From NCBI RefSeq assembly GCF_963664075.1, contig NZ_OY760916.1:1428001-1492000 (forward strand): 64,000 nucleotides of DNA, in the 5' to 3' direction. A program made the translations under genes and the position numbers. Under the pieces are notes generated by a model. It did not search any database, was not told the origin of the DNA, and saw only the letters and a program-made list of their open reading frames with translations. Positions 1-64,000 of this stretch are shown here, piece after piece. Each line of letters opens with the position of its first letter. Within the stretch, counting starts at the first letter, position 1. Origin of the DNA: an uncultured Desulfobulbus sp. (GTDB taxonomy: Bacteria > Desulfobacterota > Desulfobulbia > Desulfobulbales > Desulfobulbaceae).

Positions 1-660
1 GTGCCGATGGGAGGGAACTATGATCCTGAGCGTGACCCAATACCTATCGAACAAAATATTTCGTTGTCCGATGATGCTTTCGCGTCGTTGCATGGGGACT
101 GGACTCAAGCAAGAGTCAATCCGGAAGGAATTACATGGAGTGCGACCTACGTGGCGAGTTCTGAGGTGTATGGCGGATTAAAACCACTGGCAGTTGCTCA
201 AGCTGGTCTGGCTGTCTCTACGACTGACGATAGTATCAGAGTAAGCAGTGGTGCAAGTGCTGCAGCCAAACTGACGTATGAGGTCGTGATTGTAGAGCGT
301 AGATCTTTTCCTCCGGGGGCGTATATTCCTCCGATCTATGTGCTTGTGAATGCGATGGCTGAAGTGAGTTTAAGCGGTGCGCCATACGTGTCGGATCGCG
401 CAATAGCATCAGCAGTTGTAGCTCTGTCCAACTCATCTACAAGTGGTACGCGTAACTGGTCGAAAAAAATGCAAATTTCAGCGATTGCTGACCCGGAAAT
501 ATCGTTTGATCAGGCCAGGTTCGATCAGGATATGGCGGCGCTGGGCTATGATTCATTCAAGCTTGATGACTATCTTGAACTTGAATACAGCGAGGGAATT
601 ATCAAAAAAAACATCCCTCCTGTCACGTATGTTTTGCCTTTACTGCTCGACAATGACTAA
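1..660 (+). CDS. Hypothetical protein, possibly 5'-truncated by the window edge
   Basis: A 219-residue reading frame opens with GTG at the very first base, so the true start may lie outside the window. I do not recognise a family. The sequence is rich in Ser, Ala, Val and Tyr in short beta-strand-like stretches, with no membrane segment and no cysteine motif, which fits a secreted or surface beta-rich protein. The C-terminal third is more acidic (DQARFDQDMAALGYDSF). Its TAA stop coincides with the first bases of a MITE-like repeat, so the present 3' end is either natural and targeted by the element, or was created by it. No ribosome-binding site can be judged because upstream sequence is missing. 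Confidence 0.55.
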   Translation: MPMGGNYDPERDPIPIEQNISLSDDAFASLHGDWTQARVNPEGITWSATYVASSEVYGGLKPLAVAQAGLAVSTTDDSIRVSSGASAAAKLTYEVVIVERRSFPPGAYIPPIYVLVNAMAEVSLSGAPYVSDRAIASAVVALSNSSTSGTRNWSKKMQISAIADPEISFDQARFDQDMAALGYDSFKLDDYLELEYSEGIIKKNIPPVTYVLPLLLDND

Positions 661-883
661 CCCGAATTTCTCATGAACATTTTGTCTCAATTTGAGAAAA
701 CGACACGAAAGCAGTCACCTGCAACGACAGGACGTTACTCGAAATTTTTACAAAATGTTCACCATAGGTCAGTCCAGGCAACGCCATTTTCTACAGTATT
801 TTGACAATGAATAGAGACAACTATAATTCATCGCCAAAAACTTTAAACCTGACGCCGCCTGAACTGATGAGAAATCCGGGCTA
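658..883 (+). repeat. MITE-like element, copy A (226 bp, inverted partner at 2785-3010)
   Basis: The segment begins TAACCCGAATTTCTCATG and ends CTGATGAGAAATCCGGGCTA. Its ends form imperfect terminal inverted repeats sharing the core CCCGGATTTCTCAT, with TA at both borders. The reverse complement of 2785-3010 aligns along the full length at roughly 85 percent identity by eye, including internal blocks such as ACAAAATGTTCAC and GAATAGAGACAACTATAATT. It has no coding capacity. The TA borders are compatible with TA-targeting Tc1/mariner-IS630-type transposition, which is inference. The TAA at its left border is the stop codon of the preceding reading frame. Confidence 0.85.
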
Positions 884-896
884 AAGCCGTTCTGTG

Positions 897-1331
897 TTAT
901 TGTACCTCAGTCTCTATCTTTAATGCCGATAAGGAGACGTTAATATCTGCCAGAAAGTAAACCAAGCTGGCAATCAGCGAGAGCATACAGCAAATGAAAA
1001 GAGTGATAATGCCAATACTGGCATCAACATCAATCAGCTCGCTGAGAAAGAGGGTGATAATAAGCAGGCTGTCTAAGAGCAGGCTCAAAGCCACAAATCC
1101 AATGGCCAGGCGAAGAAGATGGGCTCTGCGCATCATGATCCTCAGCTGTTTTTCTATATGCAGCATACCGCTGCCAGAGGCTGTGTGCGCCGATTCCGCT
1201 AAAATTCTGGAACGATCGATGATGCGGCCAAAGCGGTTGGTCATGGAGAGCAGCAGCAGGCCAACACCGGAGATGACGATGACCGGGCCAATGGCTAATT
1301 GAAGCATAGGGACAATTTGTTCGAGTTGCAT
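897..1331 (-). CDS. DUF2721-family integral membrane protein
   Basis: This 144-residue protein has an N-terminal hydrophobic segment (AIGPVIVISGVGLLLLSM), a conserved basic cytoplasmic stretch typical of DUF2721 (TNRFGRIIDRSRILAE), a second basic stretch (RIMMRRAHLLRLAI) and two closely spaced C-terminal membrane helices. DUF2721 proteins are small bacterial membrane proteins of unknown function. I chose the ATG at 1331 because AGAGGTAG precedes it at good spacing; a longer frame to 1466 has an unlikely basic N-terminus. The gene lies between the two MITE copies together with the aldo/keto reductase and is transcribed in the same direction. Confidence 0.75.
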   Translation of the reverse strand: MQLEQIVPMLQLAIGPVIVISGVGLLLLSMTNRFGRIIDRSRILAESAHTASGSGMLHIEKQLRIMMRRAHLLRLAIGFVALSLLLDSLLIITLFLSELIDVDASIGIITLFICCMLSLIASLVYFLADINVSLSALKIETEVQ

Positions 1332-1560
1332 GGTTCTACCTCTGTCAGGGACTGAAAAAAGAAAAAGAGGAAGGGGCAGAACTCGCCGCTTCCTCTTTGT
1401 ACACATCCATATCTTATGAAGCCTACCTTCTGACCGTATGAGCAGGCCTGTTGACTTCGGGAGCAATAATAAGCTTTTCTACTCCCAGGTCAATGCTATC
1501 TCTCCCTAATGAAACAGAAAAAATGTATAAATTTTTTTCTGTTCAATATGCAGGATGCCC

Positions 1561-2526
1561 TTAAGCAGCTCCTTCTTCACAACTGCTCGCTCTCTCCAGC
1601 AGCTCCATATCCTCCGTATCCAGCTCCAGTTCCGGCGCATCAATCAGAGACGTGAGTTGCTCGGTGGTCCGAGCGCTGACAATCGGGGCTGTTACCAGTG
1701 GTTTGGCCAGCAGCCAGGCCAGGGAGACCGTTGCTGGTGTTGTCCCGTGTTTGGCAGCTGTCTCATCAAGGGCGGCCAGGATCGCCTTTCCTCGAGTATC
1801 AAAATATTTTTTGATGCCCTCACCGCGTGTGGTTTTGTCAAAGTCTGCCTCTGTACGGTACTTCCCTGTAAGAAACCCAGATTCCAGAGAATAGTAGGTG
1901 AACACGGAGAAGTTAAACTGTTCGACCAGAGGTGCATAGCCGGTTTCAAAGGTTTTCCGGTGGAGCAGATTGTAATAGGGCTGCAGGGCAACATAGCGTG
2001 GCAGATTGTTTTTTGCGGCGAGCTCCATGGACTCCTGCAATCGTGTCGGTGCAATGTTGGAGGCCCCAATATAGCGAACCTTCCCCGCCTGAATAATCTG
2101 TTCATAGGCGGCTAAGGTTTCTTCGATGGGCGTTTTCCCGTCATCAAAATGGGTGTAGTACAAATCGATATAGTCTGTTTGCAATCGTTTGAGGCTTGCA
2201 TCGATCGATTTGAGGATATGCGCGCGACTGAGATCATAGTCATGTTCTGCCGTATGGGAACCAACCTTTGTTGCCAGGACAATCTGGTCGCGATTGTTTC
2301 GTGCATTGAGCCAGTTGCCAATGATGGTTTCGGATTGTCCTCCGGTGCCATTGACCCACCAAGAGTAGGTGTCTGCTGTATCGATGAAGTTAAAACCTGC
2401 CCCCGTGAAGGCGTCGAGAATGATGAACGATTGCTGCTCATCCAGGGTCCAGCCAAAAACGTTTCCCCCAAAGTTGAGCGGCGCGATGTGTATATCTGTA
2501 TTTTCTATCGTTATATGCTTGAGCAT
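1561..2526 (-). CDS. Aldo/keto reductase (321 aa)
   Basis: This is a TIM-barrel NADPH-dependent oxidoreductase of the aldo/keto reductase superfamily, close to the YajO/general stress protein 69 group. Visible signatures are LNFGGNVFGWTLDE near the N-terminus, the DTADTYSWW region with the catalytic Asp and Tyr, LATKVG carrying the active-site Lys, DLYYTHFDD with the catalytic His, and GASNIAPTRLQE plus SLAWLLAKPLVTAPIVSART for cofactor binding. The start at 2526 follows an AGGATGA ribosome-binding site; an upstream extension to 2625 lacks one. The physiological substrate cannot be read from sequence. With the DUF2721 gene it lies in the 1.9-kb segment bracketed by inverted MITE copies. Confidence 0.9.
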   Translation of the reverse strand: MLKHITIENTDIHIAPLNFGGNVFGWTLDEQQSFIILDAFTGAGFNFIDTADTYSWWVNGTGGQSETIIGNWLNARNNRDQIVLATKVGSHTAEHDYDLSRAHILKSIDASLKRLQTDYIDLYYTHFDDGKTPIEETLAAYEQIIQAGKVRYIGASNIAPTRLQESMELAAKNNLPRYVALQPYYNLLHRKTFETGYAPLVEQFNFSVFTYYSLESGFLTGKYRTEADFDKTTRGEGIKKYFDTRGKAILAALDETAAKHGTTPATVSLAWLLAKPLVTAPIVSARTTEQLTSLIDAPELELDTEDMELLERASSCEEGAA

Positions 2527-2675
2527 ACTTTCATCCTGTATCGTTATCCCCCAGAAAGGCTTTTGTAGAGGAAAATTATTTTTGATAATTATTAACGATA
2601 AGGACTGAATGTCAGGGAGCAACAAGTTTTTGGTTGAGACGGGGGCAAATGGAAGGGCTTAGGCATGGGGATGGT

Positions 2676-2701
2676 CAGGGCGGAGAAAAATCTCCGCCCT
2701 G
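2676..2701. terminator. Perfect 11-bp hairpin, terminator-like
   Basis: CAGGGCGGAGA and its exact complement are separated by a four-base A loop. No long T-run follows on either strand, so it may be a 3'-end stabilising or intrinsic terminator structure for the leftward transcript coming from the diamine operon. Confidence 0.55.
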
Positions 2702-2703
2702 GA

Positions 2704-2784
2704 TTATTGGCTGAACTTGTGACGGCGGGCAGCACCCTTACGAATCCAGGTCTTGCCAAATCCGGGAGCTATCAGGTAGTGGGT
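2704..2784 (-). pseudogene. Short 3' gene remnant next to MITE copy B
   Basis: Reading leftward from the outer border of MITE copy B, one frame stays open for 26 codons and ends with TAA immediately before the 2676-2701 hairpin (it includes APGFGKTWIRKGAARRHKF). It has the look of a protein C-terminus followed by its terminator, but has no start codon of its own. It could be the tail of a gene whose front was lost when the repeat arrived, or chance. I do not recognise the family. Confidence 0.3.
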
Positions 2785-3010
2785 TAGCCCGGATTTCTCA
2801 TCAGTTCAGGCGGCGTCAGGTTCAAAGTTCTTGCCACTGAATTATAGTTGTCTCTATTCATTGACAAAATACTTTAGAAGATGGCGTCGCCTGTGCTGAC
2901 CTGTAGTGAACATTTTGTAAAAATTTTGAGAGATATTTTGTCGTTGCAGAAGACTGCCTATGTGTCTTTTTCTCAAATTGAGACAAAATGTTCATGAGAA
3001 ATCCGGGTTA
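2785..3010 (-). repeat. MITE-like element, copy B (inverted relative to copy A)
   Basis: Read on the minus strand this copy starts TAACCCGGATTTCTCATG and ends GAGAAATCCGGGCTA, matching copy A (658-883) over all 226 bp. Its left border TAA is the stop codon of the 4-aminobutanal dehydrogenase gene, just as copy A borders the stop of its upstream gene, in the same relative orientation. Together the two copies form a large inverted pair around 884-2784, which could support inversion or co-mobilisation of the DUF2721 and aldo/keto reductase genes. Confidence 0.85.
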
Positions 3011-4435
3011 ATGGGTCACCAGCACATGACGGACAATGGTATAGTCTTCCAGGCCGTACATGGAGAGATCCTTCCCATAGCCGGTTTGTTTCATCCCCCC
3101 GTGGGGCATTTCGTTGGGCAGCATGAAGTGGGTGTTGATCCAGGTGGCACCGTATTGGAGGCGTGCTGCCATGGCATGGGCCCGTCCCACATCCTTGGTC
3201 CAGACCGATGAGGCCAGGCCGTACTCACAGTCATTGGCCCATTCAATTGCCTGTTCGATGGTGTTGTCAAACTTGGTTATCGAGACCACCGGACCAAAGG
3301 CCTCCTGCTGCACGATTTCATCCTTTTGCAAGGCACCTTTAAGCACGGTGGGCTCATAAAAGTAGCCAGGGCCATCCACGGGTTTTCCACCACAAAGAAC
3401 CTCGATATGCCCCGTGGCCACAGCTCGCTGGACAAAGCCATCCACCCGTTCTCGGTGAAGGGCGGTGATCAGTGGTGGTATCTCGGCCTCGGGGTCGTTG
3501 ATATCCCCGTATTTGATGGTGCTGACTGCCTTGGCTAGCTCTGCTGCAAATTCATCGTAGATTCGTTCTGCAGCGTAGACTCGGCAGGCAGCGGTGCAGT
3601 CCTGTCCGGCGTTGTAATAACCGTAACTGCGGATGGTCTCGACGGCATCTTTGATGTCGGCATCATCGAAGATAATGACAGGGGCCTTGCCCCCCAGTTC
3701 AAAGTGAGTGCGTTTTAAATTGCCTGCGGCGAGCTTGAGCACTTCTTTACCGGTATTGACCGAGCCGGTAACGGAAATCATCCGTACGCGCGGGTGTTTG
3801 GCTAACTCAGCGCCCACCTCAGGGCCATCACCGGCAACGATATTGAGCACGCCGGGCGGGAAGAGTTCGGCAAAAAGCGGAGCCAGCTCCAGCATGGTCA
3901 GTGGTGTGTTTTCCGATGGTTTAAAGATCACGCAGTTGCCGGCCGCCAGCGATGGTGCAATCTTCCAGGCCGCCATCATCAATGGGTAGTTCCAGGGGGC
4001 AATCTGGGCGACCACACCCACAGGATCCCGGCGAATCATGGAGGTCATGCCTTCAAAATACTCGCCTGCAGCCGAGCCACTCATCAGTCGACAGGCTGAA
4101 GCATAAAAACGAAAACAGTCGACAATGGCCGGAATTTCATCTTCCAGCATACGTTGGTAGGGCTTGCCCGTATCCAGTGATTCCAGGCGGGAGAGTTCTT
4201 TGGAACGAGCTTCGATGGTGTCGGCCACTTTGGCAAGCAGCCCACTGCGTTCAGCGGGGGTAACCTGGGACCAGCTGGCAAAGGCCTGCTCCGCAGCCAG
4301 AACCGCATCGTTGACCTGTGCTGCATTTGCCCCGGGAATGCACGCAAGTAGTTCCCCGTTTTCCGGGTTGACTATTTCTTCGGTGCTGCCTTCACCTTTG
4401 ATGAGTACACCGTTTATGAGCAATTTATCTTGCAT
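3008..4435 (-). CDS. patD: Gamma-aminobutyraldehyde dehydrogenase (PatD/YdcW-type)
   Basis: This 475-residue enzyme oxidises 4-aminobutanal (or a close omega-aminoaldehyde) to 4-aminobutanoate with NAD+, the last step of diamine catabolism. It closely resembles E. coli PatD over its full length, starting [16 protein letters not shown] and ending [16 protein letters not shown]. Landmarks are [18 protein letters not shown], the catalytic Glu in [11 protein letters not shown], and the catalytic Cys in [18 protein letters not shown] precedes the ATG. It is the last gene of the four-gene leftward operon. Since E. coli PatD ends at the equivalent His, the TAA stop is the natural one, which means the adjacent MITE inserted exactly at a pre-existing stop codon. 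Confidence 0.93.
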
Positions 4436-4461
4436 TGTTCACCTGATGTTAAAAGAAAAAA

Positions 4462-4493
4462 CGTCATTCCCGCGAGGGGGGGCAGGAATGACG
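4462..4493. repeat. Intergenic hairpin between aminotransferase and dehydrogenase genes
   Basis: CGTCATTCC and GGAATGACG pair around a 14-base G-rich loop. No T-run follows, so a processing or mRNA-stability element, or a REP-like repeat, is more likely than a terminator. The arm resembles the GTCATCCCGA arm of the larger hairpin at 58453-58553. Confidence 0.5.
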
Positions 4494-4526
4494 ATTAAGG
4501 ACAGTTAAGAGGCCAGATGGGAAGGG

Positions 4527-5951
4527 TTATGCGGTGAGTAATCCCTCTGCCGTCAGTTGTTCGGTGGCTTTTTCAATACTCGCCGCCATAATCGCGACTA
4601 ATTGATCAATACCCTCTTTGTCAATAATGAGGGGAGGGGAGAGGATCAGCAGTGCTTCATAGGGGCGAACGATGAGTCCGGCCTGGTCACAGAATCCGTC
4701 GACGGTGCGGGCAGCGGTTATATCTTTATCCTCAGCTGCTACAGGATTGCCACTGATGTTACACTCAACGCAGGCCATGAGGTGATTACCGCGGACCTCA
4801 CCGATGATATCGTAGTTTTCCAGGGTTTTCAGCTTTTCAAGAAAGTAGGGACCGACTTCCTGGACATGTTCACAGATCTTATCGCGCTGCATGATCTCGA
4901 TGTTTTTAAGGGCTGCAGCACAGGCAATGGGATGGCCGGAGTAGGTGTAGCCATTGGTGAAATAGGCTTCATCTGGTGCGTTTGCACCGGAAATACGATT
5001 AAAAAGGCGATCTGAAATAATCACCGCCCCCATGGGTTGGTAACCACTGGTGATTCCTTTGGCACAGGTGAGTAGATCCGGGGTGATCTCCCAGGTTGGT
5101 TCAGCTGAGAAAAAATGACCTAGTCGACCAAATCCGGTCACCACCTCATCGAGAATATAGAGGATATCGTATTTTTCACAGAGTGCTTTCATCCCCTTAT
5201 GATACCCGGGTGGGGGGACCAGAACACCGCCGGAGCCCATGATCGGCTCGGCAATAAAGCAGGCTATGTTTTCTGCGCCCAGCTCGTTTATTTTCGCTTC
5301 AAACTCATCAAAAAGTGACTGGCAGTAATCCGCCAGGCTCAGCTCAGGATCACGGCGATAGGGGTTGGGAGCAGAGATATGATGAATAATATCTTCCATG
5401 TAATGGAAATAGGTGCGATCCACCTGTTTCCCTGAGAGCGATGCCGTCAGATACGAGCTGCCGTGATAGCTTTCCAGGCGGGAAATAATGTGCTTTTTCT
5501 CGGGTTTGCCCAGGGCGTTAAAATAAAAATGAACAAAACGAATGGCAGAGTCCACCGCTGCCGAGCCGCTGTTGGTGAACTGCACCCGGTTGAGATCGCC
5601 AGGGGTGAGTCCTGCCAGCACACGGGCAAGCTCGGCTGAGAGCGGGTTGGTCATTGCCCCGAAGGGGGTGTAATAGACCAGCTTTTCTGCCTGCTGAGCC
5701 ATGGCTTCTGCCATTTCGGTATTGCCGTAGCCAATGTTGACGCACCACATGCCAGCAATACCGTCGATGTAGCGTTTGCCATCGGAATCGCAAACATGAT
5801 AGCCATCACCCTCGCTGATAACCAGGTCGCCATCGGTGGGTGCGGTTGCGAGATCTGCCCAGGGGTGGATGGTATGCCGTCTATCTGCTTTGCTGATCTG
5901 TTTAGTTGTCGCATCCGGATGCGTTACCGGAGTGTGTACCATTGTTGTCAT
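4527..5951 (-). CDS. Class III omega-aminotransferase (putrescine/diamine-pyruvate type)
   Basis: This 474-residue PLP enzyme belongs to the class III aminotransferases of the SpuC / beta-alanine-pyruvate group, which transfer the terminal amino group of putrescine, cadaverine or omega-amino acids to pyruvate. Characteristic features are GMWCVNIGYGN near the front, FTNSGSAAVDSAIRF in the phosphate-binding loop, LESYHGSSYLTASLSG, the Asp of ILDEVVTGFGR, and the Schiff-base Lys in TCAKGITSGYQPMGAVI. I chose the ATG at 5951, preceded by AGAAGG, ten bases after the SET gene stops; the frame continues to 5975 without a better signal. Between a decarboxylase and an aminobutanal dehydrogenase, it most likely makes 4-aminobutanal from putrescine. 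Confidence 0.88.
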   Translation of the reverse strand: MTTMVHTPVTHPDATTKQISKADRRHTIHPWADLATAPTDGDLVISEGDGYHVCDSDGKRYIDGIAGMWCVNIGYGNTEMAEAMAQQAEKLVYYTPFGAMTNPLSAELARVLAGLTPGDLNRVQFTNSGSAAVDSAIRFVHFYFNALGKPEKKHIISRLESYHGSSYLTASLSGKQVDRTYFHYMEDIIHHISAPNPYRRDPELSLADYCQSLFDEFEAKINELGAENIACFIAEPIMGSGGVLVPPPGYHKGMKALCEKYDILYILDEVVTGFGRLGHFFSAEPTWEITPDLLTCAKGITSGYQPMGAVIISDRLFNRISGANAPDEAYFTNGYTYSGHPIACAAALKNIEIMQRDKICEHVQEVGPYFLEKLKTLENYDIIGEVRGNHLMACVECNISGNPVAAEDKDITAARTVDGFCDQAGLIVRPYEALLILSPPLIIDKEGIDQLVAIMAASIEKATEQLTAEGLLTA

Positions 5952-5961
5952 AGATACCTTC

Positions 5962-6480
5962 TTACATGCACTCAAGTGTGACTATTTCGCAGGAGTCGCG
6001 GCCCAGTGCTTTGAGCTGTTCCTCAATATGGCGTATTCCTTCTGGCGTAACCTCTTCTTTGCGGCCGCTGATCCAGAATCGGCAGTTGGGCGTGCCACAG
6101 AGGCAGGGAAATTGTTTAAAGAGGATATCTTCTGTGGAGGCGTAGTCCATGGTTAGTGCCTGCCCCGCCTCGATATCGCGCAGCGCCCATATTTCAAATT
6201 CTGTCATATCCAGAAAGATATTGGGGGCACAGGAGTGAAGCAGGTAACCGGTAAAGTAGGGATCAAAAAGATGAGTGGTGGGGGTGATCTGCAGGGTGTG
6301 TTGGGCAATATTGGGGACGATGTTACCGGTGATGCGGGCTACAAATTCGCCGCGTTTGATGTCTTTTTTGGTATAGACTCCCGCACCTTTACCGTCCTCT
6401 TGACGGGTGACAAGGAAGTCTTTTTTTTGGGGGTAACCGTCATTGGGATCAAGTCCGTATTCGTCAGGGTAAATGAGCAT
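5962..6480 (-). CDS. SET-domain protein (putative lysine methyltransferase) in diamine operon
   Basis: The 172-residue protein is a compact single SET domain. Visible elements are GKGAGVYTKKDIKRGEFVA (SET-N), YLLHSCAPN (equivalent of the NHSCxPN pseudoknot strand), IEAGQALTMDYAS with the catalytic-site Tyr, and a post-SET cysteine group FPCLCGTPNCR that would bind zinc with the earlier Cys. Such proteins methylate lysine side chains using S-adenosylmethionine. AGGAGA precedes the ATG. It is the second gene of a four-gene diamine catabolism operon with short spacings on both sides, so it is expected to be co-expressed. Whether it modifies a protein or a small lysine-like substrate is unknown. 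Confidence 0.85.
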   Translation of the reverse strand: MLIYPDEYGLDPNDGYPQKKDFLVTRQEDGKGAGVYTKKDIKRGEFVARITGNIVPNIAQHTLQITPTTHLFDPYFTGYLLHSCAPNIFLDMTEFEIWALRDIEAGQALTMDYASTEDILFKQFPCLCGTPNCRFWISGRKEEVTPEGIRHIEEQLKALGRDSCEIVTLECM

Positions 6481-6521
6481 CGTGTTTCTCCTGTCTTGTC
6501 AAATATTGTAATCTTGCTCGA

Positions 6522-7775
6522 TCAGCCCTTGAAAGGAGCCTGCAAGTTGTCGAGCAGAAGACATTCATTAAACTCGCCTCGCATACAGTGGTTTGAGTGC
6601 ATAGATGAGGTGTAGGCTCCGGCATTGATCAGGGCCAGGAGACTTCCCTCGGAAATCTCTGGAAATGGGAGATCATCATAGAGCACGTCAAGTGCTTCAT
6701 TAATGTTGCCGGCAAAGGTTGCCGGAGACAGATGTGCAGGGGTAAAGGTTGCTTCTTTGCTTCCCACAAAACGGCAAAGAACCGGTTCTGTCGGCAGTTG
6801 ATAATGGACTGGTTCCATGGTGAGGTTGAACCCACCGTTGACACCGATGAAACGTTTGCCGGATTTCCTTTCCACCGTGTTCGCTTCCAATACAAGCAGC
6901 CCAGCATCCTTTGCGATAAACGTTCCCGGCTCAACGTTGATGGTATAGCCGGTCCCGTTAAAGACCCGTTGAATCACAGCTGACCACTGGTCCAGGTCTA
7001 GATGTTCGTCTGCTGCGGTGAGGGGAACTCCGAGCCCTCCACCCAGGTTGACGGCCTGAACACTTGGGATTTTACGAATCAATTTGAGGCAGGTTCGAAG
7101 AATTTCTTCCCATATTTCCAATTGATCGTTGAGATATCCGCACCCAGTATGAAAATGGATACGGGTGATTGTCAGGTTATAATGAGCAGCCATTTCGATG
7201 GCCTGATTCAACTCTGAGGCATAGATGCCAAATTTCGTTGGTTTTTCACCACTGTAACGAAGAAGTTCGTTCTCGCCATACCCGGTGCCCATGGCAGGGT
7301 TGATGCGTAAGCCTATCTCTCGTCCAGGACTTTTTTCACCGACTCGTCTGAGCATGCTCAACCCATCACAGTTGAGATTCAACCTTTCAAGTCCCGTCAG
7401 AAAATCCAGATCAGCATTGGATACCGAGGTGCCGGTGTAGGAAATATCCGAAGCGACAAAACCGCAGCCCATTGCCCGGCGCACCTCAGCCGGTGCACAG
7501 GCATCGATTCCACACCCGGTGGATCCTTTGATAAACGTCAGGAGTGGTGCGTAGCGATTTGCCTTTAAGGCATAAAAAACTCTGCTCGGAAGCCCGGTTG
7601 CTTGGAGCGCCTGCTCAAGACGTTCGATGTTTGCCAGGATGCGCTCTGCACTATACAGGAAGAGGGGGGTGCCGAGTTGTTTGGCGTACTGATGAACGTT
7701 GTGATTGGCAAAGATAAGCTCGTTCATTGCATTGTAGGCAAGGTCTTCTCTTTCCCACCAAAGTTCCATTGTCAT
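6522..7775 (-). CDS. Type III PLP-dependent amino acid decarboxylase (DapDC/ODC fold), catalytic Cys absent
   Basis: This 417-residue protein has the alanine-racemase-like TIM barrel and C-terminal beta domain of the LysA/ornithine decarboxylase family. The Schiff-base Lys is in VFYALKANRYAPLL, HFHTGCGYLN and AVNLGGGLGVP form the barrel site, and VEPGTFIAKDAG is the phosphate-contacting strand. In the C-terminal domain the usual catalytic Cys (G-x-x-C-E-S-x-D) is replaced: the sequence reads AGNINEALD, with Asn at that place. A Cys-less relative could favour a different stereochemistry or substrate, for example D-ornithine/D-lysine decarboxylation. GGAGTACTCC precedes the ATG. As first gene of the operon it would supply putrescine or cadaverine to the aminotransferase. 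Confidence 0.82.
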   Translation of the reverse strand: MTMELWWEREDLAYNAMNELIFANHNVHQYAKQLGTPLFLYSAERILANIERLEQALQATGLPSRVFYALKANRYAPLLTFIKGSTGCGIDACAPAEVRRAMGCGFVASDISYTGTSVSNADLDFLTGLERLNLNCDGLSMLRRVGEKSPGREIGLRINPAMGTGYGENELLRYSGEKPTKFGIYASELNQAIEMAAHYNLTITRIHFHTGCGYLNDQLEIWEEILRTCLKLIRKIPSVQAVNLGGGLGVPLTAADEHLDLDQWSAVIQRVFNGTGYTINVEPGTFIAKDAGLLVLEANTVERKSGKRFIGVNGGFNLTMEPVHYQLPTEPVLCRFVGSKEATFTPAHLSPATFAGNINEALDVLYDDLPFPEISEGSLLALINAGAYTSSMHSNHCMRGEFNECLLLDNLQAPFKG

Positions 7776-7824
7776 GGAGTACTCCTGAAATTCCTAAGTT
7801 TTTTGGTCGTGAACGAATCAAAAA

Positions 7825-7843
7825 AAGCAATAGTTATACCAAG
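7825..7843 (-). promoter_or_regulatory. Sigma-54 promoter of the diamine operon
   Basis: On the minus strand TTGGTATAACTATTGCTTT matches the -24/-12 consensus (TGGCAC-N5-TTGC) with the invariant GG and GC ten bases apart. It lies about 50 bp before the decarboxylase ATG. No activator gene is adjacent, so the enhancer-binding protein is unknown. Confidence 0.6.
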
Positions 7844-8394
7844 TAGATGATTTCTTGAGTCTATTCGGAGGGGAATTGAGCTGAACTGTGTAAAAGTCCT
7901 CGCCTTCCTGGCTGTAGAGTTTTTTTTATAGAATGATGATACGGGAAGAACACGACAGTGGAGTCTGGGGATTTTTCCAGGAAAAAACAGAGGGGTAATG
8001 AGGCTGGGAAAAATCTGCCCGTTTGCTCATCGTAATTAAATATTATGTGAAAAATGTGCTCGTTTTGAAGGGTTTTCTCTCGCTGGATTTGGAGGAAGTT
8101 GGAGACTCTCGAACCAAAGCAGGTATGCTGGTTGCAATCCATTTAAAAAGGATATTGCAGGAATTTTCTGATTCTGTCTGGGGTAAAATTACTGAATTAC
8201 GGGGTAATAGGGCGCGGGGGGAGAAGGGATGGGCAGCGTTGAGATGGGGGGTGATTGTTGGAAAATTCCAAAATTGTATAATGATGGGGGAGGTGAGGCA
8301 GCAGAAACGGGCAAAATTGTCTCATCTCTGCTGGGGCGCATCTTAGAATGGACAATGAAACCTCTCTTCGTGGCCGTGGCGGGACAGCCATTCG
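7844..8394. other. Non-coding stretch between the diamine operon and pncA
   Basis: About 550 bp carry no convincing gene on either strand. Short open frames here have no recognisable domain, no good ribosome-binding site and no codon pattern like the neighbours. The part nearest 7843 presumably holds activator sites for the sigma-54 promoter. Confidence 0.5.
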
Positions 8395-8985
8395 TCAGGG
8401 ATTAAGGGAAAGCTTGGCAGCTGACGTGAGCGTGGCTCCGGCTTGCTGCATGGCCTCCAATGCTTTGGTCCCGTCTTCTAGCTGCAGGTTCACAGCTGCG
8501 ATGCCATCTTGCAAGACAATGACTTCATAGCCCAACGAACACGCATCCAAAACGGTCGCCTTGACGCAGTAATCTGTGGCGAGGCCTCCGATAACAAGTC
8601 GGGTTACATCAAGACGCTGTAAAAGTTGTGCCAGTGGGGTTGATGTTTCATCGCAGGCTTCAAAAGCCGAGTAGCCATCGGTGGTTTCATCCATCCCCTT
8701 GGAGACAATATAGGCGGAGCAGGGCAGTTCGAGCCCACTGTGAAAGGAGGCGCCATGGCTATACTGCACACAGTGCACGGGCCATGGTCCCCCTTGAGGC
8801 TGAAAGTGGTTTGTGTTTTTGGGGTGCCAATCCCGGCTGGCAACAATAGGGGCACCCTTTTGTTGAAACAGAAAAAGAGCCTGGTTGAGCGAGGGCAAAA
8901 TGGTATCCCCTTTGGGTACGGCCAGGCTGCCTCCAGGACAGAAATCATTTTGAACATCGACGAGGATAAGGGCAGTCGAACTCAT
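8395..8985 (-). CDS. pncA: Nicotinamidase
   Basis: This 196-residue cytoplasmic hydrolase converts nicotinamide to nicotinate for NAD salvage and belongs to the isochorismatase-like fold. The catalytic triad is visible as Asp10 (ILVDVQNDF), Lys96 (IVSKGMDE) and Cys140 (GGLATDYCVKATVLDA), and the metal-binding segment is SRDWHPKNTNHF. Length and motif order match the family. AAGGAG lies nine bases before the ATG. The gene starts 16 bp downstream of pncB on the same strand, so both steps of nicotinamide recycling to nicotinate mononucleotide are probably made from one transcript. Confidence 0.93.
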   Translation of the reverse strand: MSSTALILVDVQNDFCPGGSLAVPKGDTILPSLNQALFLFQQKGAPIVASRDWHPKNTNHFQPQGGPWPVHCVQYSHGASFHSGLELPCSAYIVSKGMDETTDGYSAFEACDETSTPLAQLLQRLDVTRLVIGGLATDYCVKATVLDACSLGYEVIVLQDGIAAVNLQLEDGTKALEAMQQAGATLTSAAKLSLNP

Positions 8986-9001
8986 TGGTGCAGCTCCTTG
9001 A

Positions 9002-10417
9002 TTATTTTTGCTCAGCCATCAACTGGCAGCGTAAGGCTTTGAGGTGGTGAGATATAGATACCTTGTAGAGGTGGGGGTTGCAAAAGCGTCGACACCCCGA
9101 GGGGAGTAGAGCAAGCTGCTGTTGACAGCGGTTGGCCATGGTGTCAATGGATTCTGCTGGTTTGAGGCATTTTCCCTGGTCCATCACAAGCTCCCGCAGA
9201 TCAACCAGACGGGTGTTTGGGGGGAGGGTGGTATGGCGGGCCGGATTTTGGGGGTCGTAAACCTTGTCGCTGGCCTGAGCAGACTCATCAATGAGACAGA
9301 CCAGATCTTGAATATACTCTCCCTGGGGACCAAGCACCCGCAGGACCCGTTTTACGCCAGGTAGGGTTGTCTTTGCCGGATCACTGGTGATTTTCATCTT
9401 GGGGGTGCCAGCAAATTCGACCAGTTTATACACACCACCCAGGGCAACGCCCCCAGTGCCGGCAGCGGTGGCGAGTTTTGTCCCTACTCCATAGATATCG
9501 ATTTTTCCCCCTTCGTCTTTAATGGAGTCAATCACCTCTTCATCCACTTCGTTAGACGCCAGGATCTGAACCTCGGGAAAGCCAGCCGCATCGAGCATGG
9601 TCCGAGCTTCACTGCTGAGGTATGCCAGATCTCCTGAATCCAGTCGGATCCCCCGTAAGCTGTGTCCCTGTTCTTTGAGTTCCAGGGCAACTTTGATGGC
9701 ATTGGGAACCCCCTGCTGTAAGGTATCATAGGTATCAACCAACAGCACTGTGGAGTCTGGGAAGGCTTTGGCATAGGCACGAAAGGCGCTGAGCTCCGAA
9801 TCAAAGGATTGCACCCAGCTGTGAGCATGGGTGCCCCGAACGGGCAGATTGTAGAGTTGCCCTGCCAGAACGTTGCTGGTTCCTTTTGCTCCGCCGATAC
9901 AGGCGGCACGGGCAGCAGAAAGTGATCCATCAGGCCCCTGGGCACGGCGTAGACCAAATTCAACAACCTCAGCCGGAGCCGCCGCATGACAGATGCGTGC
10001 AGCCTTGGTAGCTACCAATGTTTGGAAATTGATGGTGTTGAGCAACATGGCCTCGACCAGCTGGGTCTCGGCCAAGGTGCCTCGAACGGTAAGCAATGGA
10101 GTGTGCGCAAACACCACTGTGCCTTCCGGAGGGGCGATGATTTGCCCTTGAAAACGAAACTGTTCAAGAAAGCCAAGAAAGTCAGAGGAAAACAAGCCCA
10201 GAGAAGAGAGGTAATCGATCTCATCTGGGGTAAACGAAAAGCTTTCGAGGTTTTTCAGGGCGGGTTCGAGACCGGCAAAAACAGCATAGCCTCCCTCGAA
10301 GGGATTGTGACGAAAATAGAGATCAAAAACCGCCTCTTTGTCAGCCATGGCCTCGTTAAAATAGCCAGCGAGCATGGTCAATTCGTAAAGATCGGTGAGG
10401 AGTGCAGAACAGGACAT
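9002..10417 (-). CDS. pncB: Nicotinate phosphoribosyltransferase
   Basis: This 471-residue enzyme condenses nicotinate with PRPP, using ATP, to make nicotinate mononucleotide. The beginning [15 protein letters not shown] is diagnostic, and [20 protein letters not shown] with [11 protein letters not shown] carries the phosphorylated-His region. [11 protein letters not shown] and [13 protein letters not shown] are the conserved barrel segments that hold the phosphoribosyl group. A short Cys- and His-containing C-terminal extension follows the core. AGGGAG precedes the ATG. It forms a two-gene operon with pncA downstream. Confidence 0.93.
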
Positions 10418-10543
10418 GGGGCTCCCTAGGAATCAAGTGCGAGATCAGCAGCTTACTGCTCTTTGCTTAGTGCAAATTATGGTCAGCTGCAACATTTTTC
10501 GAAGTTGACGGTATTGAAGAATGATCGACAAATATGAGAGAGT

Positions 10544-10559
10544 TGCTTTGATTTTTACA
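10544..10559 (+). promoter_or_regulatory. Possible NifA-type upstream activator site
   Basis: TGC-N10-ACA differs by one base from the NifA box TGT-N10-ACA and lies about 120 bp before the sigma-54 promoter of nifV, the usual distance for an enhancer. With one mismatch it is only a candidate. Confidence 0.3.
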
Positions 10560-10680
10560 AAAATGTAGCACGGGATGAACTGGATTCGATTTTTCGCCTT
10601 GATTACTAACTATGATGAGTGGGCAAATTTATGCGTTGTTATTGGGGCTTAGATTTTGTCCAGACGGATCTCCTGGAAAA

Positions 10681-10696
10681 TGGAATGCACCTTGCT
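10681..10696 (+). promoter_or_regulatory. Sigma-54 promoter of nifV
   Basis: TGGAATGCACCTTGCT contains the invariant GG and GC elements separated by ten bases and the full TTGC box. It lies about 30 bp before the nifV start codon. Sigma-54 control fits a nitrogen-fixation gene. Confidence 0.6.
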
Positions 10697-10727
10697 AGTT
10701 TGAAGATGTATTCTGAGGAGATTGATT

Positions 10728-11870
10728 ATGGAAGAATTGAAGAGCACAGTGACCATTCACGACACAACCCTTCGCGATGGAGAGCAGACTGCCGGTGTTG
10801 CCTTTACCTTGAAGGAGCGTTTACATATAGCCCAGATGCTTGACCAGGCGGGCGTGCCAGAATTGGAGATTGGTATTCCAGCCATGGGCCACCAGGAGCG
10901 AGATGAGATTGCTGCTATAGCCGGTCTTGGCCTGCAGGCACGACTGGTGGTTTGGTGCCGCATGCATGAACATGACCTGGCCGCCGCCAGCGGGCTTGGC
11001 GTGGGGACGCTCAATCTTTCTATCCCTGTTTCGGATCAGCAGATTGCTCGCAAGATCAAACGGAACCGGGCTTGGGTACTGGAACGCATGGAACGTATGG
11101 TTTCCCAGGCACTGGATATGGGGTTTGAGGTCTGCGTCGGAGGAGAAGACAGCTCCCGGGCTCACCCTGAATTTTTACTGCAGGTGGTTGAAGTGGCCCA
11201 GCGAATTGGGGCTCGCAGGTTTCGTTTTGCTGATACTCTGGGTGTGCTTGATCCTTTTGGGACCAAGGCAATTTTTGAACAGCTTCGTGACGCCTGCAGC
11301 TTAGAGCTGGAAATGCATGCCCATAACGATCTTGGTCTGGCCACGGCCAACACCCTGGCCGCAATTCTGGGTGGCGCGACCCACGTGAACACCACGGTAA
11401 ACGGTCTGGGGGAGCGTACAGGCAATGCTCCTTTGGAAGAGGTGGTGATGTCCTTGCATCAGCTCTATCATCGCCAAACAGGTGTGCATATCCAATCATT
11501 GGCAGCAGTTTCAGAGACAGTGGCTCAGGCCTCGCGTCGTCCCATCCCGGTGAACAAGCCTATTGTTGGTTCCGGAATATTTACCCATGAATCCGGGATT
11601 CATGTCAGCGGGCTGTTACGCGATCCTGAAAACTATCAAAGTATCAATCCCGATGAGCTTGGACGAGCGCATCAACTGGTGTTGGGAAAACACTCGGGCA
11701 CAGATGCAGTCTGTTGGGGCTACAGTCAGATAGGGGTGAAGATTAACGAGAATCAGGCCCAGACCGTACTTCCTCATCTGCGCCAGCATGCCGCTTTAAC
11801 AAAACGACAGCCGACTCAGGAAGAACTTCTTTGTTTTCTTAAAGATCAGGATGCGACGCTTCCGCATTAA
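10728..11870 (+). CDS. nifV: Homocitrate synthase
   Basis: The 380-residue enzyme condenses acetyl-CoA with 2-oxoglutarate to homocitrate, the organic ligand of the nitrogenase FeMo cofactor. It has the DRE-TIM metallolyase signature ([17 protein letters not shown]), the barrel motif [14 protein letters not shown], the metal-binding [14 protein letters not shown], and [25 protein letters not shown] and LGKHSG mark the subdomain. It is too short for a LeuA/CimA protein with a regulatory domain, supporting NifV. GAGGAG seven bases upstream selects the ATG at 10728. No other nif gene lies in the window, so a nitrogenase locus is expected elsewhere. Confidence 0.88.
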
Positions 11871-11962
11871 ATGATCTGAAATAGGGGTATTTTTGTACAA
11901 TAGCCGCTGGCTTTCATTCACCCTCCACATTGTACGTCCTTTTTCTCCAGGCGTTTCTTCAT

Positions 11963-11998
11963 GCCCCTTTGCATATCGTGCAGAGGGGCTTTTTTTTG
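11963..11998 (+). terminator. Rho-independent terminator after nifV
   Basis: GCCCCTTTGC pairs with GCAGAGGGGC around a seven-base loop and is followed by eight T. It lies about 90 bp after the nifV stop. Confidence 0.85.
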
Positions 11999-12276
11999 TC
12001 ACCATACATATTGATGCAATCAAACACTTGCCAAATTATATATTCTGCCTAAGGTTAGCCCTGCTGATTTGCGTATTATCTACGCCATAGGCAAGGGAGA
12101 GCTGCTCGCTGTCTGTCCTTACCACAACATACTTCACAACTACTCGATGAGGTGGATGAGCTTTCCAGAATCTGGAGAAAGAAATTCACAGAAGGGACCT
12201 GTCTGAAGGCAGTATTTGTGGGATAGGGATTGCTTTTTAGCGCTCAAATACGAATTTTTTGTTAGGGGAGGCACCT
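11999..12276. other. Leader region before srkA
   Basis: This stretch has no convincing gene. An AT-rich block (AATTATATATTC near 12035) could be a promoter -10 region for srkA; nothing else is evident. Confidence 0.4.
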
Positions 12277-13302
12277 ATGCAGAGCAAGAGCCAAGAGAGC
12301 CACAGGCATCAGGGGCCGTTTCAGGGATTGGTTCCTGAGCGGATACTTGAAATTGTTGAGTCTGAAATGGATCTCACCTGCTCCAACCTGTGTCGTTCCT
12401 ATAACAGTTATATCAATCGTGTCTACGAGATCGCTGATACCGATGGCAATGGCATGGTGGTTAAATTTTATCGGCCCGGTCGTTGGTCTGCGGCTGCTCT
12501 TCAGGACGAGCATGATTTTTTGCTTGAGCTTGCGGCAGAAGAAATACCGGTGCTGCCCCCGCTTTCGCTTGGCGGGGGACGGACCTTGGGCCAGATCGAG
12601 GGAATGTATTTTGCACTGTTTGCAAAAAAAGGTGGACGACTTATCGATGAATTTGATGACGAGCTTTGGCTCGCCTTGGGCCGCTTGCTTGGCAGAATGC
12701 ACCTGGTTGGTCAGCAAAAAACACCCCGAGATCGGGTTCATATGCATCCCGCCCACAGCACCGCTGCCCAGGTAGCGTATATTCTTGAGTGCGGCTTATT
12801 GCCTGCTGATATGGTAGCTCGCTATTCTGCATTGACCAATCGTCTAATTGCCCTGATCTCACCCCTGTTTGACGGGCGTGAGATGATTCGAATCCATGGT
12901 GACTGTCACAGCGGAAACCTGATTCATCGACCGGGGGATTCGCTGTATGTGCTTGATTTTGATGACATGGTCGTGGGGCCGCCTGTACAGGATATCTGGA
13001 TGCTGCTTCCCGGTCCGCCAGAACAGCTCAGAGGTGAGCTCAATCTCTTTATCGAGGGCTACGAGACCTTTCGTCCCTTTGATTTTGCCAGCCTCCAACT
13101 TATTGAGCCACTGCGGGCAATGCGTTTTATTCACTACTGCGCCTGGTGTGCCCATCAGGTCGTCGAGGATGGAGAGACGGGGGTCATCGCTGATTTTGCC
13201 AGCCGGAGTTATTGGCAAAAGGAACTGGATGATCTTGAGGATCAGATAGAGCGGATCATAGACCCGCCCCAAGTCGACAAGATAGAGGAAGATCCCTTTT
13301 GA
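12277..13302 (+). CDS. srkA: Stress response kinase A (SrkA/YihE family)
   Basis: This 341-residue protein has the aminoglycoside-phosphotransferase-like kinase fold of SrkA, a Ser/Thr protein kinase that protects stressed cells in E. coli. The N-lobe contains RSYNSYINRVYEI and VVKFYRPGRW with the ATP-binding Lys. The catalytic loop is RIHGDCHSGNLIHR and the metal-binding segment is VLDFDDMVVGPPVQDIWML. AGGGGAG precedes the ATG at 12277. Its 3' end lies 15 bp from the convergent 3' end of the hybrid sensor kinase. It looks monocistronic; unlike in enterobacteria no dsbA follows. Confidence 0.88.
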   Translation: MQSKSQESHRHQGPFQGLVPERILEIVESEMDLTCSNLCRSYNSYINRVYEIADTDGNGMVVKFYRPGRWSAAALQDEHDFLLELAAEEIPVLPPLSLGGGRTLGQIEGMYFALFAKKGGRLIDEFDDELWLALGRLLGRMHLVGQQKTPRDRVHMHPAHSTAAQVAYILECGLLPADMVARYSALTNRLIALISPLFDGREMIRIHGDCHSGNLIHRPGDSLYVLDFDDMVVGPPVQDIWMLLPGPPEQLRGELNLFIEGYETFRPFDFASLQLIEPLRAMRFIHYCAWCAHQVVEDGETGVIADFASRSYWQKELDDLEDQIERIIDPPQVDKIEEDPF

Positions 13303-13317
13303 TGTTTGTGGTAACAA

Positions 13318-16300
13318 TTAGATGAGTTGCGCCATCCCCTCTCGTATCTGAGCCAGATGTTCTGCATAGGGGTGCGCCTTTTCTTGTTTAGCACTATCAT
13401 AAATGGACTGTGCCTTTTCGGCCCAGGTGGGCAATCCGCATTGAAGTAAAGTCCCCTTTAGAGTATGTGCGGCTTTGGAAAGGGCGGTAAGATCACCAGC
13501 CTTGGCAGCTGTTTCTGCTTTTTGCAGATTATCAGCCAGGCTTAGCTGTACTGCTGCAAGAATTCGTTCGATTTGGGCAGGATTGAGCATGGTAGACTGC
13601 TGTAGATAGTCTGCCACTTCATCGGAAGTGGGAGCGACAAGTGTACTTTGGTTGGCTGGTTGTTCATCTATCATGGGGGGTGTCTTTTCTGTGGTGAGTG
13701 AGAGGGCATTCTTCGATACCTGAAGGGCGTGAAGAATATCCTTGAGTCGTTCGGGTTGAAAGGGTTTGGTGATGTAGGTGTCCATGCCCGCTTCCAGGCA
13801 CATTTCGCGATCTCCCCCCATGGCATGTGCTGTCATGGCTACAATGGCAAGATGTCCATCCCGGAGTTTGGTTTGAAGGTTGGCGACGATGTTCTCGGTC
13901 AGGGGGCTCACCAGTGTGGAGCCTTGTTCAAGCTGACGAATAAAGCGGGTGGCGGTAAGTCCGTCCATAACCGGCATTTGCACATCCATAAGAATGACGT
14001 CTATGGTCTCTTGCGCCAGGGTTTTGAGCGCTTCAAGACCGTTATTTGCGGTGAAAATCCTATGCTCTGTTTCAAGGAGCATGGCCGCTACATCCCGATT
14101 GACCTCGTTGTCGTCTACAATCAAAATCCTGAGTCGATCTCGCTGGAGAGATGGAATTTGCGGGGTTTCCTCAGTCTGGTGTAAATCTGCCACATTCCCA
14201 ACCTTTAGCGGGACCACCACATGAAAGGTGCTGCCACTGTTGAGGCTGCTTTCCGCCCAAATTCGTCCTTCCATGAGGGCAACGAGCTGGCGGCAGATTG
14301 ATAAGCCTAATCCCGTGCCACCGTACTGCCGGGCATAGGTGTTGTCTACCTGCTCAAAGGTATTGAAAATTCTGGAGAGTTTTTCCGGAGGGATGCCAAT
14401 CCCCGTATCACTTACACTCAAATGGACCTGGTACTGACCAGGTATCAGCGATTCATCCAGGCTGACATGGAGACTGATTGAACCACTCTCTGTGAATTTT
14501 ATGGCGTTGCCAATCAGATTCAAGAGAATCTGACGTAGCCGCATATCATCGCCCAAAAGGCAGTTCGGCAGGTTCGGTCCCAGATGTTGCAGGAGTTCTA
14601 GACCTTTCTCTTCAGCCGGCATTTGCAGGGTGGCCAGGATGCCTTTTATCAGCTGGGTTGGTGAGAAGGGGACCAGGTTGAGTTCGAGCTGTCCTGCCTC
14701 CATTTTTGAGAAATCTAGAATGTCATTGAGCAGCCCCAGCAGACTTTCTGCCGCATGCTGTACGGTTTCAAGAAAGCGGTGCCGTTTGTTACTGTCTTCT
14801 GCCTGCATCGCCAGATGGGTCATACCCAAAATGGCATTCATCGGGGTGCGAATTTCATGACTCATATTCGCCAGAAACTGTGATTTTGCCTTATTCGCCG
14901 CCTCAGCCTCCCTCGCAAGTTGTTCTGCCCGGTCTATGGCCTCTTTAAGCTGACGATTTGCGCGCCGAACTTCTTCTTCTGCTCGTTTACGTTGACGAAT
15001 ATCAACGAAGCATTCCAACATTTTGGTGCGACCTTTAATCGTAATCGAGCGGACCGTTTTTAACACCGGTACTTCATGTCCGTCGGAGCGTTGTATAACC
15101 CGGTCGGAGTTATCGATCTGCAGTCCAAGATCGGCAATGGGGCAGGCTGTTTCATTGGTCGGGCAGAGGTAATTGTGGCAACGATGGCCAATGATTGTCT
15201 CTCGGGGCGCCCCAAAAAGATCCGCAGCAAAGGGGTTTACCTCTTCAATAATTCGACTTTCTGCGTCGATGATGGCAAGTCCAATGGGCAGGCTTTCGAT
15301 CAACGCCCGTTGGATACGTTCGTTTTCTCGAAGTTCACTTTCCATGCGAATACGGTCGGTGATATCTTCTTTAATAGCTATAAAATGGGTGATAGCCCCT
15401 TTTTTGTTACGAATTGGCGAGATGGAAATTGATTCCCAGTAGAGCAGGCCATCTTTACGTTTATTTTGTAGTTCACCTTTCCATTCAAAGCCTGCGCTGA
15501 TGGTCTCCCAGAGATTTTGATAAATGCCCTCAGGCATGGTTCCAGATTTGAGTATCCGTGGGTTCTGGCCTTTAACTTCAGCAAAGCTATATCCGGTTTT
15601 CTGGGTGAATTTTTTATTTACATATTCAATGGCACCGGTGGCATCGGTTATCACGACGCTTGCAGGACTTTGTTCCACTGCGGTTGAGAGCTGTCTTCCA
15701 AAGGCTTCACTGGCTTGTAGCGCTTCCTCTGTCTTTTTTCTATCAGTGATATCATGAAAGGCAACAACGGCACCCACAAGGGTATTTTTTTGATAGATGG
15801 GACGGCTTGAAATTTCCACTAGGAGTAATTCACCGTTTTTCCGAAGAAAAAACTCTTCGCCGTCAAATATATCCCCCTGGTTGGTTTTACGAAAAAAACA
15901 GCACTCCTCTTTGGGGCAGCAACTGCCATCGTTTTCGCGGTGGAAGAGCTCATGTCCGATCCGGCCAATCAGCTCGTTTTCCTGATAGCCTAGAAGCTGG
16001 CAGGCTGCCGGGTTGACCCGTTCAATGATCCCCTGCCTGTTTTGCACGTACACCCCTTCAGCGAGGGCATTATTCATGGCACTGAGATTGCGTTGTTCTT
16101 CATCAAGGGCAAGGGTGCGTTGGTTCAATCGCCAGAAAAGGAGAAAAATTAAGCACAGTGCAAGCAGGGAGTACAGCAACAGGAAAATGAATTCTTGATG
16201 AATTTGGGCAAAAACTGGATCCCGAGCATAGGTGACAAGGTATCCCGAGAGGCGGTGATCAACATCTTTGAGTGGTAAGAGCGTAATTGTGTAGGGGGCA

Positions 16301-17169
16301 GCGGCAAAATCCACAGTAACTGAGAAAGTTTTTCCTGCCTCCATGGATTGTTGGACATAAGGGTTGTCGCTCAGTTGTTTATTCAGCTCTTGGGCAGTGT
16401 TGGAGAGAGGGGGAGGACTGTTGGCCAGGGTTGCGTTGGCATCCTCGACTACATACTTATTATTCAAGGTTGATGGACTATACAGCCAGCGCTGCTCAGG
16501 AAAGAGCACTTTATCCACCAGATTTTTTTTCAGCACGTAGCCAAATTCTTTGCGTGGGGCGAGTTCTTTGAGCGCATCCAGTATGGATTTGAAGGTAACA
16601 CTGACCTCAACACTTCCCAGGTGGTGGTTTTGGGCATCCATCAGGGGAAAAACATAACGAAAACCCGAACGGATTCTCCCTAATTCCATGCCCTGGACAA
16701 TCTGTTTTCTCTCGTTGCTGATGCGGACGCTGGGACGGGCGGTGAGCAGTGAATCTCCATAACGATCGGGCTGATGGAACCGGAGGAAACTGGTGCCGTC
16801 TTTGGTGTGAAAATGAAGCTGGAGGAGATTTTGCCGCTTCATCGATTCATAGGCTTTATAAAGGTGACGATAGAGCTTGCCTCGAGCAATGTCTCGTTCG
16901 ACCCCCTGACTATTCACACCAAGGGTAAACAGCTCTATGGTTTTGTCTGTGTCCAGTGAATTATCAAAAAAACTCTCCATGGCAAGGCGATACGACTGGA
17001 TCGCCGCTCGATAGGCGGTATCCAAGATAGCCTGCTGCTCTGAGTAGTGACTTTCCTCCCGCTGGATCTTGTTGTTATAGAGAAACAGACCTATCAAAAG
17101 CGGGCAGAAAATAGCGATGAAGACAAGAACAAAACGACTCTGTCGATTTCCTGTTTGCTGATGTCCCAT
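13318..17169 (-). CDS. Hybrid sensor histidine kinase: periplasmic sensor, PAS x3, HisKA, HATPase, REC, Hpt
   Basis: The 1283-residue protein has a membrane helix near residues 13-31, a large periplasmic Cache-like region up to about 325, and a second helix near 327-346. Three PAS/PAC domains follow (about 365-480, 490-615, 625-735), the first with a Cys cluster (CCPKEECCFF) and the third with another (CPTNETACPIADLG) that could bind metal or sense redox. Then come the phospho-acceptor His (FLANMSHEIRTPMNAILGM), an ATPase domain (NLIGNAIKFTESG, GGTGLGLSICRQLV), a receiver domain (ILMDVQMPVMDG) and an Hpt domain (AAHTLKGTLLQCG). It follows a PhnD-like binding protein by 103 bp on the same strand, suggesting ligand-loaded binding protein as its signal. 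No DNA-binding partner is adjacent. Confidence 0.92.
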   Translation of the reverse strand: MGHQQTGNRQSRFVLVFIAIFCPLLIGLFLYNNKIQREESHYSEQQAILDTAYRAAIQSYRLAMESFFDNSLDTDKTIELFTLGVNSQGVERDIARGKLYRHLYKAYESMKRQNLLQLHFHTKDGTSFLRFHQPDRYGDSLLTARPSVRISNERKQIVQGMELGRIRSGFRYVFPLMDAQNHHLGSVEVSVTFKSILDALKELAPRKEFGYVLKKNLVDKVLFPEQRWLYSPSTLNNKYVVEDANATLANSPPPLSNTAQELNKQLSDNPYVQQSMEAGKTFSVTVDFAAAPYTITLLPLKDVDHRLSGYLVTYARDPVFAQIHQEFIFLLLYSLLALCLIFLLFWRLNQRTLALDEEQRNLSAMNNALAEGVYVQNRQGIIERVNPAACQLLGYQENELIGRIGHELFHRENDGSCCPKEECCFFRKTNQGDIFDGEEFFLRKNGELLLVEISSRPIYQKNTLVGAVVAFHDITDRKKTEEALQASEAFGRQLSTAVEQSPASVVITDATGAIEYVNKKFTQKTGYSFAEVKGQNPRILKSGTMPEGIYQNLWETISAGFEWKGELQNKRKDGLLYWESISISPIRNKKGAITHFIAIKEDITDRIRMESELRENERIQRALIESLPIGLAIIDAESRIIEEVNPFAADLFGAPRETIIGHRCHNYLCPTNETACPIADLGLQIDNSDRVIQRSDGHEVPVLKTVRSITIKGRTKMLECFVDIRQRKRAEEEVRRANRQLKEAIDRAEQLAREAEAANKAKSQFLANMSHEIRTPMNAILGMTHLAMQAEDSNKRHRFLETVQHAAESLLGLLNDILDFSKMEAGQLELNLVPFSPTQLIKGILATLQMPAEEKGLELLQHLGPNLPNCLLGDDMRLRQILLNLIGNAIKFTESGSISLHVSLDESLIPGQYQVHLSVSDTGIGIPPEKLSRIFNTFEQVDNTYARQYGGTGLGLSICRQLVALMEGRIWAESSLNSGSTFHVVVPLKVGNVADLHQTEETPQIPSLQRDRLRILIVDDNEVNRDVAAMLLETEHRIFTANNGLEALKTLAQETIDVILMDVQMPVMDGLTATRFIRQLEQGSTLVSPLTENIVANLQTKLRDGHLAIVAMTAHAMGGDREMCLEAGMDTYITKPFQPERLKDILHALQVSKNALSLTTEKTPPMIDEQPANQSTLVAPTSDEVADYLQQSTMLNPAQIERILAAVQLSLADNLQKAETAAKAGDLTALSKAAHTLKGTLLQCGLPTWAEKAQSIYDSAKQEKAHPYAEHLAQIREGMAQLI

Positions 17170-17272
17170 TACAAGCTGTTACAGTTCCAGTTTTGAGCTA
17201 CAAAAGACAAAAGTATTGCGAGCCAATACTGAGGCGTAGCAGGAGCTGTCTGTTGATTAGATTTGAGCTGAT

Positions 17273-18169
17273 TCAAAGTTTTTCTTTGTTTGTGGTGGGA
17301 ATATCTAGCTCGCCTTTGTAGTCGCGTACAGTCTTATAGTCATCATCCGAGGCCAAAACTGCGCCATAACGAATGGAGCGTCCCCAACGGGACATCTCCT
17401 CTTTTCCCTTTGTGGTCGGATCAAGGGTGATCATGGCCTGTTGAATCGCCTCCAGGTTTTTGGGCTCCAGGGTTGCAGTATTGCCGATCAGGGCGAATCC
17501 GGGAAAAGGGGGTGTCTGGGCAAGGATTTGCAAGCCCATGTGGGTATAGCGCTGTCCAATAGCGGTTTTAATGCCCCCAAGTTGGTATTCGCCGCGAATG
17601 ACTGCCAGGGCGACGGCATCGTGTTTTCCCAGATAGCGATAGCGGTTTTTTTCGCAGCTTGAGTTGTGCTGACGTAAGAGTCCATTGACTGAAAGGTAGC
17701 CACAGGTCGAAAGTGGCTGGGTCAGGGCAATACTTTGATTTTGCAAGTTATGGAGATCAATGGGCTGATCAGCTAAAGCTATGATAGAGCAGGTGTACTT
17801 GGGCTGGCCAGAGGCTTCCTTGAAATGAATCAGCGGTTCTGCTTGCGGATACTGAGAACGAAGTTCTACATAGGGCAGGGGACCAAGATAGGCCAGGTCG
17901 ATAGTGCCTGCCTGGAATTTTTCAAGAATTTTGGCGTAATTCTCCGAAAAGTCGAATTCAATTTTTTGGCCTAGCTGCTCTTCAAGGTATTCAACCATGG
18001 GGCGGAATTTAAGGACAATAGCCTCGCGGCTTTCCATGGGCAGGGGCGCAAAACGAATGGTTGCCTTGTTGTTAGCCCAGAGAGGTGAGACTAAAAGGGT
18101 TAAAAAAAAAATAACCACGCTCAAACTGTGAGTCAGGGGGGGGAGCCCTGAGAATAGGTAACAAACCAT
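17273..18169 (-). CDS. PhnD-like periplasmic phosphate/phosphonate-type binding protein
   Basis: The 298-residue protein starts with a signal peptide (SLSVVIFFLTLLVSPLWA) and has the periplasmic binding fold of the PhnD/PF12974 group. Typical segments are RFAPLPMESREAIVLKFRP, the hinge DLAYLGPLPYVE, and the ligand loop STCGYLSVNGLL. There are no ABC permease or ATPase genes nearby; instead the next gene is a hybrid sensor kinase, so it probably senses rather than transports. The phrase LGPLPYVELRSQYP is common to sensory PhnD homologues paired with kinases. AAAGGA precedes the ATG. Confidence 0.85.
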   Translation of the reverse strand: MVCYLFSGLPPLTHSLSVVIFFLTLLVSPLWANNKATIRFAPLPMESREAIVLKFRPMVEYLEEQLGQKIEFDFSENYAKILEKFQAGTIDLAYLGPLPYVELRSQYPQAEPLIHFKEASGQPKYTCSIIALADQPIDLHNLQNQSIALTQPLSTCGYLSVNGLLRQHNSSCEKNRYRYLGKHDAVALAVIRGEYQLGGIKTAIGQRYTHMGLQILAQTPPFPGFALIGNTATLEPKNLEAIQQAMITLDPTTKGKEEMSRWGRSIRYGAVLASDDDYKTVRDYKGELDIPTTNKEKL

Positions 18170-18318
18170 GGTGTTGATTCCTTTGAGCTAGAATTAAACC
18201 GTGTATCTAGGCTTCAGTAAATACAAAAGGCTCGTTGGATTATCAACGAGAACCCATGGATTATGCAAGGAATTAAGTTCTAAAATAAGACGTACACTCT
18301 AGGGGGGCGAGGAGGATA

Positions 18319-18831
18319 CTACGCGTGTTCAGTTGCATTTTCGCCTCTGGGCGACGGTATCTGGGAGGTAGTTTGTTGTGGAGGAAGAGAGCTGAGGAGA
18401 ATCAAAGCAATTCCTCCGACAATCACTGCTAGATTTGCCGCCATGGAAAGACCGTGCAGTTTTCTAAACTCGGCAAGGTATGGGTCGTTTTTCGGGGTAG
18501 TTTCAAAAGAGGTTATATGCTCTTTGAGGGCAGCTGCTTTGGGTTCAAGCACATACGCCTGGGTTGCTGAAAGCAAGAGCATCAAGGTGATGATGGTCAC
18601 CGAGATCAGAGAAAAACGACCACGATTGACCAGCCGGCAGCACAGCGCTACTGCTCCGCACATTAGCCCCCATCGAAAATACCCCGGAAAGAGCAAACCG
18701 ACAATATTCCCCGCCATATCACGGGAGTAAGAAGAAAAGAGTTTAGGGGTGAGAATAAAAGTAAACAGTGCCGCCCCTCCCAGCCAGCAGCTGATGGCGA
18801 GATTATAGAAAAAAAGAAAAATATTTTGCAT
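18319..18831 (-). CDS. DUF4149/TMEM205-like membrane protein
   Basis: This 170-residue protein has four predicted membrane helices. The first contains the polar motif AISCWLGGAALFTFILTP typical of DUF4149, and the last is SMAANLAVIVGGIALILLSSL. A loop between helices three and four carries the family-like FRKLHGLSM. Function is unknown for the family. I start at 18831 because GAGGTT precedes that ATG; the frame upstream to 18906 lacks support. It appears to be transcribed alone. Confidence 0.72.
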   Translation of the reverse strand: MQNIFLFFYNLAISCWLGGAALFTFILTPKLFSSYSRDMAGNIVGLLFPGYFRWGLMCGAVALCCRLVNRGRFSLISVTIITLMLLLSATQAYVLEPKAAALKEHITSFETTPKNDPYLAEFRKLHGLSMAANLAVIVGGIALILLSSLPPQQTTSQIPSPRGENATEHA

Positions 18832-19074
18832 GACGAACCTCGTTGAGTTGGGGCATAAATACGCAAGACTCCCTTGAGTTGTGCCTGAAGGGTATGGCTC
18901 CAGCAATTAGCTCTAGCGTACTAGGTTTGCAATAGTTAGAGTATCCCTTTGAAGGGATATTGCCTGTTTTTTGACTACCATGGAACTCAGTTGTCAGTCG
19001 AAGGTTTTGATATACTTCACAGATTCTTGAGAAGACTTCTGCACATGTTCCTTATAATTGTTGGAGAAAATCTT

Positions 19075-19407
19075 ATGCGCCACGCATTTTTTCTTTCCCT
19101 GTTGCTGCTTCTGTGTCCTTCGTTTGTGCTGGCAGGACGAGGGTATGGCCCTCCTCCACCCGTTTATGGATACCCCGCGCCCTATGGCGGTTCCCATAAT
19201 CACCATGCCCGTACCCATGATCATCGAGATGCCTGGATTCCCGCTGCCATAGTGGGAGGGCTTTTAGGGATTTTTGCCCTTTCGCAGATGGATTCGATGT
19301 ATACCCAACAAGCCCCTGGGGAACGTATCTGTCGGGATACCTACAATTACTATGATGCCTATGGAAATTACACCCATTCAACCTATGTGGATCGTCCTTG
19401 CCGATAA
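19075..19407 (+). CDS. Small secreted Tyr/Pro/His-rich protein
   Basis: This 110-residue protein has a clear signal peptide (HAFFLSLLLLLCPSFVLA) followed by a Gly/Pro/Tyr-rich stretch (GYGPPPPVYGYPAPYGG), a His cluster (NHHARTHDHRD), and a single hydrophobic segment (AAIVGGLLGIFAL) resembling a glycine-zipper. The C-terminus contains two cysteines (RICRDTYNYYDAYGNYTHS and the final residues). Similar small envelope proteins are common and uncharacterised. The ATG at 19075 is preceded by TGGAGAA. It stands alone between divergent and tandem neighbours. Confidence 0.65.
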   Translation: MRHAFFLSLLLLLCPSFVLAGRGYGPPPPVYGYPAPYGGSHNHHARTHDHRDAWIPAAIVGGLLGIFALSQMDSMYTQQAPGERICRDTYNYYDAYGNYTHSTYVDRPCR

Positions 19408-19643
19408 ATGCTGCAATGGGGAGCAACCTAATCGGAGGTAATCTGCAGGGCTATCGTAATCCCCTGAAGCCATTGTGACGAAAGGACTCTAGGCGAGATT
19501 GTTATCATTTTAAATGAGAAGCTGTTGTTTTTAAAGAAAAAAATATATGCCTGGTACGTGGTCTATTGTATTGTGTATGTATCCAGCTCAATGGAGAAAT
19601 GTTGACGAACATCCTCACGGTAACATAACCAGGGAGGGGAATA

Positions 19644-21077
19644 GTGGATGCGAACACTTCAGGTATAAGAAAGAATACTGGCTCGCGTCAACTCTTGCAG
19701 GAGCTACAAAAACAACGTCTTGAATTGCAACGGCAAAATGAAGAGCTGCGCTTAGCTCGCGCTGAAGTTGAAGCCGGACTGGAAAAATACTATCAGCTCT
19801 ATGATTTTGCTCCTGTCGGCTATTGCACCGTTGACCAGCAAGGGGAGGTCCTCGAGAGTAATCTGGCTGGTGCACTTTTACTCGGGGTGGATCGTGCGCG
19901 TTTGCTTGGCCGTGCTCTAAAGCGATTTGTCGCTCCGGAATCGTATGCTCAGCTGGGAACTTTTTTTTCAGACATGTATTCTACCCGGCAAAAGGCAACG
20001 GGAGAAATCTTGATTCCTGGGGGCGAGGGAGAGCATCGTATGCTTTACCTTGAAGGATCAGGTTTTGAGCATACGTCGGGCGAGCGACGCGGACGAATAG
20101 CCATGATGGATGTGACAGAATCACGGCAAAATTCCGTTGAACTTGAGCATTACCGCTACCATCTCGAAGAATTGGTCCAACAACGTACCAGTGAGTTGGA
20201 GAGGGCGAACCTCCAATTAAAAGAACAGGCTGAAAATTTAGCCTCTATCTACCAGGCATTGCAAAGTATTGGCCTGGTTGTCTGTAGCCTGCGCTCAAGC
20301 GATGCCCATATCGATATTTTTAGTGCGGGGGCTGAGCGGCTTTTTGGGTATCGCCAGGATGCGGTGCTCGGCCAATCACTTTCGCTGATTTGCCCTCATG
20401 AAGGGGCAGGGCAACTGCTTTCCCAGATGGACCAGTGGCGACAAGGTCATCCGATGCAGTCTATGAATATGAGTCTGGTGCGGAAAAATGGGGAGCAATT
20501 TCCAGCTGTTGTTTCTATTCACCCTTTTTGCAGGGTAGGGGGAGAGTTTACCAAACTGGTTGGCGCTTTTCGTGATATTTCCGAACTTATCGAGGTGCAA
20601 GAGCAATTGCAGGATATGAACGATGAGTTAGAGCGAAGGGTTGCACTTCGAACAACAGAATTACACGAATCCAACGTGGCTCTGACCGTGCTCTTAAAAA
20701 AAAGAGAAGAAGATCGAAAAATACTGGGTGAACAGGTTGTCTCCAACACCTCGCACTTGGTGGAGCCGCTCTTGGAAAGACTCCGTAAAACTCATCTGAC
20801 TACAGAACAACGAACGCTGGTGGATATTCTTGCCACCAATATAGACGAAATAACCTCGCCTTTTGCGAGTAAATTTTCATCAAAACTCAACAGGTTAACC
20901 CCAGCAGAGCTGCAAGTGGCTAACCTGGTGAAGCTGGGGAAACGCACAAAAGAGATCGCTGACATCATGCATCTTTCACCAGGCACGATCAGTATCCATC
21001 GCAAAAACATTCGCAGAAAGTTGGAACTGACCCATCAAAAGACCAACTTGCAGACCATGCTTTCCAATAATTCCTAA
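19644..21077 (+). CDS. PAS-domain transcriptional regulator with LuxR-type HTH
   Basis: The 477-residue cytoplasmic protein opens with a coiled coil (LQKQRLELQRQNEELRLA), then a PAS domain (FAPVGYCTVDQQGEVLESN, about 55-165), a linker helix, a second PAS domain (about 205-325), another coiled coil, and ends with a LuxR/FixJ helix-turn-helix (LTPAELQVANLVKLGKRTKE and LSPGTISIHRKNIRRKL). It has no receiver domain, so it should bind its signal directly through PAS. Start is the GTG at 19644 after AGGGAGGGG. The radical SAM gene follows 47 bp downstream on the same strand. Confidence 0.85.
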   Translation: MDANTSGIRKNTGSRQLLQELQKQRLELQRQNEELRLARAEVEAGLEKYYQLYDFAPVGYCTVDQQGEVLESNLAGALLLGVDRARLLGRALKRFVAPESYAQLGTFFSDMYSTRQKATGEILIPGGEGEHRMLYLEGSGFEHTSGERRGRIAMMDVTESRQNSVELEHYRYHLEELVQQRTSELERANLQLKEQAENLASIYQALQSIGLVVCSLRSSDAHIDIFSAGAERLFGYRQDAVLGQSLSLICPHEGAGQLLSQMDQWRQGHPMQSMNMSLVRKNGEQFPAVVSIHPFCRVGGEFTKLVGAFRDISELIEVQEQLQDMNDELERRVALRTTELHESNVALTVLLKKREEDRKILGEQVVSNTSHLVEPLLERLRKTHLTTEQRTLVDILATNIDEITSPFASKFSSKLNRLTPAELQVANLVKLGKRTKEIADIMHLSPGTISIHRKNIRRKLELTHQKTNLQTMLSNNS

Positions 21078-21124
21078 GCATTTCCAGAAATACGCTGGAA
21101 AAATCTTGCCTGTAGGAGGATATC

Positions 21125-22138
21125 ATGCATGAGGCACTTTTTTATCAACAAAAGGCTGATGGCAGTGTCTCCTGTAATCTCTGCCATCATCGTTGCCATA
21201 TTCAACCAGGTAAGCGAGGCCGCTGTGGAGTGCGAGAAAATCAAAATGGCCAGCTGATATCCCTGGTCTACGGGATGCTGGTTGCTGAGAGTGTCGACCC
21301 CATAGAAAAAAAACCGATGTTTCATCTCCTTCCTGGGAGTACTTCCTATTCCATCGCTACAGTGGGCTGTAATTTTCACTGTCTCCATTGTCAGAACTAT
21401 CAAATCTCACAATATCCACAGCTGCACACAGCTCTGGTCAGAGACCGCAAAACCAGTCCGGCTTCAGTGGTGGAGCAGGCACGTGCAAACGGCTGTGATA
21501 GCATCAGCTATACCTATGTTGAACCGACTATCTTTTATGAGTTTGCCCATGATTGCGCTCAACTTGCCCGCCAGCAAGGATTGAAAAATATCTTTGTCAG
21601 CAATGGCTATATGACCCCTGAGGTCGGGCGTCATCTAGCTGGGGTACTCGATGGTATCAATATTGATCTCAAATCCTTTCAGCCTGAATTTTATCAAAAA
21701 ATCTGTAAAGCCAAGCTTGAACCAGTCTGTGAAAATATACGCCTCTTTTATGAGCTGGGCGTTGTTGTCGAGGTAACCACCCTGGTCATCCCGGGATTGA
21801 ATGACAGTGAGGAAGAGTTGCACGATATCGCCCGTTTTCTTGTTTCAATCTCACCAGATATTCCCTGGCATGTCAGTGGGTTCCGTCCCACCTATCAGAT
21901 GGTTGATCGCCCTTCCACCTCCATGGAGAGTCTCGTTCGTGCCCGTGAGATCGGCATTGCAGAAGGATTGCGTTATGTCTACACCGGCAATATGGCCACT
22001 CCAGACGGAGAGGATACCTTTTGTCCTTCATGTCGCAAACAGCTTATTGGTCGTCAAGGATTCAGAAGTCAGGTGCTTGCTGTAAGCAATGGTCGCTGCA
22101 GTCAATGTCAGACTGGCTTGTATGGTGTTTGGAAATAG
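21125..22138 (+). CDS. amrS: AmmeMemoRadiSam-type radical SAM enzyme
   Basis: This 337-residue protein is the radical SAM member of the AMMECR1/MEMO1/radical-SAM trio, related to pyruvate formate-lyase-activating enzymes. It has an N-terminal Cys/His zinc-like motif (CNLCHHRCHIQPGKRGRCGV), the radical SAM cluster motif (TVGCNFHCLHCQNYQIS), and a C-terminal Cys pair set (CPSCRKQLIGR and CSQCQTG) resembling a rubredoxin-like knuckle. AGGAGG lies close before the ATG. The usual AMMECR1 and MEMO1 partners are not in the window. The substrate of this family is unsettled. Confidence 0.88.
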   Translation: MHEALFYQQKADGSVSCNLCHHRCHIQPGKRGRCGVRENQNGQLISLVYGMLVAESVDPIEKKPMFHLLPGSTSYSIATVGCNFHCLHCQNYQISQYPQLHTALVRDRKTSPASVVEQARANGCDSISYTYVEPTIFYEFAHDCAQLARQQGLKNIFVSNGYMTPEVGRHLAGVLDGINIDLKSFQPEFYQKICKAKLEPVCENIRLFYELGVVVEVTTLVIPGLNDSEEELHDIARFLVSISPDIPWHVSGFRPTYQMVDRPSTSMESLVRAREIGIAEGLRYVYTGNMATPDGEDTFCPSCRKQLIGRQGFRSQVLAVSNGRCSQCQTGLYGVWK

Positions 22139-22250
22139 CTGTTACTGCAATTAAAATTTTTTGTTTAGCTTGTTTTTTCACCCCCTCGAAATATTGAAAA
22201 TGCATATTTGCAAGCAAAGTTTGCTCAAATGCGTAGTTGATTTGTATTTG

Positions 22251-22273
22251 TATAATGAGAATTATTATTATCC
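22251..22273 (+). promoter_or_regulatory. Candidate Fur box
   Basis: TATAATGAGAATTATTATT matches the 19-bp Fur consensus (GATAATGATAATCATTATC) at 15 positions. It lies about 80 bp before the ferric-reductase-like gene in an AT-rich promoter region, so iron repression of the following two genes is likely. Confidence 0.6.
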
Positions 22274-22353
22274 AACGGCGATAATTCCTTTCTACAAAAT
22301 AGGGTGCAACGTGGGGCTCGTCGAAAACGATACAAATCCTTGGAGAAAGCTTC

Positions 22354-23010
22354 ATGCAACAAAACAGGACAAATCCCTATCCTAATGCAAGTATAACCAG
22401 GAGAAGTCTGGTTATAGCGAGCGGAGCTCTTTTTCTCGCAACCGTACTCTCTGTACCCTTTTACTATCCGACAGAAACGCTGTGGTATAAGCTTGGTGTT
22501 GATAAGCTCTTGTTGCAGGTTGGTCAGTTTGCAGGCCTGCTTACTTTGGCTCTTTTGGTAGTGCAGGTGCTACTAGCCCTACGGCCAGAAGTTCTAGCCA
22601 AGTCCTTTAGTCCGGGTTCACTGCTGCGTTGGCATCGGGGCAACGGTATCGCTCTTGCGGTATTGGCTGTAAGTCATGTGCTTCTCGTTCTGGCACCGGA
22701 AGGTATTGCGAACCTCCCTATTGGCAGAGAGTATTGGCCTGAGATGTTGGGGGCAGCTGGTTTGGTACTTTTGTTGGCAACGGTGCTTCTTTCCCAGTTT
22801 CGCACCCAGATGAAACTTAGTTTTGCAGGTTGGAGCTCACTGCATCGCCCTATGGGGTATGGCCTCTTTTTTCTTGTTACTCTTCATATACTCTTTGTCA
22901 GCGAGTCCTTTCAAGGCGGACTGCCCCGCTATGGTCTGATCACTGTTAGTCTTCTTGTCTTTGCAACTGCTGCTGGCAGCTGGGTTCATCGCAGTCACCG
23001 TTCATCCTGA
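22354..23010 (+). CDS. Ferric-reductase-like transmembrane haem protein
   Basis: The 218-residue protein has about six membrane helices and the histidine pattern of the ferric reductase-like domain (MsrQ/NOX type): LRWHRGNGIALAVLAVSHVL and SSLHRPMGYGLFFLVTLHIL each place His residues for two b haems. It lacks FAD- and NADPH-binding domains, so electrons must come from a partner. A Fur box lies upstream and a YceI gene follows after 25 bp; both suggest a role in iron or redox homeostasis. The ATG lies close to a weak GGAGAAAGC site. Confidence 0.78.
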   Translation: MQQNRTNPYPNASITRRSLVIASGALFLATVLSVPFYYPTETLWYKLGVDKLLLQVGQFAGLLTLALLVVQVLLALRPEVLAKSFSPGSLLRWHRGNGIALAVLAVSHVLLVLAPEGIANLPIGREYWPEMLGAAGLVLLLATVLLSQFRTQMKLSFAGWSSLHRPMGYGLFFLVTLHILFVSESFQGGLPRYGLITVSLLVFATAAGSWVHRSHRSS

Positions 23011-23035
23011 TATTTTCATCCTTATGGAGGACCTT

Positions 23036-23635
23036 ATGAAATATTTTCGTCTTCTCTATGTAAGTGTAGCTCTTCTGACTCTGAGTGTCCCTCAAGTTTG
23101 GGCACAGGCACGAAGCTGGGCTGTTGATGCTGTCCACTCTAATGTTTATTTCAGTATTGATCATATTTTTTCCAAGGTTCATGGTCGTTTTGCAGATGTA
23201 GAGACTACTCTTGTCTTTGATCCTGAGAATTTACAAGCAAGCAGTCTATCGTACATAATTAAAGTAGACTCGGTTGATACAGGCGAGCCCAAACGTGATA
23301 AACATCTGCTTTCCTCAGATTTTTTCGATGGAAGCAAATATAAAACCATTACCTTTACATCAAAGTCGATAACAGATGCCGGCAATGGCCTCTATAATGT
23401 GTCTGGTACCTTGCTGATCAAAGGCAAATCACATGCGGTGGTGTTGCCGCTGAAATTGGCAGGTGTCAAGGAACACCCTGCTGCTAAAGGAAAAGAGGTT
23501 ATTGGTTTTAATGGTATCTTAAGTTTAGATAGGTTGGCTTTGAATGTCGGGAGTGGTGTATTCTATTCAATGGGTTTGATTGGAAAAGACGTTGAAGTGC
23601 TTGTGACCATTGAGGCGCTTTCCGATAAACAATAA
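23036..23635 (+). CDS. YceI-family periplasmic protein
   Basis: This 199-residue protein has a signal peptide (LLYVSVALLTLSVPQVWA) and a lipocalin-like YceI domain. Typical segments are WAVDAVHSNVYFSIDHIFSKVHG cut around VHSxVxFxIxH, GEPKRDKHLLSSDFFD and YKTITFTS, and NGILSLDR. YceI domains bind isoprenoid lipids such as quinones in a hydrophobic barrel. ATGGAGG precedes the chosen ATG at 23036. Its pairing with a membrane b-type cytochrome-like gene resembles the common cytochrome b561-YceI arrangement, so quinone-related electron transfer is plausible. Confidence 0.88.
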   Translation: MKYFRLLYVSVALLTLSVPQVWAQARSWAVDAVHSNVYFSIDHIFSKVHGRFADVETTLVFDPENLQASSLSYIIKVDSVDTGEPKRDKHLLSSDFFDGSKYKTITFTSKSITDAGNGLYNVSGTLLIKGKSHAVVLPLKLAGVKEHPAAKGKEVIGFNGILSLDRLALNVGSGVFYSMGLIGKDVEVLVTIEALSDKQ

Positions 23636-23708
23636 ACAGCAGCAGTGGGCACCCACTATCACGGATGCAGAAGCAGGTGAATCAGTACCGATTTAGCCTG
23701 TGAAAGAT

Positions 23709-23743
23709 ATCCCTTCGCGCCCAACGCCGAAGGGATTTTTTTT
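23709..23743 (+). terminator. Rho-independent terminator after the YceI gene
   Basis: ATCCCTTCG pairs with CGAAGGGAT and is followed by eight T. Confidence 0.88.
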
Positions 23744-24047
23744 GGTAGGGTTTGCCTGGCTCTCTCTTTTTGTTCATTCTGATATTTCAATGAGAGTCTA
23801 TTTTTTACGCTTTTAATGAACAATGACGAGGGGGTACTGAGGAATGATCCATGGGGGCGGCTTGACTCTATTTCTAAGCTGTTGTATTTATGGATATAAT
23901 GATTTTGTAAATACGTGTTGTCTGCGCTCGAATCAAAGTGAGTACGTTATCGAGTCCCTAAATCCATGAGCACTTTGGTAGGGCGCGTCAGTTTTTCCAT
24001 CATGTGGATTCATGATAAACCTGTTTAACGGTAGTAACGAGGGGTGA
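23744..24047. other. Promoter region of the sucrose operon
   Basis: About 300 bp without a gene. A perfect TATAAT at 23895-23900 could be the -10 box, but no good -35 sits 17 bp upstream, which would fit an activated or stress-controlled promoter. The leader of about 140 bp shows no riboswitch I recognise. Confidence 0.4.
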
Positions 24048-26216
24048 ATGAAGAACAGTGCAAAAGGACTTTACGTTGCTTTACTCAGTATTCATGGGTT
24101 GATTCGGGGAAAAGATCTTGAGCTTGGGCGTGATGCAGATACCGGAGGGCAGACTCTCTATGTTGTCGAACTTGCTCAGGCTCTCGCCAAACAAAAGGGG
24201 ATTTGCCAGGTTGATCTGATCACCCAGCGGGTGGTTGATACAAGTGTGTCCGCCGATTATGCCAAGCCCGTGGAAAAGCTTGGGGACAAGGTACGTATTG
24301 TCCGCATTGATGCCGCTCCCGATCAATACCTGCCCAAAGAACAACTCTGGGATCATCTTGATTTTTTTGCAGATCATCTTGTTAACTTTTTTAAGGGAAA
24401 TAATATTTTCCCTGATGTTCTTCACAGCCATTATGCCGATGCCGGCTACGTGGGTTCACGACTTTCCAACCAGCTTGGTATCCCATTGATTCATACCGGC
24501 CATTCCTTGGGGCGGGTGAAGCGTAGCCGGTTGCTGGCAAGCGGGCTCAACGCTGAAGAGATTGAATCCCGTTTCAATATGAGCCGGCGTATTGAGGCGG
24601 AAGAGCAGTCTCTGGCCACAGCCGAGCGGGTGATAACCAGTACGCATCAGGAAATCGCGGAGCAGTATGAGCTCTACGATTACTACCAACCTGAGCAGAT
24701 GGTGGTTATTCCACCGGGAACCAATCTCAACCAGTTCATGCCCCCCACTGGAGAAGAACTGAAAAGTGATTTGTATCAACGAATAACCAGACACCTGAAA
24801 AATCCGGATAAGCCTATTATTCTGGCTCTTTCCCGACCTGATCACCGAAAGAATATCGTTGCCCTGGTCGAGGCATTTGGTCAATCGGAGCAGTTGCAGG
24901 CTTTAGCTAATCTTGTAATTATTGCCGGAAACAGAGATGACATCGATGAGCTTGATGAAGGTGCTCAGGAGGTTTTTCGTACCTTATTGGTAACCATTGA
25001 TCGCTATGATCTCTATAGCATGGTTTCCATGCCCAAGCACCACAGTCGAGATCAGGTGCCGTTGATTTACAGAATTGCTGCAGCTTCAGGGGGGGTATTT
25101 GTCAACCCCGGCCTAACCGAACCCTTTGGGCTGACTCTGATTGAGGCCGCGGCCAGCGGTATGCCCATCGCAGCCACAGAAGATGGTGGCCCCAAAGATA
25201 TTATTCATAATTGCCAGAACGGGTTTCTCATTAATCCCCTGGAACCTCAATCCATTGGAGAAGCCATTCTCAAACTCCTGCGGGATAGGGATCTCTGGAA
25301 TCAATGTGCTACAAACGGTCTGAAAGGGGTCCGTGAACATTATTCCTGGGGGGCCCACGCCAAGCGGTATGTCGAGGTGCTTAAGCCTATCACGGAAGAA
25401 TCGGAGCGGCTGGTGCGCAAATCAATTGTCCGTAGGCAACATCTCTACGGTGACCGTGTCATTGTCAGCGATCTGGATCTGAACCTGATCGGTGACAATG
25501 AGAGTCTTGAAGAGCTGCTTGCTCAACTCAGAAGGCATCGTAAACGCTGTTATTTCATCATTGCCACTGGTCGGCGGCTTGATGCTTCGCTTAAGCTGAT
25601 GAAAAAACACAATATTCCCGAGCCGGATGTGTTGATCACCAGTAGCGGCACCGAAATCTACTACGCCCCTGATCTCACCTTTGATACGGCCTGGGCAAAG
25701 CATATCGATCATCAGTGGACCAGGCATATTGTGAAATTGCTCCTCACTGAGTTTCCCGGGTTGAAGCTGCAGCCAGCAATCGAACAGAGCCGCTATAAAC
25801 TCAGCTATTATTTTGACCCAGAACTTGCGGATATCGAAGAAATCAAACAGATCCTGTACCGTGATGAACAGGTCGTTTTTATGCAGACCGCTTTTGGTCA
25901 ATTTCTCGATATTCTGCCCCAACGGGCCTCAAAGGGGCTGGCGCTTCGCTATGTGGTCGAGCAGCTGCGTCTTGATCTGGATAAGGTCTTTGTTGCCGGT
26001 GGGTCGGGTGCAGATGAGGATATGATGCGGGGCAATACCCTGGCTGCGGTTGTGGCCAACCGACATAATGAGGAACTCTCACAGCTCATTGATGTGGATC
26101 GCATTTATTTCTCCCAAAAGCCCTATGCTGCAGGAATCCTTGAGGCGATCGAATTCTATGACTTCTTTGGGGAGTGCCGCGATCCGCGGACCGGAGAAGA
26201 GGTATCCGATGCCTAG
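24048..26216 (+). CDS. sps: Sucrose-phosphate synthase with degenerate C-terminal phosphatase domain
   Basis: This 722-residue protein makes sucrose-6-phosphate from UDP-glucose and fructose-6-phosphate. The GT-B glycosyltransferase part (1 to about 460) shows SIHGLIRGKDLELGRDADTG, HTGHSLGRVKR, the nucleotide-binding SRPDHRKNIVALVEAF and the GT4 motif NPGLTEPFGLTLIEAAASG. A HAD domain follows (about 470-715) in which the nucleophile motif reads VSDLDLNLIG and the final motif VAGGSGADEDM: the usual Thr and the GDSGND acidic residues are changed, so this domain probably cannot hydrolyse phosphate. CGAGGGG precedes the ATG. The separate phosphatase gene overlaps its 3' end by 8 bp. Confidence 0.93.
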   Translation: MKNSAKGLYVALLSIHGLIRGKDLELGRDADTGGQTLYVVELAQALAKQKGICQVDLITQRVVDTSVSADYAKPVEKLGDKVRIVRIDAAPDQYLPKEQLWDHLDFFADHLVNFFKGNNIFPDVLHSHYADAGYVGSRLSNQLGIPLIHTGHSLGRVKRSRLLASGLNAEEIESRFNMSRRIEAEEQSLATAERVITSTHQEIAEQYELYDYYQPEQMVVIPPGTNLNQFMPPTGEELKSDLYQRITRHLKNPDKPIILALSRPDHRKNIVALVEAFGQSEQLQALANLVIIAGNRDDIDELDEGAQEVFRTLLVTIDRYDLYSMVSMPKHHSRDQVPLIYRIAAASGGVFVNPGLTEPFGLTLIEAAASGMPIAATEDGGPKDIIHNCQNGFLINPLEPQSIGEAILKLLRDRDLWNQCATNGLKGVREHYSWGAHAKRYVEVLKPITEESERLVRKSIVRRQHLYGDRVIVSDLDLNLIGDNESLEELLAQLRRHRKRCYFIIATGRRLDASLKLMKKHNIPEPDVLITSSGTEIYYAPDLTFDTAWAKHIDHQWTRHIVKLLLTEFPGLKLQPAIEQSRYKLSYYFDPELADIEEIKQILYRDEQVVFMQTAFGQFLDILPQRASKGLALRYVVEQLRLDLDKVFVAGGSGADEDMMRGNTLAAVVANRHNEELSQLIDVDRIYFSQKPYAAGILEAIEFYDFFGECRDPRTGEEVSDA

Positions 26217-27078
26217 GCTATTGCTCTGTACCGACATGGACAGAACTGTGATTCCAAACGGCCAACAAAGCGAACACCCCCAGGCACGGAAAGCACTGCA
26301 TCGACTCTGCCAGCTTCCAGGCGTTGTTCTTGCCTATGTCACCGGGCGGGATATTGAACTGACCAAGAAGGCAATTCGAGACTACGAGCTGCCCATGCCC
26401 GCCTATGCGATCACCGATGTGGGGACAGCTATTTACGCGCAGCAGGGAGGGAACTGGCAGGAATCTGATGACTGGCAGCGGCAAATAGGGGCAGACTGGC
26501 AGGGGAAAACGCATCGGGAGCTGCTCGAGGCCTTAGCGGGATTTAAGGAACTGCAGTTACAGGAACTCGAAAAGCAAAAACGCTATAAGCTCAGTTATTA
26601 TGTGGGCTTGGAAAATGATCGCCAAGCTCTGCTTGCACGGGTTGAGGGCTGTTTGAGCCGACTAGGCGTCAAGGCGAGTTGCATTTGGAGTGTTGATGAG
26701 CCAGAACATATTGGTTTGCTTGATATTCTACCACAAAACGCAACCAAACTCCACGCGATTCAATATTTGCAGAACACCTTAGGGTATGGGGAAGAGGAAG
26801 TGCTCTTTGCCGGTGATAGCGGCAACGATCTGCCGGTGATGGCAAGTCCGCTTCGCTCAGTTCTGGTGGCCAATGCCGATGACGATACACAGCAGCAGGC
26901 TCTGCAGATGGTCCGCGCACATGGGGTGGAAGATTCTTTGTACCTGGCCAACGATGCAACCTTCCCGCTGGGGGGGAACTATGCCGCAGGCGTACTTCAG
27001 GGAGTGGCCCATTTTGCTCCGGATATAATAGCTCCGCTTAAGCTCGCATCCTTGAAAACTGAGAGAGGAGCAAGATGA
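26209..27078 (+). CDS. spp: Sucrose-phosphate phosphatase (HAD superfamily)
   Basis: The 289-residue enzyme hydrolyses sucrose-6-phosphate to sucrose. All HAD motifs are intact: CTDMDRTVIPN with nucleophile and acid/base Asp, YVTGRD, the Lys region KRYKLSYYVG, and LFAGDSGNDLPVM. The start at 26209 overlaps the synthase stop by eight bases and follows GAAGAGG; upstream in-frame codons read through the synthase gene and are not used. The shared KLSYY segment shows that this protein and the HAD domain of the synthase descend from a common ancestor, with activity retained only here. Confidence 0.92.
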   Translation: MPRLLLCTDMDRTVIPNGQQSEHPQARKALHRLCQLPGVVLAYVTGRDIELTKKAIRDYELPMPAYAITDVGTAIYAQQGGNWQESDDWQRQIGADWQGKTHRELLEALAGFKELQLQELEKQKRYKLSYYVGLENDRQALLARVEGCLSRLGVKASCIWSVDEPEHIGLLDILPQNATKLHAIQYLQNTLGYGEEEVLFAGDSGNDLPVMASPLRSVLVANADDDTQQQALQMVRAHGVEDSLYLANDATFPLGGNYAAGVLQGVAHFAPDIIAPLKLASLKTERGAR

Positions 27079-27965
27079 AAACAGAATCAGGATTGTATAT
27101 TTTTGGTGAGGTCCTCTTTGACTGTTTTCCTAGCGGCGAAGAGGTCTTGGGAGGGGCACCTTTCAATGTTGCCTGGCATCTGCAGGCGCTGGGGGATACC
27201 CCGCTGTTTATTTCCCGTGTCGGCAACGATGTTCAGGGAGATAGGATTGTGGAGGCCATGCAGAGCTGGGGAATGAACCTCAGTGCCCTCCAGAAAGATC
27301 CAAACCGGCCCACCGGTCGGGTCAATGTGGAGATTATCGACAATGAACCCCAGTATGATATTGTCGCCAACAGCGGCTACGATGCAATCGACGCATCTGC
27401 CTTGCCCCTGGGATGGCAGACAGGGATTTTGTACCATGGTACCCTGGCACTGCGGGAAAAAAGATCGCAACAGGCCCTGGAGCAACTTGCCGGGCAGGAT
27501 GGACAACAGATTTTTCTCGATGTGAACCTGCGAGCACCCTGGTGGCAGAAAGCGCAGGTCCTCTCCTGGTTACAAAAGGCCCATTGGGCGAAAATGAATG
27601 AGCATGAATTAGCCCTGCTCACAGACTCGAGCCAGGACATCGGACAACAGATGGATGCGCTTTTGAGTCAATGCGGGCTTGAGCAACTGATCGTCACCTG
27701 CGGAGCGGAGGGGGCACGGGTTCTGACCCAGCAGAAGGAGCATTTTCGGTTTCAAGCCAAAGAGGCTCCGGTATTTGTGGATACCGTGGGGGCAGGGGAT
27801 GCCTTCAGTGCTGTCTATATTCATGGTCTGCGCGCAGGCTGGTCCCTTGCCGATATTGGGTGCTTTGCCCAGGATTTTGCAAGTCGAGTGATCGGGCTGC
27901 GCGGAGCAACCACAAACGATCCTGCCTTTTACCGGAATTTTCTCCAGGCCACTCTTGGTAGGTGA
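27075..27965 (+). CDS. PfkB-family fructokinase
   Basis: This 296-residue ribokinase-fold sugar kinase starts by an ATGA overlap with the phosphatase gene. It contains FGEVLFDCFPSGEEVLGGAPFNVAWHLQALG in two parts (GEVLFDCFP and GGAPFNVAWHL), the first substrate motif SRVGNDVQGDRI, and the PfkB signature 2 DTVGAGDAFSAVYIHGL with the catalytic Asp. In sucrose cassettes this enzyme phosphorylates the fructose released by amylosucrase and so returns it to fructose-6-phosphate. It belongs to the same tightly packed transcript as the synthase and phosphatase. Confidence 0.9.
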   Translation: MKTESGLYIFGEVLFDCFPSGEEVLGGAPFNVAWHLQALGDTPLFISRVGNDVQGDRIVEAMQSWGMNLSALQKDPNRPTGRVNVEIIDNEPQYDIVANSGYDAIDASALPLGWQTGILYHGTLALREKRSQQALEQLAGQDGQQIFLDVNLRAPWWQKAQVLSWLQKAHWAKMNEHELALLTDSSQDIGQQMDALLSQCGLEQLIVTCGAEGARVLTQQKEHFRFQAKEAPVFVDTVGAGDAFSAVYIHGLRAGWSLADIGCFAQDFASRVIGLRGATTNDPAFYRNFLQATLGR

Positions 27966-28010
27966 TTGGCCAGTTTTTACGCTAACTTTCTCTCATTACG
28001 AAGAACAAAT

Positions 28011-29963
28011 ATGTACGAACAGGTATCGCATACACTGCTCAACGACATTCTTAACCGAATCAAGCCGGAAATCTCCAAACAGGACCTGCGCCATTTTTAT
28101 ACCCGTTTAGGCGCCAATTTTTACGGCATCCACTCCCTGTTTCAACGGTTGTACGGAGACCGCGAGGATTTTGAAGAACAGGCCCAAAAACTGGTGGAGA
28201 CCATGGCCTACCAGTACATCAAACGGCCTCAGGAGCTCCGAGATAAAGACCTGGCGCGGGAGAAGGAGTATAACTGGTTTCTCTCCCAGCAGTGGGTGGG
28301 CATGGCTCTCTACTGCAAGGGCTTTGCCGGGAATTTGCAGGGACTGAAAGAGAGGCTCTACTACTTTCAGGACCTGGGCGTGAACATGGTCCATGTCATG
28401 CCGATCATGCGCTGTCCTGAAGGCAGCAGCGATGGTGGCTACGCGGTCAGTGACTTTAGAGATATCAATCCCGATGTTGGAACCCTGGAAGATCTCCAGG
28501 CCCTTTCAGCTGAGATGCGGCAGCGCGAAATCCTGCTGGTGCTCGATGTCGTGGTCAATCACACCTCGAATCAGCACTACTGGGCCACCCAGGCCAGGGC
28601 GGGTGAACAGAAATATCAGGATTATTATTACTGCTTTGAAAACCGCAACGTCCCGGACATGTTCGAGCAGACCATGCCTGAGATATTCCCTGAGAATGCG
28701 CCGGGAAATTTCACCTGGGATGAGGACATGCAGCGCTGGGTGATGACGGTCTTCAATGATTTTCAGTGGGATCTCAACTATTCCAACCCCTCCGTCTTTA
28801 TCGAGATGATCAATATCATCCTCTTCTGGGCCAATCAGGGGGCTGACATTCTTCGTCTGGATGCCGTGGCCTTTTTGTGGAAGAAAATCGGCTCGACCTG
28901 TCAAAATGAACGCGAGGCCCATCTGATTCTCCAGCTCTTTAAAGACTGCTGTCAGGTGACCGCACCAGGAGTTGTCTTTATTGCGGAGGCTATTGTCGCC
29001 CCCCTTGAGGTTATCAAATATTTTGGAGAAGACGCAGTCATCGCCAAGGAGTGCGAGATAGCCTACAACGCCACCTTTATGGCATTGTTATGGGACGCGG
29101 TGGCGACCAAGAATGCCCGTTTGCTCAACCAGGGGATCAAAAGTCTTCCGGTCAAGCTCGACAGGGCTACCTGGCTGAATTATGTACGTTGTCACGATGA
29201 TATTGGTTTTGGTTTTGATGACAGATCCATCGTTGCCTGCGGCTATGAACCGGCCAGACATCGCAAGTTTCTCATTGATTACTTCACCGGGAACTATGAA
29301 AACTCCCACGCCAGGGGCCTGCCCTTTGGTCTGAACCCCAAGACAGGCGATGCGCGCATCTCGGGCTCCCTTGCCTCGCTGGCCGGGCTTGAGTATGCAC
29401 TGGAAACCGAAGATTCCGCGGCCATTGATGATGCTGTCCAACTGATCATTTTACTCCACTCCATGATCATGGCCTTTGGTGGGCTGCCTCTGCTCTATTA
29501 CGGTGATGCCATTGGGACCCTCAATGACGACTCGTATCGGGAAGATCCCTTTAAAATGAGCGACACCCGTTGGGTACATCGTCCCTCCATCGATTGGGAT
29601 ACGGCAGAACAACGCAATATTCCGGGAACGGTTGAATATAAAATTTTCAGTGAAATCAAGCGAATGATTGCGGTGCGTAAGGAGATTGAAGTCTTCTCCG
29701 ATTTTAATAACCGCGAACTGCTTGAGGTAGAAAATCCCTATCTCTTCGTCTTTGGCCGTTATCATCTGCAACGGGCCAATGAGTGGGTCCTGGTCGTAGC
29801 AAATTTCAGCGACAGTCCCCAGCATCTCAACCTGGAAGAGCTCGGTCCCTGGGGAGGGACACACCGTCCCTTCATTGATCTCTTTCGGGGAGAACGTCCT
29901 GAAACCTTTAAAGATTCATTGGTTATTCCACGCTTTGGCTTTTATTGGCTTGCTGAACGCTGA
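28011..29963 (+). CDS. ams: Amylosucrase (GH13 sucrose-splitting glucosyltransferase)
   Basis: The 650-residue enzyme transfers the glucosyl unit of sucrose to an alpha-1,4-glucan, releasing fructose, or hydrolyses sucrose. After an all-helical N-terminal domain the barrel shows VVVNHTSNQH, the nucleophile Asp in DILRLDAVAFLWKK, the acid/base Glu in VFIAEAIVAP, and the third acid in VRCHDDIGFGFDD, each matching the amylosucrase pattern rather than trehalose synthase. The ATG at 28011 has only a weak GAAG site; a TTG 45 bases upstream is possible. As last gene of the sucrose cassette it would turn stored sucrose into glycogen-like glucan and fructose. Confidence 0.92.
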   Translation: MYEQVSHTLLNDILNRIKPEISKQDLRHFYTRLGANFYGIHSLFQRLYGDREDFEEQAQKLVETMAYQYIKRPQELRDKDLAREKEYNWFLSQQWVGMALYCKGFAGNLQGLKERLYYFQDLGVNMVHVMPIMRCPEGSSDGGYAVSDFRDINPDVGTLEDLQALSAEMRQREILLVLDVVVNHTSNQHYWATQARAGEQKYQDYYYCFENRNVPDMFEQTMPEIFPENAPGNFTWDEDMQRWVMTVFNDFQWDLNYSNPSVFIEMINIILFWANQGADILRLDAVAFLWKKIGSTCQNEREAHLILQLFKDCCQVTAPGVVFIAEAIVAPLEVIKYFGEDAVIAKECEIAYNATFMALLWDAVATKNARLLNQGIKSLPVKLDRATWLNYVRCHDDIGFGFDDRSIVACGYEPARHRKFLIDYFTGNYENSHARGLPFGLNPKTGDARISGSLASLAGLEYALETEDSAAIDDAVQLIILLHSMIMAFGGLPLLYYGDAIGTLNDDSYREDPFKMSDTRWVHRPSIDWDTAEQRNIPGTVEYKIFSEIKRMIAVRKEIEVFSDFNNRELLEVENPYLFVFGRYHLQRANEWVLVVANFSDSPQHLNLEELGPWGGTHRPFIDLFRGERPETFKDSLVIPRFGFYWLAER

Positions 29964-29994
29964 GTCAATGATTTCCCTGTAATGGGCTCTTTGC

Positions 29995-30031
29995 TGGGCT
30001 GGGCACGCTTGTTGTCCAGCCCATTTTTTTT
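29995..30031 (+). terminator. Rho-independent terminator of the sucrose operon
   Basis: TGGGCTGGGCA pairs with TGTCCAGCCCA (one G-U) and is followed by eight T. It ends the four-gene transcript just before the convergent selenoprotein gene. Confidence 0.88.
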
Positions 30032-30070
30032 CGACGACCGCCGAATTTTCCCGGAATTCGTGAACATGTA

Positions 30071-30091
30071 TGGCTGGTCAGCGACCAGCCG
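30071..30091. repeat. Small perfect hairpin after the selenoprotein gene
   Basis: GGCTGGT and ACCAGCC pair around a five-base loop, about 26 bp downstream of the selenoprotein stop on the minus strand. There is no T-run, so it is a weak terminator at best. Confidence 0.35.
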
Positions 30092-30116
30092 CTGTCACAA
30101 ATGCAGGCTATACGCC

Positions 30117-30317
30117 TCAGGATCCTCCATACCCGATGGTCACCTGACCATCGTTGACGATAACCGGCACCTTTCGTTGCCCTCCACTGTAGCCGAGCAT
30201 TTCCTGCATACGCTGACTATCCTGTTTAACATCATGATAGACATGATCCGGGTTCGCCGCACGGGCGCGATCGGTGTAGGGTCAACCTTGTTTACCAAAA
30301 ATCAGTATCGTACTCAT
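30117..30317 (-). CDS. Glutaredoxin-like UXX-star selenoprotein (in-frame TGA = selenocysteine)
   Basis: An ATG at 30317, preceded by a strong GAGGAG, opens a 66-codon gene in which TGA at 30284-30282 is codon 12. The product reads MSTILIFGKQG-U-PYTDRARAANPD and later KVPVIVNDGQVTIGYGGS before a TGA stop. This is a thioredoxin-fold glutaredoxin/NrdH-type protein: beta strand, active-site U-P-Y-T replacing CPYC, cis-Pro in KVPVIV and the GYGG end. A bacterial SECIS-like hairpin lies directly after the TGA: stem CGCC/GGCG with loop CGUGC beginning about 18 nt downstream and a G among the first two loop bases, closed by GATC/GATC. Standard gene calling would miss it. The Sec machinery must be encoded elsewhere. 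Confidence 0.85.
30248..30272 (-). promoter_or_regulatory. Candidate bacterial SECIS element
   Basis: On the transcript of the selenoprotein gene, bases after the UGA fold as CGCC-CGUGC-GGCG, with an outer GAUC/GAUC pairing possible. Distance and loop guanine agree with known bacterial SECIS requirements for SelB binding. Confidence 0.65.
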
Positions 30318-30476
30318 GAGCAACTCCTCGGGCATTTGGCCCTTTCTACAGTGTTCTGATCCGTCTTTATGAAGACCAACGGATAACGGATGGGGATTTA
30401 ATTTAAGGTTATCCCATACAGAATAAAAATAAATAGGATTTTTCTATTGTTTTCGAGGGACCCTGGAAATAATTAT

Positions 30477-30549
30477 GAAGGTACCTCGTTATCTTGACAG
30501 GTGAAGGTTAGAGCTTACTTTGTAGGTAAGCTAAAAAGGTACCTTCCTA
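30477..30549 (+). promoter_or_regulatory. Promoter/operator region with nested palindromes before the MarR operon
   Basis: GAAGGTACCT (30477 on) and AGGTACCTTC (about 30538-30547) are inverted copies flanking the core AGCTTACTTTGTAGGTAAGCT (30512-30532), itself a palindrome. A TTGACA at 30494-30499 would be the -35 box, placing the -10 inside the central palindrome. This is the arrangement expected for autoregulation by the MarR protein encoded downstream. Confidence 0.55.
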
Positions 30550-30575
30550 ATTAAACATCGAACAAGGAGACGATC

Positions 30576-30863
30576 ATGTTTACATGTCAAAAAACACAAC
30601 ACAAGCATCAGGGAAAACACCAGGGCCGTGGCCGGGGAAAATGTTATCAGGAATCCCTGGAAAGCAGACAGTCTCGCTTTGGGCGTGGCTGTAGGGGGCA
30701 AAATTCATTTACGGTTCGCTCCAGGATCGACAATACTCCAGAGGCAACGGAGAATGCGCTGAATGTCAGCTGTCCGCTCTGTAAAAATCACTGCCCCTTA
30801 AGTGAACCAGGATGTCCCAAAGGGGAAGCCTTTGTACAATCCATGCAAGGAAAGGGCGAATGA
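30576..30863 (+). CDS. Small Cys-rich basic protein, partner of MarR regulator
   Basis: The 95-residue protein is unrecognised. Its N-terminal half is basic and rich in His, Gly, Arg and Gln (KHQGKHQGRGRGK, RFGRGCRGQ). The C-terminus has a cysteine cluster (CPLCKNHCPLSEPGCPKG) that could hold an Fe-S cluster or zinc. AAGGAGA precedes the ATG. Its TGA overlaps the ATG of the MarR gene (ATGA), so the two are translationally coupled. A redox- or metal-sensing cofactor for the regulator is a reasonable guess but only that. Confidence 0.7.
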   Translation: MFTCQKTQHKHQGKHQGRGRGKCYQESLESRQSRFGRGCRGQNSFTVRSRIDNTPEATENALNVSCPLCKNHCPLSEPGCPKGEAFVQSMQGKGE

Positions 30864-31354
30864 GACAACTTGGTGCGGTTGTTTCCCAAAATGGACAAAA
30901 TGAATTGACAGAGCTGTTTCATCAAACATTTCGAATGATGGCCCGCTCTTCAAGAAGAAACTGCCAGGTGCCCCATGCCCAGCACCGTGTACTCAAGCTC
31001 ATTGAAGAGCATGGCCCACTCTCCCAAGGAGCCTTGCTGGAGATGCTTGGTGTGCGCTCCTCTTCCCTAAGTGAAATTCTGGCCAAACTTGAAAGAAACG
31101 GACGTATTGTTCGCAGACGTAATGAGGCGGATAAACGAGGGTTTATTCTTTCTCTGCAAGAAAATGGAGACAATCAACAGGGGAGCAATCAGGTGCATGC
31201 AGAACAGGGAACAGATGTCTTTTCTTGCCTTACCTCTAGGGAGCGTGAGCAACTCAGAGAACTGTTGACCAAGGTGATCGAGCAGAATGAAGAAAATCGA
31301 CCTGGGAGAAGAGGGCGTGGCAGAGGCAGGGGGCGTCATCGTTTTTCAGCCTGA
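30860..31354 (+). CDS. MarR-family transcriptional regulator with Gly/Arg tail
   Basis: This 164-residue winged-helix regulator shows HAQHRVLKLIEEHGPLSQGALLE, the recognition region LGVRSSSLSEILAKLERNG and the wing IVRRRNEADKRGFILSL. A repetitive GRRGRGRGRGRHR tail ends the protein and mirrors the basic segment of the preceding gene product. Start is the ATG at 30860 in an ATGA overlap; a longer frame to 30812 runs inside the upstream gene. Palindromes before the operon are its likely operator. Ligand unknown. Confidence 0.85.
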   Translation: MRQLGAVVSQNGQNELTELFHQTFRMMARSSRRNCQVPHAQHRVLKLIEEHGPLSQGALLEMLGVRSSSLSEILAKLERNGRIVRRRNEADKRGFILSLQENGDNQQGSNQVHAEQGTDVFSCLTSREREQLRELLTKVIEQNEENRPGRRGRGRGRGRHRFSA

Positions 31355-31381
31355 AGCACAGGAGAGGGACTCAAGGCGTTC

Positions 31382-31894
31382 TTACTTTTCTATGCCTGTT
31401 CGGGCTTCAACGCCTTGTTCATAGTAATGTTTTACTTCTCGCATCTCCGTGACCAGATCTGCCATATCAATGATCTCCTGGGGAGCATAGCGGCCAGTCA
31501 GGATGACCTCAACCTTGGGGGCACGAGCCTTGAGTGCTTCAATGAGGTCTTCGACTGGAAACAGTTTGAAGTAGAGAGCAATATTGATCTCATCGAGTAC
31601 AACCAGGTCATAGCTACCGGAGTGGAGTATCTGGGCCATCTCAGCAAGACCGTCTTGAGCGGCGGCGTAATCCTCCTGGGTTGGTTGGCTATAAATAAAG
31701 CAACCCCGACCATACTGTTTTAAGGTGATATTGGGCAGTGAAGGGAGAAGATCCAGTTCACTGTAGTGCATGCCCTTAACAAACTGGCCAATGAAGACCT
31801 TCAGCCCAGCCGCTGCCGCCCGCAGACTTACGCCAAGAGCTGCGGTGGTTTTTCCCTTTCCATTGCCTGTGTATACCTGGATGTAGCCGTGCAT
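31382..31894 (-). CDS. cobO: Cob(I)yrinic acid a,c-diamide adenosyltransferase
   Basis: The 170-residue P-loop enzyme of the CobO/BtuR family attaches the adenosyl group of ATP to the cobalt of corrinoids. The Walker A-like motif YTGNGKGKTTAALG is at the N-terminus; YDLVVLDEINIAL is the Walker B-like segment; and ILTGRYAPQEIIDMADLVTEMREVKHYYEQGV is a family-typical end (given here as its parts). AGGGAG precedes the ATG. It stands alone on the minus strand, converging with the MarR operon. Together with cobN and the B12 riboswitch in this window it indicates corrinoid synthesis and uptake. Confidence 0.92.
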   Translation of the reverse strand: MHGYIQVYTGNGKGKTTAALGVSLRAAAAGLKVFIGQFVKGMHYSELDLLPSLPNITLKQYGRGCFIYSQPTQEDYAAAQDGLAEMAQILHSGSYDLVVLDEINIALYFKLFPVEDLIEALKARAPKVEVILTGRYAPQEIIDMADLVTEMREVKHYYEQGVEARTGIEK

Positions 31895-32067
31895 GGTGAC
31901 TCCCTTTTAGAAGATCGGAACGTCGTTCTCTGGGCTTTTTACGAGAAAAAAAATTGGGTTGCACCAGTATACACCTTTCCCTGAAGCGTGGTGATGATTC
32001 TTCCTTGCTGGGATGATGAAAAATCGCTAAGTGGGTACTGAAGTGGACTAGGCAAAGGAGAAAACCC

Positions 32068-33354
32068 ATGGGACATATCGCGAGTAAAGACATCTACAAA
32101 CAGTTGGCCTCCCGGCTTGACCAGGCACCGATACGTACGCCCTGGACTCCAGTGTTTGAGCAACTGATCCGCTCTTTGTACAGCAGGGAAGATGCTCAAC
32201 TTTTAGTGCGCATGCCCTATCGACCGGCAAAACTTGCCCGGATTGCCCAGCTCTGTGAGCTGGAGCCTCTTCCTTTACAGCATCAGTTAGAGACACTTTG
32301 TCATAAAGGACTGGTGATTGATATCTGGGACGGTACGGAATACCATTATATGGTCAGTCCCCTAGTGATTGGCTTTTTTGAGTTCACCATGATGCGCGTC
32401 GGCCCCGATCTGCCCTTTGCAGCCTGGGCGGAACTGTTTCAAGGTTATATGTTTGGCGGGAAAGAATTTCTTGCGGCAAATTTTGGAGATGGGCAACAGG
32501 TCTCGATTATGCGGGCCCTCCCCCATGAGGGAACCCAGGCCGAGCATGTGGAGATTCTCGACTATGAACGGGCAAGCGGACTGATTGAAAATCAGAGCAA
32601 ATTTTCTTTGGGGCTCTGTTCCTGTCGCCACGAAAAACACCACCTGGGCCATCCTCCCTGTCGAGTCCCCATGGAAACCTGTACCTCCATGGGTACCGGG
32701 GCTGAATTTCTTATTCGAAATGGGTTGGCCAAGCCCATCGATAAGCTGCAGATGCGTGATATCCTAGCCAGGTCACGTGATTTGGGGCTGACCTTATCGG
32801 CTGATAACGTACGTCGGGATACAGGGTTTATCTGCCACTGTTGTGGTTGTTGCTGCAATCTGCTCCATGGCATTCGCGAAACGGGATATACTGGTATTCT
32901 CGTTACCTCATCGTTGGTGGCCAAAGTCGAGCATGAAAAATGTATTGGTTGTGGACTCTGTGTGCGTGCCTGCCCCATTGAAGCCTTGTCTCTCAAACAA
33001 AGCCAGGGTACACCAACGGGGAGACGTACCAAGCCTCGGGCTGAAGTAGGTGAATTTTGCCTGGGATGTGGTGTCTGTGCGCTGAAATGTCCCACAGGCG
33101 CGTTACAACTGCATCCTCGCAAGCAACGAGTATATCATCCCGAAGATAGCTTTGAACGGGTCCTGATGCAGTCGCTGGAAAGAAACACTCTGCAAACATT
33201 GATTTTTGATAACCCCATGAGCCGGTCCCACCAGTTCATGCGGGGCCTGGTCGGCGGTTTTCTTCAATTGCCTCTGGTCAAGCAGACCCTCATGAGTGAG
33301 CAGGTGCGCTCCCGCTTTCTGAATGCCTTACGTAAAAAAGCCAATATGGATTGA
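32068..33354 (+). CDS. 4Fe-4S dicluster ferredoxin-domain protein
   Basis: The 428-residue cytoplasmic protein combines an N-terminal helical, winged-helix-like region with several cysteine motifs: GLCSCRHEKHHLG and PCRVPMETC (about 188-210), a dense FICHCCGCCCNLLHG (about 258-272), and two ferredoxin-type motifs, CIGCGLCVRACPIEA and CLGCGVCALKCPTGA (about 297-350). This layout is common in sulfate reducers for an uncharacterised Fe-S oxidoreductase group. A long C-terminal tail lacks Cys. AAAGGAG precedes the ATG, and a GNAT gene follows after 28 bp. Confidence 0.82.
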   Translation: MGHIASKDIYKQLASRLDQAPIRTPWTPVFEQLIRSLYSREDAQLLVRMPYRPAKLARIAQLCELEPLPLQHQLETLCHKGLVIDIWDGTEYHYMVSPLVIGFFEFTMMRVGPDLPFAAWAELFQGYMFGGKEFLAANFGDGQQVSIMRALPHEGTQAEHVEILDYERASGLIENQSKFSLGLCSCRHEKHHLGHPPCRVPMETCTSMGTGAEFLIRNGLAKPIDKLQMRDILARSRDLGLTLSADNVRRDTGFICHCCGCCCNLLHGIRETGYTGILVTSSLVAKVEHEKCIGCGLCVRACPIEALSLKQSQGTPTGRRTKPRAEVGEFCLGCGVCALKCPTGALQLHPRKQRVYHPEDSFERVLMQSLERNTLQTLIFDNPMSRSHQFMRGLVGGFLQLPLVKQTLMSEQVRSRFLNALRKKANMD

Positions 33355-33382
33355 ATCTTGAATCCAGGAGAGAGGAAAATAA

Positions 33383-33904
33383 ATGAAGATACGTCCCCTG
33401 ACAGAGGAATTACTCCCTAAGGCTGGCTCTTTGGTCGAGCGTGCCTTTTCACCGAGCCGATACGAGGTGCAGCTCTTTGATAACCTGCATGCCCGGGAGA
33501 GAGTGTTGTATGAGTGGGCCTGTCTGCACCGAAATTCTGTCATCGCCTATATCTGTTTCACCCTGGCATATCATGGGGACGAGGTCTGCGGGCTTCATCT
33601 GGCACCTCTCGCGGTCCAGACCCAGATGCAAGGACAGGGGATTGGCTCAGAGCTCCTTCGTTTTGCCCTGCGCCAGGAGGCTGTGACCTCCCATCCCATA
33701 TTTGTCCTGGGGGAGCCCAAGTTTTATCAGAAATTTGGCTTCATTCCCTGTAAGGAGCCTCTTTGTCCCTTTGATAAGCAAAACAGTCATTTCTTGAGTC
33801 TAAGATCCAATATAAGCGAGCCCTTTACCGTGGGCTATGAACCGGAATTTTATACTGCGACCCCTCAAGACCAGAAAGTGAAGAAAAAAAGGAAAAGAAG
33901 ATGA
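33383..33904 (+). CDS. GNAT-family N-acetyltransferase
   Basis: This 173-residue protein has the YhbS-like GNAT fold: IRPLTEELLPKAGSLVERAF at the front, HLAPLAVQTQMQGQGIGSEL carrying the acetyl-CoA-binding Q/R-x-x-G-x-G/A loop (QGQGIG), and FVLGEPKFYQKFGF, which places the conserved Tyr. A Lys/Arg-rich tail (KVKKKRKRR) ends it. AGAGAGGA precedes the ATG. It probably shares a transcript with the upstream Fe-S protein gene. Substrate unknown. Confidence 0.88.
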   Translation: MKIRPLTEELLPKAGSLVERAFSPSRYEVQLFDNLHARERVLYEWACLHRNSVIAYICFTLAYHGDEVCGLHLAPLAVQTQMQGQGIGSELLRFALRQEAVTSHPIFVLGEPKFYQKFGFIPCKEPLCPFDKQNSHFLSLRSNISEPFTVGYEPEFYTATPQDQKVKKKRKRR

Positions 33905-33945
33905 ATTTTTCCCTTATGGAGCACATTTCCGTTCCTCATTTCCTT

Positions 33946-34092
33946 TCAGATCAGCTGACGAATGCGCACCTCGAGAGCGGGCGTATCGGCAAGAAGTTCA
34001 ACCAACCGCTGGGGATCTGTGTCGCCAAAATGATACGGATTAGAGTTGTTTTTTTCTATCAGAGCTTCTCCTCCTGTAGGCTGGGGGATCAT
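33946..34092 (-). CDS. Small 48-residue protein translationally coupled to the Nudix gene
   Basis: The ATG at 34092 overlaps the Nudix stop as ATGA. The frame encodes 48 residues, including EKNNSNPYHFGDTDPQRL and LLADTPALEVRIRQLI, with a sensible amphipathic C-terminal helix and codon use like its neighbours. A second strong AGGAGG lies inside the frame, seven bases before a CTG, so internal initiation is conceivable. I do not recognise the family. It is shorter than usual annotation cut-offs. Confidence 0.5.
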   Translation of the reverse strand: MIPQPTGGEALIEKNNSNPYHFGDTDPQRLVELLADTPALEVRIRQLI

Positions 34093-34721
34093 TTAAGGTG
34101 TATACAGGCCTCCGCCTTAGGGTCAATGGGTAAGAGGTGATAGCCACCTGCAAAGAACACATCAATAATCCTTTTATCAGCCTCAAAGGCGTAGATGATA
34201 TGTTCATGCTCCTCTTGAGTGACCCAACGCAAGATTGCCAGGTCATCGCCTGCAGACTCATGGCCCCCCGTTACCCGTCCTAGAAGAACAATGACCAGAG
34301 TATGGTGACTTTCATCCAGCAGGTTTGAGACCACATTGATCACTCCTTCCACCTCAATCTCTAACCCTGTTTCTTCAAGGACTTCACGATGTGCTGCCTC
34401 AATAAAGGATTCCTCGAATTCGATATATCCTCCAGGTAAACACCAGAGCCCACCATAGCTTGCTGTTGGGAGACGTTTGCCCACAAGAATTTTTCCCTCT
34501 GGTGTGTGGAGGATGATGGTGGTTCCCGGAGCTGGATTCAAGTGGTGCACATATCCACATTGGGAGCATTGTTGCCGTAGGTGAGATGGGCAGAGATTTG
34601 CAGAAAAGGGAGCGGCGCAGTGGGGACAATAATGAACCCTTTGCGAACCTATAGCTTTTTGGCTTGAATTTTGAAAGTACTGGGAAAGGGGTGGGGCTTT
34701 ATTTATGGAAGTATTAACCAT
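34089..34721 (-). CDS. Nudix hydrolase with N-terminal zinc ribbon
   Basis: The 210-residue protein has a zinc-ribbon pair (HYCPHCAAPF and QQCSQCGYVHHLNP) followed by a Nudix domain. The Nudix box GGYIEFEESFIEAAHREVLEETGLEI (shown here only as its core, GG-x5-E-x7-REVLEETG) has all catalytic Glu residues. The architecture resembles NudC/NADH pyrophosphatase-like and ADP-ribose pyrophosphatase enzymes, but substrate cannot be fixed. Start is uncertain: ATG at 34721 or TTG at 34751, neither with a clear ribosome-binding site. A 48-codon gene is coupled at its 3' end. Confidence 0.87.
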   Translation of the reverse strand: MVNTSINKAPPLSQYFQNSSQKAIGSQRVHYCPHCAAPFSANLCPSHLRQQCSQCGYVHHLNPAPGTTIILHTPEGKILVGKRLPTASYGGLWCLPGGYIEFEESFIEAAHREVLEETGLEIEVEGVINVVSNLLDESHHTLVIVLLGRVTGGHESAGDDLAILRWVTQEEHEHIIYAFEADKRIIDVFFAGGYHLLPIDPKAEACIHLK

Positions 34722-34894
34722 TTGTAAGTACCAAAAGTTTATTTTAGACAAACGAACCCTATTTGTGCGACACTATCCACATAGAGCTTGAATCCGCACG
34801 TGTTCAGCCGAGTAATCGAGAACATTCTTTGCCCGATCCAGCCGTGCAGTCATGGATTCATGCACGAGTCAGTCAATTTAACCCAAGGTGTTTT

Positions 34895-35635
34895 ATGAAC
34901 AGATCAACCATACTTGCACTTTTCATGGTTGTCAGTAGCGGTTTCCTCGTTTCGGGGTGTGTTGTCCCTGCTGACGGCTATTATTCTGATCCTTACTATC
35001 GTCCTTCTGTGGTCGTTGCCCCGGCCTTGCCCTTTACTGTTATCCTTTCAGACCAACCCTATTACAGCTATCAGGGATTCTATTATTATTACTCCAATTC
35101 CAGCTGGTATTACAGAAAACATAAACGGGGTAAATGGATTGTCCTGCCTCGAAATCACTGGCCCCGGGAGACCCGGTGGAGAGGGCGTCATTATTACCAC
35201 GATCACCGGGATCAAAAACAAAAGCCGCCCAAACGTAAAGATCCGAAATACCGGCATGATAAAGATCGGGATGACTTAGATCAGTATCGTAAACAACATG
35301 ATCGCCGCAGAGATGATCGTAATCGTTCTCGACAGGATTCTTGGGGGAAAGAGCATTATCGAAAAAATAAAGAGATACAGTATAGAGATAAGCGCCGTCC
35401 GGTACATGATCCTAGAGATCAGGAACGGTTGGAACGAAATAAAGCTAAAGCAGAACAGCGGCGGCGCGATATGAACAGACGAAATGATCGCGACAATCTC
35501 AACAAAAGTAGAGACAGACGTGATCGACGTAATGAGGTTAAAACACCTGATTATAAACGTTATGACCAAAAAACAAGAGGCTATGAAGAAGAAAGGAATG
35601 AGGGAGAGCAGGGGAACGATCGGCGACGACGTTAA
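34895..35635 (+). CDS. Lipoprotein with extremely Arg/Asp/Lys-rich repetitive tail
   Basis: This 246-residue protein has a lipoprotein signal (MVVSSGFLVSGC, Cys about residue 22), a Tyr/Pro-rich globular part (DGYYSDPYYRPSVVVAP to YYYYSNSSWYYRKHKRGKW), and from about residue 95 a low-complexity, highly charged region with alternating R, D, K, N and Q, for example HRDQKQKPPKRKDPKYRHD. Codon use changes little, so it is a real protein region. The N-terminal part resembles small YXWGXW-like envelope lipoproteins. AAGGTG precedes the ATG at 34895. The tail may bind polyanions or peptidoglycan. Confidence 0.75.
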   Translation: MNRSTILALFMVVSSGFLVSGCVVPADGYYSDPYYRPSVVVAPALPFTVILSDQPYYSYQGFYYYYSNSSWYYRKHKRGKWIVLPRNHWPRETRWRGRHYYHDHRDQKQKPPKRKDPKYRHDKDRDDLDQYRKQHDRRRDDRNRSRQDSWGKEHYRKNKEIQYRDKRRPVHDPRDQERLERNKAKAEQRRRDMNRRNDRDNLNKSRDRRDRRNEVKTPDYKRYDQKTRGYEEERNEGEQGNDRRRR

Positions 35636-35688
35636 TCATTCAATGTAATTGTAACCTTGGATCACGGATTCATCCAAGGTTTAAGAAC

Positions 35689-35731
35689 GGCTGTGGGCTC
35701 AGAGATGATTGCGCCCACAGCCTTTTCCATG
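35689..35731 (+). terminator. Rho-independent terminator after the lipoprotein gene
   Basis: GGCTGTGGGC pairs with GCCCACAGCC and is followed by TTTT. A second hairpin (ACCTTGGAT / ATCCAAGGT, 35654-35680) precedes it. Confidence 0.75.
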
Positions 35732-35797
35732 TGGGCAGATTAGCGCCTAACCTACGGGCATTGCGTTAACGTATTAAACACCCTCCTTTACCCTTAG

Positions 35798-36577
35798 CTA
35801 TGTGCCTTGGGGAGGGAGGCGAAGTAAGTTAAGGAAATTATCAAGCACGGTGCTCCTTCCAGTGTGTATATCAACCTGTGAGCTCATTCCAGGCAGAATA
35901 TCGATCAGTTTGCCTGAAATTGTTTTGATTTGTCTACAGTCGGCTTCTACATAGACCCTGTAGGAGTTGTGTTTCTTACTGTTTCCATCTTCTTTGATTA
36001 TATCTGCACTTATATAACTCACTGTGCCCTCCATTGTTCCTCTCAGTGCTGAATTCTCGGCATTAAATGTAACAGATGCGGATAGCCCAGAGTGAATGGC
36101 AGACATGTCCTCGGGATGCACCTTAGCCTCTATGATGAGTTTTTCCGGTATGGGGATGATTTGCATCAATTCCTCTCCAGTGAAGAGAGCAGCTCCCGGT
36201 GAAGCCATTCTAAGATTCTTGGCAATTCCGTTGATTGGCGCTCGAATGATATTGATTATCGAATGCTTGGGGGGCAGGTGTTGTGTACTTTCTTCGACCA
36301 TGCCTCCTGGAGTTTTTGTTAGGAGGGCAACTACCTGTCCCGCCTGAACTAAATCCCCTTCGGCAACTCTGAGGGAGTCAAGAACTCCCCCATCAGTAAT
36401 CCTCAGTCTATGAACTGGACTGCTGGATATAACCTCACCTGTGCCTCGCGTAGTCTCTGCGACGGTGTGGAAGACAGACCAGGCAAAGAACAGGACCAGT
36501 CCGATCACAAAAAACCAGAGCATACAGGAAGAGGCCTGAAATCGTTTTGGGCGGTGAAGATCGTCGAGCAGAGGCAT
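35798..36577 (-). CDS. Orphan HlyD-type membrane fusion protein lacking the coiled-coil hairpin
   Basis: The 259-residue protein has a cytoplasmic N-terminus, one membrane helix (MLWFFVIGLVLFFAWSVF) and the lipoyl and beta-barrel parts of type I secretion membrane fusion proteins: GTGEVISSSPVHRLRITDGG, VAEGDLVQAGQVVALL, then APINGIAKNLRMASPG and DILPGMSSQVDIHTGRSTVLD. The long helical hairpin that should separate the two lipoyl halves and reach TolC is missing: only about 20 residues connect them, so the protein is some 170 residues short. No ABC transporter or TolC gene is adjacent. GGAGAG precedes the ATG, and a sigma-54 promoter lies about 95 bp upstream. Confidence 0.82.
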   Translation of the reverse strand: MPLLDDLHRPKRFQASSCMLWFFVIGLVLFFAWSVFHTVAETTRGTGEVISSSPVHRLRITDGGVLDSLRVAEGDLVQAGQVVALLTKTPGGMVEESTQHLPPKHSIINIIRAPINGIAKNLRMASPGAALFTGEELMQIIPIPEKLIIEAKVHPEDMSAIHSGLSASVTFNAENSALRGTMEGTVSYISADIIKEDGNSKKHNSYRVYVEADCRQIKTISGKLIDILPGMSSQVDIHTGRSTVLDNFLNLLRLPPQGT

Positions 36578-36666
36578 GAGGTGCTCTCCATTATTTGTTT
36601 GCGTTGCAAGCTTCCCCTGATAACTCTCTGAGCCTGGGGAAATATCTGTGCATCTTTCGGGAACAA

Positions 36667-36684
36667 AAGCAAGGGGGAGGCCAA
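36667..36684 (-). promoter_or_regulatory. Sigma-54 promoter of the HlyD gene
   Basis: On the minus strand TTGGCCTCCCCCTTGCTT has the invariant GG and GC ten bases apart and a full TTGC element. It is oriented toward hlyD, and the 36824-36874 palindrome lies about 150 bp upstream of it, the usual place for an enhancer. Confidence 0.65.
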
Positions 36685-36823
36685 AACAACAGAAAAGAAA
36701 ACTTTGAAGAGCTTAAATGCAAAATTTTAAGAGAAAATGTATTGTTTTCAAGTGAATAGCATGAGAGGTTCCGCTGTTTAAGGCGAAAGTGGGCATTCTC
36801 TGGGCAGAGAGAATAAGGAAAGA

Positions 36824-36874
36824 CTTCTCTCATATTGCAAGAGTCTCAGTCAAAGTCTTGCAATATGAGAGAAG
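36824..36874. promoter_or_regulatory. 19-bp perfect inverted repeat, likely activator binding site
   Basis: CTTCTCTCATATTGCAAGA and its exact reverse complement flank a 13-base loop. Its first 14 bases (CTTCTCTCATATTG) recur at 38422-38435 before a second sigma-54 promoter. This placement on both sides of the NtrC-type gene suggests enhancer sites for that regulator. It has no T-run, so it is not a terminator. Confidence 0.6.
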
Positions 36875-37052
36875 CACCCAAAAGTTAATGTGCTAAACGT
36901 ATTTTAAACTAAAAATGGTTCTTATTCATCTGGTCAGAACGGTTGGAGTTTGCTTGTAAAAAGGGGCGAGATTAAGTGGTTTAGCTTGACTAACTGGTTT
37001 GATTTCAAGAAGATATTTAGAGAAAACCCTTTTCCTTAACGTCACTATACGA

Positions 37053-38405
37053 ATGACTACTATGAGCAAAACAAAGACGTTTACTCTTCTTGCCATTGAT
37101 GACGATCCCATGTTTCTTCGTTCATTGAAGCGGATTTTAATCAATACACCCTATGCGATTACGACAAAGACCGATCCCCAGCAGGGGATCGCCGCAATGG
37201 CGGCAAAACCATTTGACCTCGTTTTGCTCGATTTAAAGATGCCTGAACGTGATGGGTTATCGGTTCTAAAGGAGCTCATAGAGCACTATCCAGATCTTAT
37301 TGTCATCATGCTGACTGGTCATGGCGGTGTCCAGGAAGCTGTTCAGGCGGTGAAGCTGGGGGCTGCAGATTTTTTAGAAAAACCATGCCCACCCAACATA
37401 CTCTGCAAGGTGCTTGCTCACTATTATGCCGTCTGGGAACAACGCAAACTCACAGAGACAACCACTCAGCAAGCGTTTGATTTTCCCGATTTGGTCGGTG
37501 AATCTCCGGCGATCAAAGAGATGAAGAGTCTGATTCCCCGGGTGGCGGTTTCCGATGCGCCGGTCCTGGTATTAGGCGAGTCGGGAACAGGAAAAGAGCT
37601 GGCGGCCCGTGCTATTCATCATCATAGCCTGCGAAAAAATGGTCCCTTTGTGGTGATTGATTGCGCCGCCATCAATGAGAGTGTGCTGGAGAGCGAACTT
37701 TTTGGTTATGAAAAAGGTGCCTTTACCGGGGCTGATCTTCCTACCCAGGGGCTGATTCGAGCAGCCAATGAGGGGACTCTTTTTTTTGATGAGATCGGTG
37801 AATTGCCCTTGAAGATGCAAGCCAAGCTGCTGCGTACGCTCCAGGAGCGGGAGGTGCGACCGGTTGGGAGTACTAAAAGTCAGCCTGTTGATATACGGGT
37901 AATAGCCGCCACCAATCGGGACCTCGAACAGGAAGTTGCCAAGGGGCATTTTCGAGCAGATCTTTTTTTCAGGATCTCTGCTATCCCCATTATCCAGCCG
38001 CCACTGCGTGAAAGAAGTGGCGATATTCCGCTCCTGGTTGCCCATCTGCTGCACAACCTTTCCAGCGATCGTCCTAAAGAAATGGGAGGGGATGCCTTGC
38101 GTCTGCTTCAGGCCTATCATTGGCCCGGTAATGTTCGTGAGTTGCAAAATGTTCTCAGACGGGCCCTGGCCCTGGCCGAGGAAGAGGTCATTTTACCCGC
38201 GGATCTTCCTGCGACCTTAGTGGTGGGCTGTGGCTGTGAAAAAGAGTGCTCCCCTGAAAACGATTCCCTTGAAGCCTATGAACAGTCGGCAGTGGAAAAC
38301 GCCCTGCGTAAAACCGGGAACAATAAGCGCCAGGCCGCTAACCTTCTCGGGATAAGTGAGGCAACGCTCTATCGCAAGTTAAAACAGTTTGGTCTCTCAG
38401 GTTAA
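37053..38405 (+). CDS. Sigma-54-dependent response regulator (NtrC family)
   Basis: The 450-residue protein has a receiver domain (acidic pair in LLAIDDDP, phospho-acceptor Asp60 in VLLDLKMPERDG, Lys in DFLEKPC), an AAA+ activator domain with Walker A GESGTGKE, the sigma-54-contacting GAFTGA loop, FFDEIGELPLKMQ and the arginine-finger region RADLFFRI, and a Fis-type helix-turn-helix (NKRQAANLLGISEATLYRKL). A short GCGCEKEC cysteine run lies between the last two domains. Start is uncertain (ATG at 37053 or 37062, weak ribosome-binding sites). The likely partner kinase is the decayed gene downstream; sites and promoters on both sides suggest it controls hlyD and that kinase. Confidence 0.9.
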   Translation: MTTMSKTKTFTLLAIDDDPMFLRSLKRILINTPYAITTKTDPQQGIAAMAAKPFDLVLLDLKMPERDGLSVLKELIEHYPDLIVIMLTGHGGVQEAVQAVKLGAADFLEKPCPPNILCKVLAHYYAVWEQRKLTETTTQQAFDFPDLVGESPAIKEMKSLIPRVAVSDAPVLVLGESGTGKELAARAIHHHSLRKNGPFVVIDCAAINESVLESELFGYEKGAFTGADLPTQGLIRAANEGTLFFDEIGELPLKMQAKLLRTLQEREVRPVGSTKSQPVDIRVIAATNRDLEQEVAKGHFRADLFFRISAIPIIQPPLRERSGDIPLLVAHLLHNLSSDRPKEMGGDALRLLQAYHWPGNVRELQNVLRRALALAEEEVILPADLPATLVVGCGCEKECSPENDSLEAYEQSAVENALRKTGNNKRQAANLLGISEATLYRKLKQFGLSG

Positions 38406-38424
38406 AGGTACCCAGTCTGCACTT

Positions 38425-38439
38425 CTCTCATATTGAGAG
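38425..38439. promoter_or_regulatory. Palindromic activator site before the decayed kinase gene
   Basis: CTCTCATATTGAGAG is a perfect palindrome with a three-base centre, and its left side repeats the half-site of the 36824-36874 inverted repeat. It lies about 130 bp before a sigma-54 promoter. Confidence 0.55.
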
Positions 38440-38566
38440 GTCGTATTTGTCCGTGAACGATTCCTTTATCTGCAGCGTAGAAGTTTTCTGTATCGGAAAT
38501 ATCTAAATTTGCATATTTTTTTAGCTTTTTTGATTCAGGTTTATTTTTTCACCTTCTCTTAATCAC

Positions 38567-38583
38567 TTGGCACCGTATCTGCT
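38567..38583 (+). promoter_or_regulatory. Sigma-54 promoter before the kinase relic
   Basis: TTGGCACCGTATCTGCT matches the consensus TGGCAC-N5-TTGC at all but one position, with GG and GC ten bases apart. It points to the kinase remnant at 38722. Confidence 0.7.
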
Positions 38584-38721
38584 TAGTGATGCATGTACGC
38601 AACGTCTTGCCACGTTGTGGGCTATCTGTGCATGCTCCGTTCCTTTCGTCAAGGTTCGATACATGTCCACTCTGCACGTCCTCTGTAGACGTGCTTAAAA
38701 AAGCCAGAGCCAGGTGAACCT

Positions 38722-39441
38722 ATGTCTGCTTCTTTATTTGCACAACCGGGGCCCGTCCGCCGATTTTTGACAATCGGATTTTTTGTCTGCCTTACCCTGC
38801 TGGTCGTCGCCCTCTATCTGCTGAACCTCAGGTCGCTGGATACGACCTATCAGCACACTCTACTGCGTTCTCAACAAAGTCTGGAAGACTACGGACAAAC
38901 CATTGCTCCATATTGTCTATCATCTGGATCAGATAAATATTCGGGGTTATTTTCGGTGTAGTGTCACCCGTATCGCCATCGTGCTCAGTGTTGATGATAT
39001 TACCCGCGAGCAGTTGGCGGAAGAGGCAAAGAGTTCCCTGGCTACCTTTATTGAGTAGTCTTTTGCGGATGTGCATGGGGTGCTGAAACTGTTGCAGTCG
39101 TATCAGCCGGACATCCTGCCAGCGGACCTCGCCACCGAGATGAATGAGCTCGATCTTGAGTTTCTCCTGAAAGAGGTGCCGACAAGTATTGAGGAGACCC
39201 TGCAGGGGATTCACCGGGTGGTGAAAATAGTCGAGGCCATGAAAGAATTCAGTCATCCTGGGCACCAGGACAAGATCCCCACCGATATGAATCTTTCTTC
39301 ACGACCAAGGGGGTCGGCAAGGGAACAGGTCAGAGGTTGGCCAGAGCCTATGATGTTATCGTCAACCAACACGGTGGTAAGATAAGATTTGAGAGCAGCA
39401 AAGGGCAGGAGACAACCTTTATCCTGCGTCTTCCTGTGTAA
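38722..39441 (+). pseudogene. Decayed sensor histidine kinase
   Basis: The first frame (38722-38961) gives an N-terminus with a membrane helix (FLTIGFFVCLTLLVVALYLL), then stops. A second frame continues with IVLSVDDITREQLAEEAK, meets TAG at about 39057, and goes on with FLLKEVPTSIEETLQGIHR and VEAMKEFSHPG, the dimerisation/phospho-acceptor region of a common PAS-kinase group. After MNL the sequence jumps frame directly to FFTTKGVGKGTGQRLA and GGKIRFESSKG, the end of the ATPase domain, so the N and G1 boxes are deleted. At least two frame changes, one stop and one internal deletion make it non-functional. An insertion sequence sits exactly at its terminal TAA. Confidence 0.85.
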
Positions 39442-39446
39442 TTTTT
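39439..39446 (+). repeat. Target-site duplication, left copy
   Basis: TAATTTTT here equals TAATTTTT at 40810-40817 on the other side of the insertion sequence. The TAA is the stop codon of the kinase relic. Confidence 0.85.
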
Positions 39447-40809
39447 CTGATTATTTCGGATTTAGGGGAGCCCCTCGAAATCCTCCAAGAGAGGAGGAAA
39501 TCAAAAGGTTCTGTAGCCAGCAATCGTGATATCGACGGCCATTCAACTGTTCGGATGGACTTTTCAATCCAGCATGTTGTTTCACCGTTTTCGGGTTTTG
39601 CGGAGCAAAATTTTTGATGTGCGCCCAGCCCCGAATATTTTGCTCTGCTGCTTCCAGGGAACCGTGGAAATATCTCGTATTGTACATGTGGCGGTCCATT
39701 CCCTGCATTAACCGGTCAAGCATGTTGCTTGTTCTGTGACTTCCCTTGTGCTTGTATGTCATTGAATAATCAACGATATTGCTCTTGATCTTTTTCAAAG
39801 GGGCTAGAATCACATCAGGATACGATTCGTATTGTGCTGCTTCCACAAGTCTTCTGATTTTTTGGGAAAATGAACGCCTTGTGGGGGCTTGAAAACATTC
39901 CCAAAGCGCTGTTGCCACCTCGATGAATAGCTCCCTGTGTTTTTTCTTGGATCTGTCGCGTATCTTAATGTAAATATGCAGAAAACAGGACAAGATGCAT
40001 ATCGATGGAAAAAGGTTGCCAAATGCATTTTTGGTTGCTGCCCAGCCGTCTGTATTCACAGTCTTTGGGGAGTACTTCGGTTTTAGATCCAGAGCCTCTT
40101 GCTTGAAGGTGCTGTAGCCTCGCTCAAGGTCGGCATTGTCTGCCTTTTCGGTAACGGCGACACCGAGTATACAGCCTTCAGCCACAGTTGTTGGGATATA
40201 GCACTTTTTGCCCCGTATTTTCGTGTGCTTTTCGTCGGCAACGAGATGCGCCGGCAGTTTGGCCGGTTCCTTAATGGTAGTCCCGACGATACTGAATCGT
40301 CCCAAGTGGCTTTCAAGCCGATACCAAAACGATGCATTTCTGCCGAAAACATGTGCAAGTGCCCAAAACGGTATATCAAATTTTCGTAGAAACAGGGCGT
40401 TGTCAATATCTTTGGTGAATGCTGTTTGATAGGGCATCACAAATGATGGACGTATGGTAAAATTCGTATTTTCCACTTCTATCCGTCGTATCCGGATGTT
40501 GAGCCTTATTGAGACGTAACTGTCTTTCATCCGATAGCCATGCTGGATCTCAAGCGGAAAAATTTCCGGACATCTGGCTATCATATCATCTAATTGAGCA
40601 CGAAATTTCTGAGGGCACTCTACAGTATCGACATAGGTTTTATTGCAAAAGGGTGTACATATTGTACGGTTGTTTCTTGGGGATGTTTTGGCCATCTATA
40701 CGTACCATAGGTTATCAGGGTGGTTTTGACGTGGAAATCAAATTTTCCCATAATAATCAAATGGTTGTTTATGTCAAAGCATCCCCTCCCCTAAATTCGA
40801 AATAATCAG
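39447..40809 (-). mobile_element. Insertion sequence, 1363 bp, with 24-bp terminal inverted repeats and 8-bp target duplication
   Basis: The ends read CTGATTATTTCGGATTTAGG (continuing GGAG) and, inverted, CTGATTATTTCGAATTTAGG (continuing GGAG): 23 of 24 bases agree. The 8-bp direct repeat TAATTTTT flanks both ends exactly. One transposase gene fills it. The perfect target duplication points to a recent single insertion between the kinase relic and the response regulator that once followed it. Family not recognised; an 8-bp duplication occurs in several families. Confidence 0.93.
39451..40695 (-). CDS. DDE-type transposase of the insertion sequence
   Basis: The 414-residue protein has an N-terminal Cys-containing region (CTPFCNKTYVDTVECPQKF), a central helix-turn-helix-like part (FWALAHVFGRNASFWYRLE), and a DDE-like catalytic core: LVADEKHTKIRGKKCYIP with the first Asp, TVNTDGWAATKNAFGNLFP with the second, and an acidic region further on. 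The stop codon lies inside the left terminal inverted repeat, as is usual in compact insertion sequences. The frame is intact, so the element may be active. I cannot name the IS family. Confidence 0.85.
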   Translation of the reverse strand: MAKTSPRNNRTICTPFCNKTYVDTVECPQKFRAQLDDMIARCPEIFPLEIQHGYRMKDSYVSIRLNIRIRRIEVENTNFTIRPSFVMPYQTAFTKDIDNALFLRKFDIPFWALAHVFGRNASFWYRLESHLGRFSIVGTTIKEPAKLPAHLVADEKHTKIRGKKCYIPTTVAEGCILGVAVTEKADNADLERGYSTFKQEALDLKPKYSPKTVNTDGWAATKNAFGNLFPSICILSCFLHIYIKIRDRSKKKHRELFIEVATALWECFQAPTRRSFSQKIRRLVEAAQYESYPDVILAPLKKIKSNIVDYSMTYKHKGSHRTSNMLDRLMQGMDRHMYNTRYFHGSLEAAEQNIRGWAHIKNFAPQNPKTVKQHAGLKSPSEQLNGRRYHDCWLQNLLISSSLGGFRGAPLNPK

Positions 40810-40817
40810 TAATTTTT
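40810..40817 (+). repeat. Target-site duplication, right copy
   Basis: TAATTTTT, identical to 39439-39446. Confidence 0.85.
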
Positions 40818-40841
40818 AAATGCGTAGCTAGAGGACTGCAC

Positions 40842-41996
40842 ATGAAAACAATCCTCTTCGTCGATGACGAACCCAATATTCTTCGCGGATTACGGCGTAT
40901 GCTCCACCCGCTGAAAAAGCAATGGACCATGTATTTTGCTGAAAGTGGTGCAGAGGCGCTTGAGATAATGGCAGAGCACGATATTCAGGCTTTGGTCACC
41001 GATATGCGGATGCCGCGTATGAATGGCTATGAGCTTTTGCAGGAGGTCCGAAAACTCTACCCTCAGATTATACGGATTGTCCTGACCGGTCAGCCCGATA
41101 AAGAGACCTATTGTGAGTTAATGACTCTGAGTCATTATTTTTTGTGGAAACCTATTCGCAATGAAGACCTGCAGCTCCTGCTGGAAATGATTCGCGATCT
41201 GGATCAACGACTGCACGAACCCAAGCTCCTGGAGTTGCTTGGTGGCTTGAGTTCCCTGCCATCCCTGCCACCGCTTTTTCATAAGCTGATGGATCTTTTT
41301 GAGAATCAGGAGACTACAACCAACGATATAGCCGATGTCGTTGCTGAAGATATTGCCATGACGGCACAGCTTTTAAAACTGGTTAACTCCAGTTTTTTTT
41401 CGCTGAATCGAGAAATCTTGACTGTGCATGAGGCTGTAACCTATCTGGGTTTGGAAATTTTGCGGCACCTGGTGATTGCCCAGCATGTTTTCAATAGCTG
41501 CAATGAGCAGGAACGCCAGGCGTTCAGGCTTGACGATCTCTGGCAACACAGCCTCTGTACAGCAACCCTGGCAAGGGAGATAAGCGAGTTTATCAGTGAT
41601 GACCCAACCTCTGGAAGCAGTGCCTACCTGGCCGGATTGCTGCATGAGGTTGGCAAGCTGATCCTGGTTCATCATATGCCCAATGAGTATGCCCAGATTT
41701 TGCGTCGCTGTGAGGAAGAAGGCATAGCCCAAAGTGAGGCGGAGATGGATCTTCTTGGAACCAATCATGCCATTATCGGGGGCTACCTGACCTCACTTTG
41801 GGGACTTCCTCACAACATTACCGAGGCGATTGCCTTACATCATGGGAACGATGACGCCCCTGAGATCTGTCGTCTTTCTCCAATTTTGGAGGCAGTTTGG
41901 CATGCCAACAAAATTTGTAATGGAGATATGAGTAACTCTGAAAAATATCAAGATATCGCCAAAAAATTTCAACATCTGCTGCATCCTGTCAGATAG
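40842..41996 (+). CDS. Response regulator with HDOD output domain
   Basis: The 384-residue protein has a receiver domain (ILFVDDEPNILRG, phospho-acceptor Asp54 in LVTDMRMPRMNG, Lys in FLWKPI) and an HDOD domain (about 145-345) with the typical LPSLPPLFHKLMDL start, NSSFFSLNREILTVHEAV and AGLLHEVGKLIL. HDOD proteins act in signalling and cell-cycle or motility control without proven phosphodiesterase activity. AGAGGA precedes the ATG. Before the insertion sequence arrived it probably followed the kinase gene in one operon; the next response regulator starts 11 bp after it. Confidence 0.9.
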   Translation: MKTILFVDDEPNILRGLRRMLHPLKKQWTMYFAESGAEALEIMAEHDIQALVTDMRMPRMNGYELLQEVRKLYPQIIRIVLTGQPDKETYCELMTLSHYFLWKPIRNEDLQLLLEMIRDLDQRLHEPKLLELLGGLSSLPSLPPLFHKLMDLFENQETTTNDIADVVAEDIAMTAQLLKLVNSSFFSLNREILTVHEAVTYLGLEILRHLVIAQHVFNSCNEQERQAFRLDDLWQHSLCTATLAREISEFISDDPTSGSSAYLAGLLHEVGKLILVHHMPNEYAQILRRCEEEGIAQSEAEMDLLGTNHAIIGGYLTSLWGLPHNITEAIALHHGNDDAPEICRLSPILEAVWHANKICNGDMSNSEKYQDIAKKFQHLLHPVR

Positions 41997-42007
41997 GAGG
42001 GAGTTGT

Positions 42008-43162
42008 ATGTATTCATCAATTTTGTTTATCGATGACGACTATAAAATTCTCAAGAGTTTCAAGCGAAGTCTCACTCCTGAGTATCGAGTGTTCGTCGCA
42101 GAGAATCCGGAAGAGGGGTTACGTATTTTTGAAGAAAAGGGCCCTTTTTCTGTCTTGATTTCCGATATGCGTATGCCGGGGATGAATGGGGTTGAGGTAT
42201 TGTCGAAAGCTTATGAAATAGATGCCGATACCTCAAGGGTCCTGTTAACCGGCTATGCTGACCAGCAGGCTGCCATCGATGCTGTCAACAAGGGACGTAT
42301 TTTCAAATTTTTGACCAAACCCTGTCCCATGCAGACGCTGATCCCGGTCCTTGAAGAAGGGATTTATACGTACAAGTTGAATGTCAGCAAACGCTTCATA
42401 GGAGAGCGAACCCAGCAGGGGCTGGTAGGGATGCTCTCGCAGATCCTGGCGATGGTGAACCCCACAGCACAGCGTAAAGCGAGCCGGCTCAAAAATTTTT
42501 CTCGCCATATGGCAAGAGGGCTGAGGCCACAACAGCGCATGTTAGTCGAGATGGCCGCGGTTCTGTCTCAGTTGGGTTGTTTGAATTTATCCCAGGAAAC
42601 TATGATGCTTTATGATGGTGGGGGAGTCATTGGTCAGGAGGATAATATCCGCATCCGCGAGCAGTTTGATGTTGCTTCTCGCTTGTTGATGCATCTGCCC
42701 CGGTTTGAAGTCATTATCGAAATTTTGGGATTACTGCAAAAATCTCCGCACCAATTTCCAGCGTACGATGACCCGGAAATGCAAGAAACTATTCCATTAT
42801 GTAGCCGTATTCTCCAGACAGCCATAGGGCTGGACTTATTGCTTTCGACGGGTAAATCGCCCGATGAGGCGTTGAACCAATTACGGGCGGATCAACCTTT
42901 TTATGATCCTGCACTTGTCGATCGCCTCAACGATTTCAGCTTTGAATTGCACAACGAGGTCCTGCTCTACGTGCGTGCCAGTGAGCTGACTCCGCGCATG
43001 ATTCTGGCTGAAGATATTCGGGATAAGGATGGAACTCTGCTGGCAACCAAGGGGCAGCCCATGGCGAACCCATTGTTGACGTATCTGCATAAAGTACATC
43101 GGCGTATCGGTCTGCCTGAGCCCATAGGCGTGTTTTTGCCTTTGCAGGAGTATGAGATTTGA
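42008..43162 (+). CDS. Response regulator with degenerate HD-GYP-like output domain
   Basis: This 384-residue protein starts with a receiver domain (ILFIDDDYKILKSF, Asp53 in LISDMRMPGMNG, Lys in FLTKPC) followed by an RpfG-like region. The helices correspond to an HD-GYP fold (QQRMLVEMAAVLSQLGCLNL where a true enzyme would have HD-x-GK, and EALNQLRADQPFYDPALVD), but the metal-binding HD pair and the GYP motif are absent, so cyclic-di-GMP hydrolysis is unlikely. A C-terminal strand-rich end (MILAEDIRDKDGTLLATKG) is typical of this subgroup. AGGAGG precedes the ATG. Confidence 0.85.
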   Translation: MYSSILFIDDDYKILKSFKRSLTPEYRVFVAENPEEGLRIFEEKGPFSVLISDMRMPGMNGVEVLSKAYEIDADTSRVLLTGYADQQAAIDAVNKGRIFKFLTKPCPMQTLIPVLEEGIYTYKLNVSKRFIGERTQQGLVGMLSQILAMVNPTAQRKASRLKNFSRHMARGLRPQQRMLVEMAAVLSQLGCLNLSQETMMLYDGGGVIGQEDNIRIREQFDVASRLLMHLPRFEVIIEILGLLQKSPHQFPAYDDPEMQETIPLCSRILQTAIGLDLLLSTGKSPDEALNQLRADQPFYDPALVDRLNDFSFELHNEVLLYVRASELTPRMILAEDIRDKDGTLLATKGQPMANPLLTYLHKVHRRIGLPEPIGVFLPLQEYEI

Positions 43163-43273
43163 ATCTATAAGCGAACCCGTGCCCGCGACACCAGGAGTTG
43201 CGGAGTGTACAGTCGCAGGGTAGACCAGAGATTCGTTGGGAACTGTGAAATATCGTTGTGGGTTGCCACAACA

Positions 43274-43314
43274 AAAAAGGCCGCCTTCTCTTTTCAGAGA
43301 AGGCGGCCTTTTTG
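43274..43314. terminator. Bidirectional Rho-independent terminator
   Basis: AAAAGGCCGCCTTCTC and its complement surround a six-base loop; A-run and T-run flank the stem, so it can serve both the rightward response-regulator operon and the leftward rod-protein gene. Confidence 0.9.
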
Positions 43315-43334
43315 GTTGTCAGCGAGGTGTGTAA

Positions 43335-43688
43335 CTATGCCTTGATGTCAAGCAGACTCTTCGTCATTTCATCGGCTGCTTGCAGGGTTTTGAGATTAGC
43401 GCTGAAACCATTTTTTTCCATAATCAGATCCGGTATCTCGTTGGTTAGGTCAGTATTGGACTGTTCGACCATCTCCATGCCGTCACTGGTCTGCTCCGCC
43501 ATAAGCGGACCAGCAGATTCATTCTTGCTGACATTGGTGGTGACTCCCTGGGGAACCTGGCTGGAAAAGGTAACCACATCGCTTTTAAAACCGGGGGTAT
43601 TCATGTTAGCTACATTATTGGCTGTGGCAGCTGTCTTTTGTGAGTAGGCCTGTAAACCGGACACGGCTGAGCTGATGGCTGAGAGCAT
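43335..43688 (-). CDS. Flagellar basal-body rod-type protein (FlgC-like), orphan
   Basis: The 117-residue protein has the N-terminal rod signature AISSAVSGLQAYSQKTAATA and NNVANMNTPGFKSDVV, and a C-terminal helix (FSANLKTLQAADEMTKSLLD) like that of rod and hook proteins. It is shorter than normal FlgC and has only a brief variable centre. AAGGAG lies seven bases before the ATG at 43688. There are no other flagellar structural genes nearby, so it may be a paralogue used at another site or in a flagellar-like appendage. Confidence 0.8.
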   Translation of the reverse strand: MLSAISSAVSGLQAYSQKTAATANNVANMNTPGFKSDVVTFSSQVPQGVTTNVSKNESAGPLMAEQTSDGMEMVEQSNTDLTNEIPDLIMEKNGFSANLKTLQAADEMTKSLLDIKA

Positions 43689-43976
43689 AGTCATTCTCCT
43701 TAAATAAGTGATACTCATTCATTGTAAGCATTAATGGGGCCAACTCAAGGGAAGAATGAATGTTTGTAACGTTTACTCATTATAATTTGGATGTTTATTG
43801 ATGGAATGTCAACGCGGTGACGGAGGCGTGATTGACCTTAAATATGAGGTGAATTACACAAACGAATAACCAAAATGAAATCATGCTGCTGGTCAGAGGC
43901 ATGTTTGTGATTGCAGACTTTCCTGGGGTCGGCAACAATAAATGATCACGATTCAAGGAAAAGGAGCAGCGAGATT

Positions 43977-44918
43977 ATGCAGGCGCAGCAGCATGGAAAG
44001 GAGGGGAAAACGCCATCTCGGCTCCAGCAACGTCCATTTCTTGGTTTCGGTTTGGTGGTGCTGGCCACTATGTTTTTTGCCACCATGGATACCACTACTA
44101 AGTATTTGACTATGCGTTATAACGTGCCTATGGTGATGGCGATTCGTTACCTGGTTCAGGTTGTTTTGATGCTGAGTTTTTTGTGGCCATCACAGGGTAG
44201 CGCACTGGTGCAGACTACCAGAACAGGCCTTGTGATGGTTCGTTCGCTCTCTTTGGTTGCGGCGTCCCTTTTCTTTGGGATGGCCCTGCAGCGTATGCCG
44301 GTGGCCGAATCAACAGCCATCATTTTTTTAGCCCCAATGCTCGTTGTGCTGATGGCCGGACCACTGCTTAAAGAACGCATTGGTCCCGTGGGCTGGCTGG
44401 CTGCAGGGGGAGGGTTTATAGGGGTGTTGTGTATCGTGCGTCCCGGCGGTGGGCTGGATGCGCTGGGCATTGTCTGTGCCTTTATGGCGGTGACCGCCAA
44501 CGTAACCTATCAATTGCTCTCCCGTGTCCTGGCCGCCAGTGAACAGACCTTGGCCATGCTCTTTCATAGCGCGGTTGTCGGCGCGGTTTGTTTTGGTGTT
44601 GTCCTGCCCTGGTTCCTTGGGGGAGAGATGCCCTCCTTGTTTCATCTCTGGCTTTTTGTACTCATTGGTTTTTTAGGAGTCATGGCCCATTTCTGTTTTA
44701 CCCTGGCCTATCGATTTTGTTCGGCCTCACAGGTGGCCCCAGTTAACTATATGCAGTTGGTTTTCGCCTCATTACTCGGCTGGGTAGTTTTTACTCATAT
44801 GCCCGATAGTCTTAGCCTGTTGGGGATGATTGTGGTGGTGATTTCCGGTCTTATGATCGCCATCAAGGCCAGATTTGAGGAAAAGAGGATGAAGGCCCAT
44901 CTATTGCGGAAATTATGA
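43977..44918 (+). CDS. EamA/DMT-family transporter
   Basis: The 313-residue protein has ten predicted membrane helices in two EamA repeats. The first begins LGFGLVVLATMFFATMDTTT, with the typical AESTAIIFLAPMLVVLMAG; the second includes the FCFTLAYRFCSASQVAPVNY segment. Drug/metabolite transporters of this type export amino acids, purines or other small metabolites; the family member closest in feel is the RhaT/YdcZ-type exporter, but substrate is unknown. AAGGAGCAGC precedes the ATG at 43977. A GGAGGGCAG/CTGCCCTCC hairpin (44930-44959) follows the gene. Confidence 0.85.
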   Translation: MQAQQHGKEGKTPSRLQQRPFLGFGLVVLATMFFATMDTTTKYLTMRYNVPMVMAIRYLVQVVLMLSFLWPSQGSALVQTTRTGLVMVRSLSLVAASLFFGMALQRMPVAESTAIIFLAPMLVVLMAGPLLKERIGPVGWLAAGGGFIGVLCIVRPGGGLDALGIVCAFMAVTANVTYQLLSRVLAASEQTLAMLFHSAVVGAVCFGVVLPWFLGGEMPSLFHLWLFVLIGFLGVMAHFCFTLAYRFCSASQVAPVNYMQLVFASLLGWVVFTHMPDSLSLLGMIVVVISGLMIAIKARFEEKRMKAHLLRKL

Positions 44919-44929
44919 AAAGGGTTTCG

Positions 44930-44959
44930 GAGGGCAGCAAACAACGCTCTGCCCTCCCT
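44930..44959 (+). terminator. Hairpin after the EamA gene
   Basis: GGAGGGCAG pairs with CTGCCCTCC around an eleven-base loop. No T-run is present, so it is only a terminator-like structure. Confidence 0.45.
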
Positions 44960-45109
44960 GCCACAGCTCTTACCTCCACCCCAGATTGTTGGAGCGCGGC
45001 CATGCCCGCGACATCGGTATCTGGAGATAAGAAAAGAACGTGTTCCTTTGGCCTTGAAGGTGGTGCTTTGCCCAGCTATAGCTGTTTGGGTTCGTACTGC
45101 ATCACCAGC

Positions 45110-46378
45110 TTATAACGATTTGAATCCGGTGCGCAGCAGGCTGTCACGACTGATCATGCCCAGAAAAATCCCCTGACTATCCACTACAGGCAATCGTTTG
45201 AGCTGTTCCTGGGTCATGAGAGTGATCGCTTCTTCCAGAACCATATCCTCCCGGGCAATTTTCAGCTCTGTACGCATTACCTGGCCAGCTGTGGTTTGGA
45301 CAAGTTTTTCCGGCATCTTCGTATGAAAAGGATGAACAAAACGGGCAACAAGAGCCTGAAACCCGTTGGGATCGGGTTTGAAGAAGTGGAGGAGGTCACT
45401 GTCAGCTATCATTCCCACCAGGTGTTTTTTCTGGTCAACAACCGCAACGCATTGAATGTCGTTGCCATCGATAATCTGCATCACCGTATCAAGGGAAGTC
45501 TCTGGAGTAACGGTTCTGGTATCCTGACGAAGAATATCGCGCACGGTATGGAGATTGTTCACCGTGATGTTCTGGCTGTGAAAAGATTTCCAGTCCGGTG
45601 CCTCGCGCATCACTGTGGTGAAAATATCCAATCGTGAGAGAATGCCGACCAAAATATTCTTGGAGTTGACGACCGGGAGCCGTTTCAACCTTTTTTCCAG
45701 CATCAGTTCAACTGCCTCGGTCAGAGGCTGATCATCATCGATACACACAGCGGGTTCACTCATGACTTCATGCACCTGCTTTTCTTTGAGCGCTGTCATG
45801 ACAGTTGCTCGGTCGTTTTCTTCCGTGTTGACCAGTATCCCCAACCGTAATGGCAGGCCGCCCCTGTTGATTAGATCGCCCTGGGTGAGAATACCAAGCG
45901 GATGTCCAGCCTCGTCAACCACTGGAAGTCCGGTGAAAATTGATGAGAGCAGAAGTTCTGCTGCCGTAGCGAGGTCTTGCTCTCTAGTCACACTAAGCGG
46001 ATTTCTGGTCATGACGTCGCGGACGGTGAGCTGGCGAGGAAAAAAGGTAGTGGCTGTTTTATGGCTGACCACCATCAGATCTCGGACGGTAATAATCCCG
46101 TCACAGACGAGCACATCCAGGCCATCAAGAACCTGCTCGCAGGCAGCTGCAGGCAGCACAATCTCGATGTGAAGAGGAAGGTTATAAGAGAGGATTTCAA
46201 GGCGTCCTGTGGTCATCTCTCCGTTTTCATAGCAACCGCCAATACCTCGAGAAATCGTACAGCGGGCGGCCAATTTCAGGTCTCGCACATACTCCACCAC
46301 CGCGTCGGCCACTGGTTTTCCTTTGCAGCGGGCTTCTTCATTGGTGAAAATTTCAATTGCTTTGTAGTTCAGCATCAT
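45110..46378 (-). CDS. DUF190-CBS protein coupled to crcB
   Basis: This 422-residue cytoplasmic protein fuses an N-terminal DUF190 domain (about 1-100; KGKPVADAVVEYVRDLKLA, ISRGIGGCYENG, LPLHIEIVLP) to four CBS motifs arranged as two Bateman modules (VRDVMTRNPLSVTREQD, VHEVMSEPAVCIDDD, VRDILRQDTRTVTPE, AGQVMRTELKIARED). CBS modules bind adenine nucleotides and regulate partner proteins. DUF190 genes commonly neighbour fluoride channels. The ATG at 46378 overlaps the crcB stop as ATGA, with TGGGGG upstream, so the two proteins should be made together; it may gate or sense for the channel. Confidence 0.88.
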   Translation of the reverse strand: MMLNYKAIEIFTNEEARCKGKPVADAVVEYVRDLKLAARCTISRGIGGCYENGEMTTGRLEILSYNLPLHIEIVLPAAACEQVLDGLDVLVCDGIITVRDLMVVSHKTATTFFPRQLTVRDVMTRNPLSVTREQDLATAAELLLSSIFTGLPVVDEAGHPLGILTQGDLINRGGLPLRLGILVNTEENDRATVMTALKEKQVHEVMSEPAVCIDDDQPLTEAVELMLEKRLKRLPVVNSKNILVGILSRLDIFTTVMREAPDWKSFHSQNITVNNLHTVRDILRQDTRTVTPETSLDTVMQIIDGNDIQCVAVVDQKKHLVGMIADSDLLHFFKPDPNGFQALVARFVHPFHTKMPEKLVQTTAGQVMRTELKIAREDMVLEEAITLMTQEQLKRLPVVDSQGIFLGMISRDSLLRTGFKSL

Positions 46379-46767
46379 ATCCCCCAACGCAGGCTGCCCA
46401 GGCGCAGTCCCAGATAGGTGAGGGTAAACCCACCGATATTGTTGATTAAAATGTTTGTCAATGATTGTAGGGGAAGGCCAGCTCTCCCGGCATTAACCGT
46501 TTCGAGAGAAAAGGATGAAAAGGTCGTCAGCGCACCAAGATAGCCGGTGATCAGCAATAAGCGCACATCGGGTGTCAAGAGTCGAGAACGATCCGCCAAA
46601 GCAAAGATCAGTCCGATGATAAAACAACCCGCCATGTTGGCGGTGAGGGTGCCGTAGGGGAAGGATGTTCCCCAGAGTCGGGCGGCGAGCAGACCGATTC
46701 CGTAGCGGCTGGCCGCACCCAAACTGCCACCGGCCATGACCAAAGCCAATTTATATCCTGCAAACAT
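46375..46767 (-). CDS. crcB: Fluoride channel CrcB/Fluc
   Basis: The 130-residue protein has four membrane helices and the Fluc signature: AGGSLGAASRYGIGLL at the front, GTLTANMAGCFIIGL with the conserved Asn, and TGYLGALTTFSSFSLE with the pore Phe and Ser/Thr residues. It exports fluoride as an antiparallel dimer. The chosen ATG at 46767 follows ACGAGG; the upstream extension to 46836 lacks a signal. I found no fluoride riboswitch in the leader. Confidence 0.92.
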   Translation of the reverse strand: MFAGYKLALVMAGGSLGAASRYGIGLLAARLWGTSFPYGTLTANMAGCFIIGLIFALADRSRLLTPDVRLLLITGYLGALTTFSSFSLETVNAGRAGLPLQSLTNILINNIGGFTLTYLGLRLGSLRWGI

Positions 46768-47156
46768 TGGAGCCTCGTTGTAAACAAAGTAGGTGCACTG
46801 AAATATACCTAAAAATTTGAAACGATATTGATACATCCATAGTCCAGTTTCTCTCTGTTGTCGTGAAATTCGTTACAGATTCATTAATGTCCCACAGTTG
46901 CCGCAAAATTTGAATTTTTTCAAGGACTCTCTCTCTGCTCAAAGGGGATGTCAATGCCGGATTTTGCCCATAAACTGGTTGATGTTTTGTAAGACCAATT
47001 GACCAAGTGGCAAAGAATGATTAGTAAAAGCAGCGCAGCGTGTTGAGTCAACACTATAAATAATCAATTACTGTGTGGTGTGAGTTACTGGCTTTTTTTC
47101 CTGTTATTGGAGACTTGGTCAGGTTGTGATGCAAATTTTCAGAGAATGGATGTGTA
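46768..47156. other. Divergent promoter region between crcB and poxB
   Basis: About 390 bp without a gene. It holds the perfect palindrome TGTTGAGTCAACA at 47041-47053, roughly 100 bp before poxB, which could be an operator. Confidence 0.45.
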
Positions 47157-48896
47157 ATGTCGGAAAATGTTTCAGATGTTTTAGTTGATATGTTGGTCGA
47201 TGCTGGGGTGCGCAGGGTGTACGCCGTTACCGGTGATAGTCTCAATCCTATTAATGATGCTATCCGCCGGGATGGACGCATTCAGTGGGTCCACGTGCGT
47301 CATGAAGAGGCTGGTGCCTATGCCGCGTCCATGGATGCTGAACTCAACGGCATCGGTTGCTGTATGGGCTCCAGTGGTCCCGGACATGTGCATCTTGTGA
47401 ACGGGCTGTACGATGCCAATCGCGCTGGAAATCCGGTTATTGCCATCGCCTCTACAGCCAACACCGATAAGCTGGGCCTCGAATATTTTCAGGAGACCAA
47501 TGTAAACAAACTTTTTGATGACTGTTCCAAGTACTGTTTTATGGCCAATACCCCTATTCAGGCTCTGCAGGGCTGCCAGAGTGCAATTCAGCATGCATTG
47601 GGGAAGCGGGGCGTTGCTGTAATCGGTCTCCCGGGTGATGTAGCTGCTGCAAAAGTGGTCAGACCAGCTTCCTCTCTGAAAAACTACTCGATCCAGGCGC
47701 GCACCATACCTTCCATTGAAGAGTTGGAGCAGATAGCCCAGATCCTGAACAGTAATAAAAAAGTGATGCTGTACTGCGGGCTCGGAGCCAAGGACGCAGT
47801 CCCTGAGGTCCTGGCCATGGCCGAGAAACTCAAAGCACCTATTGCTTACAGTTTTCGGGGGAAAATATTTTTTGATAAGGAAACCAATCCGTATGCCGTG
47901 GGACTCACCGGGCTACTGGGGATGAAATCAGGCTTTCAGGCCATGCACGAGGCTGAAGTCGTTGTGCTCTTGGGCACAGATTTTCCCTACAGTGCTTTCA
48001 TGCCGGAGAACAATACCATCATCCAGATCGATATCGATCCGGCGAAACTCGGTCGACGGGCCCAGGTTGATTTTGGCTATTGCGGCGATATCAAGGCAAG
48101 CCTTGAGCAGTTGTTGCCCTTGCTTCAGACTGAGGAGAAAGACGATTTCCTGGTGAAAATGCGCTCGCTCTATGAAATCATCGAAGAAAAATATCAGGCC
48201 TATGTGACGAACAAGGCAAAGGCAGGGAATATTCATCCTGAGCTGGTCTCCTCGGTGATCAACGATCAGGCAGACGATGACGCCATCTTTACCGTGGATA
48301 CCGGTATGTGCTCCGTCTGGGCAGCTCGCTATATTAAAGGAAAGAAAAACAGATATATAACTGGTTCGTTTAATCACGGTTCCATGGCCAATGCCATGCC
48401 CATGGCCATCGGTTCGGGGCTTTCTCAGCCCGGCCGCCAGGTTGTGGCCATGTGTGGTGATGGGGGGCTGATGATGATGCTGGGAGATCTGATGACCATT
48501 GCTCAGTATGTCATTCCTGTGAAGCTGATTCTCTTTAATAACAGAACGCTGGGAATGGTGAAGCTGGAGATGGAGGTCGCAGGCTTACCCGACTGGCAGA
48601 CCAATATGGTGAACCCGGACTTTGCCAAGGTGGGGGAAGCCATGGGCATCAAATCCTGGACTGTCAAAGAAGGGAAAGATGTTCGTAGCGCAATCACCGA
48701 GGCTTTTGCCCATGATGGTCCCGCCCTGGTCAATATTTTTACGGATCCTAATGCTCTCGCCATGCCGCCCCATGTGGATTTTCACCAGTTGAAAGGCTTT
48801 GCCTGGTCCATGGGCAGGCTCATGCTCAACGGTCAGAGCGCTGAGGTGGTCAATGTTGCCACAAGCGGAGTCAAATATCTCAAGGAAATTCTGTAA
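47157..48896 (+). CDS. poxB: Pyruvate:quinone oxidoreductase (pyruvate dehydrogenase PoxB-type)
   Basis: The 579-residue enzyme oxidatively decarboxylates pyruvate to acetate and CO2, passing electrons via FAD to quinones. It follows E. coli PoxB throughout: AVTGDSLNPIND, the catalytic Glu in HVRHEEAGAYAASMDAEL, GSSGPGHVHLVNGLYDANR, the FAD-domain segment LLGTDFPYSAF, and the thiamine-diphosphate motif GDGGLMMMLGDLMTIAQ to LFNN. The C-terminal amphipathic part (LKGFAWSMGRLMLNG) fits the membrane-binding tail. Ribosome-binding site weak (GAATGGA). A terminator follows. In an anaerobe it would bypass pyruvate:ferredoxin oxidoreductase when quinone is oxidised. Confidence 0.9.
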   Translation: MSENVSDVLVDMLVDAGVRRVYAVTGDSLNPINDAIRRDGRIQWVHVRHEEAGAYAASMDAELNGIGCCMGSSGPGHVHLVNGLYDANRAGNPVIAIASTANTDKLGLEYFQETNVNKLFDDCSKYCFMANTPIQALQGCQSAIQHALGKRGVAVIGLPGDVAAAKVVRPASSLKNYSIQARTIPSIEELEQIAQILNSNKKVMLYCGLGAKDAVPEVLAMAEKLKAPIAYSFRGKIFFDKETNPYAVGLTGLLGMKSGFQAMHEAEVVVLLGTDFPYSAFMPENNTIIQIDIDPAKLGRRAQVDFGYCGDIKASLEQLLPLLQTEEKDDFLVKMRSLYEIIEEKYQAYVTNKAKAGNIHPELVSSVINDQADDDAIFTVDTGMCSVWAARYIKGKKNRYITGSFNHGSMANAMPMAIGSGLSQPGRQVVAMCGDGGLMMMLGDLMTIAQYVIPVKLILFNNRTLGMVKLEMEVAGLPDWQTNMVNPDFAKVGEAMGIKSWTVKEGKDVRSAITEAFAHDGPALVNIFTDPNALAMPPHVDFHQLKGFAWSMGRLMLNGQSAEVVNVATSGVKYLKEIL

Positions 48897-48928
48897 AAGA
48901 GCAGCTTCCGTTATTTTTGTTCGAATGA

Positions 48929-48967
48929 TACCTCTGCGAGCCTCTGGACTTGCAGAGGTATTTTTGT
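48929..48967 (+). terminator. Rho-independent terminator after poxB
   Basis: ATACCTCTGC pairs with GCAGAGGTAT and runs into TTTTT. Confidence 0.85.
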
Positions 48968-49159
48968 GTGCGAGCCAGTGCTTCGTTGAGAAGTGAAATT
49001 ATTTTACTATCTCGAAAACTTGTCGATGAGTACTTTGACTGTTTCTAAAAAACGTATGGTGTTGCCTTGAATATCGTTTTTGAAGCATATACTATACAAA
49101 TGGTTTGAATTAGGGACGAATTTATCTCTGCAAGTATATATTTTCATGGGGTGCACAAC

Positions 49160-50821
49160 ATGGCGGTTACGGCAAAAATTAGTTCACGGCTCTATATTCT
49201 TGTTGGGACGATGGCGGTGCTGTTATTGGTTATTGGTTTTTTGGGGTTAAGTAGCGCTAAAAAGTCCAACCAGGGGCTTAATACCGTGTTCAAAGACCGG
49301 GTTGTCCCCTTGAAAGATCTGAAAACAATTGCTGATTTATACGCTGTTAATATCGTTGATACCTCGCATAAAGTCAGGAATAAAAATATTAGCTGGCAGA
49401 AAGGCGTGTCCAATGTGGAGACGGCCACTCATTTGATTGAGGAGAAATGGAACAAATATCTTGCAACAGAACTGGTTGTCGAAGAGGAGAACGTTGTTAA
49501 GGATATCAAGCCTCTGCTTGATACAGCAGACCGGACAGTCGCTATACTGCTCCAGATCCTTAAAGAGCAGAACGGTAAAAAACTTGCCGATTTTACCATA
49601 GATACGCTCTATCCGGTTATTGATCCTGTCTCTGATAAATTTGCGCAGTTGGTTGATATACAAATTACGGTTGCGGAGCAAGAATACGAAATAAGTTCAC
49701 AACTCTACACCAGAAATAGAAATATATCGGTGGGCATTATCCTCTGCGGAGTTGTTCTCTCCCTGGGGGGGAGCTTTATGACCATTCGATCCATCACCTT
49801 ACCCTTGCATAATGCTGTATCCATGGTTGAAACTTTGTCCAGGGGAGATTTTTCAACGCGTATTTCTACCCGCGAGAAAAACGAAATAGGGAAGATGGTC
49901 ATGTCGTTGGATACAATGTCGGTGAATCTTGGGAAGATGATTCAGGAAGTGGTGTCCGGGGTGAGCCAACTGTCCGCATCCTCATCAGAAATGAACACAG
50001 TAGCCCAACAGCTTATGGCATCGGCAGGAGAAACTTCAGCCAAGTCGAATACGGTTTCCCAAGCTGCGGAACAAATGAACCAGAATACGCAGTCGGTGTC
50101 TGCCGCCATGGAGCAATCCTCAAGTAATATCAATATGATAGCCAGATCGATTGAAGAGATGACGGCAACGGTCAATGAAATTGCCCAAAATGCAGAAAAG
50201 GCACGTGCCATTTCAGAAAATGCGGTTCAAGAATCCGCCAGCACCTCGGGTAAGATGGCTTCCTTGGGGGAATCGGCACAAAGAATTGGGCGTGTGACGG
50301 AGACCATTACCGAAATTTCCGAGCAAACAAACCTGCTTGCTCTTAACGCCACCATTGAAGCCGCCCGTGCGGGAGAAGCTGGTAAGGGGTTTGCTGTTGT
50401 GGCCAATGAAATTAAAGAATTGGCCCGACAAACAGCCGAGGCAACTGTGGATATCAAAAATCAGATAGGAGACATCCAGAAAACTGCGTCTTCAAGTATT
50501 TCAGGGTTAGAAAATGTTACAAGCGTAATAACTGAAATAAACAACGTCATTAACGGTATTGCAACAGCTGTAGAGGAGCAGTCAGCGGCAACAGGGGAAG
50601 TGGCGGGCAATATAACACAGGCCTCTCAGGGGATTGGTGAGGTGAACGAAAAGGTGGCACAGAGCACAGTCGTTGTCTCTCAGATATCCCAGGATATTGA
50701 AGAGATCAACAGGCAAACTGACCAAGTTGGCGAGGGAAGTAATCATGTCCAGCAGAGTGCTCAAAAGCTTGCAGGTCTTGCAAGCCAACTTGACAGTTTG
50801 ATGCGTCAGTTCAAGGTGTAA
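49160..50821 (+). CDS. Methyl-accepting chemotaxis protein
   Basis: The 553-residue transducer has an N-terminal helix ([20 protein letters not shown]), a periplasmic four-helix-bundle sensor (about 35-185; [20 protein letters not shown]), a second helix ([19 protein letters not shown]), a HAMP domain (about 215-265) and a long cytoplasmic coiled coil with the invariant hairpin tip [26 protein letters not shown] cut here to its core [19 protein letters not shown]. It lacks a C-terminal CheR-binding pentapeptide. Start could also be the GTG at 49151; GGGGTG favours 49160. No che genes are nearby. Confidence 0.93.
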
Positions 50822-50844
50822 AGCTCGCTCGCCTCCTCCAAATA

Positions 50845-50884
50845 CAAAAAACTCCTCGGGCCATGATGTCCGAGGAGTTTTGTT
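50845..50884. terminator. Bidirectional Rho-independent terminator
   Basis: AACTCCTCGG pairs with CCGAGGAGTT, with A-run and T-run on the two sides. It serves the convergent chemoreceptor and Cache-like genes. Confidence 0.88.
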
Positions 50885-50918
50885 TGTCAAGTCGACTTTC
50901 CCGAAGAAATCGGTTTGT

Positions 50919-51293
50919 TCAATAACCGCTCGCAACAATGAGATTGTTTGCAGTTTTCTTGGCGTAGGTGTGCTTTTCTTTTTCCTGCCAGACATATTCC
51001 ACCCAGACTCCCTCTGGGGTTGCAGCTTGCAGAGCCTCATAGATGGGCATGGCAACGGTTTTCAAGTCCTTGCCTGCAATTTTGGGATGAACGATTAAGA
51101 TACCATCGGCATCCATGATGAAGGCGTAGGGCGTGTAAGCGTCCGGGGCAAAATCTGTTGCAGCTTTTCCACCGTTTATGCCTGCAACAATTTCATCGAC
51201 ATTATGGCTGATGGCAGCTTTGTCGGCTGCAAATGCTTGGGTGGTGAACAGTGACAGAGCAACCAGTGTGACGAGAACCAAAAAACGCTTCAT
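50919..51293 (-). CDS. Periplasmic single-Cache-like sensory protein
   Basis: This 124-residue protein is a signal peptide (FLVLVTLVALSLFTTQAFA) plus one small Cache-type domain with the hallmark YAFIMDADGILIVHPKIAGKD and VWVEYVWQEKEKHTYAKK, as found in the sensory part of chemoreceptors and kinases. It has no membrane anchor or output domain, so it would act free in the periplasm. Convergent with a chemoreceptor gene; a role as ligand-delivering partner of that or another receptor is possible. Confidence 0.8.
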   Translation of the reverse strand: MKRFLVLVTLVALSLFTTQAFAADKAAISHNVDEIVAGINGGKAATDFAPDAYTPYAFIMDADGILIVHPKIAGKDLKTVAMPIYEALQAATPEGVWVEYVWQEKEKHTYAKKTANNLIVASGY

Positions 51294-51630
51294 GTGTTAC
51301 CTCCTCCTTGTGTTGAAAATCGACACCTACCCTATGCAGGGTCGAAAAACAGACAGCCAGGTACTTGAATAACAAAAAATCGTTTTCGTGCAATGGGGGG
51401 CGGGTAGACCGATATGTATCACTGGTAGAGTGCGGTCTGAAAGGAAAAGTCTTTTCTAAGATAGAAGAGATTTTTAGTCTAATTTGATCGGAGATGCAAG
51501 GGGGAAAGTCCGAAAATCAAGGAAGTTGGTGGATGTGTTACTCCTTCAAAGTGGTTCTCTTGTGCGCGTCTGTTTTTGTGCATCAGGATGTAGAGCCAAC
51601 AACCTGCTATTAGAGAATTTTTCTTTTCTC
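51294..51630. other. Non-coding stretch upstream of the B12 riboswitch
   Basis: About 340 bp between the Cache-like gene and the riboswitch promoter. I see no gene, terminator or repeat here. Confidence 0.45.
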
Positions 51631-51660
51631 TTGACTTTCCCTGTTCTTCCAAGTTTATCT
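51631..51660 (+). promoter_or_regulatory. Sigma-70-type promoter of the B12-riboswitch transcript
   Basis: TTGACT and TTATCT are separated by 18 bp. Transcription would start about 51667, just at the riboswitch's 5' end. Confidence 0.5.
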
Positions 51661-51667
51661 GCACTTC

Positions 51668-51838
51668 GTTCAGGTGTTCGTGAGAACCTAAAAGGGAACC
51701 CCGTGTAATTCGGGGACGGGCCCGCCGCTGTAACCGGGGACGAAGACTGCATTACGTCACTGACCAATAATGGGTTGGGAAGACGCAGTTGATCGATTGA
51801 TCCGGAAGTCAGAAGACCTGCCTGAGCAGCTTAGGAGA
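51668..51838 (+). promoter_or_regulatory. Cobalamin riboswitch
   Basis: The conserved blocks are in order: AAAAGGGAACCCCGTG, then GGACGGGCCCGCCGCTGTAA, TGGGAAGACG and the B12 box AGTCAGAAGACCTGCC (51807-51824). It binds adenosyl- or methylcobalamin. A strong terminator 60 bp further on indicates control by transcription attenuation of the TonB receptor gene. Confidence 0.95.
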
Positions 51839-51900
51839 CGACTGCGTGGACGGCGGCGTGCCTGGACATTGTGAACAATGTACTGTGGATAATTAGGGAT

Positions 51901-51943
51901 ATCCCGGGTCGATTTTTACTCTTCGATCCGGGATTTTTTTTTG
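51901..51943 (+). terminator. Attenuator terminator of the B12 riboswitch
   Basis: ATCCCGGGTCGA pairs with TCGATCCGGGAT (one G-U) followed by nine T. It lies between the riboswitch and the receptor gene and would form when cobalamin is bound. Confidence 0.88.
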
Positions 51944-52018
51944 CCTGCACTTGCTCAATCCAAACTCCGCGCAGACTCAACGAGTTGATAAATCATTGAA
52001 CAGAAAAGGAGTTTGAGC

Positions 52019-54154
52019 GTGGAGAAACAACAGGGGGGAAAGAGAAGGACATGGGCGCTGGTCAGCCTGGCAGCATCGGTAACCATGGTCTATGCATTCT
52101 CGGCTTTTGCAGAAGGCATCGTCGATGAGGCCCATGTTCTGGAAAAGATGGTGGTCACCTCCACCAGTAAAAGTACACTGGTGGACACTCCGGCCAGCAT
52201 ATCAGTTATCACCAGTGCCGATCTGGAGCGAATGGGGGCAAAAAACGTCATAGAAGCGCTTGAGCGCATTCCCGGTGTCTATAACACCACCGCCAGTAGT
52301 TCTTCGATTTCCATACGTGGAACCCGGAGCTCCATGGCGGGTGGTCCAGTTATCCTCATTGATGGTGTTGCCCAGAATTATGGCAATTACCGCCGTGAAG
52401 AACTCGATATCATTCCTGTCTCTCAAATCGAGCGTATCGAGGTCTTGCGATCGGCTGGTGTAGCATACGGACCGGGATCTTCTCGCGGGGTAATTAGTAT
52501 TATCACCAAAAAAGGGCTCAACGATAAACCAATTACCGGGCACCTCTCAACGAGTTATGGTTCCTGGAAAACCGGAAATATTTCAGGTGGTCTCAATGGC
52601 CGATTCCAAAAGTGGGATTACCTTGGAGATATCAACTACTACAGTACCGATGGCTATGAAAGCGAGGACAGTTCTCGGTTCGCGGGGCTATTCAAACTGG
52701 GATACAATCTTTCCGAGCAGACTCGTCTGGGTATTCGTGGCAACTGGGTTTCCATGGACAGCGATAACGCCTACGACTTGGGGAAATATCAGTGGCAACT
52801 GGATAATTATCGTCGTTCCAGCCATTTTCCTGTTTCTGCTACAGACAGCGATGTCGTTTGGAATAATAGCAAAGAACAGGAATCTGGCGTCTATGCCATT
52901 GATCTGAGCCATCAAGGGGATCGATTTTTTGCCGATGGTACCTTAGCTTACACCTACTACAACGAAAAATATTACGACACCAAGGATATCTTCACCTCAA
53001 GTTCAACAGCCAGAGGTGATATCGATGACCGCGAGCAGGACACCTATACCGCAAATTTGTCCGGTGGGTATCGTTTTGACTTTGGCTCTGTTTCCTATAC
53101 CCCAACAGTGGGTGTGGCGCTGGAGAATATCGATTTCAGCCAGCGCAGAACCTATCCCTATGATACGGCCGCTACCCGTTCAACCGCCAAATATGACTTG
53201 GATCTCGATGAAACGACCACGGGCGTTTATTGGGATAACGATTTTCTTTTTGGTGAGCACTGGGGACTCAAAGTAGGGAACAGGGTTGACCATGTTGATA
53301 TGACTTTTGAGACCAAGGAGCCATCCCGACTTGATATCGATGACACCATGTGGAGCTGGACTGTGGCACCGTCGTACCACTTTGCTCCCAATGCCAATGT
53401 CTATGTCTCTGTGAGTCGGAACTACTGGTTTCCCAGTCCCCAGTATTACTATTGGGCAGGGAGCTATGGAAGTCCTAACAATCTTCCGGAGGATCTGAAG
53501 CCTGAAGAGTCACTGACCTATGAAATTGGCTATAAGCATCACCTGAGCAAAGCGCTCAATATCGCCCTGACCGGATATTATACGGATACCAAGGATAAGT
53601 TCAGCGGATATTACGAAGGCGGAAGTTATATGGGCCAGAAAAATACCGGTGATGCTGAAACCTATGGTATTGAACTTGAGCTTGATGGCCGACCATTGCC
53701 GTGGTTGGGCTACCGGGTTTCCGGGGCCTGGATCAATGCCGAGTGGAATGGGGGAACAGCCAGGGTGTATGAGCATCCTTCCAATACTCGGGTCGAGGTT
53801 GATCTTGATGGGTACAAGGTCAATGGCATTCCCAAATTCACCAGTCGTGTGGGACTGGATTTCTATCCATACGAGGGGCTCAAGGCAAGTATTGACGCCA
53901 TTACCACCGGTGAGTACTACCTTGATTACACCAATCGGATCACCTATCCGACGAAAACCATCTTTGATGCCTCGGTTTCGTACAGCTGGGATGAATATAA
54001 GATTTGGATTTTGGCTAAGAATATTCTCAATGAAGAGGTGGAGCGGGCTATAAACAGCGATGGTGAATTGACCGCTGCCGGAGGTGATCTGGCAAACTCA
54101 TATTATGTGCTGGATGGTTTGTATATTGAAGCAGGGCTGAGCGTGAGGTTTTAA
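52019..54154 (+). CDS. TonB-dependent outer-membrane receptor, probably for corrinoids
   Basis: The 711-residue protein has a signal peptide (WALVSLAASVTMVYAFSAFA), a TonB-box-like stretch, a plug domain (MVVTSTSKSTLVDTPASI, VIEALERIPGVYN, SISIRGTRSSMAGGPVILID, RIEVLRSAGVAYG) and a 22-stranded barrel that ends in an aromatic residue (YIEAGLSVRF). The riboswitch ahead of it implies cobalamin or another corrinoid as cargo, although the barrel resembles siderophore receptors too. GTG at 52019 is chosen because AGGAG lies eight bases before it. No BtuCDF transporter genes follow. Confidence 0.9.
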   Translation: MEKQQGGKRRTWALVSLAASVTMVYAFSAFAEGIVDEAHVLEKMVVTSTSKSTLVDTPASISVITSADLERMGAKNVIEALERIPGVYNTTASSSSISIRGTRSSMAGGPVILIDGVAQNYGNYRREELDIIPVSQIERIEVLRSAGVAYGPGSSRGVISIITKKGLNDKPITGHLSTSYGSWKTGNISGGLNGRFQKWDYLGDINYYSTDGYESEDSSRFAGLFKLGYNLSEQTRLGIRGNWVSMDSDNAYDLGKYQWQLDNYRRSSHFPVSATDSDVVWNNSKEQESGVYAIDLSHQGDRFFADGTLAYTYYNEKYYDTKDIFTSSSTARGDIDDREQDTYTANLSGGYRFDFGSVSYTPTVGVALENIDFSQRRTYPYDTAATRSTAKYDLDLDETTTGVYWDNDFLFGEHWGLKVGNRVDHVDMTFETKEPSRLDIDDTMWSWTVAPSYHFAPNANVYVSVSRNYWFPSPQYYYWAGSYGSPNNLPEDLKPEESLTYEIGYKHHLSKALNIALTGYYTDTKDKFSGYYEGGSYMGQKNTGDAETYGIELELDGRPLPWLGYRVSGAWINAEWNGGTARVYEHPSNTRVEVDLDGYKVNGIPKFTSRVGLDFYPYEGLKASIDAITTGEYYLDYTNRITYPTKTIFDASVSYSWDEYKIWILAKNILNEEVERAINSDGELTAAGGDLANSYYVLDGLYIEAGLSVRF

Positions 54155-54480
54155 TGCGGTGAACAAAGGTTGTTCTTTTGTTCAGAATCAATGATGAATT
54201 TTTGAAGAAAGCTGTTTGGTTGGCTCGCATTATCTAAAATTTGTTAGCTGGTACTTTTTTGGTGAACGTATCAGCGGATCTGTGTTTTTTATTATCAACG
54301 GCTTTGGAACAAAGTGTTCCAAAGCCGTTTGTTTTTTGCGTATGGAAAGAAGTGAACCCATCTTAATAACTATTGAAAAAGACGAAGTTTCTGGTATTTA
54401 TATTAAATATCAATTTGTTTAAATTTTTCTAGTTACCTTAATGAAGTTGCAACTCTAATTATATCGATCAGGAGTGTTGT
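54155..54480. other. Intergenic region after the TonB receptor
   Basis: Apart from the terminator at 54297-54337 I see no gene. The last 100 bp before 54481 are AT-rich and presumably hold the promoter of the next gene. Confidence 0.5.
54297..54337 (+). terminator. Rho-independent terminator after the TonB receptor gene
   Basis: AACGGCTTTGGAAC pairs with GTTCCAAAGCCGTT and is followed by a T-rich run. Confidence 0.88.
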
Positions 54481-55224
54481 ATGGAGACCTACTGTATTCA
54501 TCCCATTGTCATGGGGACAAAGATTTTTGATAAATCAATGATGACTTATCAGTATGGTTCGGGGACCCCGTATACCATTCCCATCTATTGCTGGTACCTG
54601 GAAGGAGGAGACAAAACGATTCTGGTCGATACCGGAGAGATGAGCCCAATCCGTTCGGAAGAGAGAGAAAAAGCCATCGGCGGTCCGATCTATACCTTTG
54701 AGGAGGGACTTGCCAAGTGGGGGCTGAACCCCGAGGATATCGACGTGGTCATTCACACCCATCTCCATAACGATCATTGCGAAAACGATTATAAATGCAT
54801 CAACGCAAAAATCTATGCCCATGAAAAGGAGCTTGCTTCCATCCATAATCCCCACCCGCTTGATTATCGCTACAACGAAGAATTTTTGTATGAGGTGGAG
54901 GACAACGGCCAGGTTGAAGCCATCAAGGAAGATTGCGAGATCCTGCCTGGCATTCGGCTGGTGCACACCCCGGCGCATACCGAAGGAGGGATGTCGATTA
55001 TCATCAATACCGCCCAAGGTACTGCAGTGATCACAGGGTTCTGTATTATAAAGGAAAATTTGGAGCCACCAATCCAGGTCAAAGCAATGGAAATGGAGGT
55101 CATTCCTCCGGGCACCCACGTCAATGTGTATCAGGCCTATGATATTGTAAAAAAAATAAAATCCATGGGAGAACTTATTCTGCCTTTGCATGAACCGTCC
55201 CTAGCTTCTGTCGAGAGTATTTGA
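54481..55224 (+). CDS. Metallo-beta-lactamase-fold hydrolase (AHL-lactonase-like)
   Basis: The 247-residue cytoplasmic protein has the zinc-binding motif VIHTHLHNDHCENDY (HxHxDH), downstream VHTPAHTEGGMS for the third His, and VITGFCIIKENL where the bridging Asp of true lactonases is usually found; here this Asp appears replaced, so one metal site may be weaker. The front (YWYLEGGDKTILVDTGEMSP with one residue varying) and length fit the AiiA-like N-acyl homoserine lactonase family and related lactone hydrolases. AGGAG precedes the ATG. It has no operon partner. Confidence 0.82.
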   Translation: METYCIHPIVMGTKIFDKSMMTYQYGSGTPYTIPIYCWYLEGGDKTILVDTGEMSPIRSEEREKAIGGPIYTFEEGLAKWGLNPEDIDVVIHTHLHNDHCENDYKCINAKIYAHEKELASIHNPHPLDYRYNEEFLYEVEDNGQVEAIKEDCEILPGIRLVHTPAHTEGGMSIIINTAQGTAVITGFCIIKENLEPPIQVKAMEMEVIPPGTHVNVYQAYDIVKKIKSMGELILPLHEPSLASVESI

Positions 55225-55387
55225 AGCTTTGGGGGGTGATGCGATGGGGCGAGAAACACTGGTAGTCTGTTTTTATCACAATTGTGTAAATTGAGGGTTT
55301 GTCTTCTTTCAAAGAATTGAGTTGTTAGCAATGGAGTAACCCGGTCAGCTAAGTGACATTGTTTTCTTGTGAAACTGCATTGTTTGC

Positions 55388-55411
55388 AGAAAAAATATTC
55401 AGAATATTTGA
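55388..55411. promoter_or_regulatory. Short palindrome upstream of the Roadblock operon
   Basis: AAATATTC-A-GAATATTT is a perfect inverted repeat about 90 bp before the first gene of the operon and could be an operator. Confidence 0.35.
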
Positions 55412-55493
55412 AAGTATGTGATAGGGTTCTTTGTGTGGAAGAAATTTATTACTTACTGTAACTCCTAAATCTTTTGAACGATACCAATCTTCG

Positions 55494-56210
55494 ATGAGTG
55501 AACCTCAAGTCCCCCCGAATGCTAAATCTATTGATGGTATTTCACTGGCCTCATTTCTTCAGCTTTTAGAACACGAGCGGAAAAGCTGCACTCTGGTTGT
55601 GACCCAGGGAGATCTGTCAGGGGAATTTTTTTTTCAGGATGGAAACCTTATTCAGGCACTGCATAAAGGGTTACAGGGGCTAGATGCAGCCTACTGCATA
55701 CTCTCTTGGGAGAAAGCAACTTTTTATCTCGCCAAACCGCGGAAGCAGGTTCAAACCATCAACCACCCCCTGGCACATATTCTTTTGACGGCTTCGACTA
55801 AAAGCGATGAACGGAGAGCTGAGCAAAAGACTCAGGCTCCCGTTGCTGGCAAGGGGGAACAAAATATTTCAAAGAATCAAGGGCTTGGAACCATTACCAG
55901 TAACTTGCTGGCTATAGAAGGGGTCCAAGAGTACTACCTGCTTAATCGTCAGGGAAAGTTGGTGGCTCAGTCCTGCCAAAGTCAAAAAATGGCAGATTTT
56001 ATCGCCTACTCTGTCGTTAGCGGAATTCAAATGCGTGAGGCCTTAGGCTCCAAAGGACTCCATAATATTCGGATTCGTCTTGCCGATGAATCCGTATTGC
56101 TCATTGTACCGGCCAGTGGCGCCATTATAGGGCTGCTCCTTACCAGCGATGCTGACTTGGCTGTTGTCTATCCTAAGCTGCGTAAGGCCCTCGCCCGCAA
56201 ATCCTCGTAA
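55494..56210 (+). CDS. DUF4388 plus Roadblock/LC7-like protein
   Basis: The 238-residue protein opens with a DUF4388-like (PatA N-terminal) domain (ISLASFLQLLEHERKSCTL, LSGEFFFQDGNLIQALHKG, CILSWEKATFYL) and after a polar linker ends in a Roadblock/LC7-like domain (LLAIEGVQEYYLLNRQGKL, VLLIVPASGAIIGLLLT). Such proteins act as scaffolds for small GTPases or chemosensory switches. The ATG at 55494 has no clear ribosome-binding site; a TTG at 55431 is possible. It is followed 20 bp later by another Roadblock-type gene. Confidence 0.72.
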   Translation: MSEPQVPPNAKSIDGISLASFLQLLEHERKSCTLVVTQGDLSGEFFFQDGNLIQALHKGLQGLDAAYCILSWEKATFYLAKPRKQVQTINHPLAHILLTASTKSDERRAEQKTQAPVAGKGEQNISKNQGLGTITSNLLAIEGVQEYYLLNRQGKLVAQSCQSQKMADFIAYSVVSGIQMREALGSKGLHNIRIRLADESVLLIVPASGAIIGLLLTSDADLAVVYPKLRKALARKSS

Positions 56211-56229
56211 AGAGAACAGCCCATCTACC

Positions 56230-56886
56230 ATGGCACTTAATAAACTTCTTGATGAAATATCTGTTATTCCCGGTGTGACAGGATCCTGCATTTTTGATCG
56301 CAACGAAGGACCCCTATGTACAAATTCCGAAGCAAATATCGCCACGGAGGTGTTGATCAAGGTCGGTTCCTTTCTGGTACGTATGTGCAAAATGGGGAAA
56401 ATGAACGGTCTTGATATAGCCGGGAGCCATTTCCGTTTTGATAACTGTACGGTCGTGAGTACTCCGTTGGGTAATGAGTCTATTTTGCTCACCATCTGCG
56501 ATACCCAGGCCAACTGTTCCCTGGTGGCAACCACGGCGGCCATGTTAGCGGCGGATATGGTCGAACAGCTTGATCGTAGCTGGAAGCCTCCAGTACAGGA
56601 AAAAATACAGAGCGACCAGGTTGAAATACCTGATCTCCAGGATGAGTACCCGACTGAAGATCTGCAGGAGTTTTTCACTGTCATAGAAGATGCTCTTGCG
56701 GAGGCAATTGGGCCTGTCGCCGGTATGATCCTTCAGGATGTCATTGCAGATTGGCAAAAAAAGGGTCCTGCCCAACATGCACGTCTCTCCGAGTTGATCG
56801 ATATGCTCCAGAAAGAGGTGGATGAAGAAAAACTTGCTCAGGAGTTCAAAAAAGGTGCTTTGGCTGCGATCGCGGCCGTCAAGTAA
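56230..56886 (+). CDS. Roadblock/LC7-like signalling protein
   Basis: This 218-residue protein begins with a Roadblock-type domain (LLDEISVIPGVTGSCIFDRNE, VVSTPLGNESILLTICD) and has a C-terminal helical domain (EDLQEFFTVIEDALAEAIGP, ARLSELIDMLQKEVDEEKLA). It has no membrane or enzymatic motif. Presumably a partner of the preceding protein, possibly forming a heterodimer as MglB/LC7 proteins do. No MglA-type GTPase gene lies in the window. Confidence 0.72.
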   Translation: MALNKLLDEISVIPGVTGSCIFDRNEGPLCTNSEANIATEVLIKVGSFLVRMCKMGKMNGLDIAGSHFRFDNCTVVSTPLGNESILLTICDTQANCSLVATTAAMLAADMVEQLDRSWKPPVQEKIQSDQVEIPDLQDEYPTEDLQEFFTVIEDALAEAIGPVAGMILQDVIADWQKKGPAQHARLSELIDMLQKEVDEEKLAQEFKKGALAAIAAVK

Positions 56887-57059
56887 AGCTTGCTCTGCTC
56901 TTTTCTCAGGCTTATCAGGCCTCGAACTTTTTTGCTTCTCACTTGGGTATATTGAGTTCGCATATAATTATCTGTTCTACATCCTTGCATATTTCAGTCT
57001 AGAAGAGTTTTGAACCAAAGAAATCAGGCGGTCGATTGCGTCGAAATCTTGGAGGTTGT

Positions 57060-57935
57060 ATGAGTATTCGCATACGTTTCATTTTCATTATTGGAGTCAT
57101 TAGCCTGATAGCAGCCTGTTTGTTTGCCTATTTCAGCTACCAATATACGGTGGACAATGCCATGAAAGAGGCCAAGGAAAAAGGAAATATTGTTTTTACC
57201 TTTATTGAATCTTCCCGTAAATTTTTTCGCGACGAGCAGCGGCCACTGGTGATGGATATTGTCGAAAAAGAACGATTTTATCCGACGTTGATGTCAGGAT
57301 TTGCCTTTACCCGCGGGGTTTGGGATGTGTTTGCCAAAGAGTTGCCGGAATACCGGTTTAAACAGGCAACCATTGATCCCCTTTATCCACCCAATAAGGC
57401 AGATGCCGACGAGTTAGCCATTATTGCCGAGTTTGAGGCAAACAAAGAGATGAAAATCAAGGAGGGGATCCTTGAAAAGGATGGCGAGCGTTTTTTCTAT
57501 TTTGCCCGTCCGGTGACAGTCGGGAAAAAATGTCTGCGCTGTCACGGCAACCCTGATAATGCCCCCAGAGACCAGATAGAAATTTACGGAACAGAAAACG
57601 GTTATCACTGGAAGGAAAATGCCACTGTTGGCTCTTTTATCACCTATGTACCGATCCATACAGCACTGGAGCAGGCCAAGCAATCGGCTATCACTCTGTT
57701 CCTCTTTGGCTTGGGCGGGATCGCTCTCTTGGTTGCGGTGATCTGGGTATTTTTTAACGGTTATCTGGTCAAGCCGATTACCATGCTTGAGAATCGGACC
57801 ACAGAAATCAGTTTAGGGAAGAACCTTGAGAAAAAAGTAGAGTATGGCTCCAATGATGAGATCGGGGCGCTTTCCCGGGCCATTGATCGCATGCGGATCA
57901 GTACCATGAAATTACTGGAACGATGCAAAAAATAA
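57060..57935 (+). CDS. DUF3365 (Tll0287-like) haem-binding sensor with HAMP domain
   Basis: The 291-residue protein has an N-terminal membrane helix (FIFIIGVISLIAACLFAYF), a periplasmic Tll0287-like domain holding a c-type haem motif (KKCLRCHGNPDNAP), a second helix (LFLFGLGGIALLVAVIWVFF) and a HAMP domain (about 240-290) at which it ends. With no kinase or methyl-accepting part, it needs a partner to transmit its redox or gas signal. TTGGAGG precedes the ATG at 57060. It overlaps the following TPR gene by 13 bp. Confidence 0.87.
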   Translation: MSIRIRFIFIIGVISLIAACLFAYFSYQYTVDNAMKEAKEKGNIVFTFIESSRKFFRDEQRPLVMDIVEKERFYPTLMSGFAFTRGVWDVFAKELPEYRFKQATIDPLYPPNKADADELAIIAEFEANKEMKIKEGILEKDGERFFYFARPVTVGKKCLRCHGNPDNAPRDQIEIYGTENGYHWKENATVGSFITYVPIHTALEQAKQSAITLFLFGLGGIALLVAVIWVFFNGYLVKPITMLENRTTEISLGKNLEKKVEYGSNDEIGALSRAIDRMRISTMKLLERCKK

Positions 57936-58384
57936 AAGTTGACTTGGCGGGTGTTCTCCTCATTATTTTTTGCCTCCATGGGGCCTTGTGTGCAAGCGTG
58001 TTCGCAGGCGATTGCGATGCACTCAAGGCAAATATTCCCAGGGAGCATAATTTTATCAAACGACGGGCCCTGTTGCGGCAGGCTGTGGAAACCTGTAATG
58101 CCGATGCAGAGTTGTATTATCAACTTGGCAGGGAACTCGAGCGATCTCGCAAGTACGATCAGGCCCTTGAGCAGTATCGTCGCGCCCTGGAACTCAACCC
58201 GGAAATGGCGCGGGTTCATGGCAATATGGGGGATATTTTTCGTTCCCAAAAGAAACTTGTCGAAGCAATACATGCCTACCAGAGCGGACTCAGCCTCGAT
58301 CCGAAAAACTCCCGCCTCCAAAAAAAATTGGAGGCTGTACTGAAAGCAGTGCACGAGGAGGGGAAAGAGAGTCTGGAAAAGTAG
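57923..58384 (+). CDS. Secreted TPR-repeat protein
   Basis: The 153-residue protein has a signal peptide (LAGVLLIIFCLHGALCASVFA) and two to three tetratricopeptide repeats (AELYYQLGRELERSRKYDQA, ARVHGNMGDIFRSQKKLVEA). It should be a periplasmic protein-interaction adaptor. Its ATG lies 13 bases inside the upstream haem-sensor gene, implying translational coupling and a joint function with it. Confidence 0.8.
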   Translation: MQKIKVDLAGVLLIIFCLHGALCASVFAGDCDALKANIPREHNFIKRRALLRQAVETCNADAELYYQLGRELERSRKYDQALEQYRRALELNPEMARVHGNMGDIFRSQKKLVEAIHAYQSGLSLDPKNSRLQKKLEAVLKAVHEEGKESLEK

Positions 58385-58452
58385 CTGGCAAATCGAATTT
58401 TTTATCGGTGCAAATAAATATTTGATTACCATCAATGCTCAGCTAGAAAAGA

Positions 58453-58553
58453 CGAGATCTCTCCCTCTGGTCGAGATGACATCCGGGAGGTGCAATGCGC
58501 CCTCTCTGTCGCCGCGACATCGGTGTCATCCCGAACGCATGTGAGGGATCTCG
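58453..58553. repeat. Large imperfect hairpin, interspersed-repeat type
   Basis: CGAGATCTCTCCCTCTGG and onward to GATGACA pairs imperfectly with TGTCATCCCGAACGCATGTG to GGATCTCG, giving about 30-base arms. Sequences of this kind are common dispersed intergenic repeats in many bacterial genomes. The GTCATCCCGA part resembles the hairpin at 4462-4493. Confidence 0.65.
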
Positions 58554-58599
58554 CTGTTCGTAACCGACAACTGAGGTTCAGTGGTAATCAAAAATAAAT

Positions 58600-58631
58600 A
58601 AGGCCGGGCAGATATCCTGTCCGGCCTTTTG
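58600..58631. terminator. Rho-independent terminator of the Roadblock-TPR operon
   Basis: AAGGCCGG pairs with CCGGCCTT and is followed by TTTT; A-rich sequence on the other side makes it potentially bidirectional. Confidence 0.75.
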
Positions 58632-58794
58632 TCGAAAGAGCCCAAGCGTTGACAACAAGGTCGCAATGAAAACTGGTTTTTCGGTTTTTGTTTGGGGTAC
58701 TTCGTCCTTTCGTAATTCCATAAAACTGGTTACCTTAAAAAGTCGACATAAATCTTCGTTCCCTTTTAACCAGAATGCATTCAAGCCAGAGACT

Positions 58795-58983
58795 ATGAAG
58801 CTCAATCGAATCCAAATCCAAATTTTAAAGAAGCTGAGCCAGGAAAGAAATTTAGATATTGACGCCTACATTCAGCAGTTCTCTCAAGAGTTTTTGGGGA
58901 TCCCCAAAAAATGTCTTGATGAATTAAGTGAAGCAGAGGCCGATGCCTGGATTCATAACGCTTATATGGCCACTCTTCGTTAG
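58795..58983 (+). CDS. Small hypothetical protein (62 aa)
   Basis: This short frame encodes LNRIQIQILKKLSQERNLDI followed by an acidic amphipathic helix (CLDELSEAEADAWIHNAYMA). It has plausible soluble, helical character but no recognisable family and no strong ribosome-binding site. The frame is open upstream to 58666, but that extension overlaps a terminator region and is unlikely to be translated. Confidence 0.45.
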   Translation: MKLNRIQIQILKKLSQERNLDIDAYIQQFSQEFLGIPKKCLDELSEAEADAWIHNAYMATLR

Positions 58984-59480
58984 TGAAATATCTAAAAATA
59001 CTGTTTTATCAGAACGTTAAAGTATAAATTTCCTTGAATGTAATCTCCTGTTGACGGCCTGTCATTCGCCCGGTAAAGAGATCATCGTACCGGCCGGGCG
59101 TTGTCTTTGAGCCTCTCCTTTTCAAAAGTTTTCCCTCCTGAAGTTATTCTCCGCCTAAGCCGAATACGAGGAGTCTTCGCCCCGGTGTCATGCTTCATCG
59201 GGAATGTGTTTAGCATCACTTGAGGGCACTGCCATGTATCTCTGGACCCCACTCTTTCTTTTCTCCACCAATTTTCTGCAGGCCTTTTTAGCACGTTTCC
59301 TCTCTGCAGCCTCTTAACTCGATCAGTACGCTTTAAGACTGAATAGGCCCAGAAGAATCTGGTGCCCAAAGTACAGGTATCTCCATTGAATTCTGTTTGA
59401 TTGGACTCATGGGAGAGGTTTAATTTTTTGTTGTGTCGCGCCCCTCAAACTAGAGCTGCGCACAACCATGGAGTATGAAA
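58984..59480. other. Non-coding region with GC-rich inverted repeat
   Basis: About 500 bp without a convincing gene. CGCCCGG and CCGGGCG (59067-59101) form a hairpin around TTACCGG-like sequence. Short open frames here lack domain, start signal or neighbour-like composition. Confidence 0.45.
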
Positions 59481-61052
59481 ATGGTGCAACGATCAACTAT
59501 TCCGCAGAAACATCGTCTTCTTGTCCGTAATGCCAAACCAGGTGACGCTGCAGCCATAAGCGAACTCACCCACAGGGTTTATGATACGGATATGCCCAAT
59601 TATACCCCCGAGATGATTCTTTCGCATATTCGTCATTTTCCTGAAGGGCAGTGGGTTGCCACGGTCAATGAGGTTATTGTCGGCTATACGGCAAGCTTCC
59701 GCATCAGCGGTAAATTTGCCTTAAAGCCACATACCTGGGAGGGAATTACAGGTGGTGGTTCTGCCAGCCATCATGATGAAAATGGGGAGTGGCTCTACGG
59801 AATGGATGTCTGCGTGGATCCAGCCTATCGAGGTTATAAAATAGGGCAGCGATTTTATAACCAGCGTAAACGGTTTGTGCAGAAAAACGAGATCAAGGGC
59901 ATTGTTTTTGGCGGACGGTTACCAGGACTGCGGCGCAGGATCAAAGAGGTGGGGAGTGCGGAAAAGTATGTAGAGCTTGCCCGCGCCGGACGTATCCGCG
60001 ATTATGTGCTCAACTTTCAGTTGAGGAATGGATTTGAGATTATCGGCCTCATGCCGGGCTACATTGAAGAAGATCTAGATTCAATGGGCTATGGCACCCA
60101 TCTGGTCTGGCGAAATCCGTTGATGGCCCCTGACGGCAGCGCCAAGCCCAAGTGGGCCGGTGAGCGTGGTCGTTTACCGGCAACGGTTCGAGTGGCAGCG
60201 GTCCAGTACGAACAGCGGCGGGTGCAGAGCTTTGAGGAGTTTATGGGGATTGTCGAATACTTCGTCGATGTCTGTGCAGGATACAAGGCTGATTTCGTGT
60301 TGTTTCCTGAGATGTTTACCCTGCAGTTGCTTTCGACTCAGGAGCAGAGTCTCAATCCTGCCGATGCCATTGTTGAAATCACCGGGCAGACGCCTGAATT
60401 TGTCAAAAATATGCGTGAACTGGCCCTGCGCTATAACATCAATATCATTGGGGGATCACATCCAACCCGTAAGGAGGATGGCCGCATTTTAAACATTGCC
60501 TATGTCTTTCTTCGTGATGGGCAGGTCCATGAACAGGCAAAAATTCATCCAACAGCCAATGAAGAAACCTGGTGGAATGTCGAGGGTGGGGACAAACTCC
60601 AGCCCATCGAAACCGACTGCGGTCCCATTGGTGTGCTTATCTGTTACGATTCTGAATTTCCTGAGCTTGCCCGCCGCTTGACCGACCTTGGAGCGATGAT
60701 GCTCTTTGTTCCCTTTTGTACCGATGAACGGGCAGGTTATCAGCGGGTTCGTTACTGCTGCCATGCCCGGGCGGTGGAAAATCAGCTGTATGTGGTTATG
60801 GCCGGAAATGTCGGTAACCTGCCGCGGGTAAAAAACATGCATATCCAGTATGCCCAGAGCTGTATTTTGACGCCCTGTGATTTTCCCTTTGCCCGGGACG
60901 GTATCGCCGCTGACTCAAATCCCAATACTGAAACTGTATTGTTCGCAGATCTCAATATCGCTAACCTGCAGATGGCTCGAGCCAACGGTACGGTACAAAA
61001 CCTTAAAGACAGACGGCATGACCTCTACACCATCAAATGGTCAAAGCAGTGA
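59481..61052 (+). CDS. GNAT acetyltransferase fused to a carbon-nitrogen hydrolase
   Basis: The 523-residue protein joins an N-terminal GNAT domain (about 10-205; MDVCVDPAYRGYKIGQRFYN carries the acetyl-CoA loop) to a C-terminal nitrilase-superfamily domain (about 225-515). The latter has the catalytic Glu in VLFPEMFTL, Lys in QAKIHPTANEE and Cys in GVLICYDSEFPELARR. Such fusions occur in many bacteria as a conserved family of unknown substrate, perhaps acetylating and then hydrolysing amides. I chose the ATG at 59481, seven bases after GGAG, rather than the one at 59475. It is monocistronic. Confidence 0.9.
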   Translation: MVQRSTIPQKHRLLVRNAKPGDAAAISELTHRVYDTDMPNYTPEMILSHIRHFPEGQWVATVNEVIVGYTASFRISGKFALKPHTWEGITGGGSASHHDENGEWLYGMDVCVDPAYRGYKIGQRFYNQRKRFVQKNEIKGIVFGGRLPGLRRRIKEVGSAEKYVELARAGRIRDYVLNFQLRNGFEIIGLMPGYIEEDLDSMGYGTHLVWRNPLMAPDGSAKPKWAGERGRLPATVRVAAVQYEQRRVQSFEEFMGIVEYFVDVCAGYKADFVLFPEMFTLQLLSTQEQSLNPADAIVEITGQTPEFVKNMRELALRYNINIIGGSHPTRKEDGRILNIAYVFLRDGQVHEQAKIHPTANEETWWNVEGGDKLQPIETDCGPIGVLICYDSEFPELARRLTDLGAMMLFVPFCTDERAGYQRVRYCCHARAVENQLYVVMAGNVGNLPRVKNMHIQYAQSCILTPCDFPFARDGIAADSNPNTETVLFADLNIANLQMARANGTVQNLKDRRHDLYTIKWSKQ

Positions 61053-61265
61053 GGTGGAGGGTAGAGTATCTGTTTATCCAAGTATGAAGGAATCTTGAAT
61101 AATTGCTTTTTCTTCCCATTCTGGCGTCACGCTAAAAATTTTATCCACGGAATATCATATATATGCCTGCGGTAAAATTTTGCGCAATTCTCGGAGTCTG
61201 CGCTTACTTGGCCTTGATTGAAAAATCTAATTATTCAAGACACCCATGAGTCATGGATTTAGGTT
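61053..61265. other. Convergent intergenic region
   Basis: About 210 bp between the GNAT-nitrilase gene and the 3' end of cobN; no clear terminator or gene. Confidence 0.4.
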
Positions 61266-64000
61266 TCATTCACTGGCTTCCTCAAGCTCTCCTTCCACCT
61301 CCAGGTAGATTTCCTGCAGTTCATCAAGCGTCTCTTGGTCAGCCTGCCACAGTGAGCGAGCTGCGGCTTCCAAGAGCTTAGAGACAATGTTGTGGAGGGC
61401 GTGGGGATTCACCGTAAGCATCCACTGTTGCATCTGTGGATCAAGAGGAACTTTGCGGGCAAAGCGTCGATACATCCAATCGTCGACCACATTGGCGGTG
61501 GCATCCCAGCCGAGGATGATGTCCATGGCCTTGGAAATGTCTCCAGCTCCCTTGAATCCGTGCCGTTGCAACCCCTCCAGCCATTTGCTGTTGAGCAGCC
61601 TGGAGCGAAAGATATGCCGTGCTTCTTCCTGGGTGGTGCGCATGAGCACATGTTCGGGGTCTGCGCTGTCACCGGAGAGTGAAAAGGGGGCGCTCTTTCG
61701 AACCGACCGCACAGCAGCAATCAATCCACCATGATGGCTATAAAAATCCGTGCAGCTCATCATATCCTTTTCGCGCGAGTCTTCATTTTTGACCGTGACC
61801 TCCATGCGCGAGAGTACCCGCTGAAAGCCCTCCTGTGTTTCCTGGCCAAAGACATCGCGACCATAGGCATAGGAGGACCAGCGAATATACATGTGCCCCA
61901 GTTCATCCGCATCGTTCCAATTCTTTGATTCCACCAGCTCTGCAACACCGGTTCCATAACTCCCTGGAGGCGCACTGAAAAGACGAAAGGTCGCTTGTCG
62001 CAGAGCTTCTTTACCGCTCATCCCCTTTGCAAGCCAGTGTTGCTGATCACGCAGGACGTGCTTGCGCAGATAATTGCTCTCAGGATCTTCCTCTAAGGCG
62101 GCCACCATGGCAACCCCCTGATCGATGAGATCGATAAGCAACGGGAAGGCGTCGCGAAAGATGCCTGAGATTCTTGGCATGACATCGATGCGCGGGCGAC
62201 CAAGTTCGCTTAAGGGGGTGACCTCAAGCCCCCGGACCGCCCCTGAACCTTTTTTCCAGATCGGTCTGAGGCCCATGAGGGCAAAGATTTGAGCCACATC
62301 ATCTCCCTTGGAGCGCATGGTCGGGCTGGCCCAGAGCACTAGACCAACGCTTGTTGGGTAGCGGCCCTTTTGTTCCAGATACCTGGCGAGCAGGGCGTCG
62401 GCGAGTCGCTGGCCCACACGCCAGGCCGCAGGGGTGGGAATCTGTTGCGGATCAAGGGAGAAAAAGTTTCGGCCGGTGGGCAAAATGTCAATTTGACCTC
62501 GACTGGGAGCACCGGAAGGACCGGGAAGGACAAAGCGACCATTAAGAGCATCGACGCACGCAGCAAGCTCTTGTGTGGTTTCGGCCAGTTTGGGAAGCAG
62601 AACGTCCCGAATTGCGCTTAGAGCCACAGCCACCTGGGACCATTCCTGTTGAAAATAGCTGCGGCAGAGAGCCTCTATCTGGGTTGGTCGTTTAAGAAAC
62701 TCTTCGAGGAGATCAAGACAGCACTGGTGGAGTTCTGCCTTTGTTCCTGGTGACTGAGTACATCCGGAGGACAACGAAGCGGAGGTGCCGCTCCTCTTTT
62801 TTTGGGCATCGAGCACTGCCAGGCGCAGCGAGGGAACGTCTCCGTTGTCAAGCCGGGTCAGTTGGGCAAGGGTCTCTATCAGCAGTTTTCCCTGGGGTGG
62901 TTGCCCCAGCACATGCAACCCATCGGTGATGGTGGTATCACCGATTTCTTCAAGATAGTCATGCAGCCGTTGGACAACCGCCTCGTATTCTTTATCGCAC
63001 TGGGGGGGCTGGATGTCCAGATCCTGAGCGATCTCGTTGTCCATTGCCTCCTGCCAGATCAGTTGTGCCAACAGCGGGAGCTTTCCCTGGTCCTGAACCC
63101 GGGCTTCCCGGTATTGCTCCAGAAGTCGACTCAATCCGGCAAGTTCTTCATCTAGCTCCGCGTTGGTCAGGGCCGGGGGGAGGTGATCGATGATGCAGGC
63201 GTTGGCCCTGCGCTTGGCCTGGGTTCCTTCACCGGGATCATTGATGATGTAGGGATAAATATTGGGCAGCTCCTGCAGGGCAATATCCGGCCAGCAGCCT
63301 GCATCAAGGCCCACAGCCTTGCCGGGCAGCCACTCCAGAGAGCCGTGTTTACCGATATGGAGCACGGCATCAGCGGCAAAGACCTCTTTGATCCAGCGGT
63401 ACTGAGCGGTGTACGGGTAGGGAGGGCTGAGGATTTGGTTATGATAGAGCTGATCGATGTTTTCAAAGTACCCTCTGGGCGGTTGAATAGTGAGAAAGAT
63501 ATTGCCGTTACGCATGCCAGGGAAAAAGAGTCGTTGGTCATGGACCAAGAGGTCACCAGGAAAAGGCCCCCAATCTTTACGCTGTTGTTCACGGGCGGGG
63601 GAGGGGAGTTGCTGGTACCAGTCTTGGGCTGTGGCGCAATCAATGGAGGCCTCACTGCGCTCAGCCATCTGCTCGGGAAGCAGCCAACGACGATCGGCGG
63701 TAAGACGGCTGAGGAGGGATTGTGCCAGCTGGTCTCCACTTCGATACGGGTGCTCGATCTGGTACCCCTGTTCGATGAGTTGGTCCACCAGTTTGACAAC
63801 CGAGGCGAAGCTGTCCAGCCCGGAAGCGCAACCGATACGATCGTTGCGGGGCGGATAGTGGTGGAAAATGATGGCCACCCTTTTGTCTGCATTGGCAAGG
63901 TTTGAGAGTCTGGCCCAGTTAAGCGCCAGGCGGATTAGAGAGGTTATACGCTCGCCAATGGGCAGGTAGGTGTTGATCGCTGAGCCGGTAATGGGGTCGA
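61266..64000 (-). CDS. cobN: Cobaltochelatase subunit CobN (3' portion; gene runs off the window)
   Basis: At least 910 residues are visible and the frame is still open at the window's edge (LPIGERITSLIRLALNWARL, then NADKRVAIIFHHYPPRNDRI), so the usual start lies beyond 64000. This is the large subunit that inserts cobalt into the corrin ring (CobN/BchH family). Landmarks are FHHYPPRNDRIGCASGLDS, HIGKHGSLEWLPGKAVGL, DGLHVLGQPPQGKLLI, LPTGRNFFSLDPQQIPT and the C-terminal TVNPHALHNIVSKLLEAA. GTG at 63878 is an internal codon, not the start. BchH, the magnesium homologue, is less likely given the corrinoid context. Confidence 0.92.
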   Translation of the reverse strand, partial: DPITGSAINTYLPIGERITSLIRLALNWARLSNLANADKRVAIIFHHYPPRNDRIGCASGLDSFASVVKLVDQLIEQGYQIEHPYRSGDQLAQSLLSRLTADRRWLLPEQMAERSEASIDCATAQDWYQQLPSPAREQQRKDWGPFPGDLLVHDQRLFFPGMRNGNIFLTIQPPRGYFENIDQLYHNQILSPPYPYTAQYRWIKEVFAADAVLHIGKHGSLEWLPGKAVGLDAGCWPDIALQELPNIYPYIINDPGEGTQAKRRANACIIDHLPPALTNAELDEELAGLSRLLEQYREARVQDQGKLPLLAQLIWQEAMDNEIAQDLDIQPPQCDKEYEAVVQRLHDYLEEIGDTTITDGLHVLGQPPQGKLLIETLAQLTRLDNGDVPSLRLAVLDAQKKRSGTSASLSSGCTQSPGTKAELHQCCLDLLEEFLKRPTQIEALCRSYFQQEWSQVAVALSAIRDVLLPKLAETTQELAACVDALNGRFVLPGPSGAPSRGQIDILPTGRNFFSLDPQQIPTPAAWRVGQRLADALLARYLEQKGRYPTSVGLVLWASPTMRSKGDDVAQIFALMGLRPIWKKGSGAVRGLEVTPLSELGRPRIDVMPRISGIFRDAFPLLIDLIDQGVAMVAALEEDPESNYLRKHVLRDQQHWLAKGMSGKEALRQATFRLFSAPPGSYGTGVAELVESKNWNDADELGHMYIRWSSYAYGRDVFGQETQEGFQRVLSRMEVTVKNEDSREKDMMSCTDFYSHHGGLIAAVRSVRKSAPFSLSGDSADPEHVLMRTTQEEARHIFRSRLLNSKWLEGLQRHGFKGAGDISKAMDIILGWDATANVVDDWMYRRFARKVPLDPQMQQWMLTVNPHALHNIVSKLLEAAARSLWQADQETLDELQEIYLEVEGELEEASE

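Follow-up and report, generated by a model that had tools for sequence, protein, structure and literature searches.

The locus raises the question of whether a short open frame interrupted by TGA codons encodes a selenoprotein and, if so, how many of these codons are read as selenocysteine (Sec). It lies on the minus strand of a 64,000-nucleotide stretch of DNA from an uncultured Desulfobulbus sp., referred to as a whole as the window. A preliminary description, which left the strand unstated, had proposed a 66-residue product with a single Sec at codon 12. The sequence elements named there are all present: a likely ribosome-binding site, GAGGAG (30324..30329, minus strand, recognised from the sequence), six bases ahead of the ATG start codon (30317-30315, minus strand); codons 1-11, reading MSTILIFGKQG; the TGA at codon 12 (30282..30284, minus strand), which opens the active-site motif UPYT; and the landmarks KVPVIV and GYGG. 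After codon 12 the frame continues as PYTDRARAANPDHVYHDVKQDSQRMQEMLGYSGGQRKVPVIVNDGQVTIGYGGS up to codon 67, a further TGA (30117..30119, minus strand). This had been taken for the stop codon; it is followed by GGC GTA TAG, a C-terminal U-x-x-stop, and both the sequence and the family rows identify the TAG (30108..30110, minus strand) as the real stop. The gene thus spans 30108..30317 on the minus strand (69 codons plus TAG), and its product, with both UGAs read as Sec, has 69 residues, two U, no Cys and the tail GYGGS-U-GV. It is very probably a glutaredoxin-fold protein of UXX-star selenoprotein family 1, in which SelB would direct Sec to both UGAs, each with its own downstream hairpin.

Judged by its sequence, the read-through product is beyond chance, because it matches a curated family from end to end: against NCBIfam NF041114, UXX-star family 1, it scores 110.4 bits (cut-off 72; E = 3.7e-32; positions 1-70 of 70), which bears out the earlier guess of a UXX-star or glutaredoxin-like protein. 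Without the last three residues the score is 101.4 bits, the tail contributing 9 bits, and the 54-residue stretch between the two UGAs reaches 80.6 bits by itself. The parent subfamily NF041212 (Uxx_star) is likewise over its cut-off (75.3 versus 66 bits), and Pfam Glutaredoxin (PF00462) matches the product at 7.1e-9, the family profile A1 matching 3GRX at 1.8e-4. NF041212, NF047338 (family 3) and NF041211 (family 2) are related profiles of 70-71 positions, and the product falls far under the cut-offs of families 2 and 3. As NCBI holds a curated model, it was too strong to say that standard tools would call nothing or a 55-residue fragment; a plain gene caller would split this selenoprotein gene at two places. 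Classical glutaredoxins (PF00462; E. coli Grx3) are related by sequence and have a CPYx-type start and the cis-Pro in common with the window protein, in which the second Cys of the active site is T; instead of the CXXC of dithiol glutaredoxins it carries UPYT, and it has no Cys at all. The fold would be that of a truncated glutaredoxin that has UPYT in its active site and in which the short Sec-bearing tail GGSUGV presumably takes the place of the last helix.

UXX-star family 1, including its two Sec, is already published, since the available part of the 2026 review PMC13188914 lists it as ‘Distant Grx-like protein 1 (UXX-star selenoprotein family 1)’ with the motif UxxT and two as the number of Sec; the available part of a second review, PMC9312934, also lists the family (‘Distant Grx-like protein 1’) with UxxT. 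The review credits it to the 2008 GOS paper PMC2398784, in the accessible text of which a Grx-like UxxC family and an OsmC-like UxxT family are found and UXX-star family 1 is not. A literature search, judged by titles, found no experimental study of the family. The window gene is a further example of this named family and no new kind: it shares the full-length match, the UxxT motif, the two Sec and the C-terminal U-x-x-stop, and differs in nothing essential, its second hairpin being spaced 34 nt from the UGA. The name ‘UXX-star’ evidently denotes the C-terminal Sec-x-x-stop seen in the alignment, which in the window gene is UGA-GGC-GTA-TAG.

The gene is patchy in its genus, as NF041114 is over cut-off in seven of the 242 genomes of the order, all of them among the 23 genomes of the genus in the set and all with two UGAs; an eighth member (G211, locus L030) has only a degraded stretch. 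In the phylum 100 of 395 genomes have a match over cut-off, against none of 14 control genomes. Named relatives (nine loci) include Desulfobulbus, Desulfonatronum, Syntrophus, Desulfovibrionales and Gammaproteobacteria bins, the Syntrophus copy (L059) being frame-disrupted and the gammaproteobacterial one cut by a contig end. The family table, which counts the window's own copy, has 111 rows drawn from 110 loci; the rows L153 and L155 are identical in protein and tail. Loci L054-L058 (records already counted), L087 (the same copies as L081) and L030 (truncated, 46 bits) are excluded from the counts, and two matches over cut-off, in G322 and G335, are left out of the table.

Across this table, position 1 is UGA in 96 of the 111 rows and Cys in the other 15, as expected if codon 12 is a recoded UGA, and homologues do not end before this codon. 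At position 2 all 108 readable rows have UGA and none has Cys, a count in which Sec may be favoured over Cys because all rows except L053 and L059-L061 were found by the family profile over cut-off; it is unreadable in L059 (disrupted frame), L061 (contig end) and L085 (stretch too short). Position 2 was located by a pattern that demands S, T or A ahead of it and V, I or L at the second residue beyond it, and that excluded no readable row. A Cys form of position 2 was also sought in families 2 and 3, which are over cut-off in none and six of the 395 phylum genomes, respectively; the six family-3 matches end in GGUGF (two), GGSEF, GGTAF, GGSEV and GADSF, none with Cys at position 2. Since position 2 is never Cys, the classic test by Sec/Cys pairs is inapplicable there. 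Two U and no Cys are found in 84 of the 105 distinct family proteins. A CPYC protein that is more distant and scores under the family cut-off (L174, G326:C10) also ends with a U, in GFGGGUAV, and apparently uses UGA for Sec as well as for the stop.

The bases downstream of the second UGA are informative instead. The residue after Sec2 is Gly in 70 of 108 rows (GGG 38, GGC 14, GGT 10, GGA 8); the next is Val in 95 and Ile in 13, identities that are partly built in by the locating pattern, and all codons of both are used, so that for Gly as for Val all four third bases occur. A stop stands exactly two codons past Sec2 in 97 of the 108 rows (TGA 51, TAA 24, TAG 22); when the frame is shifted, 3 rows (one shift) and 4 rows (the other) have a stop at this point. 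The second UGA thus appears to be read through, because what follows it is coding sequence ending in U-x-V/I-stop. That codon 12 alone is recoded, and the UGA at 30119-30117 an ordinary stop of a 66-residue protein, would fit the finding that all readable rows have UGA at position 2 and none has Cys; such a stop does not account for a tail with three stop types at a fixed place and free third bases before them, unlike untranslated sequence, nor for the curated NF041114 profile including this tail, and we consider this reading very improbable. Because the C-terminal Sec is never Cys in the readable rows, whereas the N-terminal one is Cys in 15, the pattern points to a special role of the tail.

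If both UGAs are recoded, each should be followed by a hairpin of the bacterial SECIS type, for which the available part of PMC13188914 gives the following rules: a loop of 3-9 nt with a G in its first two bases, a stem of 4-16 bp, a distance of 16-37 nt after the UGA and a folding energy of at most -7.5 kcal/mol. At Sec1 the rule is passed by 69 of 94 members (73%), against 10-20% at three to fifteen codons downstream; at Sec2 it is passed by 95 of 108 (88%), against about 24% at three to seven codons downstream. Upstream the rule is loose: 39-51% pass at 14 to 30 codons before Sec2 and 58-71% at 7 to 13 before, and the codons just upstream of each UGA score equally high because the allowed range slides along. 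The information lies in the sharp fall just past each UGA. Of the 14 members whose position 1 is Cys, 7 pass even at the Sec1 site (one alone at the usual 18 nt) and 12 at Sec2. Part of the Sec1 signal may thus stem from the protein sequence, as the upstream codons and the Cys members also pass.

The commonest distance at Sec1 is 18 nt (48 of the 69 passing members), and at Sec2, where the hairpin mostly lies beyond the stop codon, it is 17-20 nt in 77 of the 95 passing rows and 16-24 nt in 92. Passing hairpins at 17-20 nt, past the stop, in 77 of all 108 rows again speak against an ordinary stop at codon 67. For Sec1, base pairs were counted directly in 93 distinct segments and set against slid and shuffled versions: the five positions of the stem pair in 84.7%, against a mean of 76.2% and a maximum of 79.1% in 1000 shuffles and at most 49.7% when the stem is slid by one to three bases. 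One of the stem pairs occurs as GC, CG, AU, UA and GU, 91 of the 93 segments carry a G among the first two bases of the loop, and the Cys members pair more weakly at four of the five pairs; RNAalifold found no structure in the Sec1 segments (0.0). Strict uninterrupted stems at 16-24 nt reach -7.5 kcal/mol in 70% of 107 segments at Sec2, against 3.4% of shuffles, and in 8.6% of 93 at Sec1, against 1.5%. The distance rule would also explain how a UGA stop escapes recoding, since a loop at 17-20 nt from Sec2 is only some 8-11 nt away from a stop two codons on, under the 16-nt minimum. The hairpin past the stop is retained in the degraded or frame-disrupted copies L030 (G211) and L059 (Syntrophus bin).

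In the window itself, the hairpin for Sec1 is where the preliminary description had placed it and where most relatives have theirs: a CGCC/GGCG stem (CGCC-CGUGC-GGCG, 30255..30267, minus strand) whose loop CGUGC (30263-30259) begins 18 nt after the UGA. Its strict stem alone has -4.5 kcal/mol, and the threshold of -7.5 is reached only with the lower stem (-9.8), the other rules holding. Among 200 shuffles, 21 and 25 fold as well for the two stretches compared (z -1.1 to -1.2); taken alone this hairpin is not beyond chance and becomes significant only in the family comparison. The candidate element for Sec2, GGCUGGUC-GCU-GACCAGCC (30072..30090, minus strand), lies past the stop codon and is more stable (-15.1 kcal/mol; matched in folding by 5 and 2 of 200 shuffles, z -2.1 to -2.6). 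It obeys the rules at 34 nt, its loop GCU and its spacing being atypical of the family, and the best stem at 16-24 nt has only -4.4 kcal/mol. Just beyond the stop, the six remaining full-length copies of the genus carry TTCGGC-GGTC-GCCGAA, with a loop of 4 or 6 nt that contains GGUC at 17-18 nt. This odd spacing is what the reading with a single Sec can claim for itself in the window, and the evidence for insertion of the second Sec is good in the family as a whole and weaker in the window strain. Rfam has no match at its curated threshold at the gene; two chance-level matches lie nearby (E 2.6 and 5).

A first hairpin no better than shuffles, together with the degraded copies elsewhere (L030, L059), is also what a chance open frame or a pseudogene with nonsense codons would offer. 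Such an origin is hardly conceivable for a frame that matches the whole NF041114 profile at 3.7e-32: all seven full-length copies in the genus, that of the window among them, retain both UGAs, and A1 has 37 invariant columns.

The preferred reading, with both UGAs as Sec, calls for the Sec machinery, and the genome (one contig, 4.78 Mb, estimated to be 100% complete) has all of it: SelA (609 bits), a single SelB (387 bits) and SelD (368 bits), all over their cut-offs, and a tRNA-Sec of 70.3 bits, also over cut-off, with the anticodon tca. The earlier proposal had named selA, selB, selC and selD as the genes whose absence would speak against it. The SelD gene itself carries one internal UGA. 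Two opal tRNA-Sec-like genes, L015 and L016, are over the Rfam gathering score. L015 ends in G-CCA, as tRNA-Sec does. L016, which lies outside the window (G000:C1:1233089-1233183) beside 23S and 5S rRNA, has the opal anticodon tca, the acceptor GACUGGU/ACCAGUC followed by U-CC, and thus the discriminator U73; its type is matched well in 11 of the 23 genus genomes, its own included, and the ten relatives keep the same U. The genome further has two cysteinyl-tRNA synthetase (CysRS) genes over cut-off. The second (L199 583-2922; G000:C1, about 3792080-3794418) lies inside a 779-residue frame whose N-terminal part we take to be cysteine synthase-like, and a tRNA-Arg gene stands just downstream of it.

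According to the available part of PMC7609411, U73 marks selC*-type tRNA-Cys, which in some deltaproteobacteria has an opal anticodon and occurs with a second SelB, and in Desulfobacterales selC* is accompanied by a CysRS without the anticodon-binding domain. L016 looks like such a tRNA, judging from its U73 and its tRNA-Sec shape; the selC* tRNAs of Desulfobacterales described there have A1:U72, whereas the first pair of L016, given U73, is G1:C72. Cysteine may therefore be inserted at some UGAs in the window organism, and the two UGAs of the window gene could be read partly or wholly as Cys by this second opal tRNA (tRNA-Sec shape, UCA anticodon, U73). The two opal tRNAs, the 11 well-matching genus genomes, the published precedent and the pair of CysRS genes favour this; on the other side are the single SelB over cut-off, a second CysRS that is a fusion to a cysteine synthase-like part rather than the reported short form, and the retention of SelA and SelD. 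Moreover, the L016-type tRNA is probably not required for the two-UGA gene, because each occurs without the other: the gene is present in G159, G199 and G203, where the tRNA has no good match (G199 and G203 being about 75% complete), and G072, G103, G115, G150, G226 and G234 have a good match to the tRNA and none to the family. We regard a Cys reading as improbable, and equally so its variant in which tRNA-Sec and the U73 selC*-like tRNA-Cys would compete for the two UGAs and selenium supply would decide between a diselenide and a dithiol.

With Sec at both positions, the protein would function as follows. SelB, carrying Sec-tRNA, would read both UGAs as Sec under the direction of a separate hairpin downstream of each, of which the second lies beyond the stop codon. 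Sec12 in UPYT may then attack a substrate (a disulfide, a peroxide or a metal species), after which Sec67, in the short tail at the C-terminus, may resolve the intermediate as an intramolecular Sec12-Sec67 diselenide, so that neither the second cysteine of a CXXC motif nor glutathione would be needed. The sequences show the extent of the gene, its family, the machinery and the conservation in relatives of both UGAs and of the hairpins; Sec insertion itself, the chemistry and the substrate are what we infer. A Sec12-Sec67 diselenide is the simplest redox couple, because the window protein has no Cys and two U without Cys are the rule in the family; we give this mechanism about an even chance, and the role is likely that of a small, glutathione-independent diselenide redox protein. 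It is possible, if doubtful, that in the same protein the Sec pair is instead a ligand of metals or metalloids such as mercury or arsenic. The invariance of the C-terminal U, set against a varying N-terminal one, agrees with this, and PMC13188914, in the part available, suggests that UXX-star Sec may bind metals or other unknown substrates; the glutaredoxin active-site motif and the cis-Pro, both kept, argue against it, as does the fact that none of six neighbour proteins scanned matches a metal-resistance family over cut-off.

The neighbourhood names no partner: among 28 loci compared, only close relatives have neighbours in common, and no operon partner emerges. L029, the locus of the nearest congener, has amylase-like and MarR-like neighbours in common with the window gene. 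The MarR-like regulator has sub-cut-off matches to the MarR family and in L029, too, lies upstream of the gene. Weak sub-cut-off matches among the neighbours include HTH_metalloreg (the MarR-like regulator) and HgcB ferredoxin (an Fe-S protein). In another clade the gene adjoins genes that we take to be ndk-like (eight loci) and nth-like (six loci). A small His/Cys-rich frame without NCBIfam match (30576-30863, plus strand) overlaps the frame of the MarR-like regulator (30812-31354, plus strand). Elsewhere in the window are a cob(I)yrinic acid a,c-diamide adenosyltransferase gene (31382-31894, minus strand, 217.5 bits) and a cobalamin riboswitch (51655-51839, plus strand, Rfam, 118.1 bits).

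For the window gene, the analysis corrects the number of Sec from one to two. For the family, it describes a clean natural experiment, in which a recoded UGA is followed two codons on by a stop and the recoding hairpin lies mostly past that stop. In about half of its members (51 of the 97 with the standard tail) this stop is itself UGA, only six bases from the Sec codon; with the hairpin loop past the stop, distance alone would there have to separate Sec from stop, which would make the family a natural test of SECIS spacing.
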